A stretch of DNA of 64,000 nt from Natrarchaeobius chitinivorans (GTDB lineage: Archaea > Halobacteriota > Halobacteria > Halobacteriales > Natrialbaceae): positions 1 through 64,000 of the forward strand of contig NZ_REGA01000008.1 of the NCBI RefSeq assembly GCF_003841505.1. Direction: 5' to 3'. Below, piece after piece: positions 1 to 64,000 of this stretch. The notes under the pieces are model-generated. The model saw only the letters and a program-made list of their open reading frames with translations. It had not been told where the DNA came from and did not search any database. The translations under genes and the position numbers were made by a program. The first letter of the stretch is position 1; each line of letters starts with the position of its first letter.

Positions 1-122
1 GACAATCCCATCGAATGCAGACGCACCGCGAACACCCTGACGGGTGTCGGGGTGCGCTCGTTCTCCCAAACCTCATCACAATCCACGTCTAAGGTCTCTC
101 TGAGCAGGTTGGCGAGTTGCAT
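1..122 (-). CDS. IS6-family transposase, N-terminal part (runs off the window)
   Basis: Reading leftward from an ATG at 122, the frame is open to the window edge for about 40 residues. It contains EVWENERTPTPVRVFAVRLH, the kind of start seen in haloarchaeal IS6-type DDE transposases. The catalytic core lies outside the window. The end of the insertion sequence should fall between about 125 and 205, because a decayed kinase gene begins there. The family call rests on the N-terminus only and is from memory of the family. Confidence 0.6.
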   Translation of the reverse strand, partial: MQLANLLRETLDVDCDEVWENERTPTPVRVFAVRLHSMGL

Positions 123-204
123 TGGACACTTCTCGCCACCACCTGCTCGTTCCTCAAACTCTCATCTAGACAGTGCCGACTCCGCCATGTGAACAGTGAT
201 TGAG

Positions 205-556
205 ATTTCGAGCGGGTGCTCGAGGCGCTCTCGCTCCCGGGACCGGGCGACGAAGAGTGGAACCCGGTCGTAGACACGGCGACTACCATCCCGGAAACTG
301 CTCGTCGGGTCGACCGGCGGGATCACCGAGATTCTGGACTGGGAGAACGCCCACGTCACTCACGCGGGATACGCACTGCGCCCGCGCCGAAACGCGATTC
401 GTCGGGCTCTACGCCCGAACCGTGCCGCCCGCAGAGCGTATTGACCTCCGGCGGACCTTCCGAACGGCGTACGCTCGCCACGCGACGCTCGAGGAGGGGT
501 TCGATCGGCGGAGACGGCGGCAGTGTCGGAACGCGCTCGCCCGGCGGCGGCCGTGA
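205..556 (+). pseudogene. Aminoglycoside phosphotransferase (APH)-family kinase remnant, frameshifted
   Basis: Three plus-strand frames joined in order give a recognisable APH-type kinase C-terminal half. One frame carries LPGPGDEEWNPVV, the next the catalytic-loop motif HGDYHPGN, then another frame gives GITEILDWENAHVTHAGYAL, and the HGDYHPGN frame resumes with RAETRFVGLYARTVPP to a TGA at 554. At least two or three frameshifts are needed, so this is a dead gene. The N-lobe is missing where the IS end should lie, which suggests the IS truncated it. The TGA stop is the first codon of a TGATACGG repeat. Confidence 0.7.
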
Positions 557-637
557 TACGGTTTGCTGTACCGAGTACCACGCACCCGCGATCCAAGCGG
601 CGGGGGCGTCGGTACTGACGGATAGTAAACCGTATGA
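554..637. repeat. TGATACGG-family intergenic palindromic repeat, copy 1
   Basis: Begins TGATACGG-TTTGCTGTA and ends near TAGTAAACCGTATGA, which is an inverted copy of its start. The middle is GC-rich and partly self-complementary. It follows the APH pseudogene directly and supplies its stop codon. Confidence 0.7.
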
Positions 638-780
638 ATGCGGCAACCACGGCCGCACCGCTCGAGTTGGATCTCGGCGGTGCACCGCTCGAGTCGAGTT
701 CCGATGGCCGGACCCCTCGAGTCGAATCCCGCCGGCAAGTTGTCGGCGGATTTATCCGCCGTTTTGTGTAAGCGATATAC

Positions 781-1827
781 ATGAACGACGACGAAAACGG
801 AGACGGCGGTGGAACCGGGGACGGGTCCGATCGCGGCGGCTCCGTTCGAGACCGCCCCGACCGGGACGATGGGTCGGACGACGAATCGCGGATTCGCGTC
901 GATCCTTCAGCATCCGAACCGGAACACGGGCCGAACGGGGGCGGACGGTCGGCGTCGGAATCGCCGTCGGAACCATCGGGATCGTCGCCGAGGCTGACGG
1001 CCGGCGGCCCCGATCCGGGACCGAACGCCGTCAGAAACTGGAGCGCGCTCCTCGTGGCCCTCGCGGTGGTTTCGTTCGTCACGGCGGCCGCGACGGTCGC
1101 CACCCACGACGACCCCCTCCCCGTCGCCGGTGTGACGGTTCTCGGAGTGGCGTTTCTCGCCATCGCGTTCGTGGGGCGAGCACGCGCCCCGTGGCTGCTC
1201 GAGGGGCTCGATGCCGCCCGAATCGAACACCGACGATACGTCTGGTTCGCGACCGGACTGTTCGCGTTCGGGATCCTCGTCGGCGTCGCGCTGTTGCTCG
1301 CGGGCGTGAACTTGCTCGAGTTGCTCATGGAACTCCTCGAAGAGGGGCTGTTTCCCGAATTCGAGGACGAGGAGTTCGAACTGACGGCGACCTTTTTCAT
1401 CGTAAACAACAGCCAGCCGTTCGTGCTGTCGATCATCGGCGCGCTGTCACTCGGCGTGCTGACGGCGGTGATCATGCTCTTCAACGGTATTATCGTCGGC
1501 AACGTCGTCGCCGCCATCGTCGGCGTCACCGGGTTCGATTACGTCATCGTCGGGCTGGCACCTCACGGGATCTTCGAACTCGCCGCGCTGTTTATCGCCG
1601 CCGGCGTCGGCTTCCGTCTCCTCTATCGGCTCGCCGAGCGCGTTCTCGGACGGCGCGACACGTTCCTCGGCAAGCCCTACGTCCTCCGGACGCTCGCGTT
1701 CGTCGGCTTCGCCTGGCTCCTGCTCGTCCTCGCGGCGTTCGTCGAGGCCTACGTCACGCCGGAACTGCTCGAGATGCTGTTCGCCGAACGGCTCGAGGCG
1801 ATCGACGACGAAACGGGCATGCCGTAA
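781..1827 (+). CDS. SpoIIM-family (stage II sporulation protein M-like) membrane protein
   Basis: 348 residues. The first 75 or so are acidic and disordered, followed by about six hydrophobic segments. Family hallmarks are visible: FFIVNNSQP, LFNGIIVGNV and PHGIFELAALFIA. Bacterial SpoIIM acts in engulfment during sporulation; in archaea these proteins are of unknown function and probably are general integral membrane proteins. The ATG at 781 is the only start that precedes the acidic head. It stands alone, 42 bases ahead of thpR. Confidence 0.85.
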   Translation: MNDDENGDGGGTGDGSDRGGSVRDRPDRDDGSDDESRIRVDPSASEPEHGPNGGGRSASESPSEPSGSSPRLTAGGPDPGPNAVRNWSALLVALAVVSFVTAAATVATHDDPLPVAGVTVLGVAFLAIAFVGRARAPWLLEGLDAARIEHRRYVWFATGLFAFGILVGVALLLAGVNLLELLMELLEEGLFPEFEDEEFELTATFFIVNNSQPFVLSIIGALSLGVLTAVIMLFNGIIVGNVVAAIVGVTGFDYVIVGLAPHGIFELAALFIAAGVGFRLLYRLAERVLGRRDTFLGKPYVLRTLAFVGFAWLLLVLAAFVEAYVTPELLEMLFAERLEAIDDETGMP

Positions 1828-1869
1828 GTTTCCCAGTAGCTACTATATCGTTCCCGTTCGAGAACGAGT

Positions 1870-2427
1870 ATGCGACTGTTCGTCAGCGTCGATCTTCCCG
1901 ACGAGTTCGCACAACCGATCGCCGACCTCCAGGCCGAACTGTCTGACGCGAGCGGGCTGAACGTCACCGATCCCGAACAGGCACACGTCACGCTGACGTT
2001 CCTGGGAGAGGTCGACGAGGACCGACTGCCGACGCTCGCGGACGAACTCGCGGCCGCCGTCGACGACGCGGGCGTCGACCCGTTTCCCGTCCGCTACGGC
2101 GGCCTCGGCGTCTTCCCGGATCTCGAGTACATCAGCGTGGTCTGGCTCGGCGTCGAGGCCGGCGGCGGGCAACTGACCGAGCTACACGAGTCGATCGAAG
2201 ACCGAACGACTGCGATGGGGTTCGACCCCGAAGACCACGACTTTACGCCTCACGTGACGCTCGCGCGGATGGAACACGCCGGCGGAAAGGAACTGGTCCA
2301 GGAGTTCGTTCGCGACCGCGACCCGACGATCGGCGAGACGACGGTCGAAGCGGTTCGACTGACCGAGAGCACCCTCACCAGCGACGGCCCGGTGTACTCG
2401 ACCGTCGAACGGTTTCCCCTCGAGTGA
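1870..2427 (+). CDS. thpR: RNA 2',3'-cyclic 3'-phosphodiesterase (2H family)
   Basis: 185 residues, the usual size. Two HxTL catalytic motifs are present, HVTLTFLG near residue 40 and HVTLARM near residue 128, typical of the 2H phosphoesterase fold. These enzymes hydrolyse 2',3'-cyclic phosphate ends, for example during archaeal tRNA processing. A TATA-like CTATATCG at 1842-1849 lies about 25 bases before the ATG, so the message may have almost no leader. Confidence 0.92.
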
Positions 2428-2516
2428 TACCGACTGCTGTAAGCCGACAGACGGTCACTGCGCCCTAATCGGGGTGCTCTGCGCTCGAGTCACGGGATGG
2501 CTTCCAATGGACAAGA

Positions 2517-2524
2517 TTTTAAGC
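2517..2524 (+). promoter_or_regulatory. TATA box for the rpl39e-rpl31e-eif6 operon
   Basis: TTTTAAGC centred about 29 bases before the L39e ATG, the spacing expected for a haloarchaeal promoter giving a nearly leaderless transcript. Confidence 0.6.
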
Positions 2525-2548
2525 CAGCGTGGGCTACCTGGGGCTACT

Positions 2549-2701
2549 ATGGGTAAGAAATCGAAGGGCAAGAAGAAGCGACTTGCCAAACTCGAGAACC
2601 AGAACAGCCGCGTGCCGGTCTGGGTGATGATGAAAACCGACATGAACGTCCAGCGAAACCCGAAGCGACGCAACTGGCGGCGCAACGACACTGACGAGTA
2701 A
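2549..2701 (+). CDS. rpl39e: 50S ribosomal protein L39e
   Basis: 50 residues, very basic, starting [18 protein letters not shown] and ending [14 protein letters not shown], the standard L39e sequence. It lines the peptide exit tunnel of the large subunit. A longer upstream frame exists, but family length and the TATA box place the start at this ATG. It is first in the L39e-L31e-aIF6 operon, which is a conserved archaeal order, with two bases to the next gene. Confidence 0.97.
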
Positions 2702-2703
2702 CG

Positions 2704-2982
2704 ATGAGCGCAACTGATTTCGAGGAACGCGTCGTCACCGTTCCGCTGCGCGACGTCAAGAAAGGACCGAACCACGAAGCCGCGGACTACGCGATGCGAC
2801 TCATCCGCGAACACCTCGCGAAACAGTTCGCGGTCGACGAGGACGCGATCCGTCTCGATCCGTCGATCAACGAGGAAGTCTGGTCGCAGGGCCGATCTAA
2901 CCCGCCGCGAAAGCTCCGCGTCCGTGCAGCTCGCTTCGACGAGGAAGGAGAGGCCGTCGTCGAAGCCGAGGTCGCCGAGTAA
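2704..2982 (+). CDS. rpl31e: 50S ribosomal protein L31e
   Basis: 92 residues with the L31e core [13 protein letters not shown] and a C-terminal segment [17 protein letters not shown]. It is an archaeal/eukaryal large-subunit protein near the exit tunnel. The gene lies two bases from rpl39e and two from eif6, so the three are surely co-transcribed. Confidence 0.97.
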
Positions 2983-2984
2983 AC

Positions 2985-3650
2985 TTGCAGCGTCTCGCCT
3001 TCGCCGGATCGGCGTACGTCGGCGTGTTCGCCCGTGCGACCGACTCGTGCGTGCTCGTTCGCCAGGACGTCGACGACGACGTCGTCACCGCACTCTCCGA
3101 GGAACTCGAGGTGCCCGCGTTACCGACGACCGTCGGCGGCTCCTCGACGGTCGGCGCGTTAGCGACGGGTAACGAGAACGGACTCCTCGTGAGTTCGCGC
3201 GCACTCGAGTACGAACGCGAACGGCTCACCGAGGAACTCGACGTCCCGGTCGCAGAACTCCCGGGCAACATCAACGCCGCCGGTAACGTCGTCCTCGCGA
3301 ACGACTACGGCGCGTACGTCCACCCCGACCTCCCACGGAACGCGATCCAGATCGTCAAGGACACCCTCGAGGTTCCCGTCGAACGCGGCGACCTCGCGGG
3401 GGTGCGGACCGTCGGGACCGCGGCCGTCGCGACGAATTCGGGCGTGCTCTGTCATCCGAAGGCGACCGACGAGGAACTGGACTTCCTCGAGGAGGCACTC
3501 GACGTCAGAGCCGACGTGGGCACCGTCAACTACGGCGCGCCGCTCGTGGGCTCGGGCCTCGTCGCCAACGAGTCCGGCTACGTCGTCGGCGAAGACACCA
3601 CCGGACCGGAACTGGGCCGGATCGAGGACGCGCTCGGATATCTCGAGTAG
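2985..3650 (+). CDS. eif6: Translation initiation factor aIF-6
   Basis: 221 residues, the normal length for the five-fold pentein repeat protein aIF6, which binds the 50S subunit and prevents premature joining with 30S. Typical segments include [20 protein letters not shown] and [15 protein letters not shown]. The start is a TTG two bases after the rpl31e stop; no ATG or GTG fits better. It ends the operon. Confidence 0.95.
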
Positions 3651-3791
3651 CGGTTCGGCGATCCGGCGGACGCCTTTTCCACGACCGTTCGCACTTGTTA
3701 CGAACGGGCTGTCCCCGCCGCAGGGGTTACTCAAAACCGATTTTGAGCCTACGGGAGGGCTAACTACGCCGTCCGCGAAGACCTAGTCGCA

Positions 3792-4592
3792 ATGGCAGTA
3801 CTCCCCGCATTTCGAGACGGCTGGACAGTCCTCCGGGAAAATCCCGTGATACTCCTCGCCGGGTTGCTCTTTGCGACCGTCAGCCAGTTGGGTACAGCGG
3901 TAGAACTCATCAACCCGTGGGTCGCCATCGGCGTCAGCGTCGTCGGATTTCTGCTCGCGCCGTTTTTCCTCGGCGGCATCATCGGGATGGCTCTCGAGGC
4001 GTTAGAGGAGTCGGCGACGACGCTCGGCCAACTCGCAGCGTCCGGAAAGGCGTTTTACCTCTCGTTGCTCGGCGCGTCGGTTCTCTTCGGTGCGCTGATG
4101 TTCGCCATCGCCTTCGGCGGCGTGCTGATCGCGTTTTTCGGCATCGCAGCCGGCATCGGACTCGCGGGAGCGGAGGGCGGCGCGCTGGCGGTGCTGGGCG
4201 TCGGCGTCGGTATGCTGCTCGTCCTCGGCATGTTCCTGCTCGTCTTCGTCCTCTTTCTGTTCCTCCAGTTTTACAGCACGGCGATCGTCGTCGAAAACGA
4301 GCGAGCGTTCGGCTCGTTCTCCCGGAGCATCGACGTCGTTCGGTCGAACCTCGCGAGCGTCGTCGGCTACTCGCTTCTGTGGATCGGAATCAGCATCGTC
4401 GTGTTCACGCCGATCGTTGGACTCGAGTTCGCGTTAGTCGAACCCGGACTCGTCGACGGCGTCGACCAGACGCTCGCGCACGCGATCACGATTCTCGTCG
4501 CCGTCGTCGTCACCGGTCTGCTCTACTCGTATCTCTACTCCGTACACACGGCCTACTACACGCGACTGATTCCGGATCGGGTGGCGAGCTAA
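3792..4592 (+). CDS. Multi-pass membrane protein of unknown function
   Basis: 266 residues with about five or six hydrophobic segments, several rich in Gly and Ala, for example LAVLGVGVGMLLVLGMFLLVFVL. A short segment, ENERAFGSFSRSIDVVRSN, resembles a motif seen in many haloarchaeal and bacterial proteins of this shape, in which an amphipathic stretch sits between membrane helices. No catalytic motif was seen. A perfect 7-bp stem-loop (3730-3747) precedes it. The last 30 or so bases of the gene, with the stop, are copied twice downstream. Confidence 0.8.
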   Translation: MAVLPAFRDGWTVLRENPVILLAGLLFATVSQLGTAVELINPWVAIGVSVVGFLLAPFFLGGIIGMALEALEESATTLGQLAASGKAFYLSLLGASVLFGALMFAIAFGGVLIAFFGIAAGIGLAGAEGGALAVLGVGVGMLLVLGMFLLVFVLFLFLQFYSTAIVVENERAFGSFSRSIDVVRSNLASVVGYSLLWIGISIVVFTPIVGLEFALVEPGLVDGVDQTLAHAITILVAVVVTGLLYSYLYSVHTAYYTRLIPDRVAS

Positions 4593-4663
4593 CGGCGATC
4601 GGTGCAGACGGGATGCGAGCTAACGGCGATCGATGCGGATCGGGTGGCGAACTGACGGAGCGG
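4574..4663. repeat. Tail duplication: 3' end of the membrane-protein gene in three tandem copies
   Basis: The segment GGATCGGGTGGCGAGCTAAC (stop included) plus about 12 bases recurs as 4574-4605, 4610-4636 and 4637-4663. The first copy is the real gene end. The later copies are diverged and noncoding. Confidence 0.8.
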
Positions 4664-4670
4664 TCGCCCG

Positions 4671-4982
4671 CTACCGTCGTTCGAAGCGATGCAAGACGAC
4701 CTCGTTGTCGTCGTCCCACTCGAAATTTTCGTGGGCGCGCTCGAGCAGCCGTCTGTAGGCCTCGAGGTCGGCCATCCCTTCCGCCCGCGCGTCCTCGTCG
4801 GTCAGATCGCCAAGCGTGCGCTCGGTCACGGACGTCACTTCGAAGCGTTCGCCGTCGATATCGAACGTGTCTCCTTCCGATGCGTACTGGTGGCCGCGGT
4901 GGATCTGCGTGACGTCACCGTGGAGGACGCCCTCGCGCATCCGACCGCTCGGTAGCAGTTCGGTGGGATCGATGTCGCCCAT
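4671..4982 (-). CDS. ASCH-domain protein
   Basis: 103 residues from the ATG at 4982; a GTG at 4988 would add two. The order of segments fits the ASCH fold: SGRMREGVLHG, then HQYASEGDTFDIDGERFEV, then the Leu-Asp-rich LGDLTDEDARAEGMADLEAY. ASCH domains are beta-barrel RNA-binding modules linked to translation and RNA modification. It lies opposite to the surrounding translation genes and converges on the membrane-protein gene. Confidence 0.8.
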   Translation of the reverse strand: MGDIDPTELLPSGRMREGVLHGDVTQIHRGHQYASEGDTFDIDGERFEVTSVTERTLGDLTDEDARAEGMADLEAYRRLLERAHENFEWDDDNEVVLHRFERR

Positions 4983-5103
4983 ACGCACCCGTCACCGGCG
5001 ACGAGCAAAACGGTTTGCCAGCACTCGAGCGGCGGGCCGGGCTCGCGTCGATCGCCTCCGATGGAAGGGAAGATTCTTCCGACTGCCCGCCGGAGTGAAA
5101 GCC

Positions 5104-5280
5104 ATGAGTCAATATACGGTCACCGGTCGGTTCAAGAACCGCGACGGCTTCGCCGAGTTCGAGACGACGATCGACGCCGAAAACGAGAACGTCGCCCGCG
5201 AGCACACGCTCTCCCAGCTCGGGAGCCAGCACGGTCTCAAACGAACCCAGATCGAACTCGAGGAGGTCGAGCAGCGATGA
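5104..5280 (+). CDS. rplX: 50S ribosomal protein LX (L18Ae)
   Basis: 58 residues, MSQYTVTGRFKNRDGFAEFE to IELEEVEQR, matching archaeal LX. It is a short archaeal counterpart of eukaryotic L20/L18a. Longer upstream reading is noise. Its TGA overlaps the ATG of pfdA (ATGA), so the two are translationally coupled. The LX-prefoldin-FtsY order is conserved in archaea. Confidence 0.95.
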   Translation: MSQYTVTGRFKNRDGFAEFETTIDAENENVAREHTLSQLGSQHGLKRTQIELEEVEQR

Positions 5281-5729
5281 GCCAACAGCAACTCCAGCAG
5301 CTGTCCCAGGAACTCCAGGAGATTCAAGAGCAGATCCAGGTTCTACAGAACAACGTCGAATCGGTTCAAAGCGAGAAGAGCGAAGCGGACGAGGCCATCG
5401 ACGCACTCGAGACCCTCGAAACCGGTTCGACAGTCCAGGTACCGCTCGGTGGCGGGGCATACCTCCGTGCGACGATCGAAGATATCGACGAGGCGATCGT
5501 CGAGATCGGTTCGGACTATGCAGCCGAGTTCGAACAGGACGGTGCCGTCGACGCCCTCGAGAACAAGAAAGATCACCTCGACGAGCAGATCAGCGAACTC
5601 AACGAGCAGATCGCCGAACTCGAGTCCGAGAGCAGCGAACTCGAACAGCAGGCCCAGCAGCTCCAACAGCAGGCGATGCAACAGCAGATGCAGCAGATGG
5701 GAGGTCAGGGACCAGGTCCCGACGAGTAA
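5277..5729 (+). CDS. pfdA: Prefoldin subunit alpha
   Basis: 150 residues. Two long coiled coils, roughly residues 1-45 and 95-145, flank a central beta segment with STVQVPLGGGAYLRATIED, as expected for the alpha subunit of the archaeal hexameric chaperone. The C-terminus is unusually rich in Gln and Met (QQQAMQQQMQQMGGQ). It overlaps rplX by four bases and is followed 14 bases later by ftsY. Confidence 0.96.
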   Translation: MSQQQLQQLSQELQEIQEQIQVLQNNVESVQSEKSEADEAIDALETLETGSTVQVPLGGGAYLRATIEDIDEAIVEIGSDYAAEFEQDGAVDALENKKDHLDEQISELNEQIAELESESSELEQQAQQLQQQAMQQQMQQMGGQGPGPDE

Positions 5730-5743
5730 CGTAGGAGCCGCCC

Positions 5744-7105
5744 ATGTTCGACAACCTGAAGGAGAAACTCGGGAGCTTCCGCAAGGACGCCGAAGAAGCG
5801 GCCGAAGAGAACGTCGAAGCGGTCGAGGACGCGGAACTCGACGACGAGGACGACATCGACGCGGACGGCGCGGAACTCGACGATGCGGACGACGCCGACG
5901 CTCCCTCGGACGAAGTACCCGCCGAAACGGAGGGGAGAGCAACGGAACCGTCGGGTGCGGATTCTGCCGCGGCGGATCCGTCCCCCTCCGATTCCGAGGG
6001 GACAGCCGTCCTCGAGGAGGAGTTCGAGCCACGCGAGACGGCTGAAACGGCTCTCGAGGAGAACGCGGAGAATCTCGGGGAGAAGGCAGGTTCGGACGCA
6101 ACTGACGGGATCGAGACGGACGACGCGGGGACGACCGGCGGGCCAGACGCAGCCGAAGGGTCCAACGCAGCCGAAGACCAGCAAGAGGCGGCGGACGACG
6201 ATAACGGCTCGACCGGCTTCGGCCGCAAGGCGAAGTCCCTCGTCAAAGGCAAGTTCGTCATCGAGGAGGACGACCTCGAGGGACCGTTGCAGGAACTCGA
6301 ACTGGCGTTGCTCTCGAGCGACGTCGAGATGGGCGTCGCCGAGGAGATCCTCGACAACATCCGGGAGGAGCTGATCGGCGAGACGCGGACGTTTACGACC
6401 TCGACTGGTGCCGTCGTCGAGGAGGCGCTGCGGGACGCGATCTACGACGTGATCAGCGTCGGGCAGTTCGACTTCGACGAGCGGATCGCCGTCGAGGACA
6501 AGCCCGTCACGATCGTCTTCACCGGCGTCAACGGCGTCGGAAAGACGACTTCGATCGCCAAACTCAGCCGGTACTTCGAGGAACGAGGCTACTCGACCGT
6601 GATGGCAAACGGCGACACCTACCGCGCGGGGGCCAACGAACAGATCCAGGAGCACGCCGACGCGCTCGGGACGAAGCTCATCAGCCACGAACAGGGCGGT
6701 GACCCGGCGGCGGTGCTGTACGACGCCGTCGAGTACGCCGAGGCCAACGACGTCGACGTCGTGCTCGGCGACACCGCGGGCCGGCTCCACACCGACGAGG
6801 GGCTGATGGATCAACTCGAGAAGATCGACCGCGTCGTCGGTCCCGATATGACGCTGTTCGTCGACGAAGCGGTCGCCGGACAGGACGCGGTCAACCGCGC
6901 CCGCGAGTTCGACGACGCCGCCGAGATCGACGGCGCGATCCTCACGAAGGCAGACGCCGACTCGAACGGCGGCGCGGCGATTTCGGTCGCCCACGTCACC
7001 GGAAAACCGATCCTCTTTCTCGGCGTCGGGCAGGGGTACGACCACCTCGAGCGCTTCGACCCCGACGAGATGGTCGATCGCCTGCTCGAGGACGACGCGT
7101 CCTGA
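5744..7105 (+). CDS. ftsY: Signal recognition particle receptor FtsY
   Basis: 453 residues. A very acidic, low-complexity head of about 155 residues precedes the four-helix N domain and the GTPase G domain. Visible motifs are the P-loop GVNGVGKTTSIAKL, DTYRAGANEQ, DTAGR and TKADADSNGGAA. FtsY receives ribosome-SRP complexes at the membrane for co-translational insertion. The acidic head is longer than in many archaea and replaces any membrane helix. It is the last gene of the rplX-pfdA-ftsY run. Confidence 0.97.
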   Translation: MFDNLKEKLGSFRKDAEEAAEENVEAVEDAELDDEDDIDADGAELDDADDADAPSDEVPAETEGRATEPSGADSAAADPSPSDSEGTAVLEEEFEPRETAETALEENAENLGEKAGSDATDGIETDDAGTTGGPDAAEGSNAAEDQQEAADDDNGSTGFGRKAKSLVKGKFVIEEDDLEGPLQELELALLSSDVEMGVAEEILDNIREELIGETRTFTTSTGAVVEEALRDAIYDVISVGQFDFDERIAVEDKPVTIVFTGVNGVGKTTSIAKLSRYFEERGYSTVMANGDTYRAGANEQIQEHADALGTKLISHEQGGDPAAVLYDAVEYAEANDVDVVLGDTAGRLHTDEGLMDQLEKIDRVVGPDMTLFVDEAVAGQDAVNRAREFDDAAEIDGAILTKADADSNGGAAISVAHVTGKPILFLGVGQGYDHLERFDPDEMVDRLLEDDAS

Positions 7106-7616
7106 GGCGGTCTACTGTCAGACGGAGCGTCGAAGATCTGTACCGGTGATCGCCCGGACGAGGTCGGTGATCACCGGGAAAACGCGACACCAATCCGCAT
7201 CAGTCGTTGCCTGGCAGATGAGGCCGCGATCTCACCGGGATATCGACAGCAACCGCCCGATCCGTCTGGCGAGCAGGTGTGGGATGACGTGCAGTGGCTA
7301 CGATATCTCCCGGCCCCGGTTGTGAGGGAATAGCATAGAAACCCCCGCCGGAGAAGTTTGCCGGTACCGGTGACGTCCTCGAGAGGCCCGAAACCGAAAC
7401 CGGATCGTTCGATACTCTCGAGCGGGTTTCACGCGAATCGAAAATCGAGAGCTGATTTTTCGAGGTAATATTCTCCGCATAGGGCGACCGACGTCAGCTT
7501 TCGCCACATTACGGAGAGGTATACTTCGGGGGGATTATTACCCGCTAAACGATGGGATCTGAAGAGATCGGAACGACCGCCTTGCAGAACAGTCACGCCG
7601 GCAGGCGGTGGGACGA
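7106..7616. other. 511-bp intergenic region between ftsY and the siroheme reductase
   Basis: No credible gene was seen. It holds a small inverted pair (GGTGATCGCC and GGTGATCACC near 7145-7180). At 7259-7306 it has a 48-bp block that recurs at 42178-42225. The 120 bases before the reductase are AT-richer and should contain its promoter. Confidence 0.6.
7259..7306. repeat. Dispersed 48-bp repeat, copy A
   Basis: Matches 42178-42225 at 37 of 48 positions with no gaps, including an identical TGACGTGCAGTGG core. Both copies are intergenic. Confidence 0.6.
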
Positions 7617-9317
7617 ATGAACACGACCGAACGATACAAACAGGAGAAACACCCCCTCGACGTACTCGAGGACGTCTACGAGTACGCCGAGGACGGCCTC
7701 ACGTTCGAGGAAATCGAAGACCGCGCCGGCGACGGCGAGTGGGAGCGCCTGAAGTGGGCCGGCATGTACGCCCAGAAGCAGGAGGGTTACTTCATGATCC
7801 GGACGAAAGTCCCCGGCGGGAAACTCACGCCCGAGCAGGCCGAAGTGATCGGCGAGGTAACCGACGACCTCGCGGTCGCACCCGAGGAGTACGGCGGCGA
7901 GGAGCAAAACGAACTCTGGGGCGACGCCTACCTTGACATCACGACCCGCCAGGACATCCAGAAACACTGGATTCGTATCGAGGACGTCCCCGAGATGTGG
8001 GACCGGTACGACGAGGTCGGACTGACGACGGTCCAGGGCTGTGGCGACTCCGCCCGGAACGTACTCGGCTGTCCCGCCGCCGGGATCAGCGACCACGAGT
8101 GTTTCAACGCCCAGCCGGTCGTCGACGCCGTCTCCGATTACTTCACCGGCAACCGCGAGTACGCCAACCTCCCGCGGAAGTTCAAGCTCACGATCACGGG
8201 TTGTGCCCACGACTGCGCGCAGTCCCAGATCAACGACGTCGGCCTGGTGCCGGCGAAAAAAGAACTCGAGGGCGAACACTATTACGGCTTTCACGCCCGC
8301 GTCGGCGGCGGCCTCTCGGACGGGCCACGGATGGCCTCGGAACTCGACGTCTTCATCCCGCCGGAAGACGTCGTCGAGTTCGTCCGCGCCGTCGCCCAGA
8401 CGTTCAAAGAACTCGGCGACCGCAACAACCGCGGCGTCTGCCGGATGCGCTATCTCGTCGAGCAGCTTGGCCCCGAGACGTTCGAGGAGGCAGTGCGCGA
8501 CCGCTGCACCGTCGATCTTCCGACCGGCGGCGAGAACCTGACCGTCGGCTACCAGGGCGACCACGTCGGCGTCCACGACCAGAAACAGGACGGCCTCACA
8601 TACGTCGGCTTCAACGTCATCGCCGGCCGGATGGGCGGCGACGAGTTCGCCCAGGCGGCCCGCGCCGCGAAGAAGTACGGCACCGAGGACGCCTCGGTCC
8701 GCCTCGCGACCGACCAGAACTTCCTCATCACGCACGTCCCCGAGGAGAACGTCGACGAGCTCCTCGCCGAGCCGTTCGCCCGGGAGTACCAGCCGGATCC
8801 CGGCCCGTTCTCCCGCGGGGCCGTCGGCTGTACGGGCAACGAATTCTGTAACTACGCCATCATCGAGACGAAAAAGCGTACCAAGCGCTGGGCGCGCGAA
8901 CTCGACGAACGGATCGACGTTCCGGACGACATCGAGGCCATTCGCATGCACATGTCCGGCTGTTCGGCGTCGTGCGCACAGCCACAGATCGCGGACATCG
9001 GCTTTCGCGGCGAGACCGTCAAACTCGAGGACGAAGACAGCCCGAACGACGAGGGCGACAACATCGTCGAGGGGATGGACTTCGGCCTCGGCGGCTCGCT
9101 CGGCGCGGACAACGAGTTCTTAGACTGGGTCGAGAGCGCCGTCCCCGCCCACGCCGTGATCCCGGCGCTCGAGCAGCTGTTCGACGCCTACGCGGACGAT
9201 CGGCGCGACGACGAGGCGTTCTACGCCTGGTGTCGCCGCGTCGACAACGAGCGGCTCCGAACGATCATGCAGGGGGCGAACGCCCCGGTCGCCGGAGGTG
9301 TCGCGCATGGGGACTGA
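7617..9317 (+). CDS. Siroheme nitrite/sulfite reductase
   Basis: 566 residues from the ATG at 7617; a GTG nine bases earlier is less likely. The protein shows the internal duplication of the family. The functional half carries C-X5-C (GCTGNEFC, residues 405-411) and C-X3-C (GCSASC, residues 449-453), the four ligands of the [4Fe-4S]-siroheme centre. The N-terminal half keeps GCAHDCAQSQIND. The reaction is six-electron reduction of nitrite to ammonia or sulfite to sulfide; sequence alone does not settle which. The downstream gene overlaps by 11 bases and should be its electron-delivery partner. Confidence 0.88.
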   Translation: MNTTERYKQEKHPLDVLEDVYEYAEDGLTFEEIEDRAGDGEWERLKWAGMYAQKQEGYFMIRTKVPGGKLTPEQAEVIGEVTDDLAVAPEEYGGEEQNELWGDAYLDITTRQDIQKHWIRIEDVPEMWDRYDEVGLTTVQGCGDSARNVLGCPAAGISDHECFNAQPVVDAVSDYFTGNREYANLPRKFKLTITGCAHDCAQSQINDVGLVPAKKELEGEHYYGFHARVGGGLSDGPRMASELDVFIPPEDVVEFVRAVAQTFKELGDRNNRGVCRMRYLVEQLGPETFEEAVRDRCTVDLPTGGENLTVGYQGDHVGVHDQKQDGLTYVGFNVIAGRMGGDEFAQAARAAKKYGTEDASVRLATDQNFLITHVPEENVDELLAEPFAREYQPDPGPFSRGAVGCTGNEFCNYAIIETKKRTKRWARELDERIDVPDDIEAIRMHMSGCSASCAQPQIADIGFRGETVKLEDEDSPNDEGDNIVEGMDFGLGGSLGADNEFLDWVESAVPAHAVIPALEQLFDAYADDRRDDEAFYAWCRRVDNERLRTIMQGANAPVAGGVAHGD

Positions 9318-10923
9318 CGAAAACGGCGACGACCGCCCGAACCGACACCTTCCTGGCGTCCCCGAGTCGGACGACGACGAGGCCGTCGTCGTTCCCGACG
9401 CCGGAAGCGCCGCGCCGCGATCGCGCGACGGGACAGATCACGCTCGAGACGGCGCGATCCGGACGGACGGCGCGGACTCGAGCGCCGATGCCGGTGACGG
9501 CTGCGCTCCCGACGCCTGCACCTGCGACGAGAAGTCGACCGCCGAGCGCGGATCGAAGCCCGTCGTCACGGACGGCGCGGGCGTCGCCAACGTCGACGAC
9601 GGCGGCGAACTCGGCGACCTCGAGTTCACCGACCCCGCCGAGAACGTGAGCCAAGACGTCTACGACGACGCGCCGGACACCCGCGTCGGCGTTCCGGAAG
9701 GCGTCGACCTGGAGACGCCGGCGTACTCGATCCGATCGGAGATGAACGACATCGAGACGCCCGATGAGAAGACCTGGTTCCACGAGCTCGACGAAGCCGT
9801 AATCGACGAAGGCCGGTGTATCCAGTGTGGAACCTGTGTCGCCGCCTGTCCGTCGGACTCGATCGGCGTCGGCGACGACGACCTGCCGAAACTCGTCAAG
9901 ATGTGCACCGGCTGTTCGATGTGTTGGGACTTCTGTCCCCGCGGCGGCCTGCGCTACGAGCGCCAGTGGAAGATCACCGGCGGCGAGGACAACGTCAAGG
10001 GCGCGGGCGACCCGATCACGGAGTTCTCCGCGAAGGTCGACGACGACTGGACCGACGGCGCACAGGACGGCGGCGTCGTCACCGGCATTCTCGCGACGCT
10101 GCTCGAGGAAGGCGAGATCGACGGCGCACTGATCGCCACCGAGAGCGACGACGAACCCTGGAAGGCAGAGAGCTTCCTCGCGACCACCGAAGAGGAACTA
10201 ATCGAGAACGCCGGCACCGTCTACAACCAGACGCTCGCGCTCGGGAATCTCGACCTGAAACAGTGGGAGCACAAGCTCCCCGAGAAAGAGTGGGACGACA
10301 TCAGCCTCGCGCTCGTCGGCACGCCCTGTGAGATCGAAGGCATCCGCGCCCTGCAGGACTTCGAGTGGGACTACCAGGCCCATGACGAGGGCATTCAGGC
10401 GGTGGAGTACACCATCGCGCTGATGTGTACGAAGAACTTCAACTACTACAGCCTCATCGGCGAGCAACTCGAGGAGAAACGCGACATCGCACCCGACGAG
10501 ATCGGCAAAATGGACGTCCTCCACGGCAAGATGATGGTCTACGACCACGACGGCGAGATGATCCTCGAGGAAGACGTCGAGAACTTCCACGACGCCGCGC
10601 TCAAAGGCTGTGACGAGTGTGCCGACTTCACCGGCTTCTGTTCGGACGTCACCGTCGGCTCCGTCGGTTCCTCCGACGAGTACTCGAGCGTCATCCTCCG
10701 GACCGAGCAAGGCGTCAACGCGTGGGAACTCACCGAGCCGAAACTCGACTACCACGATCTCGAGGACAAGTCGGCCGTCGGCAAGCTCCAGGGCTGGGAC
10801 AAGAAGAAGGCCTTCGAGAGCTTAGAGCGGCCGTTCGACCCCGACGCACCGCGCTTTATCGACTACACCGACCACGCGGAGAACTACGGGACGGCGCTGA
10901 ATCCGCACGATCAGGGGCACTGA
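9307..10923 (+). CDS. FrhB/FpoF-type F420 oxidoreductase with two [4Fe-4S] clusters
   Basis: 538 residues from the ATG at 9307, inside the end of the reductase gene. An acidic, disordered head of about 150 residues carries a small Cys group (CAPDACTC). Residues 171-212 hold a 2[4Fe-4S] ferredoxin unit with two CxxCxxCxxxCP motifs. The rest is an F420 hydrogenase/dehydrogenase beta-subunit domain with LALVGTPCEIEGIRAL, MCTKNFNYYSLIGEQL and GCDECADFTGFCSDVTVGSVG. These domains oxidise F420H2 and pass electrons through FAD and FeS clusters. The pair looks like a split version of methanogen F420-dependent sulfite reductase; that is inference. Confidence 0.85.
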   Translation: MGTDENGDDRPNRHLPGVPESDDDEAVVVPDAGSAAPRSRDGTDHARDGAIRTDGADSSADAGDGCAPDACTCDEKSTAERGSKPVVTDGAGVANVDDGGELGDLEFTDPAENVSQDVYDDAPDTRVGVPEGVDLETPAYSIRSEMNDIETPDEKTWFHELDEAVIDEGRCIQCGTCVAACPSDSIGVGDDDLPKLVKMCTGCSMCWDFCPRGGLRYERQWKITGGEDNVKGAGDPITEFSAKVDDDWTDGAQDGGVVTGILATLLEEGEIDGALIATESDDEPWKAESFLATTEEELIENAGTVYNQTLALGNLDLKQWEHKLPEKEWDDISLALVGTPCEIEGIRALQDFEWDYQAHDEGIQAVEYTIALMCTKNFNYYSLIGEQLEEKRDIAPDEIGKMDVLHGKMMVYDHDGEMILEEDVENFHDAALKGCDECADFTGFCSDVTVGSVGSSDEYSSVILRTEQGVNAWELTEPKLDYHDLEDKSAVGKLQGWDKKKAFESLERPFDPDAPRFIDYTDHAENYGTALNPHDQGH

Positions 10924-11124
10924 GTCGATTTCCTCTCGATCGACGGCTGTCACCTCTCACCACGACCGCCATCCCGTCACCTGTCACCTCGTCCGTCTCC
11001 CCGCCAACTCTTCACCCCGTCCGTCAGCCCCCAACGCCGGCTGTCTCTCCCTCCTCACCTACTGACGCGGTGATCTGACGCCGGGACCACTCGCGGAACC
11101 GGCCGTCGGAGAAGACGCCGGCCG

Positions 11125-11793
11125 TCAACACGACATCGGGATTCCGTCCTCGGGTTCGCCATCGTGACTGTCGACGCGATAGGTCTCCGTATCCGAAACG
11201 TAGTAGACCGCCTCCGCCTCGCCGTCGCCGTGAAATTCCTCGATCGACAGCGACGCGTCGATCGGTTCCCCATCGTGTGCGAGCGTTACCGTCTTCCCCT
11301 CGGCTCCGGTGAGATCGAACGCGTCGATGAACGCATCGCGAATCTCGTAAAACTCGTCGTGTCCGGAGTGAACGACCGTCTCGTCGCCGGATTCGAGAAC
11401 TGCTGAGAGCGTGTCGTGAAAGGCCTCGAGATCGGCGAACGGATCGTCGGCCGACGACGGCGCGTCCGCCGGAAGGGAATCGCCGGGCCGAAACTCGATC
11501 TCGAGGACGTCGACGCCGGGAACGATCCAAGTTGATTCCACGACGACTTTCTCGAACGTCGTATCGTGACGCTCGCTCGAGGTAACCGACGCGTCGATAG
11601 ACGGCGGATCGCCGTCGAAGAGTTCGGCTTCGAGGTACGACACCTCGCAATCCTCGATTTCGGATTCGGAGACGTTCGATTCCGTGGAGAGTCGCGACAG
11701 ACATCCCGAGAGCGCTCCGAGGGCGACACCCGACCCGACGAGGACCGATCGACGACTCGCGGTGTGGCGCTTTGCGAATCCGGTACGGTTCAC
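11125..11793 (-). CDS. Predicted Tat lipoprotein, unknown function
   Basis: 222 residues. The N-terminus has a twin-arginine motif (SRRSVL) followed by a hydrophobic stretch and a lipobox LSGC, so the mature protein should be a lipid-anchored exported protein. The rest is acidic, with no motif recognised. A TATA box 22-29 bases upstream suggests a leaderless message. The 200 bases downstream, to the FrhB-like gene, hold nothing recognisable. Confidence 0.8.
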   Translation of the reverse strand: MNRTGFAKRHTASRRSVLVGSGVALGALSGCLSRLSTESNVSESEIEDCEVSYLEAELFDGDPPSIDASVTSSERHDTTFEKVVVESTWIVPGVDVLEIEFRPGDSLPADAPSSADDPFADLEAFHDTLSAVLESGDETVVHSGHDEFYEIRDAFIDAFDLTGAEGKTVTLAHDGEPIDASLSIEEFHGDGEAEAVYYVSDTETYRVDSHDGEPEDGIPMSC

Positions 11794-11814
11794 AGGTCGA
11801 GTTTTTGACGGGTG

Positions 11815-11822
11815 TGTATAAG
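11815..11822 (-). promoter_or_regulatory. TATA box of the lipoprotein gene
   Basis: Minus-strand CTTATACA, 22-29 bases before the ATG at 11793, consistent with a leaderless transcript. Confidence 0.55.
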
Positions 11823-11886
11823 TCTTCTACACGTTCGAACGGGCGCTTTACCGTCGTTCGATCGGTTGGGCGGGAAAACGGCGCAG

Positions 11887-14013
11887 TCAGTCGGGATCGA
11901 TCGCGTCGACGCCGCGGAAGGCGAACGCGGTGCCGTCGTCGTCCTCCGCGACGCCGACGTCCCAGCCGTGGGCGTCGGCGATTCGCTCGACGAGCTCGAG
12001 CTGGGTGCTGGTTCCGTCGGCGTCGACCAGCCGACCGGGTTCCGGGTCGCTCCGTCGATCGTCGTTCGCCTCGTTCGAGCGCGGGGTGTGTCCGGCGACG
12101 TAGAACCCGTCGTCGGTCGCACCGACGGTGACGGTGACCGGATCCGCGTCGGGCTCGCCTGTCGCGTTCGCGTCTTCGATCGCCACCCGCAGGACGTACT
12201 CGAACAGCTCCTGCAACCGGTCGCGGTTCGCCTCGAGGAGGAGGTCGCCGTCGGTCGCGAGCGTCGCATCGCCGGTTTCCGCGTCGATCCAGGCGAGGTG
12301 TGCCATCTCCCGAATCCCGATCGGTTCGGTCTCGACGTCGCCGGTGGCGGCGACCTCGGTCACCGCCTCGAGGGACCCCGAGAGCTGGTCGTGGGCCTGT
12401 TCGACCATCTCGAAGTGTTCGCGGTTGCCGGTTTTCTCGGCGAGTTCGAGGTAGCCCCGAGCGGCGTTCAGCGGCGTTCGCGTCTCGTCGTCGACGAGTT
12501 CCGCGATCGTCTCGAGGCGATCTCTCGTTGCTGCGAGCGCGCGTTTCCGACGCCGCGATTCGGTGACGTCCTCATAGACCAGCAGACCGCCCGACTCGAG
12601 CGCGTCTGCAGGTCCGTCGGACTCGAGTTCGTCCGCGGATTCGGCGGTTTTCCCCCCGTTGGCGGATTCGGCGGTTCCGGTCTCGAGCGGAACGACGGTC
12701 AGGACGAACTCGCGGACGCCGTCGACGGTTTCGTGACGACACTGGAGGTGGCGCTGTTCACCCGACTGGATCGCCTCGCGGAGCGTCTTTGCCTCCTCGC
12801 TGAGGCCGTTCGGGACGGCGTACTCGACGACCGGAACGTCCGCGAGGTCCGCGGCGTCGTCGCCGAAGACCGCCACGAACGGCTCGTTTGCGTCTCGAAC
12901 CACCGGCCGTCCGTCGACGAACCCGTACCGAATCGTCGGCTCGGAGACGCTCGAGACGAGCGAGACGAGGTCGTTTCGGTCGGCCTCCATTCGATCCCGG
13001 TCGGCGGCGAGTCGGTTGTACTCCGCGACGAGTCGCTCGCGTTCGCGCCGGAGCCTGTCCCGTTCGTTGCTGATTCCCGTCTCCGTCCAGTTCCGTTCGA
13101 GGATCGACGCGGCGGTTCCACACAGCCCCTCGAGCAACTCGAGGTCGGTCGTCGCGAACGCGTCGGGGAGTTCCGATGCGACGTAGAGGACGCCGACGTC
13201 GCCGACCGGAACGCAACACAGCGACCGGACGTGTTCGAACGGCGCCTCGACGGCATCGACGGTCGAGAGGTCCGCGATTCGGATCGACTGACGCGCTCGA
13301 AACGCGACGCTGAGCGGATCGTCGAGCGGCGTGGAGTCGAGCGCGCCGTCCGGAACTGCCGGTGCGACGGCACGCGGTACGAGTTCGCCGAAGTTGATCG
13401 TCGCGATCCAGCAGTACTCGAACCCGAGGACGTCCACCGCGCCGTCGACGAGCCGGTCGAAGAGCCGATCGCGGTCGCGACACGTGGCGATCGTCGCCGC
13501 GGTCTCGAGGGCGGCGATTCCCGTGTGGTCGTTCCCGCTCGGGAAGGGATCGCCGGCCGGCTGAACGTCGTCGCCGCGGCACAGACAGGTGATCTCGTCG
13601 ACCAGGTGTTCCAGCGCGTCGTCGGCGTCACGGCGAACGTAGCCGTCGACGCAGTCGCTCGAGTGAAGCGCCGGAGGGGCGTCCTGTCCGTCCGCAAAGA
13701 TGACGAGCGGCGTCGATCCACAGGCCGCGGCCACCTCGTCCAGGCGTGACTCGTCTCCGCCCTTCGCCGAAGTGGGTCCCTCCGCCGGCGAATCAGCGTC
13801 GGTCTCGGGCGGACCGGCGTAGACGACGCAGTCGACCTCCGGCGTCCACTCGCGGATCCGGTCGACAGACGCCGTCGGGTGGACCGTCCGATCCGGCCCG
13901 GTGGGAACCTCCTCGAGGGCGAGCGCTCCGTCCTGGGCGCGTTCGTCCGTCGCGGCCACGTAGAGTATCAAGAGGGGGTGTGCCCGCGGTGTCGAGTGTG
14001 CCATCGATGTCAT
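11887..14013 (-). CDS. GAF/PAS sensor histidine kinase homologue with degenerate kinase core
   Basis: 708 residues from the ATG at 14013 (another ATG at 14004). The order is a receiver-like N-terminal part with CVVYAGPP (1-150), GAF (about 165-330), a coiled coil (330-370), PAS-like (370-470), dimerisation region (510-570) and HATPase-like region (590-705). The phospho-acceptor box that in haloarchaeal kinases reads like SHDLRNPLN is VDDETRTPLN, so the His is Asp. The N box reads FEYVLRVAIEDAN, and the glycine boxes read AGHTPRSN and GTSTQLELV. It is unlikely to bind ATP or phosphorylate. It may be a pure sensor or scaffold. A much longer open frame upstream is antisense to alaS and not real. 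Confidence 0.8.
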   Translation of the reverse strand: MTSMAHSTPRAHPLLILYVAATDERAQDGALALEEVPTGPDRTVHPTASVDRIREWTPEVDCVVYAGPPETDADSPAEGPTSAKGGDESRLDEVAAACGSTPLVIFADGQDAPPALHSSDCVDGYVRRDADDALEHLVDEITCLCRGDDVQPAGDPFPSGNDHTGIAALETAATIATCRDRDRLFDRLVDGAVDVLGFEYCWIATINFGELVPRAVAPAVPDGALDSTPLDDPLSVAFRARQSIRIADLSTVDAVEAPFEHVRSLCCVPVGDVGVLYVASELPDAFATTDLELLEGLCGTAASILERNWTETGISNERDRLRRERERLVAEYNRLAADRDRMEADRNDLVSLVSSVSEPTIRYGFVDGRPVVRDANEPFVAVFGDDAADLADVPVVEYAVPNGLSEEAKTLREAIQSGEQRHLQCRHETVDGVREFVLTVVPLETGTAESANGGKTAESADELESDGPADALESGGLLVYEDVTESRRRKRALAATRDRLETIAELVDDETRTPLNAARGYLELAEKTGNREHFEMVEQAHDQLSGSLEAVTEVAATGDVETEPIGIREMAHLAWIDAETGDATLATDGDLLLEANRDRLQELFEYVLRVAIEDANATGEPDADPVTVTVGATDDGFYVAGHTPRSNEANDDRRSDPEPGRLVDADGTSTQLELVERIADAHGWDVGVAEDDDGTAFAFRGVDAIDPD

Positions 14014-14442
14014 CGAATCCACTTGTCCGTCTATACGTAGGTCCGGATGACCACGATAAAATTCTGCTGGGCGTTTCGACTCGTGAGGCGGCGATATTGC
14101 CACTATTGTACGACAGGTGTCTTGGTGAGAATCGCTGATTGTCGAATTTCGGTCGCGGCGAAAGACTGACGCGGTACTCGAGGTTGGATGGGTATCGAGT
14201 TCGATCAGTGGGACCGGATTACCGGGTCCGAGCAGCGGGGTCGGATTACCGGGTTCGATCCGAAACCAGATTACCGGGTTCGGCTGATGGGTGGACACGG
14301 GCAGCGCCCGACGGTCTCCTGTCCGACAGTTTCGGTGAGTCGGGGGCAGGTTCGGTGCCCCCCGATACATCGGTGTACGGTCCGTATCAGCCAATGAACG
14401 TTGCGGAACTGTTTTAGGCGCTGGCTGGCCAACACACGTACA
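14014..14442. other. 429-bp divergent intergenic region before alaS
   Basis: No gene was seen. It should hold the promoter of the sensor gene near 14040-14070 (an AT-rich ATAAAATTC), three short repeats at 14211-14290, and the alaS TATA box GTTTTAGG at 14411-14418, about 28 bases before the alaS ATG. Confidence 0.6.
14211..14290. repeat. Three-copy tandem repeat with core GGATTACCGGGTYCG
   Basis: The core starts at 14216, 14243 and 14268, a spacing of 27 and 25-26 bases. The spacers differ. Noncoding in all useful frames. Confidence 0.7.
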
Positions 14443-17217
14443 ATGAGCGAACTGGCGGACGAATACCGCCTCGAGTACTTCGAGGAGGAAGGTTTCGTGC
14501 GAAAGGAGTGTCCCGAGTGTGGGGCGCACTTCTGGACGCGCGACGAAGGCCGGGAAACCTGCGGTGAACCCCCGTGTGAGGAGTACGACTTCATCGACAA
14601 CCCGGGTTTCGACGAGGAGTACAGTCTCGAGGAGATGCGCGAGGCGTTTCTCTCGTTTTTCGAAGACCACGACCACGAGCGGATCGAGCCCTACCCCGTC
14701 GCAGCCAATCGCTGGCGCGACGACGTCCTGTTGACCCAGGCGTCGATCTACGACTTTCAGCCGCTGGTCACCTCCGGCGAGACGCCGCCGCCGGCGAACC
14801 CGCTGACGGTCTCTCAACCCTGCATCCGGATGCAGGACATCGACAACGTCGGCAAGACGGGCAGACACACGATGGCCTTCGAGATGATGGCCCACCACGC
14901 GTTCAACGCGCGTGAGGAGGCTGACGAGGAGTACGCCTATCAGGGCGAAGTCTACTGGAAGAGTCGCACCGTCGAGTTGTGTGACGAACTGCTCGATTCG
15001 ATGGGTGCGGACATCACCGACGTCACCTACATCGAGGACCCGTGGGTCGGCGGCGGTAACGCCGGCCCCGCGATCGAGGTCATCTACCGCGGCCTCGAAC
15101 TCGCGACGCTCGTCTTCATGTGCATGGAACAGGACCCCGACGGCGAGTACGAACTCAAAGACGGGAACACCTACTCGTTCATGGACACGTACATCGTCGA
15201 CACGGGCTACGGGCTCGAGCGCTGGACCTGGATGAGCCAGGGGACGCCGACGGTGTACGAGGCCATCTACCCCGAGATGATCGCCTTCCTCAAGGACAAC
15301 GCGGGAATCTCCCACACCGAGGAGGAAGCCGAACTCGTCGGCCGTGCCGCACGCCTCTCGGGCAATCTGGACATCGACGACGTCGACGACGTCGAGGCCG
15401 CACGCGACGACATCGCCGGCCGGCTCGACGTCTCGACCGACGAACTCCGGACGCTGGTCGAACCGCTCGAGGACATCTACGCGATCGCCGACCACTGTCG
15501 GACGCTCGCGTACATGCTCGGCGACGGCATCGTCCCGTCGAACGTCGGTACCGGCTATCTCGCCCGAATGGTCCTCCGGCGCACGAAGCGCCTGTGTGAC
15601 AACGTCGGCGTCGACGCGCCGCTCGACGAACTCGTCGACATGCAGGCCGACCGCCTCGGCTACGAGAACCGCGACACCATCCGCGACATCGTCCGGACGG
15701 AGGTCGAAAAGTACCGCGAGACGCTCGATCGGGGCGGCCGACGGGTCGAATCCCTCGCCGAGGAGTACGCCGACCGCGGCGAGGCGATCCCGACCGACGA
15801 ACTCATCGAACTCTACGACTCACACGGCATCCAGCCCGACATGGTCGAAGAGATCGCCGCTAACGCCGGGGCGACAGTCGAGGTCCCGGACGACTTCTAC
15901 AGCCTCGTCGCACAGCGCCACGACACCGAGACGGCTCTCGAGGGCGTGACTGAAGACGGTGACGAACGCTTCGAAGACCTTCCCGAGACGGAAAAACTCT
16001 ACTACGACGACCAGCAGCGCACCCAGTTCGAGGCGGTCGTCCTCGACGTCTTTGAGCGCGAGGACGGGTACGACGTCGTTCTGGATCAGACGATGTTCTA
16101 CCCCGAAGGCGGCGGACAGCCCGCCGACACGGGAACGCTCTCGACCGACGAAACCACGGTCGAGGTTCGCGACGTCCAGATCGAAGACGGCGTCGTTCTC
16201 CACCGGACCGACGAGGATCCCGGCAAGGGCGGGTTCGTCAACGGCCAGGTCGACACCGGCCGCCGCAGACAGCTCATGCGCCACCACACGGCCACCCACA
16301 TCGTCGTCCACGCCACACGACAGGTCCTCGGCGATCACATCCGTCAGGCCGGTGCGCAGAAAGGCGTCGACTCCTCCCGGATCGACGTACGCCACTACGA
16401 CCGGATCGACCGCGAGACCGTCCGAGAGATCGAACGGATCGCAAACGACGTCGTGATGGAGAACACGTCGATCAGCCAGGAGTGGCCCGACCGCCACGAC
16501 GCCGAGGCCGAATACGGCTTCGACCTCTACCAGGGTGGCATTCCGCCGGGCGAACAGATCCGGCTCATCCACGTCGCCGAGGACGTCCAGGCCTGCGGGG
16601 GGACCCACGTCGCCCGAACCGGCGACGTCGGTGCGATCAAAGTGCTCTCGACCGAACGCGTCCAGGACGGCGTCGAGCGAATCACGTTCGCCGCCGGCGA
16701 GGCCGCCCTCGAGGCGACCCAGCGAACCGAGGACGCCCTCTACGACGCCGCGGAGGTCCTCGACGTCTCGCCCGAAGACGTTCCCGACACCGCAAATCGA
16801 TTCTTCGAGGAGTGGAAAGACCGCGGCAAGCAGATCGAAGAGCTGAAAGAGCAACTCGCCGAAGCTCGCGCCGGCGGCGGGGACGGTGCGGACGAGGTCG
16901 ACGTCGGCGAGACCACGGCGGTCGTCGACCGGATCGACACCGACGTGGGCGAACTACGGGCGACCGCGAACGCCATCGCCGAGGAGGGGAGTATCGCCGT
17001 CCTCGCCAGCGGAGAAGGCAGCGCCCAGTTCGTCGTCGCCGTCCCCGACGGCGTCGGCGTCAACGCCGGCGAGGTCGTCGGCGAACTCGCCGCGAAGGTC
17101 GGCGGGGGCGGCGGCGGACCGTCCGACTTCGCACAGGGCGGCGGTCCGGACGTCGACGCCCTGGACGAGGCGCTCGAGGACGCACCCGACGTGTTGCGCC
17201 AGATCCAGGACGCCTAA
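14443..17217 (+). CDS. alaS: Alanyl-tRNA synthetase
   Basis: 924 residues, archaeal type, starting [13 protein letters not shown] at an ATG about 28 bases after a TATA box; an upstream extension is out of family. An N-terminal zinc-like motif (CPECGAHF) is followed by the class II catalytic domain, a tRNA-recognition domain, the editing domain with HHTATH and CGGTHV, and a C-terminal oligomerisation domain ending in a Gly-rich [15 protein letters not shown]. It charges tRNA-Ala and hydrolyses mischarged Ser/Gly-tRNA-Ala. It is monocistronic. Confidence 0.98.
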
Positions 17218-17365
17218 TCCGGATACCGATACTCGATTTTCGAACCCCTCGAGTTCACGGTACCACCCGTGAAACACGTCCGAAAGCTCGAGTCTCGAGG
17301 ACTGAGGACGACCGTCACCGCGTGGAACCGAAACCGTCGCCTTCCTCCGGGTACTTCCAGTCGGT

Positions 17366-18157
17366 ATGCCCACCGCCACGAACGGCGACGTCTCGCTGTA
17401 CTACGAGCGCGACGGCGATCCCGACGCCGACTCGATCGTCTTCGTTCCCGAGGCCGGCCTCGGCGGCTGGCTCTGGGGCTGGCAACACGCCGGACTCGCC
17501 GGCCCGTTCGAGACCGTCGTCTGGGATTTCAGGGGAACCGGCCGCTCCGACGCACCGCCCGGCCCGTGCGACCTCGAGGACCTCGTCGCCGACCTCGAGA
17601 CCGTCCTCGCGGACTGTGAAATCCGCGACGCTCACCTCGTCGGTTGCGGTCTCGGCGGCGCGGTCGCGCTTAGTGCGGCCCGCGCGACCAACCGGGTCGA
17701 GACGCTGACGCTCTTCGGTGTCGCCGCCCGCGGGGACGACTACGCCCTCGAGTCGCTGTTCGCTCCGCCGGACGATCGCGACGCCCTCCGGCGGTCGCTC
17801 GAGACGGCGCTCTCCGCCGAGTTTCGCGACGAACAGCCCGACGCCGTCGACGGCATCGTCGACTGGCGCGCCGACGGCGACGCCGACCGTGCGGGCTGGG
17901 AAGCCCAGGTCGCCGCGCTCGAGGGATTCGACGCGAGCGGACGGCTGCTCGAGGTGACCCAGCCGACGCAGGTGTTCCACGGTACCGACGACGAACTCGT
18001 CCCGGCCGCGGCGGGCCGCGACCTCGCACGTGGACTACCGCGAGGGGAGTTCGTCCCGCTCGAAGGCGCGGGCCACCTCTGTTTCATCGAGCAGTCACGG
18101 ACGGTCAACGATCGGATCGCGGGGTGGCTCGAGGAGCAGATGGCCGACGAACGGTAG
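17366..18157 (+). CDS. Alpha/beta hydrolase
   Basis: 263 residues. The fold is clear: FVPEAGLGGWLWGWQ (oxyanion region), DFRGTGRSDAP, and a C-terminal LVPAAAGRDLARG with GAGHLCFIEQ carrying the catalytic His. The nucleophile elbow, normally GxSxG, reads GCGLGG, so the nucleophile would be Cys or is lost. The substrate is unknown; the shape suggests an esterase or haloperoxidase-like member. Confidence 0.8.
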   Translation: MPTATNGDVSLYYERDGDPDADSIVFVPEAGLGGWLWGWQHAGLAGPFETVVWDFRGTGRSDAPPGPCDLEDLVADLETVLADCEIRDAHLVGCGLGGAVALSAARATNRVETLTLFGVAARGDDYALESLFAPPDDRDALRRSLETALSAEFRDEQPDAVDGIVDWRADGDADRAGWEAQVAALEGFDASGRLLEVTQPTQVFHGTDDELVPAAAGRDLARGLPRGEFVPLEGAGHLCFIEQSRTVNDRIAGWLEEQMADER

Positions 18158-18240
18158 ACGTAGTCGTCCCCGAAAAAGCGGTGTCGATGACGGAGCTCTG
18201 CTTTGCGTTCGTACCGGTATAGGGATCGCTGTACGGAGCC

Positions 18241-18579
18241 TTAGGCCGTTTTCGCCTCGTTTAGGAAATCGTCCAATCCGTCGAACACCGCTTTCGATCC
18301 CTCGGGGCCGGTGATGGTAAGCCGCGTCTCATCGTACGGCGGCGACGTATCGATGGTGTACTCGGCAAACGAGCAACACTGTCGTTCGTTCGCGACGAAC
18401 GTCGCGAGAGCGGCCAGTGTTTCGTCGCTGCCGTCGAACTGGAACGTGTAGCCGTCCTCGCGTTCGGTGGCGTCCTCGTACCGGTCGGCGAGGACGTTGC
18501 GGAGACGTTCGGCGCGTTCCGCTCGCTGTTCGGCGTTTAACGTACAGGCAATCGGTGGGTTCGGGTCGGATCCTGTCAT
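18241..18579 (-). CDS. Small conserved protein with an ERQCCSF motif
   Basis: 112 residues. The central helix AALATFVANERQCCSF, with adjacent cysteines, resembles short proteins (R/E-x-CCPF type) found near mercury and metal resistance genes in bacteria. No enzyme signature was seen, so metal or thiol chemistry is only a suggestion. A palindromic operator at 18612-18632 overlaps its likely TATA box (minus-strand GTATAAGC), which suggests repression by a nearby HTH protein. Confidence 0.7.
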   Translation of the reverse strand: MTGSDPNPPIACTLNAEQRAERAERLRNVLADRYEDATEREDGYTFQFDGSDETLAALATFVANERQCCSFAEYTIDTSPPYDETRLTITGPEGSKAVFDGLDDFLNEAKTA

Positions 18580-18611
18580 GCTGCGCCTTAGCTTTGAATA
18601 GTGAAGTGCTT

Positions 18612-18632
18612 ATACTTCAAAGTCCGAAGTAT
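18612..18632. promoter_or_regulatory. Operator-like palindrome TACTTC-N7-GAAGTA
   Basis: Perfect 7-bp arms (ATACTTC and GAAGTAT) separated by seven bases, 33 bases before the ATG of the ERQCC protein and just ahead of a truncated HTH gene. The same half-sites with the same spacing occur at 47288-47308. Confidence 0.6.
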
Positions 18633-18674
18633 TGGAGTAGCTTCGAGTGATCGAACCGACGACAGAGAATCCGA

Positions 18675-18839
18675 GGTCCGCGGACGGCGACCCTGGTGGC
18701 ACTGCCAACGGTAGACCGTATCAGATACGGCGAGATCGAGGATACGTTCGGCGGCGTCAGCAGTTCCACGCTATCGGCCCGACTGAGCGAGTTGATTGAC
18801 GCCGGACTGCTCTATAATAGCCTCCCAAGCGTCGACTGA
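18675..18839 (+). pseudogene. HxlR/ArsR-like winged-helix regulator remnant, cut by a repeat
   Basis: The frame reads RYGEIEDTFGGVSSSTLSAR then LSELIDAGLLYN, a clear HTH with wing of the HxlR type. It then runs into a 79-bp palindromic repeat, which supplies the last residues and the stop. No good start or wing remains, and the N-terminal part may be frameshifted. It is divergent from the ERQCC gene, as an autoregulated repressor would be. Confidence 0.65.
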
Positions 18840-18899
18840 TGAGCGAAATCACGCGATGTGGTCCGATTTCGCTCATCAGTGCAGGCTTGGGACGCCACT
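18821..18899. repeat. 79-bp palindromic element, copy 1
   Basis: Outer arms CCCAAGC/GCTTGGG enclose a perfect 15-bp inverted repeat (CTGATGAGCGAAATC) around a 14-base loop ACGCGATGTGGTCC. Copy 2 at 19739-19817 has the same length and flanks. The insertion breaks the HTH gene. Confidence 0.85.
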
Positions 18900-19005
18900 A
18901 GCGGACACAGCGGTCGTACCGATCGCCGGTTCGCGAGTGCCATCGCGATGACTCGAACCGATTGTGATCGGACGATCGCCGCCAGTCTGTGAGCAAAACA
19001 GACTT

Positions 19006-19023
19006 GTATACTGGCCCGTATAC
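19006..19023. promoter_or_regulatory. VapB-type operator GTATAC-N6-GTATAC
   Basis: Inverted TTGTATAC...GTATACAA, directly before the antitoxin start at 19032. Similar paired GTATAC sites precede the other two toxin-antitoxin modules. Confidence 0.65.
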
Positions 19024-19031
19024 AACCATCT

Positions 19032-19244
19032 GTGAGCAAGAGTATCCGCGTCGACGAGGACACTCACGCCGCTCTCTCGTCACTGAAAGGCGAAGACGAG
19101 ACGTTCGACGAGCTACTCTCTCGTCTCGTCGAGGAACGCCGGGAAAGCGTCCGGTCGGGGGCCGGTCTCTGGAAGGGAACCGACGCGGCGGAGAAGGCAC
19201 GAGCGGTACGTAACGAGATGAAGCGAGACCTCGGGGGCCGATGA
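19032..19244 (+). CDS. VapB-like antitoxin
   Basis: 70 residues from a GTG start. The N-terminal SKSIRVDEDTHAALSSLK is a ribbon-helix-helix-like DNA-binding arm, followed by ETFDELLSRLVEERR and a charged C-terminal tail that should wrap the toxin. The last four bases overlap vapC. The promoter palindrome just upstream is its probable autoregulatory operator. Confidence 0.85.
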   Translation: MSKSIRVDEDTHAALSSLKGEDETFDELLSRLVEERRESVRSGAGLWKGTDAAEKARAVRNEMKRDLGGR

Positions 19245-19633
19245 CCGTCTACGACAGCAGCGTGCTCATCAGCTACTTGAACGGCGAGGACGGCGCTGTT
19301 CGGTACGTTCGGGAACACATCGACGAACGGGCGGTCGCTCTGCCCATCGTAGTGTTCGAAGTGTACCAGGGCGAGGTGTTCAAATCCGGAGCAGCGGACT
19401 TCGACGCCGTTGACGGAGCCCTCGAGTGGCTCACCGTTATCGAGAACACGGCTGAAATCGCCCGATCGGCAGCCGAATTACAGACTGTTCTTCACGAGCA
19501 GGGCAGTGCGCTTGCTGCTCGAGATACGTTCATCGCCGGAACAGCGATGGCGCTCGACGAACGACTCGTCGTGGCCGACTCGGATTTCGACGTTGCGGGT
19601 ATCTCTGACGTGCTCGACGTCGATCTCGTCTGA
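19241..19633 (+). CDS. vapC: VapC-type PIN-domain toxin
   Basis: 130 residues with the PIN acidic residues: Asp5 in VYDSSVLISYL, Glu in VVFEVYQGE, and Asp residues in ARDTFIAGTA and VADSDF. It should be a Mg-dependent ribonuclease held in check by the gene before it. The module lies between the two 79-bp palindromes. Confidence 0.9.
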   Translation: MTVYDSSVLISYLNGEDGAVRYVREHIDERAVALPIVVFEVYQGEVFKSGAADFDAVDGALEWLTVIENTAEIARSAAELQTVLHEQGSALAARDTFIAGTAMALDERLVVADSDFDVAGISDVLDVDLV

Positions 19634-19648
19634 GCGATCGTCGCCGCC

Positions 19649-19734
19649 TGATACGGTTTACTGTCAGTCCTTACCGGCGCATCCGCCGCCCTGGTCGCCG
19701 GGGCGCCGGTAAACAGTGACAGTGATCCGTATGA
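19649..19734. repeat. TGATACGG-family repeat, copy 2
   Basis: Ends TGATACGG-TTTACTGTCA and ACAGTGATCCGTATGA are inverted copies; the centre carries TTACCGGCGC and GCGCCGGTAA, so the whole can fold into one hairpin. It follows vapC by 15 bases and touches palindrome copy 2. Confidence 0.75.
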
Positions 19735-19738
19735 GTAC

Positions 19739-19817
19739 CCTCCCAAGCGTCGGCTGATGAGCGAAATCGAACCACACCGCGTGATTTCGCTCATCAGTGC
19801 AGGCTTGGGACGCCACT
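19739..19817. repeat. 79-bp palindromic element, copy 2
   Basis: Same outer flanks and 15-bp stem as copy 1, but the 14-base loop reads GAACCACACCGCGT, which is the reverse complement of the copy 1 loop at 12 of 14 positions. The right end gives the apparent start codon of the next gene. Confidence 0.85.
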
Positions 19818-21233
19818 GATTTCGACGAACGTCTCCTTGCAGATGACCCCCAAGCACCTACGGTCTCGAGCGTGGTTTTCGACGACGTGACTCTCTCGCT
19901 CGCCCGGCGGGCCGCTCGATTTCCCGACCGAACGGCCGTCGTCGACATCTCCGAGGATCGGCGGTACGCGCCCCCGGAGACCATCCACGAGAATCGAGTC
20001 TCCTACGCCGAACTCTCGGAGTTGGCAGATCGAACGGCCGCCCGGCTCGCCTCGGTCGGGATCGACGCGGGCGACACCGTCTGTCTGCTCACCCGAAACC
20101 GGATCGCCTCGCTCGCTCTCCTGTTCGCCTGTCGACGCCTCGGCGCGACGCTCGCTCCCATCTCGCATCTCCTGACGCCGGTGACGGTCGAACGGCCGTT
20201 CGACGCGCTCGAGCCGTCGCTCGTCCTGGCCGAACCCGCCCAGCGCGACCTCGTCCGCTCGATCCCCTTTGACCGGTCGATGACCCTCGAGGCGCTGTCC
20301 GATATCGATCCCGCCGACGTGGACGCCACCGACACCGACGCCGCCGACGCGGACCCCGCGGACGGCAACCGGCCGCAGTCGGAGAACGCAGGGAACAATC
20401 GGCAGAGACCGAAACCGGATTCGGACGACCGCCATCGGCCGCTGCTCGCCCTCCACGGCGAGGGCGGTCGACCGGTCGCCGCGTTCTCCGAACGAACCCT
20501 CGAGTGGAACTGCATCACGGCAGTCGTGACGTGGGGGCTCCGTCGGAACGACGTCTCGCCGGTCGTATCGCCACTTGCGACGGCAACCGGACTCGTGCGT
20601 AACGCGCTTTCGCTGCTTTACGTCGGCGGTCGACTCCTGCTCGATCGGGCGTTCGATCCCGGCGATACGCTGACCGCGATGGCTGAGGAGGACGCAACGC
20701 TACTCGTCGGGCGAAAACCGGCGTTCCGGGACCTCGCTGCGGATTCGTCGTTCGACGACGCGACACGCTCGCTCGAGCGGGCCGTCCCCGACCAGTCGGT
20801 CACCGCGGATCTGCTCGATCCCTACCACGAGCGCGGCGTGACGGTCACCCGTGCGTACGGTCGACTCGAGTGTCCGGCCGCGCTCTGTCAACCGGAACCG
20901 AACGGCGTCGATCCGCGACTCACACCCGACGACGGCGTCGCGGTCGGCGTTCCGGTTCCGGACTGCCGGGTTCGAGTGGTCGACGAAGACGGCGACGTAC
21001 TCGAGGGCCCGGGGACGGGCCGACTCCAGGTCTCGGGACCGGTCGTCGCCGACGGCTACGTAAATGCTGCCGGTTTCGCCGACGACGATGGCGGGGAAAA
21101 CGAGGCGACGTCCGACCGAACGGTGAAACCGGACGACGTTGGATTCGCTGGCGGCGGGCGATTCGTCGACGGCTGGTTCGACACCGAAGAGTGGGTTCGC
21201 CGCGACGGGGACGGCGGCTTCGTCCTCGAGTGA
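19797..21233 (+). pseudogene. Acyl-CoA synthetase (AMP-binding) family gene, probably decayed
   Basis: 478 residues if read from a GTG inside the palindromic repeat. RRAARFPDRTAVVD, VSYAELSELADRTAARLASVGIDAGDTV and the C-terminal GRLQVSGPVVADGYVN to GWFDTEEWVRRD follow ANL-family synthetases. The P-loop, normally YTSGTTGxPKG, reads LALHGEGGRPVAAF, and the conserved YGxTE motif reads YGRLECPAAL. The final Lys domain is missing. The first eight residues come from the repeat, so the native start was lost or replaced. ATP-dependent adenylation is unlikely. The frame has stayed open. Confidence 0.65.
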
Positions 21234-21261
21234 CACGAACTGCCGTGAGCCAGAGGCGGCG

Positions 21262-21346
21262 TCATACGGTCTACTATGAGTCTTTACCGGTCGATCGCAG
21301 AACGGCGGGCTATCGACCGGCAATCAGTCATAGCAGACCGTATCAG
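21262..21346. repeat. TGATACGG-family repeat, copy 3 (diverged)
   Basis: CATACGGTCTACTATGA at the left pairs with TCATAGCAGACCGTAT at the right, and internal TTTACCGGTCGAT with ATCGACCGG. It lies 27 bases after the synthetase stop. Confidence 0.7.
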
Positions 21347-21409
21347 TGGTCGCGGCAACGTCGGCGACGTACAGAAGGAATATCCCTCCGGAGCCACCAG
21401 TACCCCTCG

Positions 21410-22144
21410 ATGAGTCAACTGCGGATCGCCGTCCTCAACGCATCTCAACGGGACGACAATACGACGCGAAACTTCCGGCGCGAACTCGACGCCTCGCTGT
21501 CCGAGTTCGACGTGACTGACGGCTTGCTCCCCGAAACGTTCGATTTCGACGGTGCAGTCGTCACCGGCTCGAGGACGTCAGTTTACTGGGACGAGCCCTG
21601 GATCGACGCCACCCGCTCGTGGGTTAGCGAGGCAATAGATCGCGACATTCCCTTCTTCGGCGTCTGCTGGGGCCACCAGCTACTCGCGGACGTCCTCGGC
21701 GGCACCGTCGAGGACATGGGCGTCTACGAGGTGGGCTACAGCCGGATCGAACGGACGGCGGCCGATTCCCGACTGCTCGAGGGAATCTCACGCGATTTTA
21801 CGGCGTTTACGAGCCACACGGACGAGGTCTCGACGCTCCCGCCCGGTGCGACGCCCCTCGCGGAAAACGAGTACTCGAACCACGGCTTCCGAAAGGACCG
21901 CGTCTTCGGCGTCCAGTTTCACCCCGAGTACGATCCGAAGACTGCCCGGGAACTCGTCCACCGCAAGGGGCTCACCGAGGACCGCCTCGAGTCGGTCTTA
22001 GACGAGATCACGGACGAGAACTATCGGGCGGCCCACGAAGCGAAACTCGTCTTCGAGAACTTCCTCGAGTTCGTTCGGGAGGTAAACGCGACGACGGTCG
22101 AGGCGACTGCGGACGGACGGGCGAACGTCGGCCGTTCCGACTGA
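21410..22144 (+). CDS. Class I glutamine amidotransferase-like protein
   Basis: 244 residues. The catalytic Cys lies in FFGVCWGHQLLADVLGG, and the His-Glu pair in VQFHPEYD, so the triad is intact. The domain stands alone, like GMP-synthase amidotransferase subunits or the gamma-glutamyl hydrolase-like members, but no synthetase partner is nearby and purine genes are absent. Its acceptor is unknown. Confidence 0.85.
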   Translation: MSQLRIAVLNASQRDDNTTRNFRRELDASLSEFDVTDGLLPETFDFDGAVVTGSRTSVYWDEPWIDATRSWVSEAIDRDIPFFGVCWGHQLLADVLGGTVEDMGVYEVGYSRIERTAADSRLLEGISRDFTAFTSHTDEVSTLPPGATPLAENEYSNHGFRKDRVFGVQFHPEYDPKTARELVHRKGLTEDRLESVLDEITDENYRAAHEAKLVFENFLEFVREVNATTVEATADGRANVGRSD

Positions 22145-22146
22145 AT

Positions 22147-22563
22147 TCAACGCAGTCCGTCGACCAACCGTTTTACGGGGCCGATCGACCGCGCGTCCGA
22201 TTCGCCGGGTCCGTTGTCTCGCGTGTCTGATTCGTCGGGTCCGTTGTCTCGCCCGATCGCCTCGTCGCGGACGTCTTCTCGCCGGCCTTCGAGCACCCGC
22301 TCGTACTGGGTGATGATCGCTTGGCGGCGGTCCTCGCTCGCCTCGAGTTCGCGCTCGAGTGCGGCGACTCTGGTACGGAGATACGTTCGTTCGATCCGGA
22401 CGGGGAGCGACTCGCTCGAGTCGGCGGGCTGGCCCGACGCCGCCGGTTCGGTGCTCGAGTTCGAGATGCTGGATTCGAACGCGAGTTCGACGCCCGGTCG
22501 CGGATCGAGTGGCTGTTCGGTGATGGAAGGGGGGTCGTCAGCGGGCTGTTGCTCGGCGGACAT
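22147..22563 (-). CDS. Coiled-coil protein of unknown function
   Basis: 138 residues. A disordered, Ser/Pro/Glu-rich head is followed by a helix, RTRVAALERELEASEDRRQAIITQYE, which should form a coiled coil. The tail carries two near-copies of RDNGPDESD. Such small acidic coiled-coil proteins are common in haloarchaea. It ends two bases after the amidotransferase stop, facing it. Confidence 0.65.
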   Translation of the reverse strand: MSAEQQPADDPPSITEQPLDPRPGVELAFESSISNSSTEPAASGQPADSSESLPVRIERTYLRTRVAALERELEASEDRRQAIITQYERVLEGRREDVRDEAIGRDNGPDESDTRDNGPGESDARSIGPVKRLVDGLR

Positions 22564-22669
22564 GAGCCGAACACTGGTACCACGTGAACGGGGAAAAAGC
22601 TCAGTCAGTCGGGCGTCAGACTGTCTGACGACGGTCGTACGTCCGTCTTTCCGGTGGGGCTTCCACCGA

Positions 22670-23929
22670 TCAGGATTGCAGGTGCTCGAGCACTCCCTCA
22701 GTCTCCGCGGCCACCGGCTCCGGATCGTTGCCCGCGGCGGCGGCCGCGTCGGGGTCTTTGAGCAGGTGGCCGGTCGTCAGGCAGGCGACGCGCTCGTCGT
22801 CACCGACGACGCCCTCGGCGCGAAGCTTTCGCAGTCCGGCGACCGACGCCGCCGACGCCGGTTCGACGCCGATCCCCTCGCCAGCGAGGTCGCGCTGGGC
22901 CTCGGTGATCTCCTCGTCGGTGACCGAAATCGCGGTGCCGCCGGTCTCGCGGATGCCGGGTAGGGCCTTCGGCGCGTTCACCGGGTTGCCGATCCGGATC
23001 GCCGTCGCCCGCGTTTCGACCTCGTCCCAGCGGCGGATCTCGTCCGCGCCGTTCTCGATCGCCTCGACCATCGGGGCTGCGCCCTCGGCCTGGACGCCGA
23101 CCAGTTTCGGCACCTCGTCCGCTGCGAGTTCGCCCGCCTGGACGAGTTCGCGGAAGGCCTTGTACAGCGCCGACGTGTTCCCCGCGTTACCCACCGGCAG
23201 CACGATCCGGTCCGGAACCGCGTCGTAGTCCGCGAGAAAGCCCTCGAGGATCTCGAGGCCGATCGTCTTCTGGCCCTCGAGCCGGAAGGGGTTCAGCGAG
23301 TTCAACAGGTAGGCCTCGCCCCGACTCGCGAGATCCTGAACGATGTCGAGACAGGTGTCGAAGTTGCCGTCGACCTCGAGGATGCGCGCGCCGTGGAGAC
23401 TCGCTTGCGCGATCTTGCCCGCCGCGACTTTCCCCGCCGGGAGGAGCACGAGCGTCTCCATTCCGCCGCGGGAGCCGTAGGCCGCGAGCGCTGCGCTCGT
23501 GTTCCCGGTCGAGGCACACGCCAGCCGGTCGACGCCGAGTTCCCGCGCGACGGCGACGCCGACGGTCATGCCCCGGTCTTTGAACGACCCCGTCGGGTTC
23601 ATCCCCTCGTGTTTGATCCGCAGCGCCTCGATGCCGACCGACTCCTCGAGCCGGGGCACCTCATACAGCGGCGTCGCACCCTCCTGGGTCGTGACGCCCT
23701 CCTCGAGCGGCAGGGCGGCGGTGTAGCGCCAGACGCCCTCTCCCTCGAAGTCCTCGAACGTCGGGAGGTCGGCGTACCGGACCTCGAGCAGTCCGTCACA
23801 CTCGTCGCAGGTGTACCGGACGTCGTCGAACGGCGCGAACGTTTCGCCACACTCGATGCACTCGAGCCAGACGCCGTCGTCGGCGTCGTCGGGTACCGCC
23901 GGTTTCTCGCCGGAGAGACTGAGACTCAT
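22670..23929 (-). CDS. thrC: Threonine synthase
   Basis: 419 residues from the ATG at 23929. An N-terminal zinc ribbon (CIECGETF...CDECDG) precedes the PLP fold. The PLP Lys lies in GMNPTGSFKDRGM and the phosphate loop in STGNTSAALAAYG. It turns O-phosphohomoserine into threonine. A longer upstream frame adds nine residues with no support. It is divergent from the second toxin-antitoxin module. Confidence 0.93.
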   Translation of the reverse strand: MSLSLSGEKPAVPDDADDGVWLECIECGETFAPFDDVRYTCDECDGLLEVRYADLPTFEDFEGEGVWRYTAALPLEEGVTTQEGATPLYEVPRLEESVGIEALRIKHEGMNPTGSFKDRGMTVGVAVARELGVDRLACASTGNTSAALAAYGSRGGMETLVLLPAGKVAAGKIAQASLHGARILEVDGNFDTCLDIVQDLASRGEAYLLNSLNPFRLEGQKTIGLEILEGFLADYDAVPDRIVLPVGNAGNTSALYKAFRELVQAGELAADEVPKLVGVQAEGAAPMVEAIENGADEIRRWDEVETRATAIRIGNPVNAPKALPGIRETGGTAISVTDEEITEAQRDLAGEGIGVEPASAASVAGLRKLRAEGVVGDDERVACLTTGHLLKDPDAAAAAGNDPEPVAAETEGVLEHLQS

Positions 23930-24021
23930 TGTGCCTCGAGAGGAACGGGAGGACAAAAAGCGCGTGGATTCCCCGACCGCTCGAGCGGGTGCTTTCCAGC
24001 CCGCGACGTGACCGAAAACTT

Positions 24022-24045
24022 GTATACGACGAATACGATGTATAC
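24022..24045. promoter_or_regulatory. Three GTATAC-like half-sites at 9-bp spacing
   Basis: GTATAC at 24022, GAATAC at 24031 and GTATAC at 24040, just before the antitoxin ATG at 24049. Likely the autoregulatory operator of this module. Confidence 0.6.
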
Positions 24046-24048
24046 ACC

Positions 24049-24339
24049 ATGGGAACGATTTCGGCCCGCGTTCCGGACGACCTCGAGTCGGAACTCGAGG
24101 AGTACCTCGAGGAGGAGCGCCTCGACCGGAGTACGGCCGTTCGAAAACTCCTCTCGGAGGGCCTCGACGAGTGGCGTCGCGAGCGAGCGCTCGAGCGACT
24201 CGCTGACGGCGAGGTGACGCTTTCGAAAGCCGCGGAGAGCGCCGGCGTCTCCGTCTGGGAACTCGCGCGGCTCGCGAACGAACGGGACGTCACCTGGGTC
24301 TCGAGCGACCACCTCGATTCCGATCTCGAGGAGCTGTAG
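24049..24339 (+). CDS. RHH/UPF0175-type antitoxin
   Basis: 96 residues from the ATG at 24049. ISARVPDDLESELEEYLEEE is a ribbon-helix-helix arm, and GEVTLSKAAESAGVSVWELA is the UPF0175-type helix-turn-helix that usually precedes a DUF3368 toxin. It abuts the toxin gene with no gap. Confidence 0.85.
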   Translation: MGTISARVPDDLESELEEYLEEERLDRSTAVRKLLSEGLDEWRRERALERLADGEVTLSKAAESAGVSVWELARLANERDVTWVSSDHLDSDLEEL

Positions 24340-24852
24340 ATGTGGATCTTCGACGCGACCCCCCTCATCTACCTCGCAAAGGTGGATCGACTCGACCTGG
24401 TTACGCATCTCGACGGAGACTGTTTCGTCCCGGAGCGAATACACGCCGAAGTCGTAACGGCCGGCCTCGACGCGGGCTATCCCGACGCGCGTCGCATCGA
24501 ACGATCCATCGAGGCGGGCGTTTTTGAGATCGTTTCGGCCGACGGGAACCGTCTCTGGGATCGGTTGCAGGACAGTCCTGGGTTGAGCGATGCGGACGTC
24601 GCGGTGCTCGCGTGTGCCGACGCGTTCGACGCGACCGCCGTCATGGACGAGTCGGCGGGGCGAACGGCCGCAGAGATCGAGGGTATCGAGACGAACGGAA
24701 CGGCGTATCTGGTCTTGCTCTGTGCAAAACGCGGACACATCTCCGTCGCACAGGCGCGCGAGACGATCGATTCGATGGTCGACGACGGCTGGCACTGTGC
24801 ACCCGAGCTGTACGCTCGGATCGTCCGAAAGCTGGAGTCGCTCGAGGACTGA
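24340..24852 (+). CDS. PIN-like toxin (DUF3368 type)
   Basis: 170 residues. It begins MWIFDATPLIYLAKVDRLD, with the first PIN Asp, and continues GLSDADVAVLACADAF and AVMDESAGRTAA with further acidic residues. DUF3368 proteins pair with UPF0175 antitoxins and are expected to be nucleases. The TGA stop is the first codon of a TGATACGG half-repeat, after which a copy of the argF tail begins. Confidence 0.87.
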   Translation: MWIFDATPLIYLAKVDRLDLVTHLDGDCFVPERIHAEVVTAGLDAGYPDARRIERSIEAGVFEIVSADGNRLWDRLQDSPGLSDADVAVLACADAFDATAVMDESAGRTAAEIEGIETNGTAYLVLLCAKRGHISVAQARETIDSMVDDGWHCAPELYARIVRKLESLED

Positions 24853-24885
24853 TACGGATCGCTGTAGCGGAACGACCGCGGGGAG
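24850..24885. repeat. TGATACGG-family repeat, left half only
   Basis: TGATACGGATCGCTGTAGCG and GACCGCGGGGA match the left arm of the family, then it stops where the argF tail copy starts. Confidence 0.6.
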
Positions 24886-25088
24886 ACTCACTCGAGCAGC
24901 CAACTCAGAAGGGCCTTGACTGCCACCTTTTTTCGCTCGGGTTCGTTTCTCTCACCCTCACGAAAAAACCTGTCCGGCGAGAGCGTTGCTCTCGCTGACC
25001 GTCGCCTCACTTCGTTCGGCGAGAGACCAGAAAACCGCTCGCTTCGCTCGCGGCACACTCACTCGAGCAGCCAACTCAAAAGCGCCTT
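24886..25088. repeat. Tail duplication of argF with a 139-bp spacer
   Basis: 24886-24917 matches 25057-25088 at 30 of 32 positions; the second is the real argF end with its stop. The spacer has TTTTTTCG and CGAAAAAA arms near 24927-24967 and a GCTCGCTTCGCTCGC palindrome near 25036-25052. No gene was seen. Confidence 0.85.
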
Positions 25089-25988
25089 CTGTGCGTGCAG
25101 ACGGTTCTCGGCCTGGTCGAAGACGATCGAGCGGTCGCTCTCGACGACGTCGTCGGTGACCTCCTCGCCGCGGTGGGCGGGCAGACAGTGCATCACCGAC
25201 GCGTCGGGGGCCTGAGAGAGCAGGTCGGCGTTGACCTGGAACCCCTCGAAGTCGTTCATGCGGACGTCGCGTTCGTCCTCCTGGCCCATGCTGATCCAGA
25301 CGTCGGTGTAGATGACGTCGGCGTCCGCGGCTGCGTCGACGGGATCGTTCGTGAGCGTCGGCTCGCCGCCGAGCGCTCGAGCGCGCGCTCTGACGTCGTC
25401 GTCGATGCCGTACCCCGCCGGCGTCGCGATCGTGAGGTCGATGCCGGCCAGCGCAGCGCCGACGGCGAACGACTGAGCGACGTTGTTGCCGTCGCCGATC
25501 CAGGCCACCGACACGTCGTCGAACCCGCCTTCGTGCTCGCGGATCGTCAGCAGGTCCGCGAGCGTCTGGCAGGGGTGGGCGTCGTCGGTCAACCCGTTGA
25601 CGACCGGCACCGAGGCGTACTCCGCGAGCACCTCGATGTTGTCGTGTTTGAACACGCGAGCCATCACGGCGTCGACGTACCGCGAGAGGGTCCTCGAGGT
25701 GTCTTTCAACGGCTCGCCGTGACCGAGCTGAATGTCGTCCTCGCCGAGAAAGACCGCGTGTCCGCCGAGCTGGGTCATCCCCGTCTCGAAGGAGACGCGC
25801 GTTCGCGTGCTCGGCTTCTGGAAGATCATCCCAAGCGTCTGCCCGTCGAGGTCTTCGTGGTCTTCGCCTTCGTTCTGGGCGCGTTTGTACGCCGTTGCAC
25901 GATCGAGGATCGACTCGAGTTCGTCGTTCGTGACGTCGTCGATCTCGAGAAAGTGTCTCGGCTGCGTCTCGTCCGTATCTGGTGTCAT
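25059..25988 (-). CDS. argF: Ornithine carbamoyltransferase
   Basis: 309 residues. The carbamoyl-phosphate motif reads STRTR (FQKPSTRTRVSFE), with HPCQTLAD for ornithine/phosphate and HCLPAHRGEEV near the end, all as in OTCases. It makes citrulline from ornithine. It is the last gene of the arginine run, 66 bases after argE. Its last codons and stop are duplicated downstream. Confidence 0.96.
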   Translation of the reverse strand: MTPDTDETQPRHFLEIDDVTNDELESILDRATAYKRAQNEGEDHEDLDGQTLGMIFQKPSTRTRVSFETGMTQLGGHAVFLGEDDIQLGHGEPLKDTSRTLSRYVDAVMARVFKHDNIEVLAEYASVPVVNGLTDDAHPCQTLADLLTIREHEGGFDDVSVAWIGDGNNVAQSFAVGAALAGIDLTIATPAGYGIDDDVRARARALGGEPTLTNDPVDAAADADVIYTDVWISMGQEDERDVRMNDFEGFQVNADLLSQAPDASVMHCLPAHRGEEVTDDVVESDRSIVFDQAENRLHAQKALLSWLLE

Positions 25989-26017
25989 TGTCTGTAAACT
26001 CGTGTGAAGTGCCTGTA

Positions 26018-26071
26018 TTCAGTTTTCGGCCTGCGTTCAGTTCTCGACCTACGGTCAGTTTTCGGTGAGCG
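26018..26071. repeat. Tail duplication of argE: three 18-bp tandem copies
   Basis: Units at 26018, 26036 and 26054 share TTCAGTTTTCGGCCTGCG with a few changes. The last unit is the real end of argE, including its stop. Confidence 0.8.
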
Positions 26072-27125
26072 TCCGCGCGACGCGCTCGAGGACGGCGACC
26101 GACCGATCGAACTCCGACAGCGACAGTCGCTCGTCGGGTGCGTGATCGAGATCGGAGTTCCCCGGACCGTAGGTCACCATCGGGCAGTCCCACGCCCCGG
26201 CGTAGATGTTCATGTCGCTGGTTCCGGTCTTTCGGACCAGGCGAGGATCTTCGCCTTCCGCCCGGATAGCGACGCGAAACGCCCGTGCGACCTCCGTTCG
26301 CGGGCTCATCATCACGGGCGAAACCTTGTCCTTCCAGGTCACCGTTCCGACCTCGAGTTCGCCTTCGGCGGCCTCCCGGACGGTTTCGACGGTGAGCGCC
26401 GGCGGGACGCGAAGTTGGACGTCCATCGTCGTCTCGACGGAGAGGCCGTCCTTGCTGACGCCGCCCTCGATGGCGACCGGCTTGGTCGTCACCTGCTCGA
26501 AGACGGGTTCGTACTCGCCGCCTTCGAAGTACTCCTCGACCGACGACCACCAGCGGACGGCGTGTTGGATCGCGTTCGGATCCGGACGGGACGTGTGTCC
26601 GGATTCGCTGGTCGCGACGTAGGTGCCGGCGAGCAGGCCACGATAGCCCAGCGTGATCCCGTCCGTTCCGGAGGGCTCGCCGTTGACGACGGCGTCGGGA
26701 GCGACGTCCCGGTCGTCGACCAGATAGCGCGAGCCGCGCGAGTCGACCTCCTCGCCGACGACGCCCGCGAACGAGACGCCCGTGCTGACGGCGGCGGCCG
26801 CCATCGCGGCGAGCGGTCCCGTCGCATCGACGCTACCCCGACCCCAGAGGATCTCGTCGTCACCGGTTTCCTCGGTTTCGACCGGGATATCCCCCGGGAC
26901 GGTGTCGATGTGTGAGGTCAACAGGACGGAATCGTCGGCGGGCGCACGGACGTTACCGACCGCGTCGAGCCACACCTCCCGGTCGTGCGCCTCGAAGAAG
27001 TCGACGAGCCGTTTGGCCGCTTCGCGTTCCTCGCCGGTCGGCGAGGGAATCGAGACGAGGTCGACCAACAGCTCCCGCGCGTCGGCCTGCGGTACGTCCG
27101 TCGGTTCGCTCGTACTCGCGTTCAT
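26055..27125 (-). CDS. lysK: [LysW]-ornithine/lysine hydrolase (M20 peptidase)
   Basis: 356 residues from the ATG at 27125, which overlaps the argD stop. Metal ligands of M20 hydrolases are visible: SHIDTVPGD, GRGSVDATGP, GVVGEEVDSRGS and GTSDMN. In this setting it releases ornithine from the LysW carrier protein at the end of the pathway; some databases call it ArgE. A much longer reading frame upstream is noise. Confidence 0.93.
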   Translation of the reverse strand: MNASTSEPTDVPQADARELLVDLVSIPSPTGEEREAAKRLVDFFEAHDREVWLDAVGNVRAPADDSVLLTSHIDTVPGDIPVETEETGDDEILWGRGSVDATGPLAAMAAAAVSTGVSFAGVVGEEVDSRGSRYLVDDRDVAPDAVVNGEPSGTDGITLGYRGLLAGTYVATSESGHTSRPDPNAIQHAVRWWSSVEEYFEGGEYEPVFEQVTTKPVAIEGGVSKDGLSVETTMDVQLRVPPALTVETVREAAEGELEVGTVTWKDKVSPVMMSPRTEVARAFRVAIRAEGEDPRLVRKTGTSDMNIYAGAWDCPMVTYGPGNSDLDHAPDERLSLSEFDRSVAVLERVARTLTEN

Positions 27126-28270
27126 GAGTCGGTGTCGGGTGCGATGATCGCGCCCAGCGCGTCCACGAGTCGGTCCGCCTCCGCCTCGCCGATCACGAGC
27201 GGCGGCAGCAGACGAAGGACGGTCCGGCCCGCCGGAAGCGCCAGAATCTCGTGCTCGAGCGCCAGGTCGCGAGCGACGCGGTTCGCCCCGCGTTTCAACT
27301 CGACGCCGACGAGCAGCCCCTCGCCGCGGACCTCGCGGACCTCGTCGCCGAGCGTCGCCTCGAGTTCGTCGACCAGGTAGTCGCCGAGCTCGGCGGCGTG
27401 GGCGGGCCACTCCCCCTCGACCAGCGTCGAGATGGTGGCGTGGACCGCCGCGGTGACGACGGGACCGCCGCTGAACGTGGCGTTGTGCGAGGCCGCGCCG
27501 TCGGCGATCCAGTCCCGAACGGCGACCGCGCCGACGGGCAGGCCGTTGCCCAGCCCCTTCGCGGTCGTGAGCACGTCGGGCGTGACGCCCGCGCCTTCGC
27601 AAGCCCACATCTGGCCCGTCCGACCCATGCCGGTCTGGACCTCGTCGAAGACGAGCGCCGCGCCGGCCTCGTCGGTCAGTTCGCGGGCCGTCTCGAGGTA
27701 GCCCGCCGGCGGGACGTTGATCCCGCCCTCGCCCTGGATCGGCTCCAGGATTACGGCCGCCGTCTCCTCGTCGACGGCGTCGGCGAGTTCGTCGCCGTCG
27801 CCGTAGGGGACGAACTCCACGTCGCCGGCCAGCGGCTCGTAGGGCTTCTTGTACTTGTCCTTCCAGGTCGCCGCGAGCGACCCCATCGTCCGCCCGTGGA
27901 ACGAGCGGGTCGCGGCGACGATCTTCGATTCGCCGGTCGCCGACCTGGCGAACTTCAGCGCGGCCTCGTTGGCCTCGGTGCCGGAGTTACAGAACCAGGC
28001 CTGATCCAGGCCGTCGGGCGTCGCCGCCACGAGCGAGGCGTAGGCGTCCTCGCGCGACTGCACGGGGTACGAGGAGTCGACGAAGGTCAACTCGCCGACC
28101 TGCGTTTGCACCGCGTCGACGACCGCGGGGTGGCTGTGTCCGAGCGGCGTGCAGGCGTAACTCGCGCCCGCGTCGAGGTACTCCGTGCCGTCCGCGGTGT
28201 AGAGGTACGGGCCCTCGCCGCGTTCGATGCCGATCGGCTTGCCGCCGGAGACGAAGTCGTGATCGCTCAT
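27122..28270 (-). CDS. argD: [LysW]-aminotransferase (acetylornithine aminotransferase family)
   Basis: 382 residues. Class III aminotransferase features: NSGTEANEAALKFAR, FHGRTMGSLAATWK, VFDEVQTGMGRTG and the PLP Lys in VLTTAKGLGNG. It converts LysW-bound glutamate semialdehyde to LysW-ornithine, and may serve lysine synthesis in other archaea. It overlaps both neighbours by four bases. Confidence 0.95.
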   Translation of the reverse strand: MSDHDFVSGGKPIGIERGEGPYLYTADGTEYLDAGASYACTPLGHSHPAVVDAVQTQVGELTFVDSSYPVQSREDAYASLVAATPDGLDQAWFCNSGTEANEAALKFARSATGESKIVAATRSFHGRTMGSLAATWKDKYKKPYEPLAGDVEFVPYGDGDELADAVDEETAAVILEPIQGEGGINVPPAGYLETARELTDEAGAALVFDEVQTGMGRTGQMWACEGAGVTPDVLTTAKGLGNGLPVGAVAVRDWIADGAASHNATFSGGPVVTAAVHATISTLVEGEWPAHAAELGDYLVDELEATLGDEVREVRGEGLLVGVELKRGANRVARDLALEHEILALPAGRTVLRLLPPLVIGEAEADRLVDALGAIIAPDTDS

Positions 28271-29139
28271 TTCGGTGCCTCCTGTGGGGTTTCGTTCGCG
28301 TCCTCGTCCGCGAGCACGCCGGGCTCGAGCGTCGTGCCCGCGCCGGAGAGCGCGCTCGTGATCGGTTCGGCGGCGTTCGCGCTGGCGACGGTTACCGACG
28401 CCGCGCCGCCCTCGAGGGCCTCCTCCGCGGCCATGACCTTCTTGGTCATGAACCCTTCCGCGGCGTCTCTGACCGCGTCGAACTCCGCGGGCGTCGAGGC
28501 GGCGTCGAACTTCGTGGACTCGTCGTCGGGATCGGCGTAGATACCCGAGACGTCCGTCAATACGACGAGGTCGGCCTCGAGCGCGCCCGCGATGGCGGCG
28601 GCGGCGCGGTCGGCGTCGGCGTTGACCGCGGTGTAGCCGCCCTCGCGTTCGCGGCCCAACACGGGCACCGAGACGACGGGCGTGTAGCCGCCCGACAGCA
28701 GCGTCTCGAGTAAATCCGCGTTGACGGACTCGATCGTGCCCGAGTGGTCGCCGCGTTTGATCTTCTTCTTGCCGTCCTCTTTCACGCGGACGGCGGACTT
28801 GCGCTTGCCCTCGAGTAACTCGCCGTCCGTCCCGGAGAGGCCGACGGCGTTTACGCCCTCGTTGTGCAGGCTCTCGACCAGATCGGTGTTGAGCTTGCCC
28901 GGCATCACCATCTTGAAGACGTCCATCGTCTCCTCATCGGTAAAGCGGCCGACGACGCCGCCGGGCGTCTCGACGTAGGTCGGTTCCTGACCCAGTTCCT
29001 CGAGCGTCTCGTCGACGGCGGTCGAACCGCCGTGAGTGAGGACGACGTCTTCGCCCTCCTCGACGAGGGAGGCGACATCCGCAAGCGCACCCTCGGGATC
29101 GACGGCGCGGGCGCCGCCGATCTTGACAACTGTCGTCAT
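28267..29139 (-). CDS. argB: [LysW]-glutamate/aminoadipate kinase
   Basis: 290 residues of the amino-acid kinase fold: TVVKIGGARAVDPEG, VLTHGGSTAVDE, VGLSGTDGELL and NADADRAAAAIAGAL. It phosphorylates the side chain of LysW-bound glutamate. It ends in an ATGA overlap with argD and begins right after argC. Confidence 0.94.
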   Translation of the reverse strand: MTTVVKIGGARAVDPEGALADVASLVEEGEDVVLTHGGSTAVDETLEELGQEPTYVETPGGVVGRFTDEETMDVFKMVMPGKLNTDLVESLHNEGVNAVGLSGTDGELLEGKRKSAVRVKEDGKKKIKRGDHSGTIESVNADLLETLLSGGYTPVVSVPVLGREREGGYTAVNADADRAAAAIAGALEADLVVLTDVSGIYADPDDESTKFDAASTPAEFDAVRDAAEGFMTKKVMAAEEALEGGAASVTVASANAAEPITSALSGAGTTLEPGVLADEDANETPQEAPK

Positions 29140-30216
29140 TTACGGAGCCCCCACGGGGTGGAGCCCCGCGAACTCGAGCCCTGCCGTCTCCTCCAGGCCG
29201 AGTGCGACGTTGGCAGCGTGGACGGCCTGTCCGGCCGATCCCTTCATCATGTTGTCGATGGCGGAGAAGACGACGATCCGCTTGTTCGAGGGGTCGAGTT
29301 CGAAGCCGACCTCGGCGTAGTTCGTTCCGGCGACGGCCTTCGGTTCGGGGTAGCGGTAGACGCCGGAGCCGCCGGCGGCCATGCGGACGAACGGTTCGTC
29401 CTCGTAGCTCCCCCGGTAGGCCTTCCAGAGCTCCCCCTTCGAGACCGGTCCCGAGGGGAAGACGTGGCTCGTCGCGCTCGCGCCGCGGATCATGTCCACG
29501 GCGTGGCAGGTGAAGGCGACCGAGGTGCCGAGGAACTGCTCGATCTCGGCCTCGTGGCGGTGGCCCGTCGGCGCGTAGGGACGGACGACGCCCGATCGCT
29601 CGGGGTGGCTCGAGGCCTCGCCGCCGCCCGCGCCGCCTTCCGAGGAGCCGACTTTGACGTCGACGACGACCTGCTCTCCACCGTCGAGGATGTCGTGCTC
29701 GAACAGCGGGTAGAGTCCGAGGATCGTCGCGGTGGCGTTGCAGCCGCCGCCCGCGATGAGTTCGGCACCCGCGAGGTTCTCGCGGTTGATCTCGGGGAGC
29801 GCGTACTCCGCCTTCTCGAGGTACTCCGGCGCGTCGTGGCCGTCGTACCACTCGTCGTACTGCTCCTCGGTCTCGAGGCGGAAGTCCGCCGAGAGGTCCA
29901 CGACCGTATCCGCGACGTCGAAGAAGTCGTCGATCTGGCTCATCGAGACGCCGTGGGGCGTCGCCGCGAACAGCACGTCGACGGACTCGAGGTCGTCGGG
30001 TTCCGTAAAGCGAAGCTCCGCCCCGCGAAGCGGCGGGTGGACGGAACCGACGCTCTTGCCCGCTTTCGACCGGCTGGTTACCTCGGCGATCTCGAGGGTG
30101 GGGTGGCCGGCGAGCAGGCGAAGCAGTTCGCCGCCCGTAAAGCCGGAGCCGCCGACGACGCTCGCGGTGACGCTCTCCGCTCCGTCGTCGGCGTCGGCCT
30201 CCGTTTCGACCGCCAT
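29140..30216 (-). CDS. argC: [LysW]-glutamyl-phosphate reductase
   Basis: 358 residues. GGSGFTGGELLRLLAGHP is the NADPH-binding loop, and GGCNATATILGLYPL carries the catalytic Cys (usual GCYATA). It reduces the LysW-glutamyl phosphate to the semialdehyde. The first 14 residues are an acidic extension. It shares one base with argX. Confidence 0.94.
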   Translation of the reverse strand: MAVETEADADDGAESVTASVVGGSGFTGGELLRLLAGHPTLEIAEVTSRSKAGKSVGSVHPPLRGAELRFTEPDDLESVDVLFAATPHGVSMSQIDDFFDVADTVVDLSADFRLETEEQYDEWYDGHDAPEYLEKAEYALPEINRENLAGAELIAGGGCNATATILGLYPLFEHDILDGGEQVVVDVKVGSSEGGAGGGEASSHPERSGVVRPYAPTGHRHEAEIEQFLGTSVAFTCHAVDMIRGASATSHVFPSGPVSKGELWKAYRGSYEDEPFVRMAAGGSGVYRYPEPKAVAGTNYAEVGFELDPSNKRIVVFSAIDNMMKGSAGQAVHAANVALGLEETAGLEFAGLHPVGAP

Positions 30217-31130
30217 CAGTGGGTCACCTCGAGTTCCTCGTCGGCCGCCGCTGCGGCTTTCGTCTCGAGCCAGTCGACGACGGTGCCGGCGACGTCGGTG
30301 TCGACGGCTCCATCGAGGGCTTTGAACTCGACGGTGTGGTTGACTTCGTGGACGGTGTATCGCTGCTCAGACTCCGGCTCCGATCCGGAGGCGTCTGCTG
30401 TTTCCATCAGATCGATCCCGAGCAGTCCGCCGCCGACGGCGTCGCTCGCCTTCTGGACGAGTTCTTTCGCCTCCTCGTCGGGTTCGAAGACGTCCGTCTC
30501 GGCACCCTTGGCCGCGTTGGTGATCCAGTGATCCGAGGAGCGAACCATGCCGGCGATCGGCTCGCCGTCGGCCGCGAGCACGCGAATGTCACGTCCCGGT
30601 TTCTCGACGAACTCCTGGACGTAGAACACCTTGTGCTCGTAGTGGCCGAGCGTCGCCTTGTGCTCTAAGATCGCCTCGGCGGCGTCCGGCGAGTCGATCT
30701 TTGCCATCAGCCGACCCCAGGAGCCGACGACGGGTTTCAACACGCAGGGGTAGCCGAAGCTCTCGATGGCGTCCATCGCGGTCTCTTTCGTGAACGCGAC
30801 TTTCGTCGCGGGCGTCGGCACGCCGGCTTCCTCGAGCGCGAGGCTGTTTTTCACCTTGTCCGCACAGATCTCCGCGGTCTCGTGGCTGTTGATCACGGGT
30901 ACGCCGTACGCCTCGAGGAACTTCGTGGCGTACAGGCTGCGGCTCGTGGCGAGACAGCGGTCGACGACGATATCGAGCTCCGAGAACTCCTCGGGAATCT
31001 CGCCGACGTCGAACTCCTGTTTGCGGACGTCGATCTTCTCGACCTCGTGATCGCGCTCGCGAAGCTCCTCGAGGAGCAGCTTCTCGTCCTTGCGGATTCG
31101 GGAGTAGAGTATTCCTATCTGCAAGGTCAC
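30216..31130 (-). CDS. argX: Glutamate-[LysW] ligase
   Basis: 304 residues of the RimK/ATP-grasp fold, starting at GTG 31130 inside the lysW stop. Visible are KNSLALEEAGVPTPATKVAF, PCVLKPVVGSWGRLMAKI, VEKPGRDIRVLAADG and HEVNHTVEFK. It attaches the alpha-amino group of glutamate to the C-terminal Glu of LysW. Homologues acting on aminoadipate are called LysX; a full arginine operon and no lysine genes favour ArgX. Confidence 0.93.
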   Translation of the reverse strand: MTLQIGILYSRIRKDEKLLLEELRERDHEVEKIDVRKQEFDVGEIPEEFSELDIVVDRCLATSRSLYATKFLEAYGVPVINSHETAEICADKVKNSLALEEAGVPTPATKVAFTKETAMDAIESFGYPCVLKPVVGSWGRLMAKIDSPDAAEAILEHKATLGHYEHKVFYVQEFVEKPGRDIRVLAADGEPIAGMVRSSDHWITNAAKGAETDVFEPDEEAKELVQKASDAVGGGLLGIDLMETADASGSEPESEQRYTVHEVNHTVEFKALDGAVDTDVAGTVVDWLETKAAAAADEELEVTH

Positions 31131-31291
31131 TCACCCCAGTCCTCTTCGAGCTCCGGGGCTCGCTCGAGGACTGGCGGCTCGGTGTCGACGACTTCCAGCT
31201 CTGCTCCACAGGTCGTACAGTCAACGATCTCTCCAATCTCCAGATCGTCGTGCAGGGACACCTCGGCCCCACACTCGACGCATTCGGTCAT
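31127..31291 (-). CDS. lysW: Amino-group carrier protein LysW
   Basis: 54 residues, acidic. Four cysteines (4, 7, 25, 28) form a zinc knuckle, and the C-terminus is the diagnostic EDWGE whose final Glu carries the amino acid. Its stop overlaps the GTG of argX (GTGA), so the carrier and its ligase are coupled. A TATA-like CTTTAAGG near 31318-31325 (minus strand) suggests a promoter of its own, separate from argGH. Confidence 0.96.
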   Translation of the reverse strand: MTECVECGAEVSLHDDLEIGEIVDCTTCGAELEVVDTEPPVLERAPELEEDWGE

Positions 31292-31480
31292 TGTACTCGC
31301 AACTGGGAGCCGGGTATCCTTAAAGCCTTCGAACTTAACAGCAAAATTATACTATCTGCACTGCCTTCTAATGGACCGCTGACCACATCTCACCGCAGAT
31401 CTACTTTGACATATCATTTAATGAGTAATTTGTCCCCTCGCGGGGATCGCCGCCGTGACGGTGGAAGTGAGACGGCAGCT

Positions 31481-33019
31481 TCAGACATACCCGTTTACCT
31501 CCGCCCGAAGCGCCTCGTGAGCCGCCTCGAGCGATTCCGTCGCGGCCTCCGTCGCCTCTCGGTCGGTCGAGAGCGCCTCGCGTGCGGACTCGAGTTGCGT
31601 CGCGACCGCCTCGGGAGCAGGTCCGCCGCGGGAGTCCCGGCTCGCGACGCTTTCGGCAGGGTCGAGGGCCGCCTCGACGGCCTCGCGGTCGACGAAAGAC
31701 TCGAGTGGCTCCTCGAGGAGGTCCTGGGCGGCCGCCTCGACGGCGGCGTACTCGTCCCCGCGTTCGGCGGCGACGGCGACGACCTCGTGGGCCGTCCGGA
31801 ACGGCAGTCCGTTCGCGGCGAGCAGGTCGGCGACGCCGGTCGCCGTCGAGAAGCCCGCGCCGGCTTCGGCGGCGAGGGCGTCCTCGTTCCAGTCGGCCGT
31901 CGCGACCGCACCGGCGGCGACCTCGCTCGCCTCGGTAACCGCATCGGCGGCCTCCCAGGCGTGGGTCGTCGCGCGCTGGAGGTCGCGATTGTACGCACGG
32001 GGCAGTCCCTTGAGCGTCGTCGTTAGCCCCTGGACGCCGCCCGCCGCGTCGCCCGCGACCGCGCGGACGAGCTCGAGCGTGTCCGGGTTCTTCTTCTGGG
32101 GCATGATCGACGACGTCGAGGAGTAGTCGTCCGCGAGGGAGACGAGCCCGCGGTTGGCGAAGACGATCAGGTCCTCCGCGAGCCCCGACAGCGTCGTCGC
32201 GTGCGTCGACAGCGCTTGGGTCGTCTCGAGCAGGAAGTCCCGGCTCGAGGCGGCGTCCATCGAGTTCTCGACGAGGCCGTCGAACCCGAGCAGTTCGGCG
32301 GTGCGCTCGCGGTCGACGTCGAAGGTCGTTCCGGCGAAGGCGGCCGCGCCCAGCGGCGACTCGTTGATCCGGTCGTAGGCCTCGAGCAACCGCGTGGTGT
32401 CGCGGCGAACCACACCCTCGTAAGACAGCGCCCAGTGGGCCACCGTGGTCGGCTGGGCCGGCTGGAGGTGGGTGTAGCCGGGCATGATCGTCTCGGCGTG
32501 TTCGCTCGCGACCGCACACAGCGACTCGCGGAGCGCGAGGGTCGTCTCGATCGCGTCGAGGACGTCCTCGCGCAGCCGGTAGCGGATGCAGGTCGCGACC
32601 TCGTCGTTGCGCGAGCGTGCAGTGTGCATCCGGCCACCCTCCTCGCCGACGCGCTGGATGACGCCCGTCTCGATCGCCTCGTGGACGTCCTCGCCGTCGG
32701 GCAGCGAGCCGTGTCCGTCGACTTCGATCGCGTCGAGCGCGGTGAGAACGTCGCCGGCGACGTCGTCTTCGACGATCCCCTGTTCGGCAAGCATGACGAC
32801 GTGTGCGCGGTCGACCTCGAGGTCGGCCTCGAAGATCCGTTCGTCGGCGGCAAGCGAGGAGAGGAAACTCCGGGCGGGACCGCCGCTGAAGCGGTCCCGG
32901 CGGACGACGCCCGAACCGTCGTCGTCCCGGCGATCCGAAGACGGGGCGCCGCCATCGGTCGCGACTGCGGGATCGGGTTTCGCGCGGTCGTCGTCGGCGC
33001 GAGCGCTCTCCTCTGTCAT
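31481..33019 (-). CDS. argH: Argininosuccinate lyase
   Basis: 512 residues from the ATG at 33019, slightly long because of a 40-residue acidic head. Family signature SSIMPQKKNPD is present, with TARSRNDEVAT and HLQPAQPTTVAHW. It splits argininosuccinate to arginine and fumarate. Two bases separate it from argG. Confidence 0.96.
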   Translation of the reverse strand: MTEESARADDDRAKPDPAVATDGGAPSSDRRDDDGSGVVRRDRFSGGPARSFLSSLAADERIFEADLEVDRAHVVMLAEQGIVEDDVAGDVLTALDAIEVDGHGSLPDGEDVHEAIETGVIQRVGEEGGRMHTARSRNDEVATCIRYRLREDVLDAIETTLALRESLCAVASEHAETIMPGYTHLQPAQPTTVAHWALSYEGVVRRDTTRLLEAYDRINESPLGAAAFAGTTFDVDRERTAELLGFDGLVENSMDAASSRDFLLETTQALSTHATTLSGLAEDLIVFANRGLVSLADDYSSTSSIMPQKKNPDTLELVRAVAGDAAGGVQGLTTTLKGLPRAYNRDLQRATTHAWEAADAVTEASEVAAGAVATADWNEDALAAEAGAGFSTATGVADLLAANGLPFRTAHEVVAVAAERGDEYAAVEAAAQDLLEEPLESFVDREAVEAALDPAESVASRDSRGGPAPEAVATQLESAREALSTDREATEAATESLEAAHEALRAEVNGYV

Positions 33020-33021
33020 GA

Positions 33022-34206
33022 CTAGTCGTCCTCGTCGATTACGCTGTTCGCGAGGCGGCGCTGGAAGCCGTGGTACTTCGCGACGCCGGTCGCGTCCTCC
33101 TGGTCGATCTTGCCGACCGACTCGGTGTCGAAGGAGGCGTGTTCGGCCGAGTAGGCGGCGTACTCGCTGTCGCGTGCGACCGCGCGGGCCTGCCCGCCCT
33201 CGAAGCGGATCATCACGGTCCCGGTGACACGTTTTTGGGTCTCGTCGATGAATCCCTCGAGTGCACTGACGAGCGGCGCATCGATCAACCCCTCGTAGCC
33301 CTTCTTCGCCCAGCGCTGGTCGATCAGCTGTTTGAACTCGCGTTCTTCCTGGGTGAGGACGAGCGCCTCGAGCGCCTCGTGGGCGTTCAGAAGCGTCGTC
33401 GCCGCCGGGTGCTCGTAGTTCTCGCGGACCTTCAGCCCGAGCATACGGTCTTCCATCGAGTCCGTGCGACCGACGCCGTAGGCGCCGGCAACCTCGTTCA
33501 GGTGCTCGATCAGCGAGACGGGATCCATCGCCTCGCCGTCGATGGCGGTCGGATAGCCGTTCTCGAAGCTGATCTCGATCTCCTCGGTGTCGCCCGAGGG
33601 GTCGTCCGTCCACTCGTAGATGTCGGCCGGCGGAACGTAGTTCGGGTCCTCGAGTTCGTCGCCTTCGACCGAGCGACTCCAGAGGTTGGTGTCGATCGAC
33701 CAGTCGCCGCCGCTGCCGCCCTCGACGGGGAGGTCGCGCTCGTCGGCGTACTCCTGTTCCCACTCGCGGGTGAGCCCGAGTTCGCGCACGGGCGCGATGA
33801 CCTCGAGATCCGAGTCGCGCCAGACGGCCTCGAACCGAAGCTGGTCGTTACCCTTGCCGGTGCAGCCGTGGGCAATACCGGTACAGCCCTGTTCTTTGGC
33901 GACCTCGAGAATGGCCGACGCGATTACGGGGCGTGCCAGGGCCGTACCCAGTGGGTATCCCTGGTACGTGGCGTTCGCGCGAACGCTGTCGAAACAGAGG
34001 TCTGCGAACTCGTCTTTTGCATCGACGACGTAGTGTTCCAGGTCGAGCGCTTTCGCCGTCTCTTCGGCCTCCTCGAACTCCTCGGCCGGCTGGCCGACGT
34101 CGACGGTGACGCCGATGACCTCGTCGTATCCGTACTCTTCTTCGAGCAGCGGAACACAAACAGTCGTGTCGAGCCCCCCGGAGAACGCAAGTGCAACGCG
34201 TGTCAT
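33022..34206 (-). CDS. argG: Argininosuccinate synthase
   Basis: 394 residues. FSGGLDTTVCVPLLEE is the PP-loop; GCTGKGNDQLRFE and the C-terminal GKIDQEDATGVAKYHG follow the family. It joins citrulline and aspartate using ATP. It is first in the arginine run; AATTTAATAG at 34233-34243 on the minus strand is a good TATA region about 30 bases upstream. Confidence 0.97.
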   Translation of the reverse strand: MTRVALAFSGGLDTTVCVPLLEEEYGYDEVIGVTVDVGQPAEEFEEAEETAKALDLEHYVVDAKDEFADLCFDSVRANATYQGYPLGTALARPVIASAILEVAKEQGCTGIAHGCTGKGNDQLRFEAVWRDSDLEVIAPVRELGLTREWEQEYADERDLPVEGGSGGDWSIDTNLWSRSVEGDELEDPNYVPPADIYEWTDDPSGDTEEIEISFENGYPTAIDGEAMDPVSLIEHLNEVAGAYGVGRTDSMEDRMLGLKVRENYEHPAATTLLNAHEALEALVLTQEEREFKQLIDQRWAKKGYEGLIDAPLVSALEGFIDETQKRVTGTVMIRFEGGQARAVARDSEYAAYSAEHASFDTESVGKIDQEDATGVAKYHGFQRRLANSVIDEDD

Positions 34207-34566
34207 ATCGTACTCGAGTGAAACAGAAGGACCCTATTAAATTCGTTGATTCGCATCCTGGAATTTTCGCGCAGAGAGGTTTCTAACCAGGAATAAGACG
34301 TTCTGACGATCAGTGGAACGTTCGATCGACCGGCCACGGGAAGTAGTATAGTACGGGCTCAAAAGGCCCGTCGCCGCTGCCGCCGCGATCGGAGCGGAGA
34401 CCTAGTCCCGTCGGTAACGAAAACGGCGAGCGCGGTTCCGATGGGACGGCTCATTGAAAGCGGCTAGTAAACGGGTAGTATTAAATCCTGCTATACGGGC
34501 TCCAGCCTGCCGGTCCTCAACAGCGAGCGGTCGGAACCACAGAATACGAGTCCGGCGCTGGTCGGA
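34207..34566. other. 360-bp region between argG and the membrane-anchored HTH gene
   Basis: No gene was seen. It holds the argG promoter at the left, a 6-bp stem-loop (ACGGGC/GCCCGT, 34353-34371) and an AT-rich patch TATTAAATCC near 34480. Nothing resembling a tRNA or a known riboswitch was found. Confidence 0.55.
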
Positions 34567-35814
34567 TCAGGCGGATTCGTCCTCCTCGGGCAGCGACAGG
34601 ACGTTCTCCCGGCCGATCCGGAACACCTCGATCTCGTCGTCCTCCCGGAGCCCGCTTACGACCTGACTCGTCTTGGCCTCGGTCCACTCGAGTTCGGAGA
34701 CGACCGCCTGCTGTTTGATCCGGCCGCCGCGTTGCTCGAGCAGTCGCAGGACCCGCTCTTCGTTGCTCAGGAGTTCGGCCGGCGGGTCGCCGGAATCCGT
34801 CGCTCCGCCGTTCGGACCGACCGACCGTGGTGGCGGTCCGGACGAACCCCATCCCGTCGAGTCCGATCCGCCGTCGGCCCGGTGTCTGATCAGCCAGCCG
34901 ACGGCAGCGGCGAGGACGAGCAGCGACAACGCGCCGATGACTGCGAACCACGGCATCGCTGGACTCTCTTCGGGATCGGTCGGCTCGTCGTTCTGTCCGC
35001 CGTCTTCGATCAGGACGATCAACGGCTGATCGTCGGTAAACTCGGTGCCGTCACCGTCCCAGAAGATCGAATCCTCGGGCGGGTCGTCGGGGGACGGATC
35101 GACCTCGCGGACGGTGTAGCCGTCGGGCCAGAAAAACTGCAGCGTCGTATCGTCGACGAGCGTAAAGCCGGCGAGGGCGTCCCCGGCTTCGATCCGGTTC
35201 AGCTCCCGGTGGGAGAACGCGCTCCATTCGAACGTGAATTCGACGTGGCCGAGGTTCCGCGGTGCCGAACTCGTGTCCGTCTCGACCCTGACGTTCGAGA
35301 TGTCCATCTCGCGATCGGTCCGGTTCTGGCCCGCCTCGACGGTAGTGCTCCAGTCCGCTCGTTCTTTCTCCGCGTACCCCTCCGGATTGGCCTCGACGTC
35401 GGCCTGGAGGTTCTCCCAGTCGGTCGTCGACGCGTTTTCGAACCGGTAGTCGACGACGAACGTCGCCGATCTGTTTTCGTGGAGGAAGACGTCGATGTGG
35501 ACTTCGTCGGCGTTGTCGAGCTGATCGCTCTCGTTGAGTCCCCACTCGTCGGTCCCATCGCTCTCGTTATCGTCGCTCTGGTCGTTCTCGCTGCCGTCGG
35601 TTTCCTCGCCCTCGTTACCGTCGTCCTGGTCGGTCTCGTTGACGGCGTCGTCTTCGTCCGCCTGTTGCTCGCTTTCGTTCGTCGACTCCTGAGACGCGAC
35701 GCTCCCCGTGTCGACGTCTGCCACCACAGCAGTCGACACCGTTGGAGCGATCACGACCAAGCACCCGACGACCACGAGCACGCAAACAAGGGCCCGTAGC
35801 CCCCTCACGTCCAT
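34567..35814 (-). CDS. Membrane-anchored protein with cytoplasmic winged-helix domain
   Basis: 415 residues. An N-terminal signal or anchor (ALVCVLVVVGCLVVIAPTVSTA) is followed by about 50 acidic residues, an external beta-rich domain with DVFLHENRSATFVVDYRFEN, one membrane helix (FAVIGALSLLVLAAAVGWLI), and a C-terminal winged helix (NEERVLRLLEQRGGRIKQQA, then TEAKTSQVVSGLREDDEIE). The topology suggests a one-piece transmembrane regulator. It is a recurring haloarchaeal architecture; the ligand is unknown. Confidence 0.8.
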   Translation of the reverse strand: MDVRGLRALVCVLVVVGCLVVIAPTVSTAVVADVDTGSVASQESTNESEQQADEDDAVNETDQDDGNEGEETDGSENDQSDDNESDGTDEWGLNESDQLDNADEVHIDVFLHENRSATFVVDYRFENASTTDWENLQADVEANPEGYAEKERADWSTTVEAGQNRTDREMDISNVRVETDTSSAPRNLGHVEFTFEWSAFSHRELNRIEAGDALAGFTLVDDTTLQFFWPDGYTVREVDPSPDDPPEDSIFWDGDGTEFTDDQPLIVLIEDGGQNDEPTDPEESPAMPWFAVIGALSLLVLAAAVGWLIRHRADGGSDSTGWGSSGPPPRSVGPNGGATDSGDPPAELLSNEERVLRLLEQRGGRIKQQAVVSELEWTEAKTSQVVSGLREDDEIEVFRIGRENVLSLPEEDESA

Positions 35815-35992
35815 TATGGAAGTATGACGTAGCCGACTAAATAGGTCTTTCCGACGCCGACGGCGTCGGCTTTTTACCGAATTATAAATAGTTGGAATAT
35901 TCTGGTTCGGTGATTCGACCCGGTGTCAGTCTGCCGAAACGGATCGAACGAAGCGCAGGACTGATACCTCGAGCGAACCTATCGGAAGCGAA

Positions 35993-36493
35993 GTGTACAG
36001 CGTCAACGTTCCGGTTCCGGGGCGAGTCCGAACCCTGGCGAACGACCTCTATCCCGATCTGATCGGCTTCGACACCGTCCGCGAGGATCACTCGTGTCTC
36101 CTCAAACGCCTCGGTGAGGCAAACCACGTCGCACAGCTCCAGCATCGTGCGCACCGCGCACTCGAGGGGACGCCTGCGGTCGAGGCCCGAATAACGGGGA
36201 TCGACTACTTCGCGGACCCGCCACTTGGATCGGCTCCCGTCGTCTACCTCGCCGTGGAGAGCCCCGGTCTCGAGTCGATCCACAGCGAACTCGCCGAAAC
36301 GTTCGGCACGGTCGAGGGACTCGAGGGCGAGGAGTACGTCCCCCACGTCACGCTCGCCCGCGGCGGCGACGACGCGGCCGCTCGCCGGCTCGCAGACAGG
36401 GAGATCGATCCGATCGAGTGGACGATCACCGAACTCGAGTTCTGGGACGGAACGTACCGTCTCCCGGTGAGTCGGGTCTCGTTGCCCTCCTGA
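35993..36493 (+). CDS. 2'-5' RNA ligase / 2H phosphoesterase family protein
   Basis: 166 residues from a GTG. The second catalytic motif is intact (PHVTLARG); the first, where HxT is expected, reads REDHSCLLKRLG, with Ser in place of Thr. It is a second 2H-fold protein in this window besides thpR, shorter and more diverged. Its RNA or nucleotide substrate is unknown. Confidence 0.75.
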   Translation: MYSVNVPVPGRVRTLANDLYPDLIGFDTVREDHSCLLKRLGEANHVAQLQHRAHRALEGTPAVEARITGIDYFADPPLGSAPVVYLAVESPGLESIHSELAETFGTVEGLEGEEYVPHVTLARGGDDAAARRLADREIDPIEWTITELEFWDGTYRLPVSRVSLPS

Positions 36494-36546
36494 TTGACCC
36501 GCTCGGCCGGAAGCTATTACGTACCGGTGTGGGTATCTCGAGTCAT

Positions 36547-36903
36547 ATGCGACGACGTGCGTTCATGAGACTCGCGACGCTCGTTCCACTCGCCGGTTGC
36601 AGCAGTCTACTCGGTGGCGGCCCCGTCGATACGACGCTCGGGAGAGGAGATACCGCGGAGTACAGCGCAGACGAGGGAGAGGTACTGTCGATCACGGTCG
36701 AGGTCCAGGAGATCTTCCAGCCGGAAGACGAGGAGACGGACCTCGAGCGGGAGTGGGTCACGTTCCGACTCGATCACGACGAAGAAGGCGTCGTCGACAC
36801 GTGGATGATCGAAGAATCGGAGTCGATCGAGATTACAGCAGAGAACGGCGGGACGTACGTCGCGATGGTGAGCAACGGCGTCGCCGACGTCACGATCGAG
36901 TGA
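36547..36903 (+). CDS. Small exported lipoprotein, unknown function
   Basis: 118 residues from the ATG at 36547. MRRRAFMRLATLVPLAGCSS is a short signal with an Arg-rich start and a lipobox LAGC. The mature part is acidic and beta-rich (SITVEVQEIFQ, TYVAMVSNGVADVTIE), like a small immunoglobulin-like domain. It follows the 2H gene by 53 bases. Confidence 0.7.
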   Translation: MRRRAFMRLATLVPLAGCSSLLGGGPVDTTLGRGDTAEYSADEGEVLSITVEVQEIFQPEDEETDLEREWVTFRLDHDEEGVVDTWMIEESESIEITAENGGTYVAMVSNGVADVTIE

Positions 36904-36937
36904 GAGACTGTTGTCCCGATCCCCCAGTCGATCGAGA

Positions 36938-39115
36938 TTACGGCGACGGCGGGTCGCCGTCGTACACGCCGTGGTCTCCGTAGAAGTTCAGCATCGCGAA
37001 CTTGAGTTTCGCCGGCTCGAGGTCGAGTAACTCCTCGCGTTCTTCGTGTGGAAAGCTCCCGTTGACGCTGTATTTACCGAGATCCGACTTCGCATCCCGC
37101 GAGTAGCGCGCGTCGAGGAGCGCGCGAACGCCGACGTCGGCCGGCGAGCGGATCACTCGACCGAGCGCCTGCCTCGTCTTTCGCACCGTCGGAATTTCGA
37201 CGGCGTAGCGCCAGCCCGTGTCGGTCCCCTCGAACGCCGCGTCGTAGGCATCCTGGACCGCCTGGGCGCGGTCGTCGAGGTGTGGATACGGGACGCCGAC
37301 GACGAGTACCGTCCGAGCGTCCTCGCCGTCGAAGCTGACGCCCTCGGCGAGTGTCCCCCACAGCGACGTACAGAGAACCGCGTCGTCGTCGGCGACGAAC
37401 GACCGACGGACGTCCTCGACCGACGTTCCCGGTTCGTCGAGATAGACGGACGCCGCGGCGTCGGTGCGTTTCTCGAGTCGTTCTGCGTACCGGCTGGCCT
37501 CGCCGTAGTTGGGGAAAAACGCCAGCGTGTTCCCCGGCGTCATCCGGACCGCGTCGTGGATCGTCCCGGTGACGTCGTCCTGAACGGCGGGGTCGTCCCG
37601 ATCGGAGGAAAACAGCGGTGGCGTCTCGACGGCGTACGTCCGGCGATTTTCCGCGGGAAACTGCAACCCGTAGGCCATCGTCACCGCCTCCTCGAGGCCG
37701 AGGACGTCCTCGGTGACGTCGAACGGCTGGAGCGTCGCACTCATCAGGACCGTTCCGTACACCTCCTCGAACAGCCGTCCCGTCACCTGCCGCGGGAGAC
37801 AGGTGTACAGTTCGGCCCGGCCGTACACTTCGTCCGTGCCGGCGTCTCGGGTCACCGAGACGACCGGATACAGCCCCTCTTTCGATCCCTCGTTCATCCA
37901 CGCGCTGACGAACGCCGCAGCCTGCAGAGTCTGACACTCCGTCCGCGTCGCCGTCTCGCCATCGCGGTAGGCCTCCTCGTACTCCTCGTCTAGGTCCTGG
38001 CCCAGCTTCATCGCGGCCTCGAGGTCGGCGTCGATCCCCGCTCCGGAGTACCGTTGCAGGAACTCGAGGGTGAGGTCGTCGCGCCGGTCCTCGTTCGCGA
38101 TGGGGACGTCCGCCCAGTTCTCGTCGATCCGCTCTCGGTCGCCGAAGCCGAACGACTCCTCGTAGGTCTCGACGAGCGCGCGGTGAAACGCCGAGAGGAC
38201 GTTCGCGGCGTCCTCGGATCGCGGATCGTCAGTCTCGGCCAGTTCGTCGATCGCTGACTCGAACGTTCGTTCGGAACAGGTCCGGGTGGCGTGTTCTCGA
38301 GCGGCGTCCTCGACGTTGTGGGCCTCGTCGAAGACGGCGATCACGTCCTCGGGGTCGCGGCCGAGCCACCGGAAGAACTGCTCTCTGATGGTGGAGTCGA
38401 GCAGGTGGTGGTAGTTACAGACGACCAGATCGACGCCCTCGATCCCCTCTTTTAAGAGTTCGTATCCACAGAACTCTCGCTGGTCGGCGTACTCGTAGAT
38501 CTCTTCTGGACGGCGGACGTCCTCGAACAGCCAGGCGAAAAAGTCGTCCGTGTCCTCGGTCAGGTTGTTCCGGTAGTACTCACAGACGTTGCGCTCTTCT
38601 AGGTCCTCGAGTCGGTCGTCGATCGCCTCGAGTTCGTCCATGACCGCGCTGCGCGCGTCGGCCGCGCCGCCGTCGCCCTCCTGGCTCTCCGAGAGGAGTT
38701 CCCGCTGTCGGCGCTCGAGTTGCTCGCGGTCGCGCTCGGCGTCGACGACCGACCGGGTAGTGTCCCGAAGCGCCTGACACTCCTCGTACCCGACGTCGAT
38801 GTGACACATCGACGACTTTCCCTTGAAGACGATCGCCCGGATCGACTCCTCGGCGGTGATCGCGCGGGCTTCCGCGACGAACTGGCGCATCTGCTGGTGG
38901 ACGTCGGTCGTGATGACGACGGTCTTGTCCCGTTCCCGGGCGACCTCCAGGGCGGGAACGAGCGAGGAGAGGGTCTTTCCCGTCCCACAGGCACCCTCGA
39001 AGAGGACGTCCTGCCCGCGAACCAGCGCGTTGTAGATGCGGTCCATCGCCTCGCGCTGGTTCTCGTAGGGCTGGTCGTAGGGGAAAAACCGCATGTAGTC
39101 GCTCGTCTCGGACAC
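36938..39115 (-). CDS. XPD/Rad3-like (DinG-type) superfamily 2 helicase
   Basis: 725 residues. Walker A GACGTGKTLSSLVPAL, DEAH box AVFDEAHNVEDA, and C-terminal GTLAEGVSFDGED and QALGRVIRSPADVG (motif VI) are clear. Four cysteines between motifs I and II (MCHID, EECQ, VCEYY, EFCGYE) match the [4Fe-4S] domain of XPD. It should be a 5'-3' DNA helicase for repair. It is monocistronic and converges on the lipoprotein gene. Confidence 0.93.
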   Translation of the reverse strand: MSETSDYMRFFPYDQPYENQREAMDRIYNALVRGQDVLFEGACGTGKTLSSLVPALEVARERDKTVVITTDVHQQMRQFVAEARAITAEESIRAIVFKGKSSMCHIDVGYEECQALRDTTRSVVDAERDREQLERRQRELLSESQEGDGGAADARSAVMDELEAIDDRLEDLEERNVCEYYRNNLTEDTDDFFAWLFEDVRRPEEIYEYADQREFCGYELLKEGIEGVDLVVCNYHHLLDSTIREQFFRWLGRDPEDVIAVFDEAHNVEDAAREHATRTCSERTFESAIDELAETDDPRSEDAANVLSAFHRALVETYEESFGFGDRERIDENWADVPIANEDRRDDLTLEFLQRYSGAGIDADLEAAMKLGQDLDEEYEEAYRDGETATRTECQTLQAAAFVSAWMNEGSKEGLYPVVSVTRDAGTDEVYGRAELYTCLPRQVTGRLFEEVYGTVLMSATLQPFDVTEDVLGLEEAVTMAYGLQFPAENRRTYAVETPPLFSSDRDDPAVQDDVTGTIHDAVRMTPGNTLAFFPNYGEASRYAERLEKRTDAAASVYLDEPGTSVEDVRRSFVADDDAVLCTSLWGTLAEGVSFDGEDARTVLVVGVPYPHLDDRAQAVQDAYDAAFEGTDTGWRYAVEIPTVRKTRQALGRVIRSPADVGVRALLDARYSRDAKSDLGKYSVNGSFPHEEREELLDLEPAKLKFAMLNFYGDHGVYDGDPPSP

Positions 39116-39270
39116 GATCCGTGATAGGTTCCCGCTACGATAAAAGCGTTCGTCTCGAGCGGGTCCCAGGCCGGCGACCGGACACGATCCGGACCGAGGG
39201 CTCGAGCAAGCGGGTAGCGAGCGCCAGGGGGTAACGGATCACCGACCCAGTTATGGGATGAGCAGGCGCA

Positions 39271-39303
39271 AATCCTCGCGCTTCAGCGCGGGGAGGATGT
39301 CAA
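39271..39303 (+). mobile_element. Orphan right end of an IS200/IS605 (IS1341, TnpB) element
   Basis: A hairpin ATCCTCGCGC-TTCA-GCGC-GGGGAGGAT is followed by GTCAA, the pattern that closes haloarchaeal TnpB-type elements and forms the end of their guide RNA scaffold. No tnpB or tnpA lies to the left, so this is a solo remnant. It overlaps the 3' end of the next gene. The family call is from memory of the ends. Confidence 0.5.
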
Positions 39304-39537
39304 CGTCAGGATACCACCGTTGACGACGACGTCGGTGGCGTCGGGCGGAACGTCGAACTCGAACTGGATGTTGTCGACGACCACGATCGCCGTTTCGGCG
39401 ACGACGTCGAGTTCGGGTTCGCCCGCGGCGGGACCGAAATCGACCGCGATAACGGATTCGTCGTCGTATTCGCGGTTGGTGATCGTGACGTCCTCCGTAC
39501 GTCCGACGGCAGCCTGGAGTTCGGGCGGTGTTTCCAT
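39283..39537 (-). CDS. Small conserved haloarchaeal protein (DUF7127-like)
   Basis: 84 residues from the ATG at 39537. VDFGPAAGEPELDVVAETAIVV and IQFEFDVPPDATDVVVNGGI suggest a small all-beta fold, similar to an Hsp20-like sandwich. The last six codons (LTSSPR and stop) come from the orphan IS end, so the natural C-terminus has been replaced. The DUF assignment is tentative. Confidence 0.65.
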   Translation of the reverse strand: METPPELQAAVGRTEDVTITNREYDDESVIAVDFGPAAGEPELDVVAETAIVVVDNIQFEFDVPPDATDVVVNGGILTLTSSPR

Positions 39538-39749
39538 GGTTGACCGTTGGTGGGGACCGCTCGTAAGCAGCATGCAGGAATGTGCCCTTCGGTCGGTAGC
39601 CCGATCTCCGCAGCGTTCCAGACCGCCTGTGGCTTTTCGAAGGGAAGTTCTGACGGCGAGCGAAGCCAGCGAACGAAGTCGCCGATGTTGACCGTCCGAC
39701 GGATCGGATGCCGTCGCGTGCGCCGAGATCAGTAATGCACAGTGAATTT

Positions 39750-40898
39750 ATGGGAGCGGACACTGTATCGATAGTCGAACGAATGGATGCACGCGATTCC
39801 GGTGTGCCGCCCGGAGGACACGCCCTCGAGAGCGCGATCGAGGAATTCCTCGAGTCGGGGAACAAGGCGGGCAACTATCGCGACGCCTTAGAGCGCGTGC
39901 TCGGCGACTGGCGGGAACGGCTCGAACGCCGCGGCGTGAGGACCGTCGAAGCGGTCACGAAACGCCACATGGCAGAGTACGCGAAGGCCCTCTCCGGCCG
40001 AGTGACGAGCGGCGACCGCAACGCCGACGGCGGGATTTCCGCGGCGACGGCGTGGACGTATTACGATTACGTCTCGGCGTTTCTCTCCTACTGCGTCCGG
40101 TGGGACTGGCTCGAGGAAAACCCCGCTCAGAAAGGAGTTGCACTCGAGGAACTCCCTCCCCGACCGAAGAAACGAAGCGGCGACCAGCAGTTCTGGTCGC
40201 CGGACGATCGGAACCGCTTGCTGCGCTATGCCGACCGTCGCGCACACGACGCCGTCGAGGCGAAGGGGTCGGGTGCGCTCGAGGAACTTCGCGACCGGGC
40301 GCTCGTCTACGTCCTCGCCTACTCCGGCGTTCGCGGAGGGGAGATACTCAGCGATCCCAGGGACGACCGCCGCAACGGACTCCGGTGGGGAGACGTCGAC
40401 CTCGAGAACAGCCAGCTACTCGTCCTGGGGAAGAACCAGCACGCGGACGAAGAAGTCCAGCTTCCCAGACAGGCGCATTCGCCGATCGAGCGCCTCGAGC
40501 GGGCGCTGGACCCGCCGTCCGCGGAGTGGCCGGTGTTCGTGACGAATCACGCGCCGTCGCTTTACGCCACGCTTCCGGACGACGTCGATCCGTCGACGGG
40601 GGATCCGCTCACGTTACACCGCGAACGCGGGACCGTCCCGCCGTCGCTCTCGACGAACGGCGGTCGATCCGTCCTGAAGCGACTCTGCGAGGACGCCGAT
40701 ATCGACGTCGACGGCGGCTATCTGAAACCCCACGGTGCGAGACGTGGCGTCGGGGAAGCGGTGTATCGCGAGCACGGTGCGGCCGCAGCACAGCGGGTGC
40801 TTCGTCACGCTGATCCGCGGACGACCTCGGAGATGTACGCCCACATCGAAGCCAGCGAACTGGCCGAAGAGGTGTCCGAAGTGTTCGAAAGCGAGTGA
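39750..40898 (+). CDS. Tyrosine recombinase / integrase
   Basis: About 382 residues from an ATG at 39750; ATGs at 39735 and 39783 are also possible. An N-terminal SAM-like domain (GNYRDALERVLGDWRERL) precedes the catalytic domain. Catalytic residues: Arg in AYSGVRGGEIL, HGARRG (H-x-x-R), RVLRHADPRTTSEMY with the His and nucleophile Tyr. Haloarchaeal XerA-like and phage-type integrases both look like this. No attachment site or tRNA is beside it. Its TGA is again followed by TACG. Confidence 0.88.
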   Translation: MGADTVSIVERMDARDSGVPPGGHALESAIEEFLESGNKAGNYRDALERVLGDWRERLERRGVRTVEAVTKRHMAEYAKALSGRVTSGDRNADGGISAATAWTYYDYVSAFLSYCVRWDWLEENPAQKGVALEELPPRPKKRSGDQQFWSPDDRNRLLRYADRRAHDAVEAKGSGALEELRDRALVYVLAYSGVRGGEILSDPRDDRRNGLRWGDVDLENSQLLVLGKNQHADEEVQLPRQAHSPIERLERALDPPSAEWPVFVTNHAPSLYATLPDDVDPSTGDPLTLHRERGTVPPSLSTNGGRSVLKRLCEDADIDVDGGYLKPHGARRGVGEAVYREHGAAAAQRVLRHADPRTTSEMYAHIEASELAEEVSEVFESE

Positions 40899-41041
40899 TA
40901 CGAAATGAGACGGCGGTCACCCCGAACTCCACCCAATCGACCACGAGCGAGAGACGACTCGAGGTCGCTCCGTGATACCGAGGGACACTGCCGGCGACTG
41001 CGCGGTCTATCGCCTTGTGCCTCGAGTTCTTCGCCCCGAAT

Positions 41042-41431
41042 ATGCCCATTCCCGGCTACGACCCCGGTACGGTCGCGGAGTTCACGCTCGATCGCGCGGG
41101 TGCGCGACTCGACGTCGTCGCGGGCGTCGTCCCCGAGACGGTCGGCCTCGAGCCGGCTGCAACCGATCCGCCGGCGGCGGCGCTGTCGAAACCGGTCGAA
41201 CTCGTCGGGCTCGATGAACTGCGGGCGATCGAGGCGATCCGCATCGAACTCGTCTACGACCCGGCGGCGTTGCCGCCGGGGGCGAGCCCGACCGACGTCG
41301 CCGTCGGCGTCGAGACGGACGACGGCTGGACACCCATCCGATCCGCCGTCGACCTCGAGGAGACGACGGTGACGGCGGCGTCGAACGACCGACCGCCGGG
41401 GTCGACGGTCGTAGCGATGTACGCGGACTGA
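41042..41431 (+). CDS. Hypothetical protein
   Basis: 129 residues from the ATG at 41042. It is beta-rich and acidic (AEFTLDRAGARLDVVAGVVP, VELVGLDELRAIEAIRIELV, SPTDVAVGVETDDGWTPI) without signal peptide or known motif. The stop TGA is the first codon of a TGATACGG repeat. Confidence 0.55.
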   Translation: MPIPGYDPGTVAEFTLDRAGARLDVVAGVVPETVGLEPAATDPPAAALSKPVELVGLDELRAIEAIRIELVYDPAALPPGASPTDVAVGVETDDGWTPIRSAVDLEETTVTAASNDRPPGSTVVAMYAD

Positions 41432-41512
41432 TACGGTCAACTGTGAGACATTTCCGAAGACCGCGGGAAGTCGTTCGGTCGCTCCGGTAATGACGTACAG
41501 CAGTCCTACGAA
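41429..41512. repeat. TGATACGG-family repeat, copy 4 (right end worn)
   Basis: TGATACGG-TCAACTGTGA at the left, GTACAGCAGTCCTACGA at the right, with an internal GACCGC/GTCGCTCCGGTAATGACG block as in copy 6. Confidence 0.6.
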
Positions 41513-41607
41513 GCGAGGACTCCACGTAGGCCACCCCGCCGACTGACGCTTCATCACACCAGTCGGGGGCCGAAAAGAACGTCGTCTTCGAGCCCGTATC
41601 GCAGGCT

Positions 41608-42129
41608 ATGATCGCGATCTTCTCCGATACACACAGCAATCGCGGCCACGAACTCGAGGGGGAGGCACTGGCCGCCGCACGGGACGCCGACGTGGTGATT
41701 CACGCCGGCGACTTTACGAGCACCGTCGCGCTCGAGGCTTTCCAGAACGAGTGCGAACGGCTGTTCGCCGTTCACGGCAACGCGGACAGCGCCGCCGTTC
41801 GAGACCGCCTGCCGACGGCCCGGGTCGTCGAGGAGGACGGCGTTCGATTCGCCGTCACCCACCGACGGGACGGGGGGACGACCGGACTGGCGATGTTCGG
41901 CCGCTCGCGAGACGCGGACGTCGTCGTCTCCGGACACAGCCACCGGCCGACGGTCGTCGAAACCGGGGAGTGTCTGTTGCTCAACCCCGGGAGCCACGCG
42001 GATCCACGGGGAAACAGGCCGGGATTCGCCGTCATCGAGTTCGAAGGCGACGATTCGGGCACGCTCGAGGGCCAACTGCTCGAGCCGAACGGGAGGCGGA
42101 TCGACGGGTTCGAAATTCAGCGGGAGTGA
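41608..42129 (+). CDS. YfcE/MJ0936-type metallophosphoesterase
   Basis: 173 residues. Metal-binding motifs are complete: FSDTHSN, HAGDF, VHGNAD and SGHSHRP, with NPGSH. Relatives are Mn/Ni phosphodiesterases acting on small phosphodiester substrates. Its natural substrate is unknown. Confidence 0.92.
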   Translation: MIAIFSDTHSNRGHELEGEALAAARDADVVIHAGDFTSTVALEAFQNECERLFAVHGNADSAAVRDRLPTARVVEEDGVRFAVTHRRDGGTTGLAMFGRSRDADVVVSGHSHRPTVVETGECLLLNPGSHADPRGNRPGFAVIEFEGDDSGTLEGQLLEPNGRRIDGFEIQRE

Positions 42130-42566
42130 TCCGAACGGGTGTATCGTATTCGTTGAAACGGTCACTCACCGATCGCCGATCCGCCTTGCGATCAGGTCTG
42201 CAGTGACGTGCAGTGGTTACTATGGAACACTGGAGGAAAGCCGTCCGGACGCGGGACGGAAGCGTCAACGGGGCGATCACGGCCGAGGGCGGGAGGTCCT
42301 CGAGAGAGGCGAGCCCTGGGGCGAGGGCGTGGAGGGCGGACTCGTTCTTCTCGACGGACAAGTGCCGCGGAGGGCGTGCGACACCCATCTTCGGCTACGG
42401 TGGCACGTTCAATATAAGCGACGTAAGCTGAAAAAGCGGTTTTAGCTACCGGTGTGTGCGCTCCCAGCCGGCGATATGTGCGGTGAGATCGACGGCAGGA
42501 ACCACCCCCACAGGCGGTCACGCAACGTCGAAACGGTTTTGCACGCTGACACAGTACTCGCCTCGT
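42130..42566. other. 437-bp intergenic region
   Basis: It holds the second copy of the 48-bp dispersed repeat (42178-42225) and a strong TATA-like AATATAAGCG near 42410-42419 that points rightward. Short open frames in the middle have no coding look. A short RNA could start near 42440. Confidence 0.5.
42178..42225. repeat. Dispersed 48-bp repeat, copy B
   Basis: 37 of 48 positions match 7259-7306; TGACGTGCAGTGG is identical in both. Confidence 0.6.
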
Positions 42567-42698
42567 ATGCTCGAGTACATCCCGGACGATCCCGTCATCA
42601 TTGCGGTCGTCGTGATCCTGCTCTCGCTCGTGTTCTTCTCGTATCTGTTGCTCCGCCGAACGGTCCTCGAGTTCCGCGACGGGATGCGCGGCCGGTAG
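42567..42698 (+). CDS. Small single-span membrane protein
   Basis: 43 residues: MLEYIPDDP, then a hydrophobic helix VIIAVVVILLSLVFFSYLLL, then RRTVLEFRDGMRGR. The positive tail should face the cytoplasm. It is too short for family assignment; the clean membrane helix and convergence with ltaE support it. Confidence 0.65.
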   Translation: MLEYIPDDPVIIAVVVILLSLVFFSYLLLRRTVLEFRDGMRGR

Positions 42699-42827
42699 CG
42701 CGGATCGAATTCGAGCCCGACGACCGATCGCAGTTTTGGCGACCGATCCGGCTCGAAGCCGCCCGTTCGCGGCTGGATGGCTCGCGTCCGGGAGGCAACC
42801 GTTCCCAACTCGTCGTCTCGAAGAGCG

Positions 42828-43853
42828 TCATCTCCCTGTCATCGCCGCCATTACACGCTCGAGCGCGCGGTCGACGTCCTCGCCCGAGACGTCCCGGTGC
42901 GTACAGAACCGAACCGTCGTCGGTCCCATCGCCGACGCTAGCACGTCCCGTTCTCGCAGTCGCTCGAGGACGGCCTCGGCGTCGTCACCGGTTCCCGACA
43001 CGTCGACGAGGACGATGTTCGTCTCTGGAGGACGGACGTCGAAGCCGTCGACGTCGGCCAGCCCGTCGGCCAGTCTCCGTGCGCGTTCGTGATCGGCCTC
43101 GAGGTCGTCGACGTTCTCGAGGGCACGAAGTCCCGGCGCGCCGACGACGCCGACCTGTCGCATACCGCCGCCGAACAGTTTCCGGGTTCGACGGGCGCGG
43201 TCGACGAATTCCTCAGGACCGGCGAGCATCGAACCGATGGGCGCGCCGAGCCCCTTCGAGAGACAGAACATCACCGAGTCGACGTGGTCGGTGATCTCGG
43301 TGACGGGGACGTCGAGCGCGACGGCCGCGTTGAACACGCGAGCCCCGTCGAGGTGAACCGGGACGTCGTGCCCGCGGGCCGCCTCGGCCGCCGCGGCGAT
43401 CCGGTCGGGTTCGATCGCGACGCCGCCTCTCGCGTTGTGCGTGTTCTCGAGACAGAGCAAGCCGGTCCCGGGCCGGTGGAGGTCCTCCTCGACGACTCCC
43501 GCATCTACCTGCTCGGGCGTCGGGACACCCCTGTCGCCGCCGTCGAGGGTTCGCACCTGCAGACCCGAGTGGCGGGCCAGCCCGCCGAGTTCGTACTTGT
43601 AGACGTGACTCGCACGCTCGACGAGCACCTCCTGGCCGGGTTCGGTGTGTACCTGCGCCGCGATCTGGTTGCCCATCGTCCCGGTCGGAACGAACAGCGC
43701 GGCTTCTTTGCCGACCGCCTCGGCCGCACGCGCCTCGAGTTCGCTTACCGTCGGATCCTCGCCGTAGACGTCGTCGCCGACGTCGGCCGTGCGGGCGGCC
43801 TCGCGCATCGCCTCGTCGGGTTTCGTCACCGTATCCGAACGCAGATCGATCAT
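42828..43853 (-). CDS. ltaE: Low-specificity L-threonine aldolase
   Basis: 341 residues, fold-type I PLP enzyme. Begins MIDLRSDTVTKPDEAMREA with VGDDVYGEDPTV, typical of the family; the PLP Lys lies in VMFCLSKGLGAPIGSMLAG. It cleaves threonine to glycine and acetaldehyde. It is divergent from the methyltransferase gene. Confidence 0.95.
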   Translation of the reverse strand: MIDLRSDTVTKPDEAMREAARTADVGDDVYGEDPTVSELEARAAEAVGKEAALFVPTGTMGNQIAAQVHTEPGQEVLVERASHVYKYELGGLARHSGLQVRTLDGGDRGVPTPEQVDAGVVEEDLHRPGTGLLCLENTHNARGGVAIEPDRIAAAAEAARGHDVPVHLDGARVFNAAVALDVPVTEITDHVDSVMFCLSKGLGAPIGSMLAGPEEFVDRARRTRKLFGGGMRQVGVVGAPGLRALENVDDLEADHERARRLADGLADVDGFDVRPPETNIVLVDVSGTGDDAEAVLERLRERDVLASAMGPTTVRFCTHRDVSGEDVDRALERVMAAMTGR

Positions 43854-43992
43854 GGCTGTCGTAACGGACCGACGGGAAATATACTGTCGGACTTACGGGA
43901 GGGTCCGCTTCGACGCTCGCTTCCGTCTCGCTCGGTTGGCCGGTTCCGTCCGGGTGAAACACTCGTCCGGATCGATCGCCGTTTCCGATCCG

Positions 43993-44000
43993 TATATAAA
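43993..44000 (+). promoter_or_regulatory. TATA box of the methyltransferase gene
   Basis: TATATAAA, 54 bases before the ATG at 44054, so a leader of about 25 bases is expected. Confidence 0.55.
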
Positions 44001-44053
44001 TAGACGATAGGTATCGCGATAACACACTCTCGAATCCCGACTCGAGTAAGCGT

Positions 44054-44701
44054 ATGGCCACCGACGAACATCTGGCGCGGAGTCGGGCGGTGTGGGATCG
44101 CAAGAGCGACCGCTACGGGATGAGCGAACGGGACTTCGAACCGATTCGGGAGACGGCGATGGATTACCTCGAGTTGGGTGCCGGCGACCGGGTGCTGGAC
44201 GTCGGCTGTGGGCCGGGGGTCAACTTCGAACGGCTCCGGAGCGACGTCGGGGAGTCCGGGTCCGTCGTCGCCGTCGACTACAGCCCGGAGATGGTCGCCA
44301 ACGCACGCGAGCGGGTCGACCGCCACGGCTGGGAGAACGTCGAGGTACTGTGTGCGGACGCGACCGAAGTCGACCCCGACGGCGAGTTCGACGCGGCGAT
44401 GGCGTCGCTGTCGATGGCCGTGATGCCCGACGCTCGTCGGGCCGTCGAGAACGTGTATCGGCTGCTCGCCCCGGGCGGGACGTTCGTCGTCTTCGATCTC
44501 AGGCGGGTTCAGACGGGGCCAGCGCGGGTGTTCAACCCGTTGCTCTGGCGGTTCCTCCGCTGGTATGCAAACTGGAATCCGGAGAACGACGTCCTCGAGG
44601 CACTGCGGACCGTCTCCGACGAAACCGACGTCGTCGAGACGTACGCGGCCGGCGTGGGGTACACCGTCCGCTGTCGAAAACGACCCGATTCGGGAGAGTG
44701 A
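44054..44701 (+). CDS. Class I SAM-dependent methyltransferase
   Basis: 215 residues. Motif I is VLDVGCGPGVNFERL, followed by VVAVDYSPEMVANARERV and CADATEVDPDGEFDAAMASL. It is a generic UbiE/Methyltransf_11 type enzyme. The target is unknown. Confidence 0.9.
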   Translation: MATDEHLARSRAVWDRKSDRYGMSERDFEPIRETAMDYLELGAGDRVLDVGCGPGVNFERLRSDVGESGSVVAVDYSPEMVANARERVDRHGWENVEVLCADATEVDPDGEFDAAMASLSMAVMPDARRAVENVYRLLAPGGTFVVFDLRRVQTGPARVFNPLLWRFLRWYANWNPENDVLEALRTVSDETDVVETYAAGVGYTVRCRKRPDSGE

Positions 44702-44710
44702 GCGGTTCGT

Positions 44711-45136
44711 TTATTGAGCGACGAGGATGACACCGACGCCCGCGAGCAGGAGCCCTGCGACTCTCGTTGTGGTTATTTCGTCCCCGAGCACAGCCATCCC
44801 GATTAACGCTGCGACGACAAAATACATGGCACCGAGAGTCGAGACGACCGTCGTTGAGCCACGTGAAAGACCGATGTACATCGAGACGAAACCAACTCCG
44901 GCGAACACCCCAGCCACGCCAGCAAGCGCCCCGCCTCGTGGCGTGATGGCCAGTGAGGCCCCTGACACGAAAACGTACCCGACTGCAAGGATGGCTGCGA
45001 CGAGATACGAGATCGCGGCAGCCGTCGTTGGGTCGATGGATTCTGACGCGGCGTTCCCCACGACGATCCAAATTCCCCACGAGACCATCGTTAGTACCCC
45101 GAATGCCACAGCCGCATTTACCTCTGGGACTTCCAT
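44711..45136 (-). CDS. EamA-domain (DMT superfamily) transporter, single repeat
   Basis: 141 residues from the ATG at 45136, with four to five membrane helices (FGVLTMVSWGIWIVVGNAAS, AAAISYLVAAILAVGYVFVS, STLGAMYFVVAALIGMAVLG, VAGLLLAGVGVILVA). This is one EamA unit, so it must pair with itself. Small exporters of this kind handle metabolites or drugs. Codon use is less GC-rich than in its neighbours. Confidence 0.88.
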   Translation of the reverse strand: MEVPEVNAAVAFGVLTMVSWGIWIVVGNAASESIDPTTAAAISYLVAAILAVGYVFVSGASLAITPRGGALAGVAGVFAGVGFVSMYIGLSRGSTTVVSTLGAMYFVVAALIGMAVLGDEITTTRVAGLLLAGVGVILVAQ

Positions 45137-45316
45137 CGGTTGTAGCTTCGTCCCTGTGTCGATAAAAGACGCTGCTTGTAGCAATTCTGATCTAAGTGGA
45201 GGACCCAACTGCCAGTGACCGACTTGTGCCCTGTATTCACCACTATTTCTCAAATAAATCACAAATCGAGAGCTCTCAGTAGAGCCGACCAACCAGATCA
45301 CGAACCGGAACCGGAC

Positions 45317-45964
45317 TCACGGATCGGATTCCAGCATCCGGCCGATCACGTTGGCTTCGCCCCGTCGGACCAGTTCCGAAGCCGTCGAAACCGCACACTC
45401 GAGTTCGTCGGCGATCGCTTCGATGCCGTTCCGTCGCGGAACGTCGTAGTAGCCGACAGCCCAGGCGGCCTCGAGTGCCGCGTGCTGTCGGTCGGAGACG
45501 GGGGGATCGGCGGCCGTAACCGAGTCGCTCACCCACAGGACGTCCGCCGCGATCCCGTCGGATTGTGCCTCGAGGATCGCGGTGAGATCGGTCGGATGGC
45601 CGACGATCGTCAGCCGGATCGTCCGGTCCGATCGGACCTCGATCGGCGGGACGACGACGACGGTGTCCTGTGCGAGCGCGTTCAACAACGAGAGTCCATC
45701 GGGGCCGAGCTCCCGGCGGAGGTACAGGAAAAAGCCGCCCTCGGCGGGCGTGATATCGTACTCCCGAATCCGCTCGAGGCCGTCGAGCACCGACTCGTAG
45801 GCCGGGCGCTCGCCGTAGACGAAGGAGGTGATCGTCTCGACGCCGTCGACCGCCTGGCCGCCGAGGATGATCTCCCGATCGATCTCCGGCGACGTACAGA
45901 TCCCCTCGTGGATCGGCGAGAGCGCGTCGTCGTCGTGGTCGAGCGACACGCGGACGGATTTCAT
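45317..45964 (-). CDS. Bacterio-opsin activator (bat)-type HTH regulator
   Basis: 215 residues from the ATG at 45964, which lies 23-32 bases after a TATA box. The N-terminal two thirds is the sensor-like region common to this family. The C-terminal HTH_10 domain reads VSDRQHAALEAAWAVGYYDV, then IADELECAVSTASELVRRGE. The regulated genes are unknown. Confidence 0.88.
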   Translation of the reverse strand: MKSVRVSLDHDDDALSPIHEGICTSPEIDREIILGGQAVDGVETITSFVYGERPAYESVLDGLERIREYDITPAEGGFFLYLRRELGPDGLSLLNALAQDTVVVVPPIEVRSDRTIRLTIVGHPTDLTAILEAQSDGIAADVLWVSDSVTAADPPVSDRQHAALEAAWAVGYYDVPRRNGIEAIADELECAVSTASELVRRGEANVIGRMLESDP

Positions 45965-45986
45965 CGATCGACGAATGCGCGCCGAA

Positions 45987-45996
45987 GTATATAAAG
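45987..45996 (-). promoter_or_regulatory. TATA box of the bat-type regulator
   Basis: Minus-strand CTTTATATAC 23-32 bases before the ATG, fitting a leaderless message. Confidence 0.6.
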
Positions 45997-46049
45997 CCAC
46001 GATAGGCTTCGGGGACACCCCGAGGATCCGCCGGCACCTGTCATCGGGT

Positions 46050-47045
46050 ATGAACCGTCACGTTCGACGAGTGGTTCGCGCTGGACTCGTTCTCGGAGCC
46101 GTCATCGCCGGCGTTGTCGCCTATCGCCGGTTGCGAACCCGACCAACCCAACGCGAACCCGAACCGATCACGGAACGGCACAGCGGGGCGTTTCTCGTCC
46201 GCCGCCGGTGTGAGCCCGACCGACTCGAGGACGTGCGAGACGCCGTCGAACGACACGGCGGGACGTCCGCGGACGAGTGGCTGCTCGCCCTCGAGGGCGC
46301 GAGTACGGCCTCGCTGTTTCTCGATCGAACCGGCGACGACCCCGAACTCGTCTGGTACGTCGAGGTGCCGTGGGCCGCCGTCGAACAGTGGGACGGCGAC
46401 GACCCGGAGACGACGGTCGCGGCTGCGTTTCCACTGACCCACGAGGCGCTCGATGACGCCGACGAGCCGGTCGATCGGGAGCTGCTCGTCCACGCGGTCC
46501 ATCCCTCGCGGCCACGCAGGACCGTCGTCGACGCCGTCGCACTCGAGGGAACCGGTGACGCACTCGAGCGGGAGGCGCAGGCGGACCGAACCGCCGACCG
46601 CTCCGTCGACGTCGAACTGGTTCGGATGGACCTCGAGTCCGGGGTTCCGGAGCGATTCGCCGACTGGTTCGCCGCCCTCTCCCGCAACGTGACCGATGGC
46701 GAACTGCGACTGAATCGGATCGAAGCCTGGAGCATCGAGATGCTCGAGGCCGAAGACATGTTCACCGAATCGATCTTCCTCGAGCGCCGGCCCGACGGCT
46801 ACTCGCTTCTCGGCTACATGGAAACGGCCGAGATGGCCCGCGTGTACGACGCCTACTACGACACGTGGAACCCCGTCGCGCGGGCGTCCGAACTCGTGCT
46901 CGGTCGGGTTCTCGTCGATCCGGCGGTGATTCTCGAGTACCCGCTCGAGACGGACGTCGAACTCCTCGCACACGCGACGAATCCCGACCGGCCGCGTCGA
47001 GCGTCGGCGTGTGAGCGCTTCTCGAGCGAGTCTTCGGCGGAGTGA
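46050..47045 (+). CDS. DUF6176-type protein, two tandem domains
   Basis: 331 residues from the ATG at 46050; the frame is open far upstream but that part is noise. One N-terminal membrane helix (VVRAGLVLGAVIAGVVAYRR) is followed by two related halves. The second, with VRMDLESGVPERFADWFAAL and MFTESIFLERRPDGYSLLGY, is closest to DUF6176. The first half (RCEPDRLEDVRDAVERHG, STASLFLDRTGDDPELVWYV) repeats the pattern weakly. Function unknown. The TGA stop starts a TGATACGG repeat. Confidence 0.75.
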   Translation: MNRHVRRVVRAGLVLGAVIAGVVAYRRLRTRPTQREPEPITERHSGAFLVRRRCEPDRLEDVRDAVERHGGTSADEWLLALEGASTASLFLDRTGDDPELVWYVEVPWAAVEQWDGDDPETTVAAAFPLTHEALDDADEPVDRELLVHAVHPSRPRRTVVDAVALEGTGDALEREAQADRTADRSVDVELVRMDLESGVPERFADWFAALSRNVTDGELRLNRIEAWSIEMLEAEDMFTESIFLERRPDGYSLLGYMETAEMARVYDAYYDTWNPVARASELVLGRVLVDPAVILEYPLETDVELLAHATNPDRPRRASACERFSSESSAE

Positions 47046-47128
47046 TACGGATTGCTGTAACGATTTACCGGCGCAACCGCCGCCCGGGTCGCGGTTGCGC
47101 CGGCAATGACTTACAGTAAACCGTATGA
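47043..47128. repeat. TGATACGG-family repeat, copy 5 (well kept)
   Basis: TGATACGG-ATTGCTGTAA pairs with TTACAGTAAACCGTATGA; the inner TTTACCGGCGCAACCGC pairs with GCGGTTGCGCCGGCAA. Nearly the whole 86 bp can fold into one stem. The left end is the stop of the DUF6176 gene. Confidence 0.85.
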
Positions 47129-47129
47129 A

Positions 47130-47255
47130 TCACTCGTCGTCCAGTACGTACGAGAACGCGCGCAGCGTGTTCCGGCCGCGTTCGGTCGTCGACACGCGCT
47201 TCGTCCGGCCGACGTCTTCGACCGTGAGGGAGCAACTGTGTCGGACCCATCCGAT
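47130..47255 (-). pseudogene. C-terminal fragment of an HTH regulator
   Basis: The minus strand reads SLTVEDVGRTKRVSTTERGR then NTLRAFSYVLDDE and TGA, like the wing and last helix of a PadR/MarR-type regulator. A TAG closes the frame upstream at 47256-47258 and no start remains. Its stop touches the end of repeat copy 5. An operator-like palindrome lies about 30 bases upstream. Confidence 0.45.
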
Positions 47256-47287
47256 CTACGGGTGACGGCGAAACGACTCGAAAGACA

Positions 47288-47308
47288 TTACTTCGATTAT
47301 CGAAGTAA
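47288..47308. promoter_or_regulatory. Operator-like palindrome TACTTC-N7-GAAGTA
   Basis: Perfect 10-bp arms (TTACTTCGAT and ATCGAAGTAA) around one base. The half-sites and spacing are the same as at 18612-18632. Confidence 0.6.
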
Positions 47309-47491
47309 AGGGCAGGGGCATTTCACACTGCCGAAATCGACTATCGGTCGAGACTCGTCCGAGACGGCGATGCTACCGTGCGGACCGACGACGGACCGCA
47401 CGAGCGAGAACGGTCGATTTTTCCCCGCGGTGAACGATCCACGGACGATGAACGGCGTCGACGGACGGGCGACCGGGCGGAGGGGGTGTCG

Positions 47492-47716
47492 ATGACCGAC
47501 GGGGACTCGAGCGAGGCGGGCGGTCGCGCCCGAACCGTCGTCTCCGCGCTCCGTCTGGTCGCGGTCGTCTCGCTGCTCGTCGGCTTCAGCGGCTGGCTGC
47601 TCGAGGACGGCGAGGTGGTCCTCGAGTCGCCGTACACGCTCGCTTTCGCCGCGGGCGTCGCTTGCGCGCTCGCATCGATCTACCTTGGGATTTTTCTGGC
47701 CGAAGGCGGCGACTGA
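47492..47716 (+). CDS. Small two-helix membrane protein
   Basis: 74 residues from the ATG at 47492. A charged head is followed by two hydrophobic helices (ALRLVAVVSLLVGFSGWLL and TLAFAAGVACALASIYLGIFL). Such proteins are common in haloarchaea and have no known function. The TGA stop begins repeat copy 6. Confidence 0.65.
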   Translation: MTDGDSSEAGGRARTVVSALRLVAVVSLLVGFSGWLLEDGEVVLESPYTLAFAAGVACALASIYLGIFLAEGGD

Positions 47717-47799
47717 TACGGATTACTGTACCTGTGTACCGGAGCGACCGCGGGACTGCGCCCGGTCGCTCCGGTAACGACGTACAGTAAACCGTATGA
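47714..47799. repeat. TGATACGG-family repeat, copy 6 (well kept)
   Basis: TGATACGGATTACTGTAC pairs with GTACAGTAAACCGTATGA; the inner TACCGGAGCGACCGC pairs with GCGCCCGGTCGCTCCGGTA. It supplies the stop of the small membrane protein. Confidence 0.85.
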
Positions 47800-47912
47800 G
47801 ATGGTTGCGGGCTGGCCGTCTCGAGGCGGCTTCGGAAATCCCTCGAGCGTTCACCCGTCCATTCCTTCAGTACAATCCAGTAATTATATTATCGTTCAGA
47901 ACGACCGTCACG

Positions 47913-48060
47913 ATGGGAGCCAACCCGCTCCAGAACGCGGACGCGGGGGCATGCGTTGGAAAGTGCCCCGGGTGCAGAGACACCCGAGGCGGGTGGCTTC
48001 CAAATCGTCCCGATTTGGTTGCCATGCTTTCGTTACTGCCACCGAGACAAAAAGGTCTCG
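47913..48060 (+). ncRNA. Candidate structured RNA with its own TATA box
   Basis: TTATATTATC at about 47884-47893 is a good TATA box 20-29 bases before 47913. The next 148 bases hold five stem-loops in a row: GGAGC/GCTCC (47916-47931), GGGGC/GCCCC (47946-47969), CGGGTG/CACCCG (47969-47986), CCAAATCG/CGATTTGG (48000-48018) and CGAGAC/GTCTCG (48043-48060). TTGGAAAG (47956) and CTTCCAA (47998) can enclose the third. A 71-codon frame from the ATG at 47913 has CVGKCPGC but then looks noncoding. It does not match RNase P or SRP RNA as I know them. Confidence 0.35.
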
Positions 48061-48124
48061 CACGACAGTCGTCTCTCGCCACCGATCAGCCACCGGCCTC
48101 GAGCCCGCCTCGGAGGCGACACCG

Positions 48125-48367
48125 ATGAGTTCCGAGCGCGAAGCTGCCGGCGCAGAAAGCGTCGACGATTCCGAACTCCGCTGCGATCGCTGCGGGGATC
48201 CGATCCGCGAAAACCGGGTGATACACCTCTCGAGCGATCCGTGTCCCGCACTCGCGGGCCGCTATGTGGCCGTCACAGAGACGTACTGTCCCGACTGCGT
48301 CGCCGGCATCGGCATGCTCGCGTTCGTGGCGGAGACTCGAGCGCGCTCGTCGCCGAAACCTGAGTGA
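48125..48367 (+). CDS. Small zinc-ribbon-like protein
   Basis: 80 residues from the ATG at 48125. LRCDRCGDPI and ETYCPDCVAG give a four-Cys zinc site, with IHLSSDPC between. Small haloarchaeal zinc-finger proteins of this size are frequent and mostly of unknown role. Confidence 0.7.
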   Translation: MSSEREAAGAESVDDSELRCDRCGDPIRENRVIHLSSDPCPALAGRYVAVTETYCPDCVAGIGMLAFVAETRARSSPKPE

Positions 48368-48445
48368 CGGCCGCTCGAGCGGGGTCGTTTTTTGTCCGGC
48401 AGTATCAGGCCGGCGCTACAATTACCGGGAGGACCTCCACGGGGT

Positions 48446-49642
48446 ATGAACGAAATCGACGTCGAGACGACCGGGTACGACGACGCGATCGCGAGAGCGG
48501 ACACGTTCGCCGCGCAGGCGCGTCGACGAGCGGAAACGGAACGGGAGGCCGTCGAGTGGGCTATCGGGGAACTCGAAGCGCTGGTCGACACGCAGGGTGT
48601 CGACCTCGAGCCGTTGCTCGAGTACAGTCGGCGAAGCCGGGAGAGCCTCCCCGACCGCCACCGGCGGGCCTACGAGGCGATGGCCGACGAGTTCGACGTC
48701 GATCCGGACGTGTACGAAGCGTACGTCTTCGCGTTCTCGGAGCTCTGCGAGGAACTGGCCGACGGAACGGGGCGATCGGAGAAGAACCCGAAGGGGTGTA
48801 CGAACGCGCTGGTGTCGGGGCCGAAACTCGCCACCGAGAGCGACGCCGACGGCCCGCTCGTGTTGAAAAACCGGGACATCGCGGGGCGAGGCGTCCGACC
48901 CAAATCGATCGTCGAGCAGCCGCCGATCGACGACTACCACGGCTTCCTGACGATCGACACCTGCGGCACGATTTCGATCTTCAAGGGCGTCAACGACCGG
49001 GGGCTCGTCGCGGCGAACACCCACATCGACAGCGAACGCGACGACGTCGATCCCGAAGACCAGCTCCGAAACGGGACCGTCATCCGAATTCTGCTCGAGG
49101 AGTGTGCCACCGTCTCTGAAGCGCGGACCGTCCTCGAGTCGTACCCGACGCGTCGGCTGATGGGCCAGACGCTGTTTCTCGCCGACGGAACCGACGCGAT
49201 CTTGCTCGAGGTCGATCCGGTCGCCGAGCGGATCGCCGTCGACGACGAGCCGATCGTAACGCGGACGAACCACTTCGTGAACTCCCGCTCGACCGAAACC
49301 GAGAGTTCGACGATTCGGCGGGAGCGAGCACTCGAGGAACTCGAGGGCGACGGCCGGCTGGATCGCGACGACCTGTGGGAGATCGCGCGCGATCACGAGA
49401 ACAGGCCGGGCGACGACTCGGTCTGTCGCCATCCGGAACCCGAGACCGACGAACCCCACGCGTTCGGTCAGCTGACGACGGCGAGCACGGCGGTTTTCGA
49501 GGGCGGGTCGCCGACGATCGAGGTCGCGATGGGAAACCCCTGTGGAACCGAGCGCACCCAGTGTGCGTTCGGCGACGAGATTCCGACGGCGTTCCGGACG
49601 GGCCAGCGATGGCTCTCCCAGGTGAAAGAGAGCAAGACGTGA
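48446..49642 (+). CDS. C45-family Ntn hydrolase / acyltransferase-like protein
   Basis: 398 residues from the ATG at 48446. NPKGCTNALVSG holds the expected nucleophile Cys118, and GPLVLKNRDI the loop seen in isopenicillin-N acyltransferase and acid-ceramidase-like Ntn hydrolases. THIDSERDD and TRTNHFVNS follow the fold. In penicillin fungi the enzyme matures by self-cleavage before the Cys; here about 117 residues would be removed. The substrate is unknown, probably an amide. Confidence 0.82.
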   Translation: MNEIDVETTGYDDAIARADTFAAQARRRAETEREAVEWAIGELEALVDTQGVDLEPLLEYSRRSRESLPDRHRRAYEAMADEFDVDPDVYEAYVFAFSELCEELADGTGRSEKNPKGCTNALVSGPKLATESDADGPLVLKNRDIAGRGVRPKSIVEQPPIDDYHGFLTIDTCGTISIFKGVNDRGLVAANTHIDSERDDVDPEDQLRNGTVIRILLEECATVSEARTVLESYPTRRLMGQTLFLADGTDAILLEVDPVAERIAVDDEPIVTRTNHFVNSRSTETESSTIRRERALEELEGDGRLDRDDLWEIARDHENRPGDDSVCRHPEPETDEPHAFGQLTTASTAVFEGGSPTIEVAMGNPCGTERTQCAFGDEIPTAFRTGQRWLSQVKESKT

Positions 49643-49659
49643 TACTCCGATAACTCGTT

Positions 49660-50760
49660 TCAGCGACTCCGACGAGCAGGAACCGTGCGACGCTCGAGGT
49701 CGGCCTCGAGCCGGGTCGCCGCCTCGAGGCGGAGCGTCTTCGCACGGTGTTTCGACAGCCGTGAGTCCGGCAACCGATCGGACAACGGATCGTACGCCGA
49801 CGGGGTGAACCCCATCGTTTGCAGGTAGTTTCGGACGTTCGCCGACTCGAGTCCGTCGCGTATCGCGGCGTCCGTGATCGTCTCGACGGTGTCGAACGCG
49901 GGAAGGGGTACCTCACCGCCGGCTCCGCCGCGATCGTGCGAGTCGGACTCGAGAACCGTCGTTCCGCGTTCGTCCGCTTGCATCACGACCGTCCGGACCT
50001 CCTCGGCGAGTCGAAGCACCTGGCTCGGGAGCGCCGCGTCGGGTGAGCGCCACTCGACCGTCGGAAACGCCTCCCGCAGCCGGATCGGCGTCCAGACCGC
50101 GTCGTAGGGGTCGAACTCGTCGTCGAACTCGGCCGGTTCGACGCCGCGCTCGAGCGCCCGGTCGCGAAACGTCTCGTAGGCGTCCTCGAGTCGCTGGTCC
50201 CACTCCGCGACGCTCTCGACGTACGGCCAGAGCTGTCCCTGCTCCGGACAGGGGTCATAACACGACCGTCGATAGAGGTGGGGACGGGCACACTCGAGAA
50301 TCCGCTCGCCGCGGTAGTGCGACGAGCTGTTGACGAGCGCGAACGCGGGATCGATCGCGGTCAACGCGTTGAGCTGGTCGACGACGTTCGACTGCTCGAA
50401 GTGAACGTGGGTGCCGGCACAGACGCGGGCGTCGTCGAACGTCGGGCCCACGATCCGGCGCTGGAGGTCGGTGCCTCGCTTGTCGCGGTAGGGAATCTCC
50501 GACGGCGCGGCGAAAAGGGGCGTCGCCAGCGGGACGAGTCGCTTGTCCCGTTCGCGCGCCGCGTCGACTGCGGTACTGACCCGATCGAGAAACGTCTCGC
50601 GGAGTTCGGCCATCGACTGACACGGGGATGTTTTGATCTCGAGCATCGGCTCGACGAACTCGGGGTCGGTCCACTCGAACTCGTCGAGCAGTGAGTCGGG
50701 GGTGATCAGGTCGCCATCCTCGTCGACGACCCAGTACTCCACCTCGAGGCTGGTTTTCAT
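49660..50760 (-). CDS. gshA: Glutamate-cysteine ligase (GCS2 family)
   Basis: 366 residues from the ATG at 50760. The family starts with LEVEYWVVDEDGDL (glutamate/metal site), and CAGTHVHFEQSN and SSSHYRGERILECARP follow. Haloarchaea use gamma-glutamylcysteine as their main small thiol, and GshA homologues of this type make it. The downstream FAD oxidoreductase, glyoxalase and esterase genes lie on the other strand, divergent across a region with a large hairpin. Confidence 0.85.
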   Translation of the reverse strand: MKTSLEVEYWVVDEDGDLITPDSLLDEFEWTDPEFVEPMLEIKTSPCQSMAELRETFLDRVSTAVDAARERDKRLVPLATPLFAAPSEIPYRDKRGTDLQRRIVGPTFDDARVCAGTHVHFEQSNVVDQLNALTAIDPAFALVNSSSHYRGERILECARPHLYRRSCYDPCPEQGQLWPYVESVAEWDQRLEDAYETFRDRALERGVEPAEFDDEFDPYDAVWTPIRLREAFPTVEWRSPDAALPSQVLRLAEEVRTVVMQADERGTTVLESDSHDRGGAGGEVPLPAFDTVETITDAAIRDGLESANVRNYLQTMGFTPSAYDPLSDRLPDSRLSKHRAKTLRLEAATRLEADLERRTVPARRSR

Positions 50761-50823
50761 AGATGTCTCCGTTGAACGTCGGCTGATTCGAGTCCGCGAG
50801 CAATCGAGCGCGGACCGCCACCA

Positions 50824-50881
50824 GTCGGAGATCGGACCCGGATTCACACGTCGTCGTCCGAATCCGGGTCCGATCTCCGAC
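50824..50881. promoter_or_regulatory. Perfect 22-bp inverted repeat upstream of gshA
   Basis: Arms 50824-50845 and 50860-50881 are exactly complementary (GTCGGAGATCGGACC...) with a 14-base loop. It lies 64 bases before the gshA ATG, in its transcribed or promoter region. Confidence 0.75.
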
Positions 50882-50978
50882 TTCCTCTCCTGTTGTGTGG
50901 ATGAAGGTGTAGGCAACTGCTACCTGAATCCGTTGAGTCTGCACACGCAGGGAGGTCCCCGGTCGGAATCGAACGGCG

Positions 50979-51072
50979 AACGGTGATTCGAATCCGACGA
51001 CGACCGGCGATTCGAAGCCGACGGCGACCGGTGATTCGAAGCCGACGGCGAATGGTGGATCGAATCCACCGA
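50979..51072. repeat. Four tandem 24-bp repeats
   Basis: Units start at 50979, 51003, 51027 and 51051, each like GACCGGTGATTCGAAGCCGA; the last is partly changed. They lie between gshA and the FAD oxidoreductase. No tRNA fits despite the TTCGAAGCC-like segments. Confidence 0.75.
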
Positions 51073-51171
51073 TTCCGGATCCGGCGATCGACCCACTGAC
51101 ACGATTGTTACGTGGTTGCTCGAGGGTTTCTGCCGGATTGATAGCCTCGCGGTAACACTTTGTAACTGCAC

Positions 51172-51789
51172 ATGACCGACGAGACGAACGCGGGCGGAGA
51201 CGAACTACCCTCGGTGATCGTGGTCGGCGGCGGCCCCGCCGGACTGAGCGCGGCGCTGTTTACCGCGAAAAACGGCCTCGAGACGACGGTGTTCGACACC
51301 GACGAGACGTGGATGCACAAAGCACACCTCTTTAACTACCTCGGGATCGGTTCGGTCGGCGGCAGCGAATTCATGGCGACCGCACGCCAGCAGGTCGAGG
51401 ATTTCGGGGCCGATCGACGGCAGGGCGAGGAGGTAGCGGGAGTCGAGCGGACGGACGACGGGTTCGTCGTCGACACCGAAGAGGGACGCTACGAGTCGAC
51501 GTACGTCGTGTTCGCGACCGGCGCGAACCGCGACCTCGCCGAGGACCTCGGCTGTGCGTTCACCGACGACGGCGTCGTGGACGTCGGCGTCGAGATGGAG
51601 ACGAGCGTCGAGAACGCCTACGCGACGGGGGCGATGGTCCGAGTCGAGGAGTGGCAGGCCGCCATCGCCGTCGGCGACGGGGCCGCAGCAGGACTTAACA
51701 TCCTCTCTGAAGTACGTGGTGAACGCTTCCACGACTTCGACGTGCCCGCCGACGCCGAGCGCGTCTTCGGCGAGGCCGTCGCGGAATAA
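51172..51789 (+). CDS. FAD-dependent oxidoreductase, thioredoxin-reductase-like
   Basis: 205 residues. VIVVGGGPAGLSAALFTAKN is the FAD Rossmann loop and ENAYATGAMVRVEEWQAAIAVGDGAAAG the second FAD-binding segment. It is far shorter than thioredoxin reductase: the NADPH domain and CxxC are absent. It may act with a partner or bind another cofactor. It lies six bases before the glyoxalase gene. Confidence 0.82.
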   Translation: MTDETNAGGDELPSVIVVGGGPAGLSAALFTAKNGLETTVFDTDETWMHKAHLFNYLGIGSVGGSEFMATARQQVEDFGADRRQGEEVAGVERTDDGFVVDTEEGRYESTYVVFATGANRDLAEDLGCAFTDDGVVDVGVEMETSVENAYATGAMVRVEEWQAAIAVGDGAAAGLNILSEVRGERFHDFDVPADAERVFGEAVAE

Positions 51790-51795
51790 CTCACC

Positions 51796-52419
51796 ATGTC
51801 CGACGAACCCACCAACCCAGTCACGCCCGAACCGCCCGACAGCCCGTTTCGAACCACCGGAACGGATCACATCACGATCTGGGGGAGCAACGAGGCGGAC
51901 ACCGTCGCGTTCTACCGCGACCTCCTCGGGATGCCCCTCGTGTTGCGCCAGCCGAACCTCGACGATCCATCCCAGACCCACCTGTTTTTCGACACCGGCG
52001 ACGGCCGCATTCTGACTTTCTTCGTCAGCGACGACCGCCCCTCGAACCGGGGCGGCCAGCGCGGCGGCGTCGGGGCCGTCCACCACCTCTGTTTCAGCCT
52101 CGATCCCGAGGAGTACGAGGACGTCATGGACTCCCTCGAGGACGCCGGCCACCAGTACAACGTCTTCGATCGGGGGATCTTCCACTCGATTTACACCACG
52201 GACAACAACGGCCTCGTGATCGAACTCAGCGCCGACAAGTACGAAGTGCCCGACGACCGCCGCGGCGAGGTGCTCGCGAAAGCACAGGAACTCCGCGAGG
52301 ACGACGGAGCCGAGTACGCCAAGGACGAACACCTCCGCGAGGCGATCGAGGCGGTCGGTCTCGAGGTCGTCGAGCACGATCTGCCGGAGGCCAGTACCGG
52401 CGTCGGTGGCGTCGAATGA
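51796..52419 (+). CDS. VOC-family (glyoxalase/extradiol dioxygenase-like) protein
   Basis: 207 residues. TDHITIWGSNEADTVAFYRD starts the first beta-alpha unit with a metal His, HHLCFSLDPEEYEDVMDSL the second, and DNNGLVIELS gives the last Glu ligand. Relatives act as glyoxalases or ring-cleaving dioxygenases. With the esterase 54 bases on, it resembles the bacterial mhqO-mhqD pair used against quinones; that link is inference. Its tail is partly copied downstream. Confidence 0.85.
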   Translation: MSDEPTNPVTPEPPDSPFRTTGTDHITIWGSNEADTVAFYRDLLGMPLVLRQPNLDDPSQTHLFFDTGDGRILTFFVSDDRPSNRGGQRGGVGAVHHLCFSLDPEEYEDVMDSLEDAGHQYNVFDRGIFHSIYTTDNNGLVIELSADKYEVPDDRRGEVLAKAQELREDDGAEYAKDEHLREAIEAVGLEVVEHDLPEASTGVGGVE

Positions 52420-52448
52420 GTCCGACGACAGACGGTGGCGTCGGATGA
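52405..52448. repeat. Short tail duplication at the VOC gene end
   Basis: GGTGGCGTCGAATGA at 52405-52419 (stop included) recurs as GGTGGCGTCGGATGA at 52434-52448. Confidence 0.55.
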
Positions 52449-52473
52449 CCCTACCACCGGGAGATGATGTCGG

Positions 52474-53187
52474 ATGAGTCCGGCGTCGAACTCGAGCCCC
52501 GACGACGCGGACGGTCCACATCAGGGCCAGCCGCTGGTCACGGCCGGCACGCCCCTCGAGGAGGCCGACGCGGCGCTCGTCCTCGTCCACGGCCGCGGCG
52601 CGACAGCGCGGAGTATCATCCAGCTGGGAACGGAGGTCGGCCGGGACGGCGTCGCCCTGCTCGCGCCGCAGGCCGCAGGTAACGAGTGGTACCCGAACTC
52701 GTTTCTCGCGCCCGTCGAGTCGAACGAACCGGGGCGAACGTCGGGACTGCGGGCCGTCGCCGACGCGGTCGGCGAAGCGACTGACGCCGGCGTCCCCCTC
52801 GAGCGCGTGACGATCCTCGGCTTCTCGCAGGGAGGCTGTCTCGCGAGCGAGTTCGTCGCGCACAATCCACAACGGTACGGCGGACTCGTCGCGCTGAGTG
52901 GCGGCCTCATCGGCGAGTCGGTCGAACTCGAGGGGGACACGTCAGATGCGGAGGACGCCGGCGACGACGGAGATTCGGCCGGCGAGCTCGCGGGGACGCC
53001 CGCGTTTCTCGGCTGTAGTGACGCCGATCCCCACATCCCGCTCGAGCGCGTCCGCGAGACGACGCGGGTGCTCGAGGCGCTCGGTGCGGACGTCACCGAG
53101 CGCATCTACGAGGGGATGGGCCACGGCGTCAACGAGGACGAACTCGCGTTCGTCTCCGGGATGGTCGAGCGACTGGTCGACGGCTGA
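52474..53187 (+). CDS. Phospholipase/carboxylesterase-type alpha/beta hydrolase
   Basis: 237 residues. ALVLVHGRGATARSI is the oxyanion loop, GFSQGGCLASEF holds the nucleophile Ser, SDADPHIPLERV the Asp and GMGHGVNEDE the His. A 20-residue acidic insert (EGDTSDAEDAGDDGD) sits before the last strands. It is likely co-transcribed with the VOC protein. Confidence 0.9.
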   Translation: MSPASNSSPDDADGPHQGQPLVTAGTPLEEADAALVLVHGRGATARSIIQLGTEVGRDGVALLAPQAAGNEWYPNSFLAPVESNEPGRTSGLRAVADAVGEATDAGVPLERVTILGFSQGGCLASEFVAHNPQRYGGLVALSGGLIGESVELEGDTSDAEDAGDDGDSAGELAGTPAFLGCSDADPHIPLERVRETTRVLEALGADVTERIYEGMGHGVNEDELAFVSGMVERLVDG

Positions 53188-53263
53188 TCCGGACGAGCGC
53201 GCGGGTCGATTTGGCGATCCGTCGTCGCGACCGGCAGATCGGTTTCGTCTCGAGACGAGCGCG

Positions 53264-53824
53264 TTACTCGGGCGGATACCGCAGCGTGATCGTCACTCTC
53301 GTTTCTCGGTGTTCGACGTACCACTTTCCGTCGACGGCGCGGTCGGGACCCAACGTCGCTTCGATTCGGTCGACCTCGCGGTGCGATCCGGCCGGATCGT
53401 CGCCGTACACGCTCCGCCGAGTGAGTTCGGTACCGTCCGGGACGCGCTCGTCGGAATCGGACGCGTCGTCTTCCAGGTTCGCTTCGTAGTTGTCGACGGC
53501 GACGTCGAGAACGTGCTCGAGGTGCCAGTTTTCGACGAGCGAATCCTCCTGTGGATCGAGAACGGACGCGTTTTCCGGGATCTCACCGGTTAGACGGACG
53601 ATCAGCGTCCCCGGCAGGTGAGGACTACTGAAACTATCGTCGGTTTCGCCTCGATCGGTCGGCTCCTGGGAATCGGCGTCGACCTCTTCACCGGGTTCGT
53701 CCCTCGTGGGGTGATTGGTATCCAGCTCGTCGCCGCCGTCTCCGTCCGATCCTCCCTCGTTACAGCCGGCGAAGAGCAGGCTCGTAATGCCTCCAACCGA
53801 TCCCAGAAGCGTCCGCCTGTCCAT
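53264..53824 (-). CDS. Lipoprotein of unknown function
   Basis: 186 residues from the ATG at 53824. MDRRTLLGSVGGITSLLFAG C is a Tat-like signal with lipobox, followed by about 60 acidic residues and a beta-rich domain (TLIVRLTGEIPENASVLDPQ, YVEHRETRVTITLRYPP). A TATA-like CTTAATATATGG at 53871-53882 on the minus strand supports this start. Confidence 0.72.
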   Translation of the reverse strand: MDRRTLLGSVGGITSLLFAGCNEGGSDGDGGDELDTNHPTRDEPGEEVDADSQEPTDRGETDDSFSSPHLPGTLIVRLTGEIPENASVLDPQEDSLVENWHLEHVLDVAVDNYEANLEDDASDSDERVPDGTELTRRSVYGDDPAGSHREVDRIEATLGPDRAVDGKWYVEHRETRVTITLRYPPE

Positions 53825-53952
53825 GACCGTCCAGCAGTACTGTTGTCGTAAATTATTACCGACCTGCAGACCATATATTAAGTGAGAGAGGGGGGCGAAC
53901 ACCTACCAAAAGAGGGGAAGCCGTCAATCCGCTCGAGCACGTAGGTCGGTTC

Positions 53953-54483
53953 GTGGCCTCGAGCCGACCCACCAGGCGGACGGTGCTTGCTGGTATCGCG
54001 GCGACGAGCGCGGCGGCCGTCGCCGGCTGTCTGGACCGCTCAGCGGAGCGATCCGAGGACGAAGACGACGAGGCGATCGTCGAGGCGGCCGAGGCGACGG
54101 CGAGCGAGGGCAAGACCGATCCCGACGCGTGGGCCGACGTCGAGAAGATTCGGCTAGACGCACACGTCGGCGGCTGGGTCGGCGCAGAACCCGATTTCGT
54201 CGATCGGATCGAGAACCCGACGCTCGTGTTGCTCGAGGGCCGGGAGTACGAGATCGTCTGGGAGAACCGCGACGGCGCGAAGCACAATTTCGCGCTTCAC
54301 GACGACGACGGTGAGGTGGTCGACGAGTACGCCACCGGCGTCGTCGAGGACGTCGGCGCGACCGAACGCCTCGAGTTCGAGGCCCGACCCGAAATGACGA
54401 CCTACATCTGCGAACACCAGCCGGTGATCCAGCACGGCGACGTGGTGGTTCTCGAGGACGACGAGAGCAGGACCGATGGCTGA
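53953..54483 (+). CDS. Cupredoxin (halocyanin-like) lipoprotein
   Basis: 176 residues from a GTG. SRPTRRTVLAGIAATSAAAV then AGC is a Tat lipobox. The cupredoxin core begins near residue 75; ligands are His in AKHNFAL, and Cys and His in TTYICEHQPVIQHGDVV. Usual spacing is C-x2-to-4-H-x4-M, whereas here it is C-x-H with no Met, so the copper site may be unusual or rebuilt with His at the far end. It should be anchored on the outer face of the membrane. Confidence 0.8.
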   Translation: MASSRPTRRTVLAGIAATSAAAVAGCLDRSAERSEDEDDEAIVEAAEATASEGKTDPDAWADVEKIRLDAHVGGWVGAEPDFVDRIENPTLVLLEGREYEIVWENRDGAKHNFALHDDDGEVVDEYATGVVEDVGATERLEFEARPEMTTYICEHQPVIQHGDVVVLEDDESRTDG

Positions 54484-54565
54484 TTACCGGACGACGGTCA
54501 CCGAACGGGACGATAATCGAGCGCGACGTACACCGAACGCGGCGATTACCGAACGACGGTCACCG
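54482..54565. repeat. Tail duplication of the uspA gene
   Basis: GATTACCGGACGACGGTCAC at 54482 repeats the real uspA end (stop included) at 54544-54565, 21 of 22 matching. Confidence 0.75.
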
Positions 54566-54962
54566 GCACGGGGGACCGGCGGACGATCGTTTCGGCGATG
54601 CTACCGAGCAACACCCTCGAGACGCCGGTCCGGCCGTGGCTGCCGACGATGACGTGGTCGACGTCGTGTTCCTCGGCGTAGTCGACGATCGCTCGCGCGG
54701 GTTGGCCGACCGCCACCTCGGTTCGGTACTCGACGTCCGCCGCGTTCTCGAGGTCGGGAATCTCGGCGAATCCCTCCTCCTCGACCTCGTCTCGACGGTC
54801 TTTGAAATACTCCTTGACGAGATCGACCCCCGCGCTCGTCGACCCACCCGCCGCTTCGACCACGCGCAACAGGACGATCTCTTCGTCAGGATACGTGGCG
54901 AACGCGTGTTCGACTGCTTGCTGTGCCGGCGTGGAGCCGTCGTACGCGACGAGTATAGCCAT
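54546..54962 (-). CDS. Universal stress protein (UspA family)
   Basis: 138 residues. MAILVAYDGSTPAQQAVEHA and the nucleotide loop VGSHGRTGVSRVLLGSIAE (G-2x-G-9x-G-S) are standard, so it should bind ATP. It is a single-domain, cytoplasmic stress protein. Confidence 0.94.
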   Translation of the reverse strand: MAILVAYDGSTPAQQAVEHAFATYPDEEIVLLRVVEAAGGSTSAGVDLVKEYFKDRRDEVEEEGFAEIPDLENAADVEYRTEVAVGQPARAIVDYAEEHDVDHVIVGSHGRTGVSRVLLGSIAETIVRRSPVPVTVVR

Positions 54963-55072
54963 AGTATCGATACCGACGCTCGAATCTTAAAAGCCACCGA
55001 TGGGTCGACCTCATGGTACCCAGAGTGAATCGACGGAAAGCGATCGGAGCGAAACATCGAAGCACCTCGAGT

Positions 55073-55090
55073 GTATACACTCGTGTGTAC
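55073..55090. promoter_or_regulatory. Operator GTATAC-N6-GTGTAC of the third toxin-antitoxin module
   Basis: GTATAC at 55073 and GTGTAC at 55085, ending directly at the antitoxin ATG. Confidence 0.6.
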
Positions 55091-55303
55091 ATGCCCGACA
55101 AGACGATCCGTGTCTCCGAGGAGACGTGGCGGAGACTGCGGGCTCGCAAACGGGGCGAGGAGAGTTTCGACGCCGTCATCGAACGTGAACTCGAAGACGG
55201 TGATCCACTGGCCGGTTTCGGTGAGTGGAGTGATACGACGATCGACGACGCCGTCCGAGAGGTCAAATCCGAACTGGACGAGGATTTCGAAGTCGATCCA
55301 TGA
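55091..55303 (+). CDS. VapB-like antitoxin
   Basis: 70 residues: PDKTIRVSEETWRRLRARKR resembles the antitoxin at 19032, then EESFDAVIERELEDGDPLAG and an acidic tail for toxin binding. It overlaps vapC by four bases. Confidence 0.85.
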   Translation: MPDKTIRVSEETWRRLRARKRGEESFDAVIERELEDGDPLAGFGEWSDTTIDDAVREVKSELDEDFEVDP

Positions 55304-55689
55304 AAATCCTCGACAGCAGTTACTTCGCCGACTTTCTGCGCGGTCGAGAGTCGGCGAAACAGTACCGTCTCGACCACCAACACGAGAACTTCGTGCTCCC
55401 GTCGGTCGGCCACTACGAACTGTATCACGGTGCTGTCAAGGAACAGCGCGATCCCGTTCTCGTCGACGACCACCTGCCGTGGGTCGAACGCCTCGAATAC
55501 ACTCGAGAACACGCGCTCGAATCGGCCCGCATCCGTCAGGAACTGGAAGCAAACGGACTGCGTATCCAGCACCCGGATATGATGATTGCCGGTGTCGCGC
55601 GAACGCTCGGAGCCCCGATCGTCACGTCAGACGCCGGATTCGAGCGTATCGACGGCCTCGAAATCGACAACCACCGCGAACTGTACTGA
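55300..55689 (+). CDS. vapC: VapC-type PIN-domain toxin
   Basis: 129 residues. MKILDSSYFADFLRGRES carries the first Asp, then PSVGHYELYHGAVKE (Glu), and IQHPDMMIAGVARTLGAPIV and TSDAGFERI (Asp residues). It should be an Mg-dependent RNase. The aminopeptidase tail copy lies 20 bases after its stop. Confidence 0.9.
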   Translation: MKILDSSYFADFLRGRESAKQYRLDHQHENFVLPSVGHYELYHGAVKEQRDPVLVDDHLPWVERLEYTREHALESARIRQELEANGLRIQHPDMMIAGVARTLGAPIVTSDAGFERIDGLEIDNHRELY

Positions 55690-55709
55690 AACTGACTCCG
55701 TCTCGAGAC

Positions 55710-56041
55710 GCTCGCTTCGCTCGCCGACCGGGTCCAAACTACCCGCTCACTCCTCGTCTTCGAACACGAACGTCCCGTCCTCCTGGACCCGTTCGCCGTC
55801 GACTTCGATGAACGAATCGCTCCGAACTTTTTCGCTGGGTCCTCGCTCACGTCGTTCGCTCGAACCCAGCCAAAAACTTCGATGAAAAAGTCCACGACTC
55901 ACTGACGTTCGTCGCAGCCAATACTCTTCACGGCTCGCTTCGCTCGCCGACCGGGTCCAAACTACCCGCTCACTCCTCGTCTTCGAACACGAACGTCCCG
56001 TCCTCCTGGACCCGTTCGCCGTCGACCTCGATGAACGAATC
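55710..56041. repeat. Tail duplication of the aminopeptidase gene with a 114-bp spacer
   Basis: 55710-55818 matches 55933-56041 at 108 of 109 positions; the second is the true gene end plus 37 bp downstream. The spacer (55819-55932) can fold by TTTTTCGCTGGGT pairing with ACCCAGCCAAAAA. Confidence 0.92.
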
Positions 56042-57070
56042 CTCGCTCATGTCGACGATCATGTCCACGTGGACGGCGGAGTCGTTTTGCTCGTTGCCCT
56101 CGCCGACGGTGTCGTCGTAAGCCCGGCCGACGGCCATGTGGACGGTGTCGCCCATCTTCTCGTCGAACAGCATGTTGTACGTGAACTGGTCGATGTCGCG
56201 GTTCATCCCGATACCGAGTTCGCCGAGTCGGCGCGCGCCGTCGTCGGTGTCGAGCACCTCGGTGAGGACCGCCTCGTTTTTCGCCGCCGAGTGATCGACC
56301 ACGTCGCCGCCCTCGAACTCGAGGTAGACGTTCGTAATCTCCCGGCCCTGATGGTAAAGCGGCATGTCGAACAGCACCTCGCCCTCGACGCTGTCGGGTT
56401 GCGGGGCGGTGAAGACCTCGCCGCCCGGCAGGTTGTGCTCGCCGTGGTCGTTCAGCGTCGGATTCCCCGAAAGCGACATCGTTACGTCCGTGGTGTCGCC
56501 GCTTTTGATCCGGATCTCGTCTGCCGGATCGAGGATCTCTACCATGTTCGCCTGATGCTCGCGCTGGGCCTCCCAGTCTTTGTTGACCGCGTCCCAGACG
56601 AAGTTCTCGTAGGCCTCCGTGCTCATCTCGGCGAGTTGCGCGTTCGCCGGAGCGGGATACTGCGTGAGACACCAGCGTTTCGAGAGGCGCTTTTCGAGGA
56701 TCGGTCGCTGGGCCTGACTGTAGGCGGCGCTGGTCTCGGGATCGACGTCCGCAGTCTGGGTGACGTTGTCGCTCGCCCGGATGGCGATGTAGACGTCGGT
56801 GTTCTCGATGAGCGCGAGTTCGTGTTCGGGCGTCTCGAACTCGAGATCTGCGTCGTCGGCTGCAGCCCGGAGGTACGCACGCTGCTGTCGTTTGCCGGTT
56901 CGCTGACTCGTCGTCACCGGGTTCGCACCGCGGTCCCCGACGACCTCGTGGAGTGCAACGACGAGATCCTCGGCGACGGGATGGGCGTCGATTACGACGT
57001 TATCGCCCTCCTGCAGGTCGACCGAGTGGTTCGCGATGATCTCGGCGTGTTCGCGAATGCGCGGGTCCAT
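55970..57070 (-). CDS. M29-family (AmpS-type) metallo-aminopeptidase
   Basis: 366 residues from the ATG at 57070. The fold of thermophilic aminopeptidases T and S is visible, with VYLEFEGGDVVDHSAAKNEA, LGELGIGMNRDI, MLFDEKMGDTVHMAVGRAY and HVDMIVDM. Metal ligands lie in those segments. It removes N-terminal residues from peptides in the cytoplasm. It converges on the third toxin-antitoxin module. Confidence 0.92.
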   Translation of the reverse strand: MDPRIREHAEIIANHSVDLQEGDNVVIDAHPVAEDLVVALHEVVGDRGANPVTTSQRTGKRQQRAYLRAAADDADLEFETPEHELALIENTDVYIAIRASDNVTQTADVDPETSAAYSQAQRPILEKRLSKRWCLTQYPAPANAQLAEMSTEAYENFVWDAVNKDWEAQREHQANMVEILDPADEIRIKSGDTTDVTMSLSGNPTLNDHGEHNLPGGEVFTAPQPDSVEGEVLFDMPLYHQGREITNVYLEFEGGDVVDHSAAKNEAVLTEVLDTDDGARRLGELGIGMNRDIDQFTYNMLFDEKMGDTVHMAVGRAYDDTVGEGNEQNDSAVHVDMIVDMSEDSFIEVDGERVQEDGTFVFEDEE

Positions 57071-57312
57071 GTGCCACACGTACCCGAAGCGCCGGGATAC
57101 CGTTTTCGAATCGGCCCTCGAGAGGGGATCGTCATCACGGGACGTGTCCCCTCAGAATCGAATCGCCCGGGACCGAATTCGAAAGAGCGTGTCCAAACCG
57201 AACGGAGCGCCACCCCCGCGACGAAGTCACGCCGCAACCACCCCGTTGCTTTCTACTTCGTGTGCAAGTGTTTCGCCGCTTCGCGTACAACCTCGAAAGA
57301 ACGTGACTAATC

Positions 57313-57909
57313 ATGAGCGTTACCGTAGAGATTGCCGAAGGTCAGAGTATACGGGTCGTCGAAGACCGGATCGAAACGCAACCACCAGATCGACTCGCGT
57401 TCGAAATCGAAGGAGTTCTATCGATGACCGACCAGTTGTTGGCCCAGTTCGAGGGAACGACGCTGAAGCCCTCGCAGATCGAAATTTCGACCGGTGACGC
57501 CGAATCGGTCGAGATCGATCTCACAGAAGAGCCGTCGCTCAGACTCACGGCAATGGACGTCGGCGTACAGACGCCGGATTCGGACGATCTCTCGGAGGGG
57601 ATCGACACCCTTCGGTCGACGATGGGCGATCCAACGGAGATCGTCGACGCGAAACCGGCTGCGCTCGCGTTTACCGTCGAAGGTTCGATTTTGGACGTGT
57701 CCGAGGAGACGTTCGACACACTCACCGAGGGGGACGTATCGATCGAAACGCTCAGCTTCGCCGTCGAAGACGCGAAGATGAGCGACGGTGGGTCGGCCGA
57801 CGACGTGATGCTCGAGATTGGTCTGCTCGGATACGGCATCACTGTCCGCCGGGACGGGACCGTCACCATCGGTATCCCGGGAGTTTCGGCCGGAACCGGG
57901 CTTCTTTGA
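57313..57909 (+). CDS. Hypothetical protein, beta-rich
   Basis: 198 residues, SVTVEIAEGQSIRVVEDRIE to GVSAGTGLL. It has no signal peptide, membrane helix or Cys. Two halves look alike: LAFEIEGVLSMTDQLLAQFE with LTEEPSLRLTAMDV, and LAFTVEGSILDVSEETFDTL with IETLSFAVEDAKM, suggesting an internal duplication. No family was recognised. Confidence 0.65.
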   Translation: MSVTVEIAEGQSIRVVEDRIETQPPDRLAFEIEGVLSMTDQLLAQFEGTTLKPSQIEISTGDAESVEIDLTEEPSLRLTAMDVGVQTPDSDDLSEGIDTLRSTMGDPTEIVDAKPAALAFTVEGSILDVSEETFDTLTEGDVSIETLSFAVEDAKMSDGGSADDVMLEIGLLGYGITVRRDGTVTIGIPGVSAGTGLL

Positions 57910-57929
57910 GACGGGACGGTGCCCGTCAG

Positions 57930-57990
57930 TATCGGTGCGACCGCGGAGAAGCCGACCCCACCGCCGAAACGGTACAACAATCCGTATGAG
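57930..57990. repeat. TGATACGG-family repeat, right half (worn)
   Basis: Ends GTACAACAATCCGTATGAG, with GTGCGACCGCGG inside, as in the right half of copy 6. The left half is not recognisable. Confidence 0.5.
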
Positions 57991-58094
57991 AGGCGACAGT
58001 CGGAGTTCTACCGGGAGTATCTCCGAACCCTTTCGACCAGTTCGAGGATAAAATGACCCGATACATTTCGAGGTTCGCCTGTCTCCGTGGCATC

Positions 58095-58565
58095 CTACCG
58101 ACGGTTCTCACAATTGCCATAGGGAAGCCGAGCGGTGGACAACCAGAACGTCTTGAACGCTCGAATCGTCGTTCGAAGCTCGTCGGGACCGTCCGGTCTC
58201 GGTAGACAGGCGTTCACGTTCAGTTCATACACCTCGCGAACCTGTTTCTCGGTTACTGTTCCAGTAACGACGATAACGGGGATGTGTGCGTGAGCCGGAT
58301 CGTCGTTCAATTCAGAGACGACTTCTTTGGCGCTCAGTCCTGAAAGGTGCCAGTCGAGAATAACGAGATCGGTCGGTGGGACGTCGGAGTGCTCACCACG
58401 CTGGTTTACGAAGTCGAGTGCTTCCGATCCAGTAGAAACAGTGTGAAGTACGCTCGAGAGGTTCAGATCGTCACAGATCTCTTCGACGAGACGCGCGTCG
58501 CCCGGGTTATCCTCTACGAGCAGGATGGTCCGGTGTCGACTCGCGTCGTCGTTACAATCAGCCAT
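58095..58565 (-). CDS. Single-domain response regulator
   Basis: 156 residues. TILLVEDNPGDARLVEEICD gives the acidic pocket, and LVILDWHLSGLSAKEVV the phospho-acceptor Asp. IPVIVVTGTVTEKQV holds the Thr. The usual Lys near the end (KP) reads LPRPDGP, so Arg replaces Lys. It has no output domain and may act by protein contact. No kinase is next to it. Confidence 0.88.
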   Translation of the reverse strand: MADCNDDASRHRTILLVEDNPGDARLVEEICDDLNLSSVLHTVSTGSEALDFVNQRGEHSDVPPTDLVILDWHLSGLSAKEVVSELNDDPAHAHIPVIVVTGTVTEKQVREVYELNVNACLPRPDGPDELRTTIRAFKTFWLSTARLPYGNCENRR

Positions 58566-58738
58566 GTTATCAGTTACCGTGTGATGGTCATGAACATTGC
58601 CTCTTCTCGCAACGGTTATATCATTTAGCTGATATCACTCCGGCGGCTACTGTACGTCGCCTGTACTTCGACTTGTCCAAACAATTACAGAAGATGTATC
58701 ATAAACGTATCGTCGAACAGGCAGATTTGGGTCGATCC

Positions 58739-58752
58739 TTCCTCCGGAGGAA
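58739..58752. terminator. Perfect 14-bp palindrome after polC
   Basis: TTCCTCCGGAGGAA, 24 bases beyond the polC stop. A hairpin could aid transcription end, though no T-run follows. Confidence 0.3.
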
Positions 58753-58776
58753 ATCCATCAGCGGGTTCGACGGGAA

Positions 58777-61700
58777 TTACATGAAGTCCTCGATCCCCGA
58801 CTGCTTGTTCTTGTCGTTTTCGAAGATACTCTCGAGGGCCCGTTCTAACACCTCGAGGCGCTGTTTGGTGTAGTCCCGGCAGTCGTACTCGTCGGCCACC
58901 TGGATCGCGGTCTGCATGTACTTGTTCACCGATCCCTCGTGGACGGTGAGGTTGACCCGGCCGCCACACTCCCGGCAGTCGCCGGTCAACGGCATCCGCC
59001 GGAACTTCTCGCCACAGTCCAGACACCGGGTTTCCTGACGGGAGAACGCACGGAGGTTGCCGATCAAATCCGGCAGGAAGTGGTACTCGATCACCCGCTC
59101 GGCGACGTCGGTCTCGTCGACCGCCTCGAGTTTCCGCGAGAGCTCGAGCTGGGCGTCCATCTTGTCCATCATCGAACCGAGCGTCTTGTACGCCGAGAGA
59201 TCCGGCCCCATCGCGATGTCTGTCGTGTCGTGGGTGTGCTCGAAGCCGGTGTACTCGCCGTCGGTGCCCAGCGTGTCCTCACCGATCTGGATGTCGATGG
59301 ATTCGGGATCGGCCTGCTCGAGGGTCGCCTCGTAGAACTCGCGGGGATACCGCGAGACGATGTCCATGTTGTGTGCCTCGTCGTCGATCTCGGAGGGATC
59401 GATGCGCGAGGACATGACCAAAGGTGCGTCCATACGCCCGCCCCGTTTATTTGGCAAGAAGCTGATGCTAAAGTTCAGTAGGCCGTCCATGAGCAGCATC
59501 ACACAATCTTCGTCACCGTCGCAATTTCGGCGTTTCGCGGCGTGAAAGTACGGATGTGCGTATCCGACCGCGGCACTCGTGAAACCAATCACTCTCCCGA
59601 CAGTTGCCGCGCTCGTGTGGGGCGCCATCCCGAACACCAGTTCCCCCACGAGGTCCTGGCGATCCTCGAGTTCGTAAAACGGCTCGAGGCCGTAGTACTG
59701 CTCGAGCAGGTCGTCGACGAAGTCGGCGGTCTGTAGCATGTGCTCGGCTGCGCCGTCCGAGAGGACGACGTCCTGTACTCTGAGTTCGACGAGCTGGTCT
59801 TCGTGGGTGAGCGGATCGCCGTGGACGTCTTCCTCGTAGCCCAGTGCCTGCAACTGGCCGACGTCGATATCGAGTTCGCTGGCCCGAACCGACGTGACGG
59901 GGAGGTCGGTCATGTCGTAGCGGACGGTGCCGTCTTTGAACGAACTCACGTCGTGTTTCGCCCGGAGAATCCCTTTCTCGATCGGTTCTGGGATTTTGTT
60001 CGCCGAGGAGAGGCCCTTGACGCCTTTCAGAATCTCGAAGGCGTTCTCGCGTTCCCCGACGGACTCGAGGGCGTCCCGGTACTCCTCGTGGACGTCGATT
60101 GCCCGGGATTCGACGCAGGTGGCTTCGCGCTCGCAGTGACCGCACTCGACGCGGCCGGCCTCGTCCGGCTCGATTCGCTGGTCGCAGTCGGGACACCGGT
60201 AGTCGGGGACCGTCCGGTCGTTGCACTCGGGACAGCGATTCTTGAACGTCTCCGCTCCGCAGCTCTCACAGCGCTGTCGGCCGATCTGTAGTTCGACGAC
60301 GCCGGGCGTGTCCGACATCGTCTCGGCGTGTTTGGCGGCGTCGGCGACGTTTCGCTGTGCGCCCCCGGCCTCGCCGATCGGAAACAGCGTGTGGACCGGC
60401 GGACTCAGGTCCCGGCGCTCGGATTTCTCCGGCCGACCCATGCGATTCCCGACTCGTGTGGGCGCACGCTCGCGAACATCGAACGGAGCGACCTCGTTGA
60501 CGGCCTCGATCGCGTTCGCGCCGTCGGGTTCGTCCTCGTGGCCCCAGTTTCGAGCGCGTTCGGAGAGGTCGTCGTCGCGCCAGGTTCGCTCGAGTTCGAT
60601 ACTCGGCGTCCCGTCTCGCTCGCCCGAGTCCATCGTCGCACCGTCGGCGACCGCCCGCCGAGGTTCACAGCCGACCGTCCGCACGAACGGCCGCCAGTCG
60701 TCGAGTTCGATCCGGTTTTCGTCCGGACGCTGGCGGTGTTCGACGATGATCGTCTCGAGGGCGTCCCGAACGGACTCGCTGTACTCGAGGACGAGCGGTC
60801 CGCCGTCGTCGGGGTCGCCTTCGACCCGGCCCTCGGAGACGGCGGCCGCGAGCTCACAGAAGGCGTCGACCGAGAGGTCGTGCCAGAGGTAGGTGTACTG
60901 TGGATGCAACGGCGCGTCGTACGTCGTGGCCCACTCGAGGGCCTCGTCTGGGTCGGGATCCTCGAGTTCGATCCTGGGATCGTCTTTCAACGCCTGCGTG
61001 TCCGCGCCCGCGGCGTCCATGTCCTGAATCCACCACTCGTAGACGTAGGATGCCGGCGAGAGGGGGTGGTTGTTCTCGACAAACTCGCCGTAGTTGACCA
61101 GATACTCCCCGGTGTCGAGGATCTTCTCGACGCCGTTTCTGATCTCGAGGGCTTCGGCGGGGTCGTCGATCCGGCGAACGTCGCCGTTTGCGAGTTTGAC
61201 CGTCGGTCCGTCGATGGTGTCGACGGGGACGATTCCGTGGGCTTTCCCCGGCCGCTCGGTTTTGATCTGTGTGCCCGTCGCGAGGAAGTCGTCGACGAGG
61301 TGCATCGTCGCGGGGTGGATCCCACCGGTCGCGAAGCCGTGATTGCGCGCACGGCCGTACCGGAGTCGAAAGCCGCCTTTGGCGCTGGGGTGAGAGAAGA
61401 CCGGACGCCCGGCGATCAGGTCCCGGAGGAACTTCTTCGAGGGCTCGGCGCGTGGCGGTCCGGGCGGTTCGTCGTCGTCGACACCGTCTTCGTCGGCCGC
61501 CCCGTTCGCTTCGCCCGCTTCGTCGTCCGACTCCGCGTCGTCCTCGAGTTCCCCCTCGTCGACTGTGTCGTCCTCGCCGTCACCGTAGTTTCCGTCGATG
61601 AGATCCTGCAGCCACGGCCAGTCGATCTCGTCCAGGTTACGGGTGTATCGCTGTATCTTCGGCGCTTTCAACGCGATTCCCTCGCCGAGGACGAGACACA

Positions 61701-62421
61701 TACCACCGCGGGCGCTGTTCGTATCGACCCGTTCGAGGTCCCGAAAGCCCGACACCTCCTCGTCGCCGGTGGCCTCCCCGTCGAGCATGATCGGGATGTT
61801 TTTCGCGATGAACTTGGCCTCCTTCGGCTTCGGAGTGTACTGGAGTCCGGTCTCCCTGTCGTAGAGGGCGATCTCCTCGGCGTAGCGTTCGACCTCCTCC
61901 GCGCGGGGGTCGTACTGTTCGATGCCGACGAGCGCACGCGTATAGTCCGCGACGAGCACCGAAAGTGCCTGTGCCGTCCCGCCAGCGGAGCGGATCGGGC
62001 CGGCGTAGTATACGTTGACGAACTCCGTCCCGTCGTCGTTCGTCAGGATCTCGACCCTGTCGATCCCCTCGATCGGCGCGGCGACGACGCCCTCGGTCAG
62101 CAAGGCGACCGCAGTCCTGACAGCGCCCTCGACCTTGCCCGCTTTCGTCTCGTAGTCGCCGACGCGGCCCTCCGCAAAGTCCTCCGCGAGTTCGAGGGCG
62201 GCCTCCTCGCGAGACATCTGCCCCTCGAGTTCGCGGACCCGCGTTGCGACGCCGTCGATGCCGAGGATGTTCTCGACGCGGTCGGCCATGTCCTTGGCGA
62301 CCGGAATCTCGACCTCGGGTTCGGGATCGCCCCCCCGTTCTTTCGCACGCTCGGCGACGTCGAGCGCCTCCTCGAGCCCCGTTTCGAGCCGGTCGAAGTA
62401 TCGTTCGTCTTCCGGGCGCAT
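58777..62421 (-). CDS. polC: DNA polymerase D large subunit (DP2)
   Basis: 1214 residues from the ATG at 62421, two bases before the PPC gene; the frame stays open further but is noise. Zinc ribbons are visible: CESCGAETFKNRCPECN, YRCPDCDQ, CGHCEREATC and, near the end, CLDCGEKFRRM with CRECGG. The catalytic DPBB core includes NCDGDEDCVMLLMDGLLNFS with the conserved acidic residues. This is the replicative polymerase of most archaea. No intein interrupts it, unlike in several haloarchaea. An acidic insert lies near residue 300. Confidence 0.96.
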   Translation of the reverse strand: MRPEDERYFDRLETGLEEALDVAERAKERGGDPEPEVEIPVAKDMADRVENILGIDGVATRVRELEGQMSREEAALELAEDFAEGRVGDYETKAGKVEGAVRTAVALLTEGVVAAPIEGIDRVEILTNDDGTEFVNVYYAGPIRSAGGTAQALSVLVADYTRALVGIEQYDPRAEEVERYAEEIALYDRETGLQYTPKPKEAKFIAKNIPIMLDGEATGDEEVSGFRDLERVDTNSARGGMCLVLGEGIALKAPKIQRYTRNLDEIDWPWLQDLIDGNYGDGEDDTVDEGELEDDAESDDEAGEANGAADEDGVDDDEPPGPPRAEPSKKFLRDLIAGRPVFSHPSAKGGFRLRYGRARNHGFATGGIHPATMHLVDDFLATGTQIKTERPGKAHGIVPVDTIDGPTVKLANGDVRRIDDPAEALEIRNGVEKILDTGEYLVNYGEFVENNHPLSPASYVYEWWIQDMDAAGADTQALKDDPRIELEDPDPDEALEWATTYDAPLHPQYTYLWHDLSVDAFCELAAAVSEGRVEGDPDDGGPLVLEYSESVRDALETIIVEHRQRPDENRIELDDWRPFVRTVGCEPRRAVADGATMDSGERDGTPSIELERTWRDDDLSERARNWGHEDEPDGANAIEAVNEVAPFDVRERAPTRVGNRMGRPEKSERRDLSPPVHTLFPIGEAGGAQRNVADAAKHAETMSDTPGVVELQIGRQRCESCGAETFKNRCPECNDRTVPDYRCPDCDQRIEPDEAGRVECGHCEREATCVESRAIDVHEEYRDALESVGERENAFEILKGVKGLSSANKIPEPIEKGILRAKHDVSSFKDGTVRYDMTDLPVTSVRASELDIDVGQLQALGYEEDVHGDPLTHEDQLVELRVQDVVLSDGAAEHMLQTADFVDDLLEQYYGLEPFYELEDRQDLVGELVFGMAPHTSAATVGRVIGFTSAAVGYAHPYFHAAKRRNCDGDEDCVMLLMDGLLNFSISFLPNKRGGRMDAPLVMSSRIDPSEIDDEAHNMDIVSRYPREFYEATLEQADPESIDIQIGEDTLGTDGEYTGFEHTHDTTDIAMGPDLSAYKTLGSMMDKMDAQLELSRKLEAVDETDVAERVIEYHFLPDLIGNLRAFSRQETRCLDCGEKFRRMPLTGDCRECGGRVNLTVHEGSVNKYMQTAIQVADEYDCRDYTKQRLEVLERALESIFENDKNKQSGIEDFM

Positions 62422-62422
62422 C

Positions 62423-62842
62423 TCAGAGCCAGAGGTCGAGGTCGGTCGTCTCGTCGCGCTGGCGCTCGAGTGCGCCCTCGAAGACGCGCATGTACACTTC
62501 ACCGGCCCAGACGGTTGCTTCGTTCAGGTGGCCCGCGACCGCGTTCCCGTCGGGATCGGAGAGTACTACGTGCGTGTGCGCGAACCGGTCGCCGTCCAGA
62601 AGCGAGACGTTCCCGACGCAACTTGCGACCTCGAGGGGTTCGTCGAACGCGATCGGTTCGTACTCGCAGGTGTCCTGATCGTAGAACCAGCACTCGGCAT
62701 CCTGGACTGCGCCCAGTGCGGTAAACCACGCTGCGTCGGCGTCGACTTCCTCGGCCAGCGACTCGATCTCGGCTCGCCAGTCGGCCCCCGTCTCGAGGCG
62801 AGCGACGTACTCGTCGGTGGTTTCGACGGCTCGATAGTTCAT
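62423..62842 (-). CDS. PPC-domain (DUF296) DNA-binding-like protein
   Basis: 139 residues. ADAAWFTALGAVQDAECWFY, SCVGNVSLLDG, FAHTHVVLSDPDGNAVAGHL and GEVYMRVFEGALER follow the PCC/DUF296 fold, in which a conserved His group binds metal. In plants PPC joins AT-hook domains; prokaryotic forms stand alone. The 1-base gap to polC suggests co-transcription, which is common in haloarchaea. Confidence 0.9.
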   Translation of the reverse strand: MNYRAVETTDEYVARLETGADWRAEIESLAEEVDADAAWFTALGAVQDAECWFYDQDTCEYEPIAFDEPLEVASCVGNVSLLDGDRFAHTHVVLSDPDGNAVAGHLNEATVWAGEVYMRVFEGALERQRDETTDLDLWL

Positions 62843-63280
62843 ACGCCACTACTGTGTGCGCGGGGAGAAAAAGGTCACCGGTCGCCGAGGACGTCGGATC
62901 GAGGCCGCGGGTTGGCGGGGGCGTTCACGCATCGACCGCCCCAGTCGGTATCGGACACCGGCTCCGAGACGCGGTTAGTCCGTCGATTCCCGAGCGAACG
63001 GGCGACTGACATCGCTGACCGGGTCCCAGTCCCGTTCGCTCGTCGACCGATGACCGAAATCCGGCCCTACCGGACGAGTTCGCTCGTCGGTTCGGGTTCG
63101 AAACGTTACCTGACTAGATAGATATGTCCACTGATGTACAGAGATACACTTCCCAATACATACACGATTTCTGATGATAATAATCGTTCACAGACGACTT
63201 TGTTACACATAGATTGTTAAATGAATATTCGTGTTAGACGAACAAAGACCAAAACCAATAAGGGTTGTCCCCACGGCAAT
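62843..63280. other. 438-bp divergent intergenic region
   Basis: The left half is GC-rich with no gene. From 63110 it turns markedly AT-rich, unlike the rest of the window. AATAAG at 63256-63261 is a fair TATA box about 25 bases before the lipoprotein start. A regulator site could lie in the AT-rich stretch; no clear palindrome was seen. Confidence 0.5.
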
Positions 63281-64000
63281 ATGCGTATCATGGGAACTAA
63301 TCACCATGACCTCACCCGGCGACGCTTACTCGCCTCGGGTGCGACGGTCTCCGCAGCAACAATCGCAGGGTGTATCGGTGGGAACGGCGAAGGAAATGGC
63401 AACGGCAACGGTAACGGTAACGGTGCCGACGATGGGAACGGCGGGGCCGGCGACGGTCAGGCCACGCTGGAGTTTACCCAGGAACTGGAACGGGACGAGG
63501 ACTTCGACCCGATCCACTCCAACGACGCCTACAGCACGCAAGTGTTCAAGCTGGTCTTCGACGGCCTCTACACGTGGGACGAGGGCCTCGGTCTCGAGCC
63601 ACAGCTCGCAGTCGACATGCCCGACGTCGAACGCGACGGGACGCGCTATCTGTACGAGATCCACGACGGCGTCGAGTTCCACAACGGCGAGGAGATGACG
63701 GCCGAGGACGTCGCTCACTCCTTCATGGCGTTCCAGGAAGAAGAGAGCGTCAACGAGGCCCAGTACGACATGATCGACTCCGCCGAGGTCGTCGACGACT
63801 ACCAGGTGCAGGTCGACCTCGATCACCCCTTCGGTCCGTGGGAGCTCCAGACGATGGCGATCTACGTCGTCCCGGCGAGCGAACGCGAAACCGAAGAGGA
63901 CCGCGAGGAGTTCAACACGAACCCAATCGGTTCCGGTCCGTTCGTCTGGAGCGACTTCGCGCACAACGAGTACGTCACTCTCGAGCGAAACGACGACTAC
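63281..64000 (+). CDS. Peptide/nickel-type ABC transporter substrate-binding lipoprotein (partial)
   Basis: 240 residues before the window edge; ATGs at 63281 and 63290 are both in frame. TRRRLLASGATVSAATIAGC is a Tat signal with lipobox, then a Gly-Asn linker (GEGNGNGNGNGNGAD). The mature part has LEFTQELERDEDFDPIHSND, YLYEIHDGVEFHNGEEMTAE and NPIGSGPFVW, typical of the SBP_bac_5 family that binds oligopeptides, nickel or sugars. Membrane and ATPase genes should follow outside the window. Confidence 0.93.
   Translation, partial: MRIMGTNHHDLTRRRLLASGATVSAATIAGCIGGNGEGNGNGNGNGNGADDGNGGAGDGQATLEFTQELERDEDFDPIHSNDAYSTQVFKLVFDGLYTWDEGLGLEPQLAVDMPDVERDGTRYLYEIHDGVEFHNGEEMTAEDVAHSFMAFQEEESVNEAQYDMIDSAEVVDDYQVQVDLDHPFGPWELQTMAIYVVPASERETEEDREEFNTNPIGSGPFVWSDFAHNEYVTLERNDDY

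What the first reader, a model, noticed from the sequence alone, without database searches (positions are those of the whole stretch)
55690..56041. Near-identical 109-bp tail copy around a foldable 114-bp spacer beside a vapBC module
The copy differs by a single base, so it is recent. It starts 20 bp after the toxin stop and the spacer can form a TTTTTCGCTGGGT/ACCCAGCCAAAAA hairpin. The argF tail copy follows the second toxin in the same way, with a 139-bp spacer having TTTTTTCG/CGAAAAAA arms, and both spacers or their edges carry GCTCGCTTCGCTCGC. Two toxin modules, two convergent core genes, two tail copies with similar hairpin inserts: this looks like one insertion mechanism. It could mark how toxin modules enter next to core genes, with the duplication acting like an attachment repeat.
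Basis: partly seen in the sequence, partly recalled or inferred. Interest (0 to 1): 0.7.

Follow-up and report, generated by a model that had tools for sequence, protein, structure and literature searches.

The report
Hairpin repeat with copied gene tails
Next to the ends of many genes in salt-loving archaea sits a small conserved DNA hairpin, often followed by a second copy of that gene's last few codons; the window holds two such cases, they have nothing to do with the toxin genes beside them, and the hairpin-linked tail copying appears to be undescribed.

Summary
The repeat is real: 109 bp, one mismatch, around a hairpin-bearing 114-bp spacer at the 3' end of an M29 aminopeptidase gene; argF shows a shorter version. 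The toxin link is refuted. Most relatives with either tail copy have no toxin genes there, and one relative has the argF toxin pair without a tail copy.

The actual finding is broader. The spacer carries one of two families of a conserved hairpin (TTTTT-8 nt-TTTTTG...AAAAA-GGTGG or -GTTCG) with a covarying closing stem and conserved mismatches. The main family's core motif occurs in 57 of 100 Halobacteriales genomes sampled. Of 86 motif-selected copies with a recognisable right end, 79 follow a same-strand stop codon. The right foot of the hairpin abuts either a tail copy of that gene (49) or an opposing gene's stop (15), never both (p=3e-8; loci are partly related). About 15 gene families are involved. 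Six of 11 tRNA genes scanned also carry downstream tail copies.

Tail pairs differ mainly at third codon positions and resemble each other within a genome, so recombination appears to homogenise them. I favour a terminator-like hairpin that provokes local tail duplication; a mobile element is the main rival. Mechanism and function are inferred.

The parts
55970..57079 (-). M29 aminopeptidase gene whose tail is duplicated
   Evidence: PF02073, E 1e-67
55933..56041 (-). inner copy: last 23 codons and stop of the M29 gene plus 37 nt of 3' UTR
   Evidence: (DSFIEVDGERVQEDGTFVFEDEE, stop)
55890..55932 (-). rest of the 3' UTR, with the upstream hairpin, between inner copy and core
   Evidence: sequence
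55822..55889 (-). hairpin core, second family: TTTTTCATCGAAGTTTTTG ... GAAAAAGTTCGG, foot stem CGAA/TTCG
   Evidence: fold
55710..55818 (-). outer copy of the M29 tail, stop and UTR, joined to the right foot of the hairpin
   Evidence: 99%
55091..55303 (+). VapB-like antitoxin gene (neighbour, judged unrelated)
   Evidence: PF02697; absent from the other M29 tail-copy loci
55300..55689 (+). VapC-like PIN-domain toxin gene (neighbour, judged unrelated)
   Evidence: PF01850
25059..25988 (-). argF, ornithine carbamoyltransferase gene
   Evidence: PF00185, PF02729
25052..25088 (-). argF tail (original)
24923..25033 (-). hairpin element, first family, with two extra hairpins inserted between GGTC and CAGA of the linker
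   Evidence: 88% to the hisH element of a relative over 110 nt; alignment A1
24881..24917 (-). copy of the argF tail (KALLSWLLE, stop)
24049..24852 (+). UPF0175-like plus DUF3368 pair, a putative antitoxin/PIN-type toxin (neighbour, judged unrelated)
   Evidence: UPF0175 E 8.8e-6 but below its curated cut-off; DUF3368 E 2.4e-10

Best explanation
The repeat is one case of a haloarchaeal gene-end structure unrelated to the toxins. A conserved hairpin lies just after a gene's stop codon and carries T-tracts on both strands, so it is probably a shared transcription terminator (inferred). The foot of the hairpin seems to be a preferred breakpoint: a stretch from within the gene's tail to the hairpin becomes duplicated, putting a second tail and stop at the hairpin's right foot (inferred, e.g. 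template switching or repair of a cleaved hairpin). Homologous recombination between the two tails, and with alleles from other species, then keeps them alike and mosaic (supported by sequence patterns). The same recombination can multiply units or remove them cleanly (supported by tandem units and an empty site; order of events inferred).
For: Core motif in 57 of 100 genomes, 34 of 54 genera, backwards control at most 1 hit per genome. Of 86 cores with a right end, 79 follow a same-strand stop; 49 have a tail copy above the 99% null, 15 abut an antisense stop, none both (Fisher 2.9e-8); same two states in the second family. Foot stem pairs at 98-100% with double changes, while flanking A.G and G.G mismatches are kept. 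Some last copies keep part of the UTR and core T-tract (L233, L240, L243), as expected for tandem duplication. Two- and three-unit arrays: G142, L105, L245, L305. Empty site G139 vs occupied G136 joins cleanly at the stop. Within-genome ileS tails are closer than random pairings (4.6 vs 6.9 of 45 nt; 0 of 10000 permutations). Tail-pair mismatches by codon position 19/13/90, no gaps in 41 pairs. Cores resemble each other more by gene than by genome (0.85 vs 0.80). T-stretches terminate transcription in Haloferax volcanii (PMC7237163).
Against: Many last copies have no second hairpin, although a tandem duplication should make one; later loss must be assumed. In some cases (G136) the native flank follows the second stop directly. 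Why the right foot always meets a gene end is not explained by chance breakpoints. Similar elements at many genes suggest spreading, not only local duplication. Termination was not measured. Loci are partly related, so p-values overstate independence.
Confidence: 0.45

Rival explanations
1. The hairpin is a small mobile element (non-autonomous, moved in trans) that inserts at gene 3' ends; the tail copies are long target duplications or tails brought along when a unit of tail plus hairpin recombines into the same gene of another species.
For: Dispersed family at about 15 gene families across several families of the order. Sharp right end at the hairpin foot. Conserved mismatches in the stem, as hairpins read by single-strand transposases can have (general knowledge). 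ileS tails are mosaic: in G136 the element side has stop TGA and the native flank TAA. Tail differences mostly synonymous.
Against: Copy length varies from 30 nt to more than 100 nt, unlike a target duplication. Cores cluster by gene more than by genome. Fifteen convergent loci have the core without any duplication. No plasmid, phage or viral-contig copy found.
Confidence: 0.33
2. The tail copy is selected for a function, for example in 3' end formation or as a spare recombination partner that protects the gene end.
For: Third-position bias also in the second tail (6/2/23 deviations in ileS); strict rule that the hairpin foot meets a gene end; recurrence at the same genes.
Against: Decayed copies are common (L165, L172, L220, L222, L290); many relatives lack the copy; the bias can also arise from recombination with functional alleles.
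Confidence: 0.12
3. Remnant of integrative elements (tyrosine integrase, attachment site in the gene's 3' end) that lost their interior.
For: Tail copies after genes and tRNAs are the classic mark of such integration (general knowledge); 6 of 11 own tRNA genes have them.
Against: The interior is a conserved structured hairpin of uniform size, not random leftovers; fetched loci show only the short hairpin between tails; no virus or plasmid match.
Confidence: 0.07
4. One reading: tail copies are left by entry of toxin modules.
For: In the window both tail copies lie beside toxin-like genes.
Against: Most tail copies have no toxin gene, and L140 has the toxin pair without a tail copy.
Confidence: 0.01

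Closest known systems
Archaeal T-stretch transcription terminators (Haloferax volcanii, PMC7237163)
   Same: T5 tracts just after stop codons, sometimes with an upstream hairpin; in convergent pairs one element could serve both genes
   Different: The core is a conserved sequence family with a mismatched stem, and carries a copy of the gene's tail; the paper passages read describe a T-stretch motif and hairpins, not such an element
PATEs and IS605-type palindromic elements of haloarchaea (PMC3119063)
   Same: Short, palindromic, dispersed, no transposase gene
   Different: PATEs have palindromes near both ends and cause no target duplication; here one hairpin is flanked by long gene-specific direct repeats
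MITEs
   Same: Short and dispersed
   Different: MITEs have terminal inverted repeats of known transposons and short fixed duplications; here the duplicated tail runs from 30 to over 100 nt
REP / BIME palindromes of bacteria
   Same: Structured palindromes after genes, found genome-wide
   Different: No gene-tail copies; different sequence; here few copies per genome in most species
Integrative elements in tRNA or protein-gene 3' ends
   Same: Copy of the gene's 3' end further downstream
   Different: Those carry an integrase and kilobases of cargo; here about 100-200 nt with a conserved hairpin
Repeat-mediated deletion in Haloquadratum (PMC3119063)
   Same: Clean loss between direct repeats explains empty sites
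   Different: Explains removal, not origin

Membership tests
Toxin-antitoxin entry scar | Tail copy present if and only if a toxin module is adjacent | tested here: not met
MITE | Short fixed-length target-site duplication | tested here: not met
   aligned tail copies 30-105 nt, median 45; 109 nt in the window
IS605-type / PATE | No target duplication; palindromes near both ends | tested here: not met
   Most non-convergent cores are flanked by direct repeats and hold a single core hairpin
Tyrosine-integrase integrative element | Integrase gene and cargo between the two tail copies | tested here: not met
   Only the short hairpin between tails in the fetched loci; no virus/plasmid match
Known structured RNA family | Match to an Rfam covariance model | tested here: not met
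   No match up to E=1 in four loci
Archaeal T-stretch terminator | T-tract downstream of a stop codon on the coding strand | tested here: met
   79 of 86 cores follow a same-strand stop, median 57 nt
Archaeal T-stretch terminator | Transcripts end at the tract | not testable with these tools
   No RNA data here
Conserved folded element (RNA or single-stranded DNA) | Covarying stem | tested here: met
   Foot stem positions 3-5 pair at 98-100% with C-G, G-C and T-A alternatives; A.G and G.G mismatches conserved

The most novel reading that the evidence does not exclude
A hairpin element of haloarchaea spreads or persists by repeatedly re-copying the 3' end of whichever gene it follows, protein-coding or tRNA, so that its right foot always meets a gene end: a class of repeat whose flank is made anew from the host gene at each locus.
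Probability: 0.35. Interest if true: 0.87.

Novelty: new variant of a known kind. Interest (0 to 1): 0.7.

Why it matters
Gene-specific tail copies at the foot of a conserved hairpin, found in many genera, are an unusual genome structure that the papers searched do not describe. If the hairpin provokes the duplication, it is a natural system for studying how terminator or hairpin sequences drive local duplication and gene conversion in polyploid archaea. It also bears on annotation, because tail copies can mimic attachment sites or gene fragments, and on claims that tail duplications mark island or toxin-module entry.

Tried and rejected
Toxin-linked insertion: rejected by relatives. Simple chance repeat: rejected. 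Plain target duplication of fixed size: lengths vary. Virus or plasmid carrier: no match in phage, plasmid or viral-contig collections. Known RNA family: none. A first survey of 800 kb of the window's own genome with a T4/A4 hairpin filter found no further protein-gene cases but led to the tRNA tail copies; a first gene caller (longest ORF) missed the two window genes and was replaced by a codon-usage caller. Reading the right-hand end as a coding extension (KKV plus tail) was dropped because the frame is not conserved (hisH, SDR). RNAalifold on the element alignment gave almost no covariation term (0.07); the foot stem was therefore counted directly. Exact pattern scan of the species genome collection gave only four hits, useful for names only.

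Full report
What is there. The window comes from a Natrialbaceae-type haloarchaeon: the same elements occur in named Haloterrigena, Salinadaptatus, Halovivax and Natrialba genomes, and the closest searched relatives share its family. At 55710-56041 two 109-nt direct copies (108 of 109 identical) flank a 114-nt spacer. On the - strand the inner copy is the last 23 codons, stop and 37 nt of UTR of an M29 aminopeptidase gene; the outer copy repeats this and ends 20 nt from the VapC stop. The spacer holds a hairpin with T5 and A5 arms. At argF the same order holds with a 32-37 nt copy and a 139-nt gap. These were the only two non-tandem direct-repeat pairs the scan found in the window.

Toxin link. 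A search of 100 relatives returned several genomes whose M29 gene has the same tail copy and spacer but no vapBC (G001, G007, G013, G016, G034, G038, G055). Counting fetched loci: M29, 28 loci, 7 with a tail copy above the cut-off, of which 1 (the window) has vapBC; argF, 28 loci, 7 above the cut-off (an eighth, L124, just below), of which 2 have the UPF0175/DUF3368 pair; L140 has that pair without a tail copy. vapBC relatives occur elsewhere without M29 (L024).

A dispersed hairpin family. The argF-type spacer matches loci in 69 of 125 genomes of the family. Of 30 loci fetched there, most lie right after a same-strand stop codon and about 20 are followed by a copy of that gene's tail and stop. 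Genes were named by Pfam: ileS, purH (AICARFT/IMPCHase), hisF-type His_biosynth, a glutamine amidotransferase taken as hisH from its HisH-like C-terminus, a diphthamide-synthase family gene, a short-chain dehydrogenase, a metallo-beta-lactamase-fold gene and argF. Alignment of 25 elements (A1) gives TTTTTGGTC-[two hairpins]-CAGATTTTTGCGCGAG...CCCGAGCGGAAAAAG; at many loci the two inner hairpins are absent, leaving the core TTTTTGGTCCAGATTTTTGCG-hairpin-CGGAAAAAGGTGG. The M29 spacer is a second family, TTTTTCATCGAAGTTTTTG-hairpin-AAAAAGTTCG.

Folded form. Across 100 distinct first-family and 21 second-family cores, the three foot-stem pairs (positions 3-5 outside the T5/A5 arms) form at 98-100%, with C-G, G-C and T-A alternatives, while the positions next to the arms are conserved mismatches (A.G and G.G in the first family, G.G in the second). 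A merely palindromic sequence would not be expected to keep mismatches, so the element is probably recognised as a folded strand or by a protein; which, is open. The sequences are not phylogenetically independent, and RNAalifold on the longer alignment found little covariation.

Order-wide survey. The 21-nt core motif with up to 2 mismatches occurs in 57 of 100 Halobacteriales genomes and 34 of 54 genera; the backwards control gave at most one hit in any genome. I fetched about 90 loci, nearly all chosen by the motif alone (30, the rest, a few of which were targeted at known arrays or known G034 elements). Of 98 cores, 86 have a recognisable right end and 79 of these follow a same-strand gene end within 420 nt, median distance 57 nt. 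Comparing the gene tail with the 110 nt after the right end, against tails of other genes as null, 49 have a tail copy above the 99% null; 15 have an antisense gene's stop within 25 nt of the right end and none of those has a copy; 15 have neither, among them visibly decayed copies (L222, L277, L290). The exclusivity is strong (Fisher 2.9e-8), with the caveat that loci of one gene in several species are not independent. Tail-copy loci cover about 15 gene families. The second family shows the same two states.

tRNA genes. In 864 kb of the window's own genome (window plus two fetched stretches), 6 of 11 tRNA genes have one to three copies of their last 20 nt (up to 4 mismatches) within 700 nt downstream and none upstream. 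Their spacers also carry hairpins and, in several, an inverted copy of the tail. I treat them as a parallel, not as proven members of the same family.

History of the copies. In one genus with 29 searched species, 17 have a clear ileS tail copy. G136 (occupied) and G139 (empty) share the sequence right after the last stop, so the empty site joins cleanly; G142 has two units where G141 has one. Within a genome the two tails differ by 4.6 of 45 nt, against 6.9 for random pairing of the same sequences (0 of 10000 permutations as low). In G123 and G125 both tails share a species-specific codon in their first part while their last parts differ, a mosaic pattern expected from crossover or conversion. 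Over 41 tail pairs found at the nucleotide level, mismatches by codon position are 19, 13 and 90 with no gaps: the differences have been filtered by coding selection. That is expected if copies are refreshed from, or exchanged with, functional tails, and not if an old copy simply decays. An earlier count (101 synonymous, 31 non-synonymous) points the same way but is biased because copies were found by protein similarity. Cores at the same gene in different genomes are more alike (0.85) than cores at different genes in one genome (0.80), against 0.765 for unrelated pairs, which speaks for inheritance or exchange along the gene rather than recent transposition; the same-gene class is dominated by ileS of one genus.

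Mechanism. Shown: position, orientation, hairpin structure, exclusivity, tandem units, an empty site, mosaic tails. Inferred: termination function (T-stretches terminate in Haloferax volcanii, PMC7237163), hairpin-foot breakpoints, and duplication of the segment from tail to hairpin. Some last copies keep part of the UTR and T-tract (L233, L240, L243, L228), which fits truncated tandem duplications. Clean loss between direct repeats is documented in haloarchaea (PMC3119063). The main rival is a mobile hairpin that inserts at gene ends.

Novelty. I found no description in the open-access papers searched, in Rfam (four loci), or of a carrier in the phage, plasmid and viral collections. The paper library lacks most subscription journals, so prior description is not excluded.

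Noticed in passing
19646-19734, 47040-47128, 47711-47799 (partial at 581-639, 41459-41500): A different dispersed palindromic repeat of about 89 nt, with ends like TGATACGG and CCGTATGA (three near-full copies, 76-78% alike). Similar ends appear by eye at window 24852, next to the argF tail copy, and in relatives' loci L161 and L030; a strict pattern search of the loci found no match.
   Followed up: partly
own genome contig C1:54741-55259, C1:290312-290783, C2:184628-185019: tRNA-Leu, tRNA-Met and tRNA-Gly genes are followed by two or three further copies of their 3' ends separated by hairpins; some spacers hold an inverted copy of the tail that could pair with it.
   Followed up: partly
18815-18900 and 19731-19820: A pair of 80-nt inverted repeats (84%) with 834 nt between the arms, each itself a hairpin; possible small mobile element.
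   Followed up: no
G065 and G092 (another family of the order): 16 and 28 copies of the core motif per genome, against 0-8 in the window's own family; many match the variant TTTTTAGTCCAGGTTTTTGCG.
   Followed up: no
L140 (G052), L126 (G046), window 24049-24852: The UPF0175-like/DUF3368 pair sits beside argF in three genera, with and without the tail copy, so its placement near argF may have its own cause.
   Followed up: no
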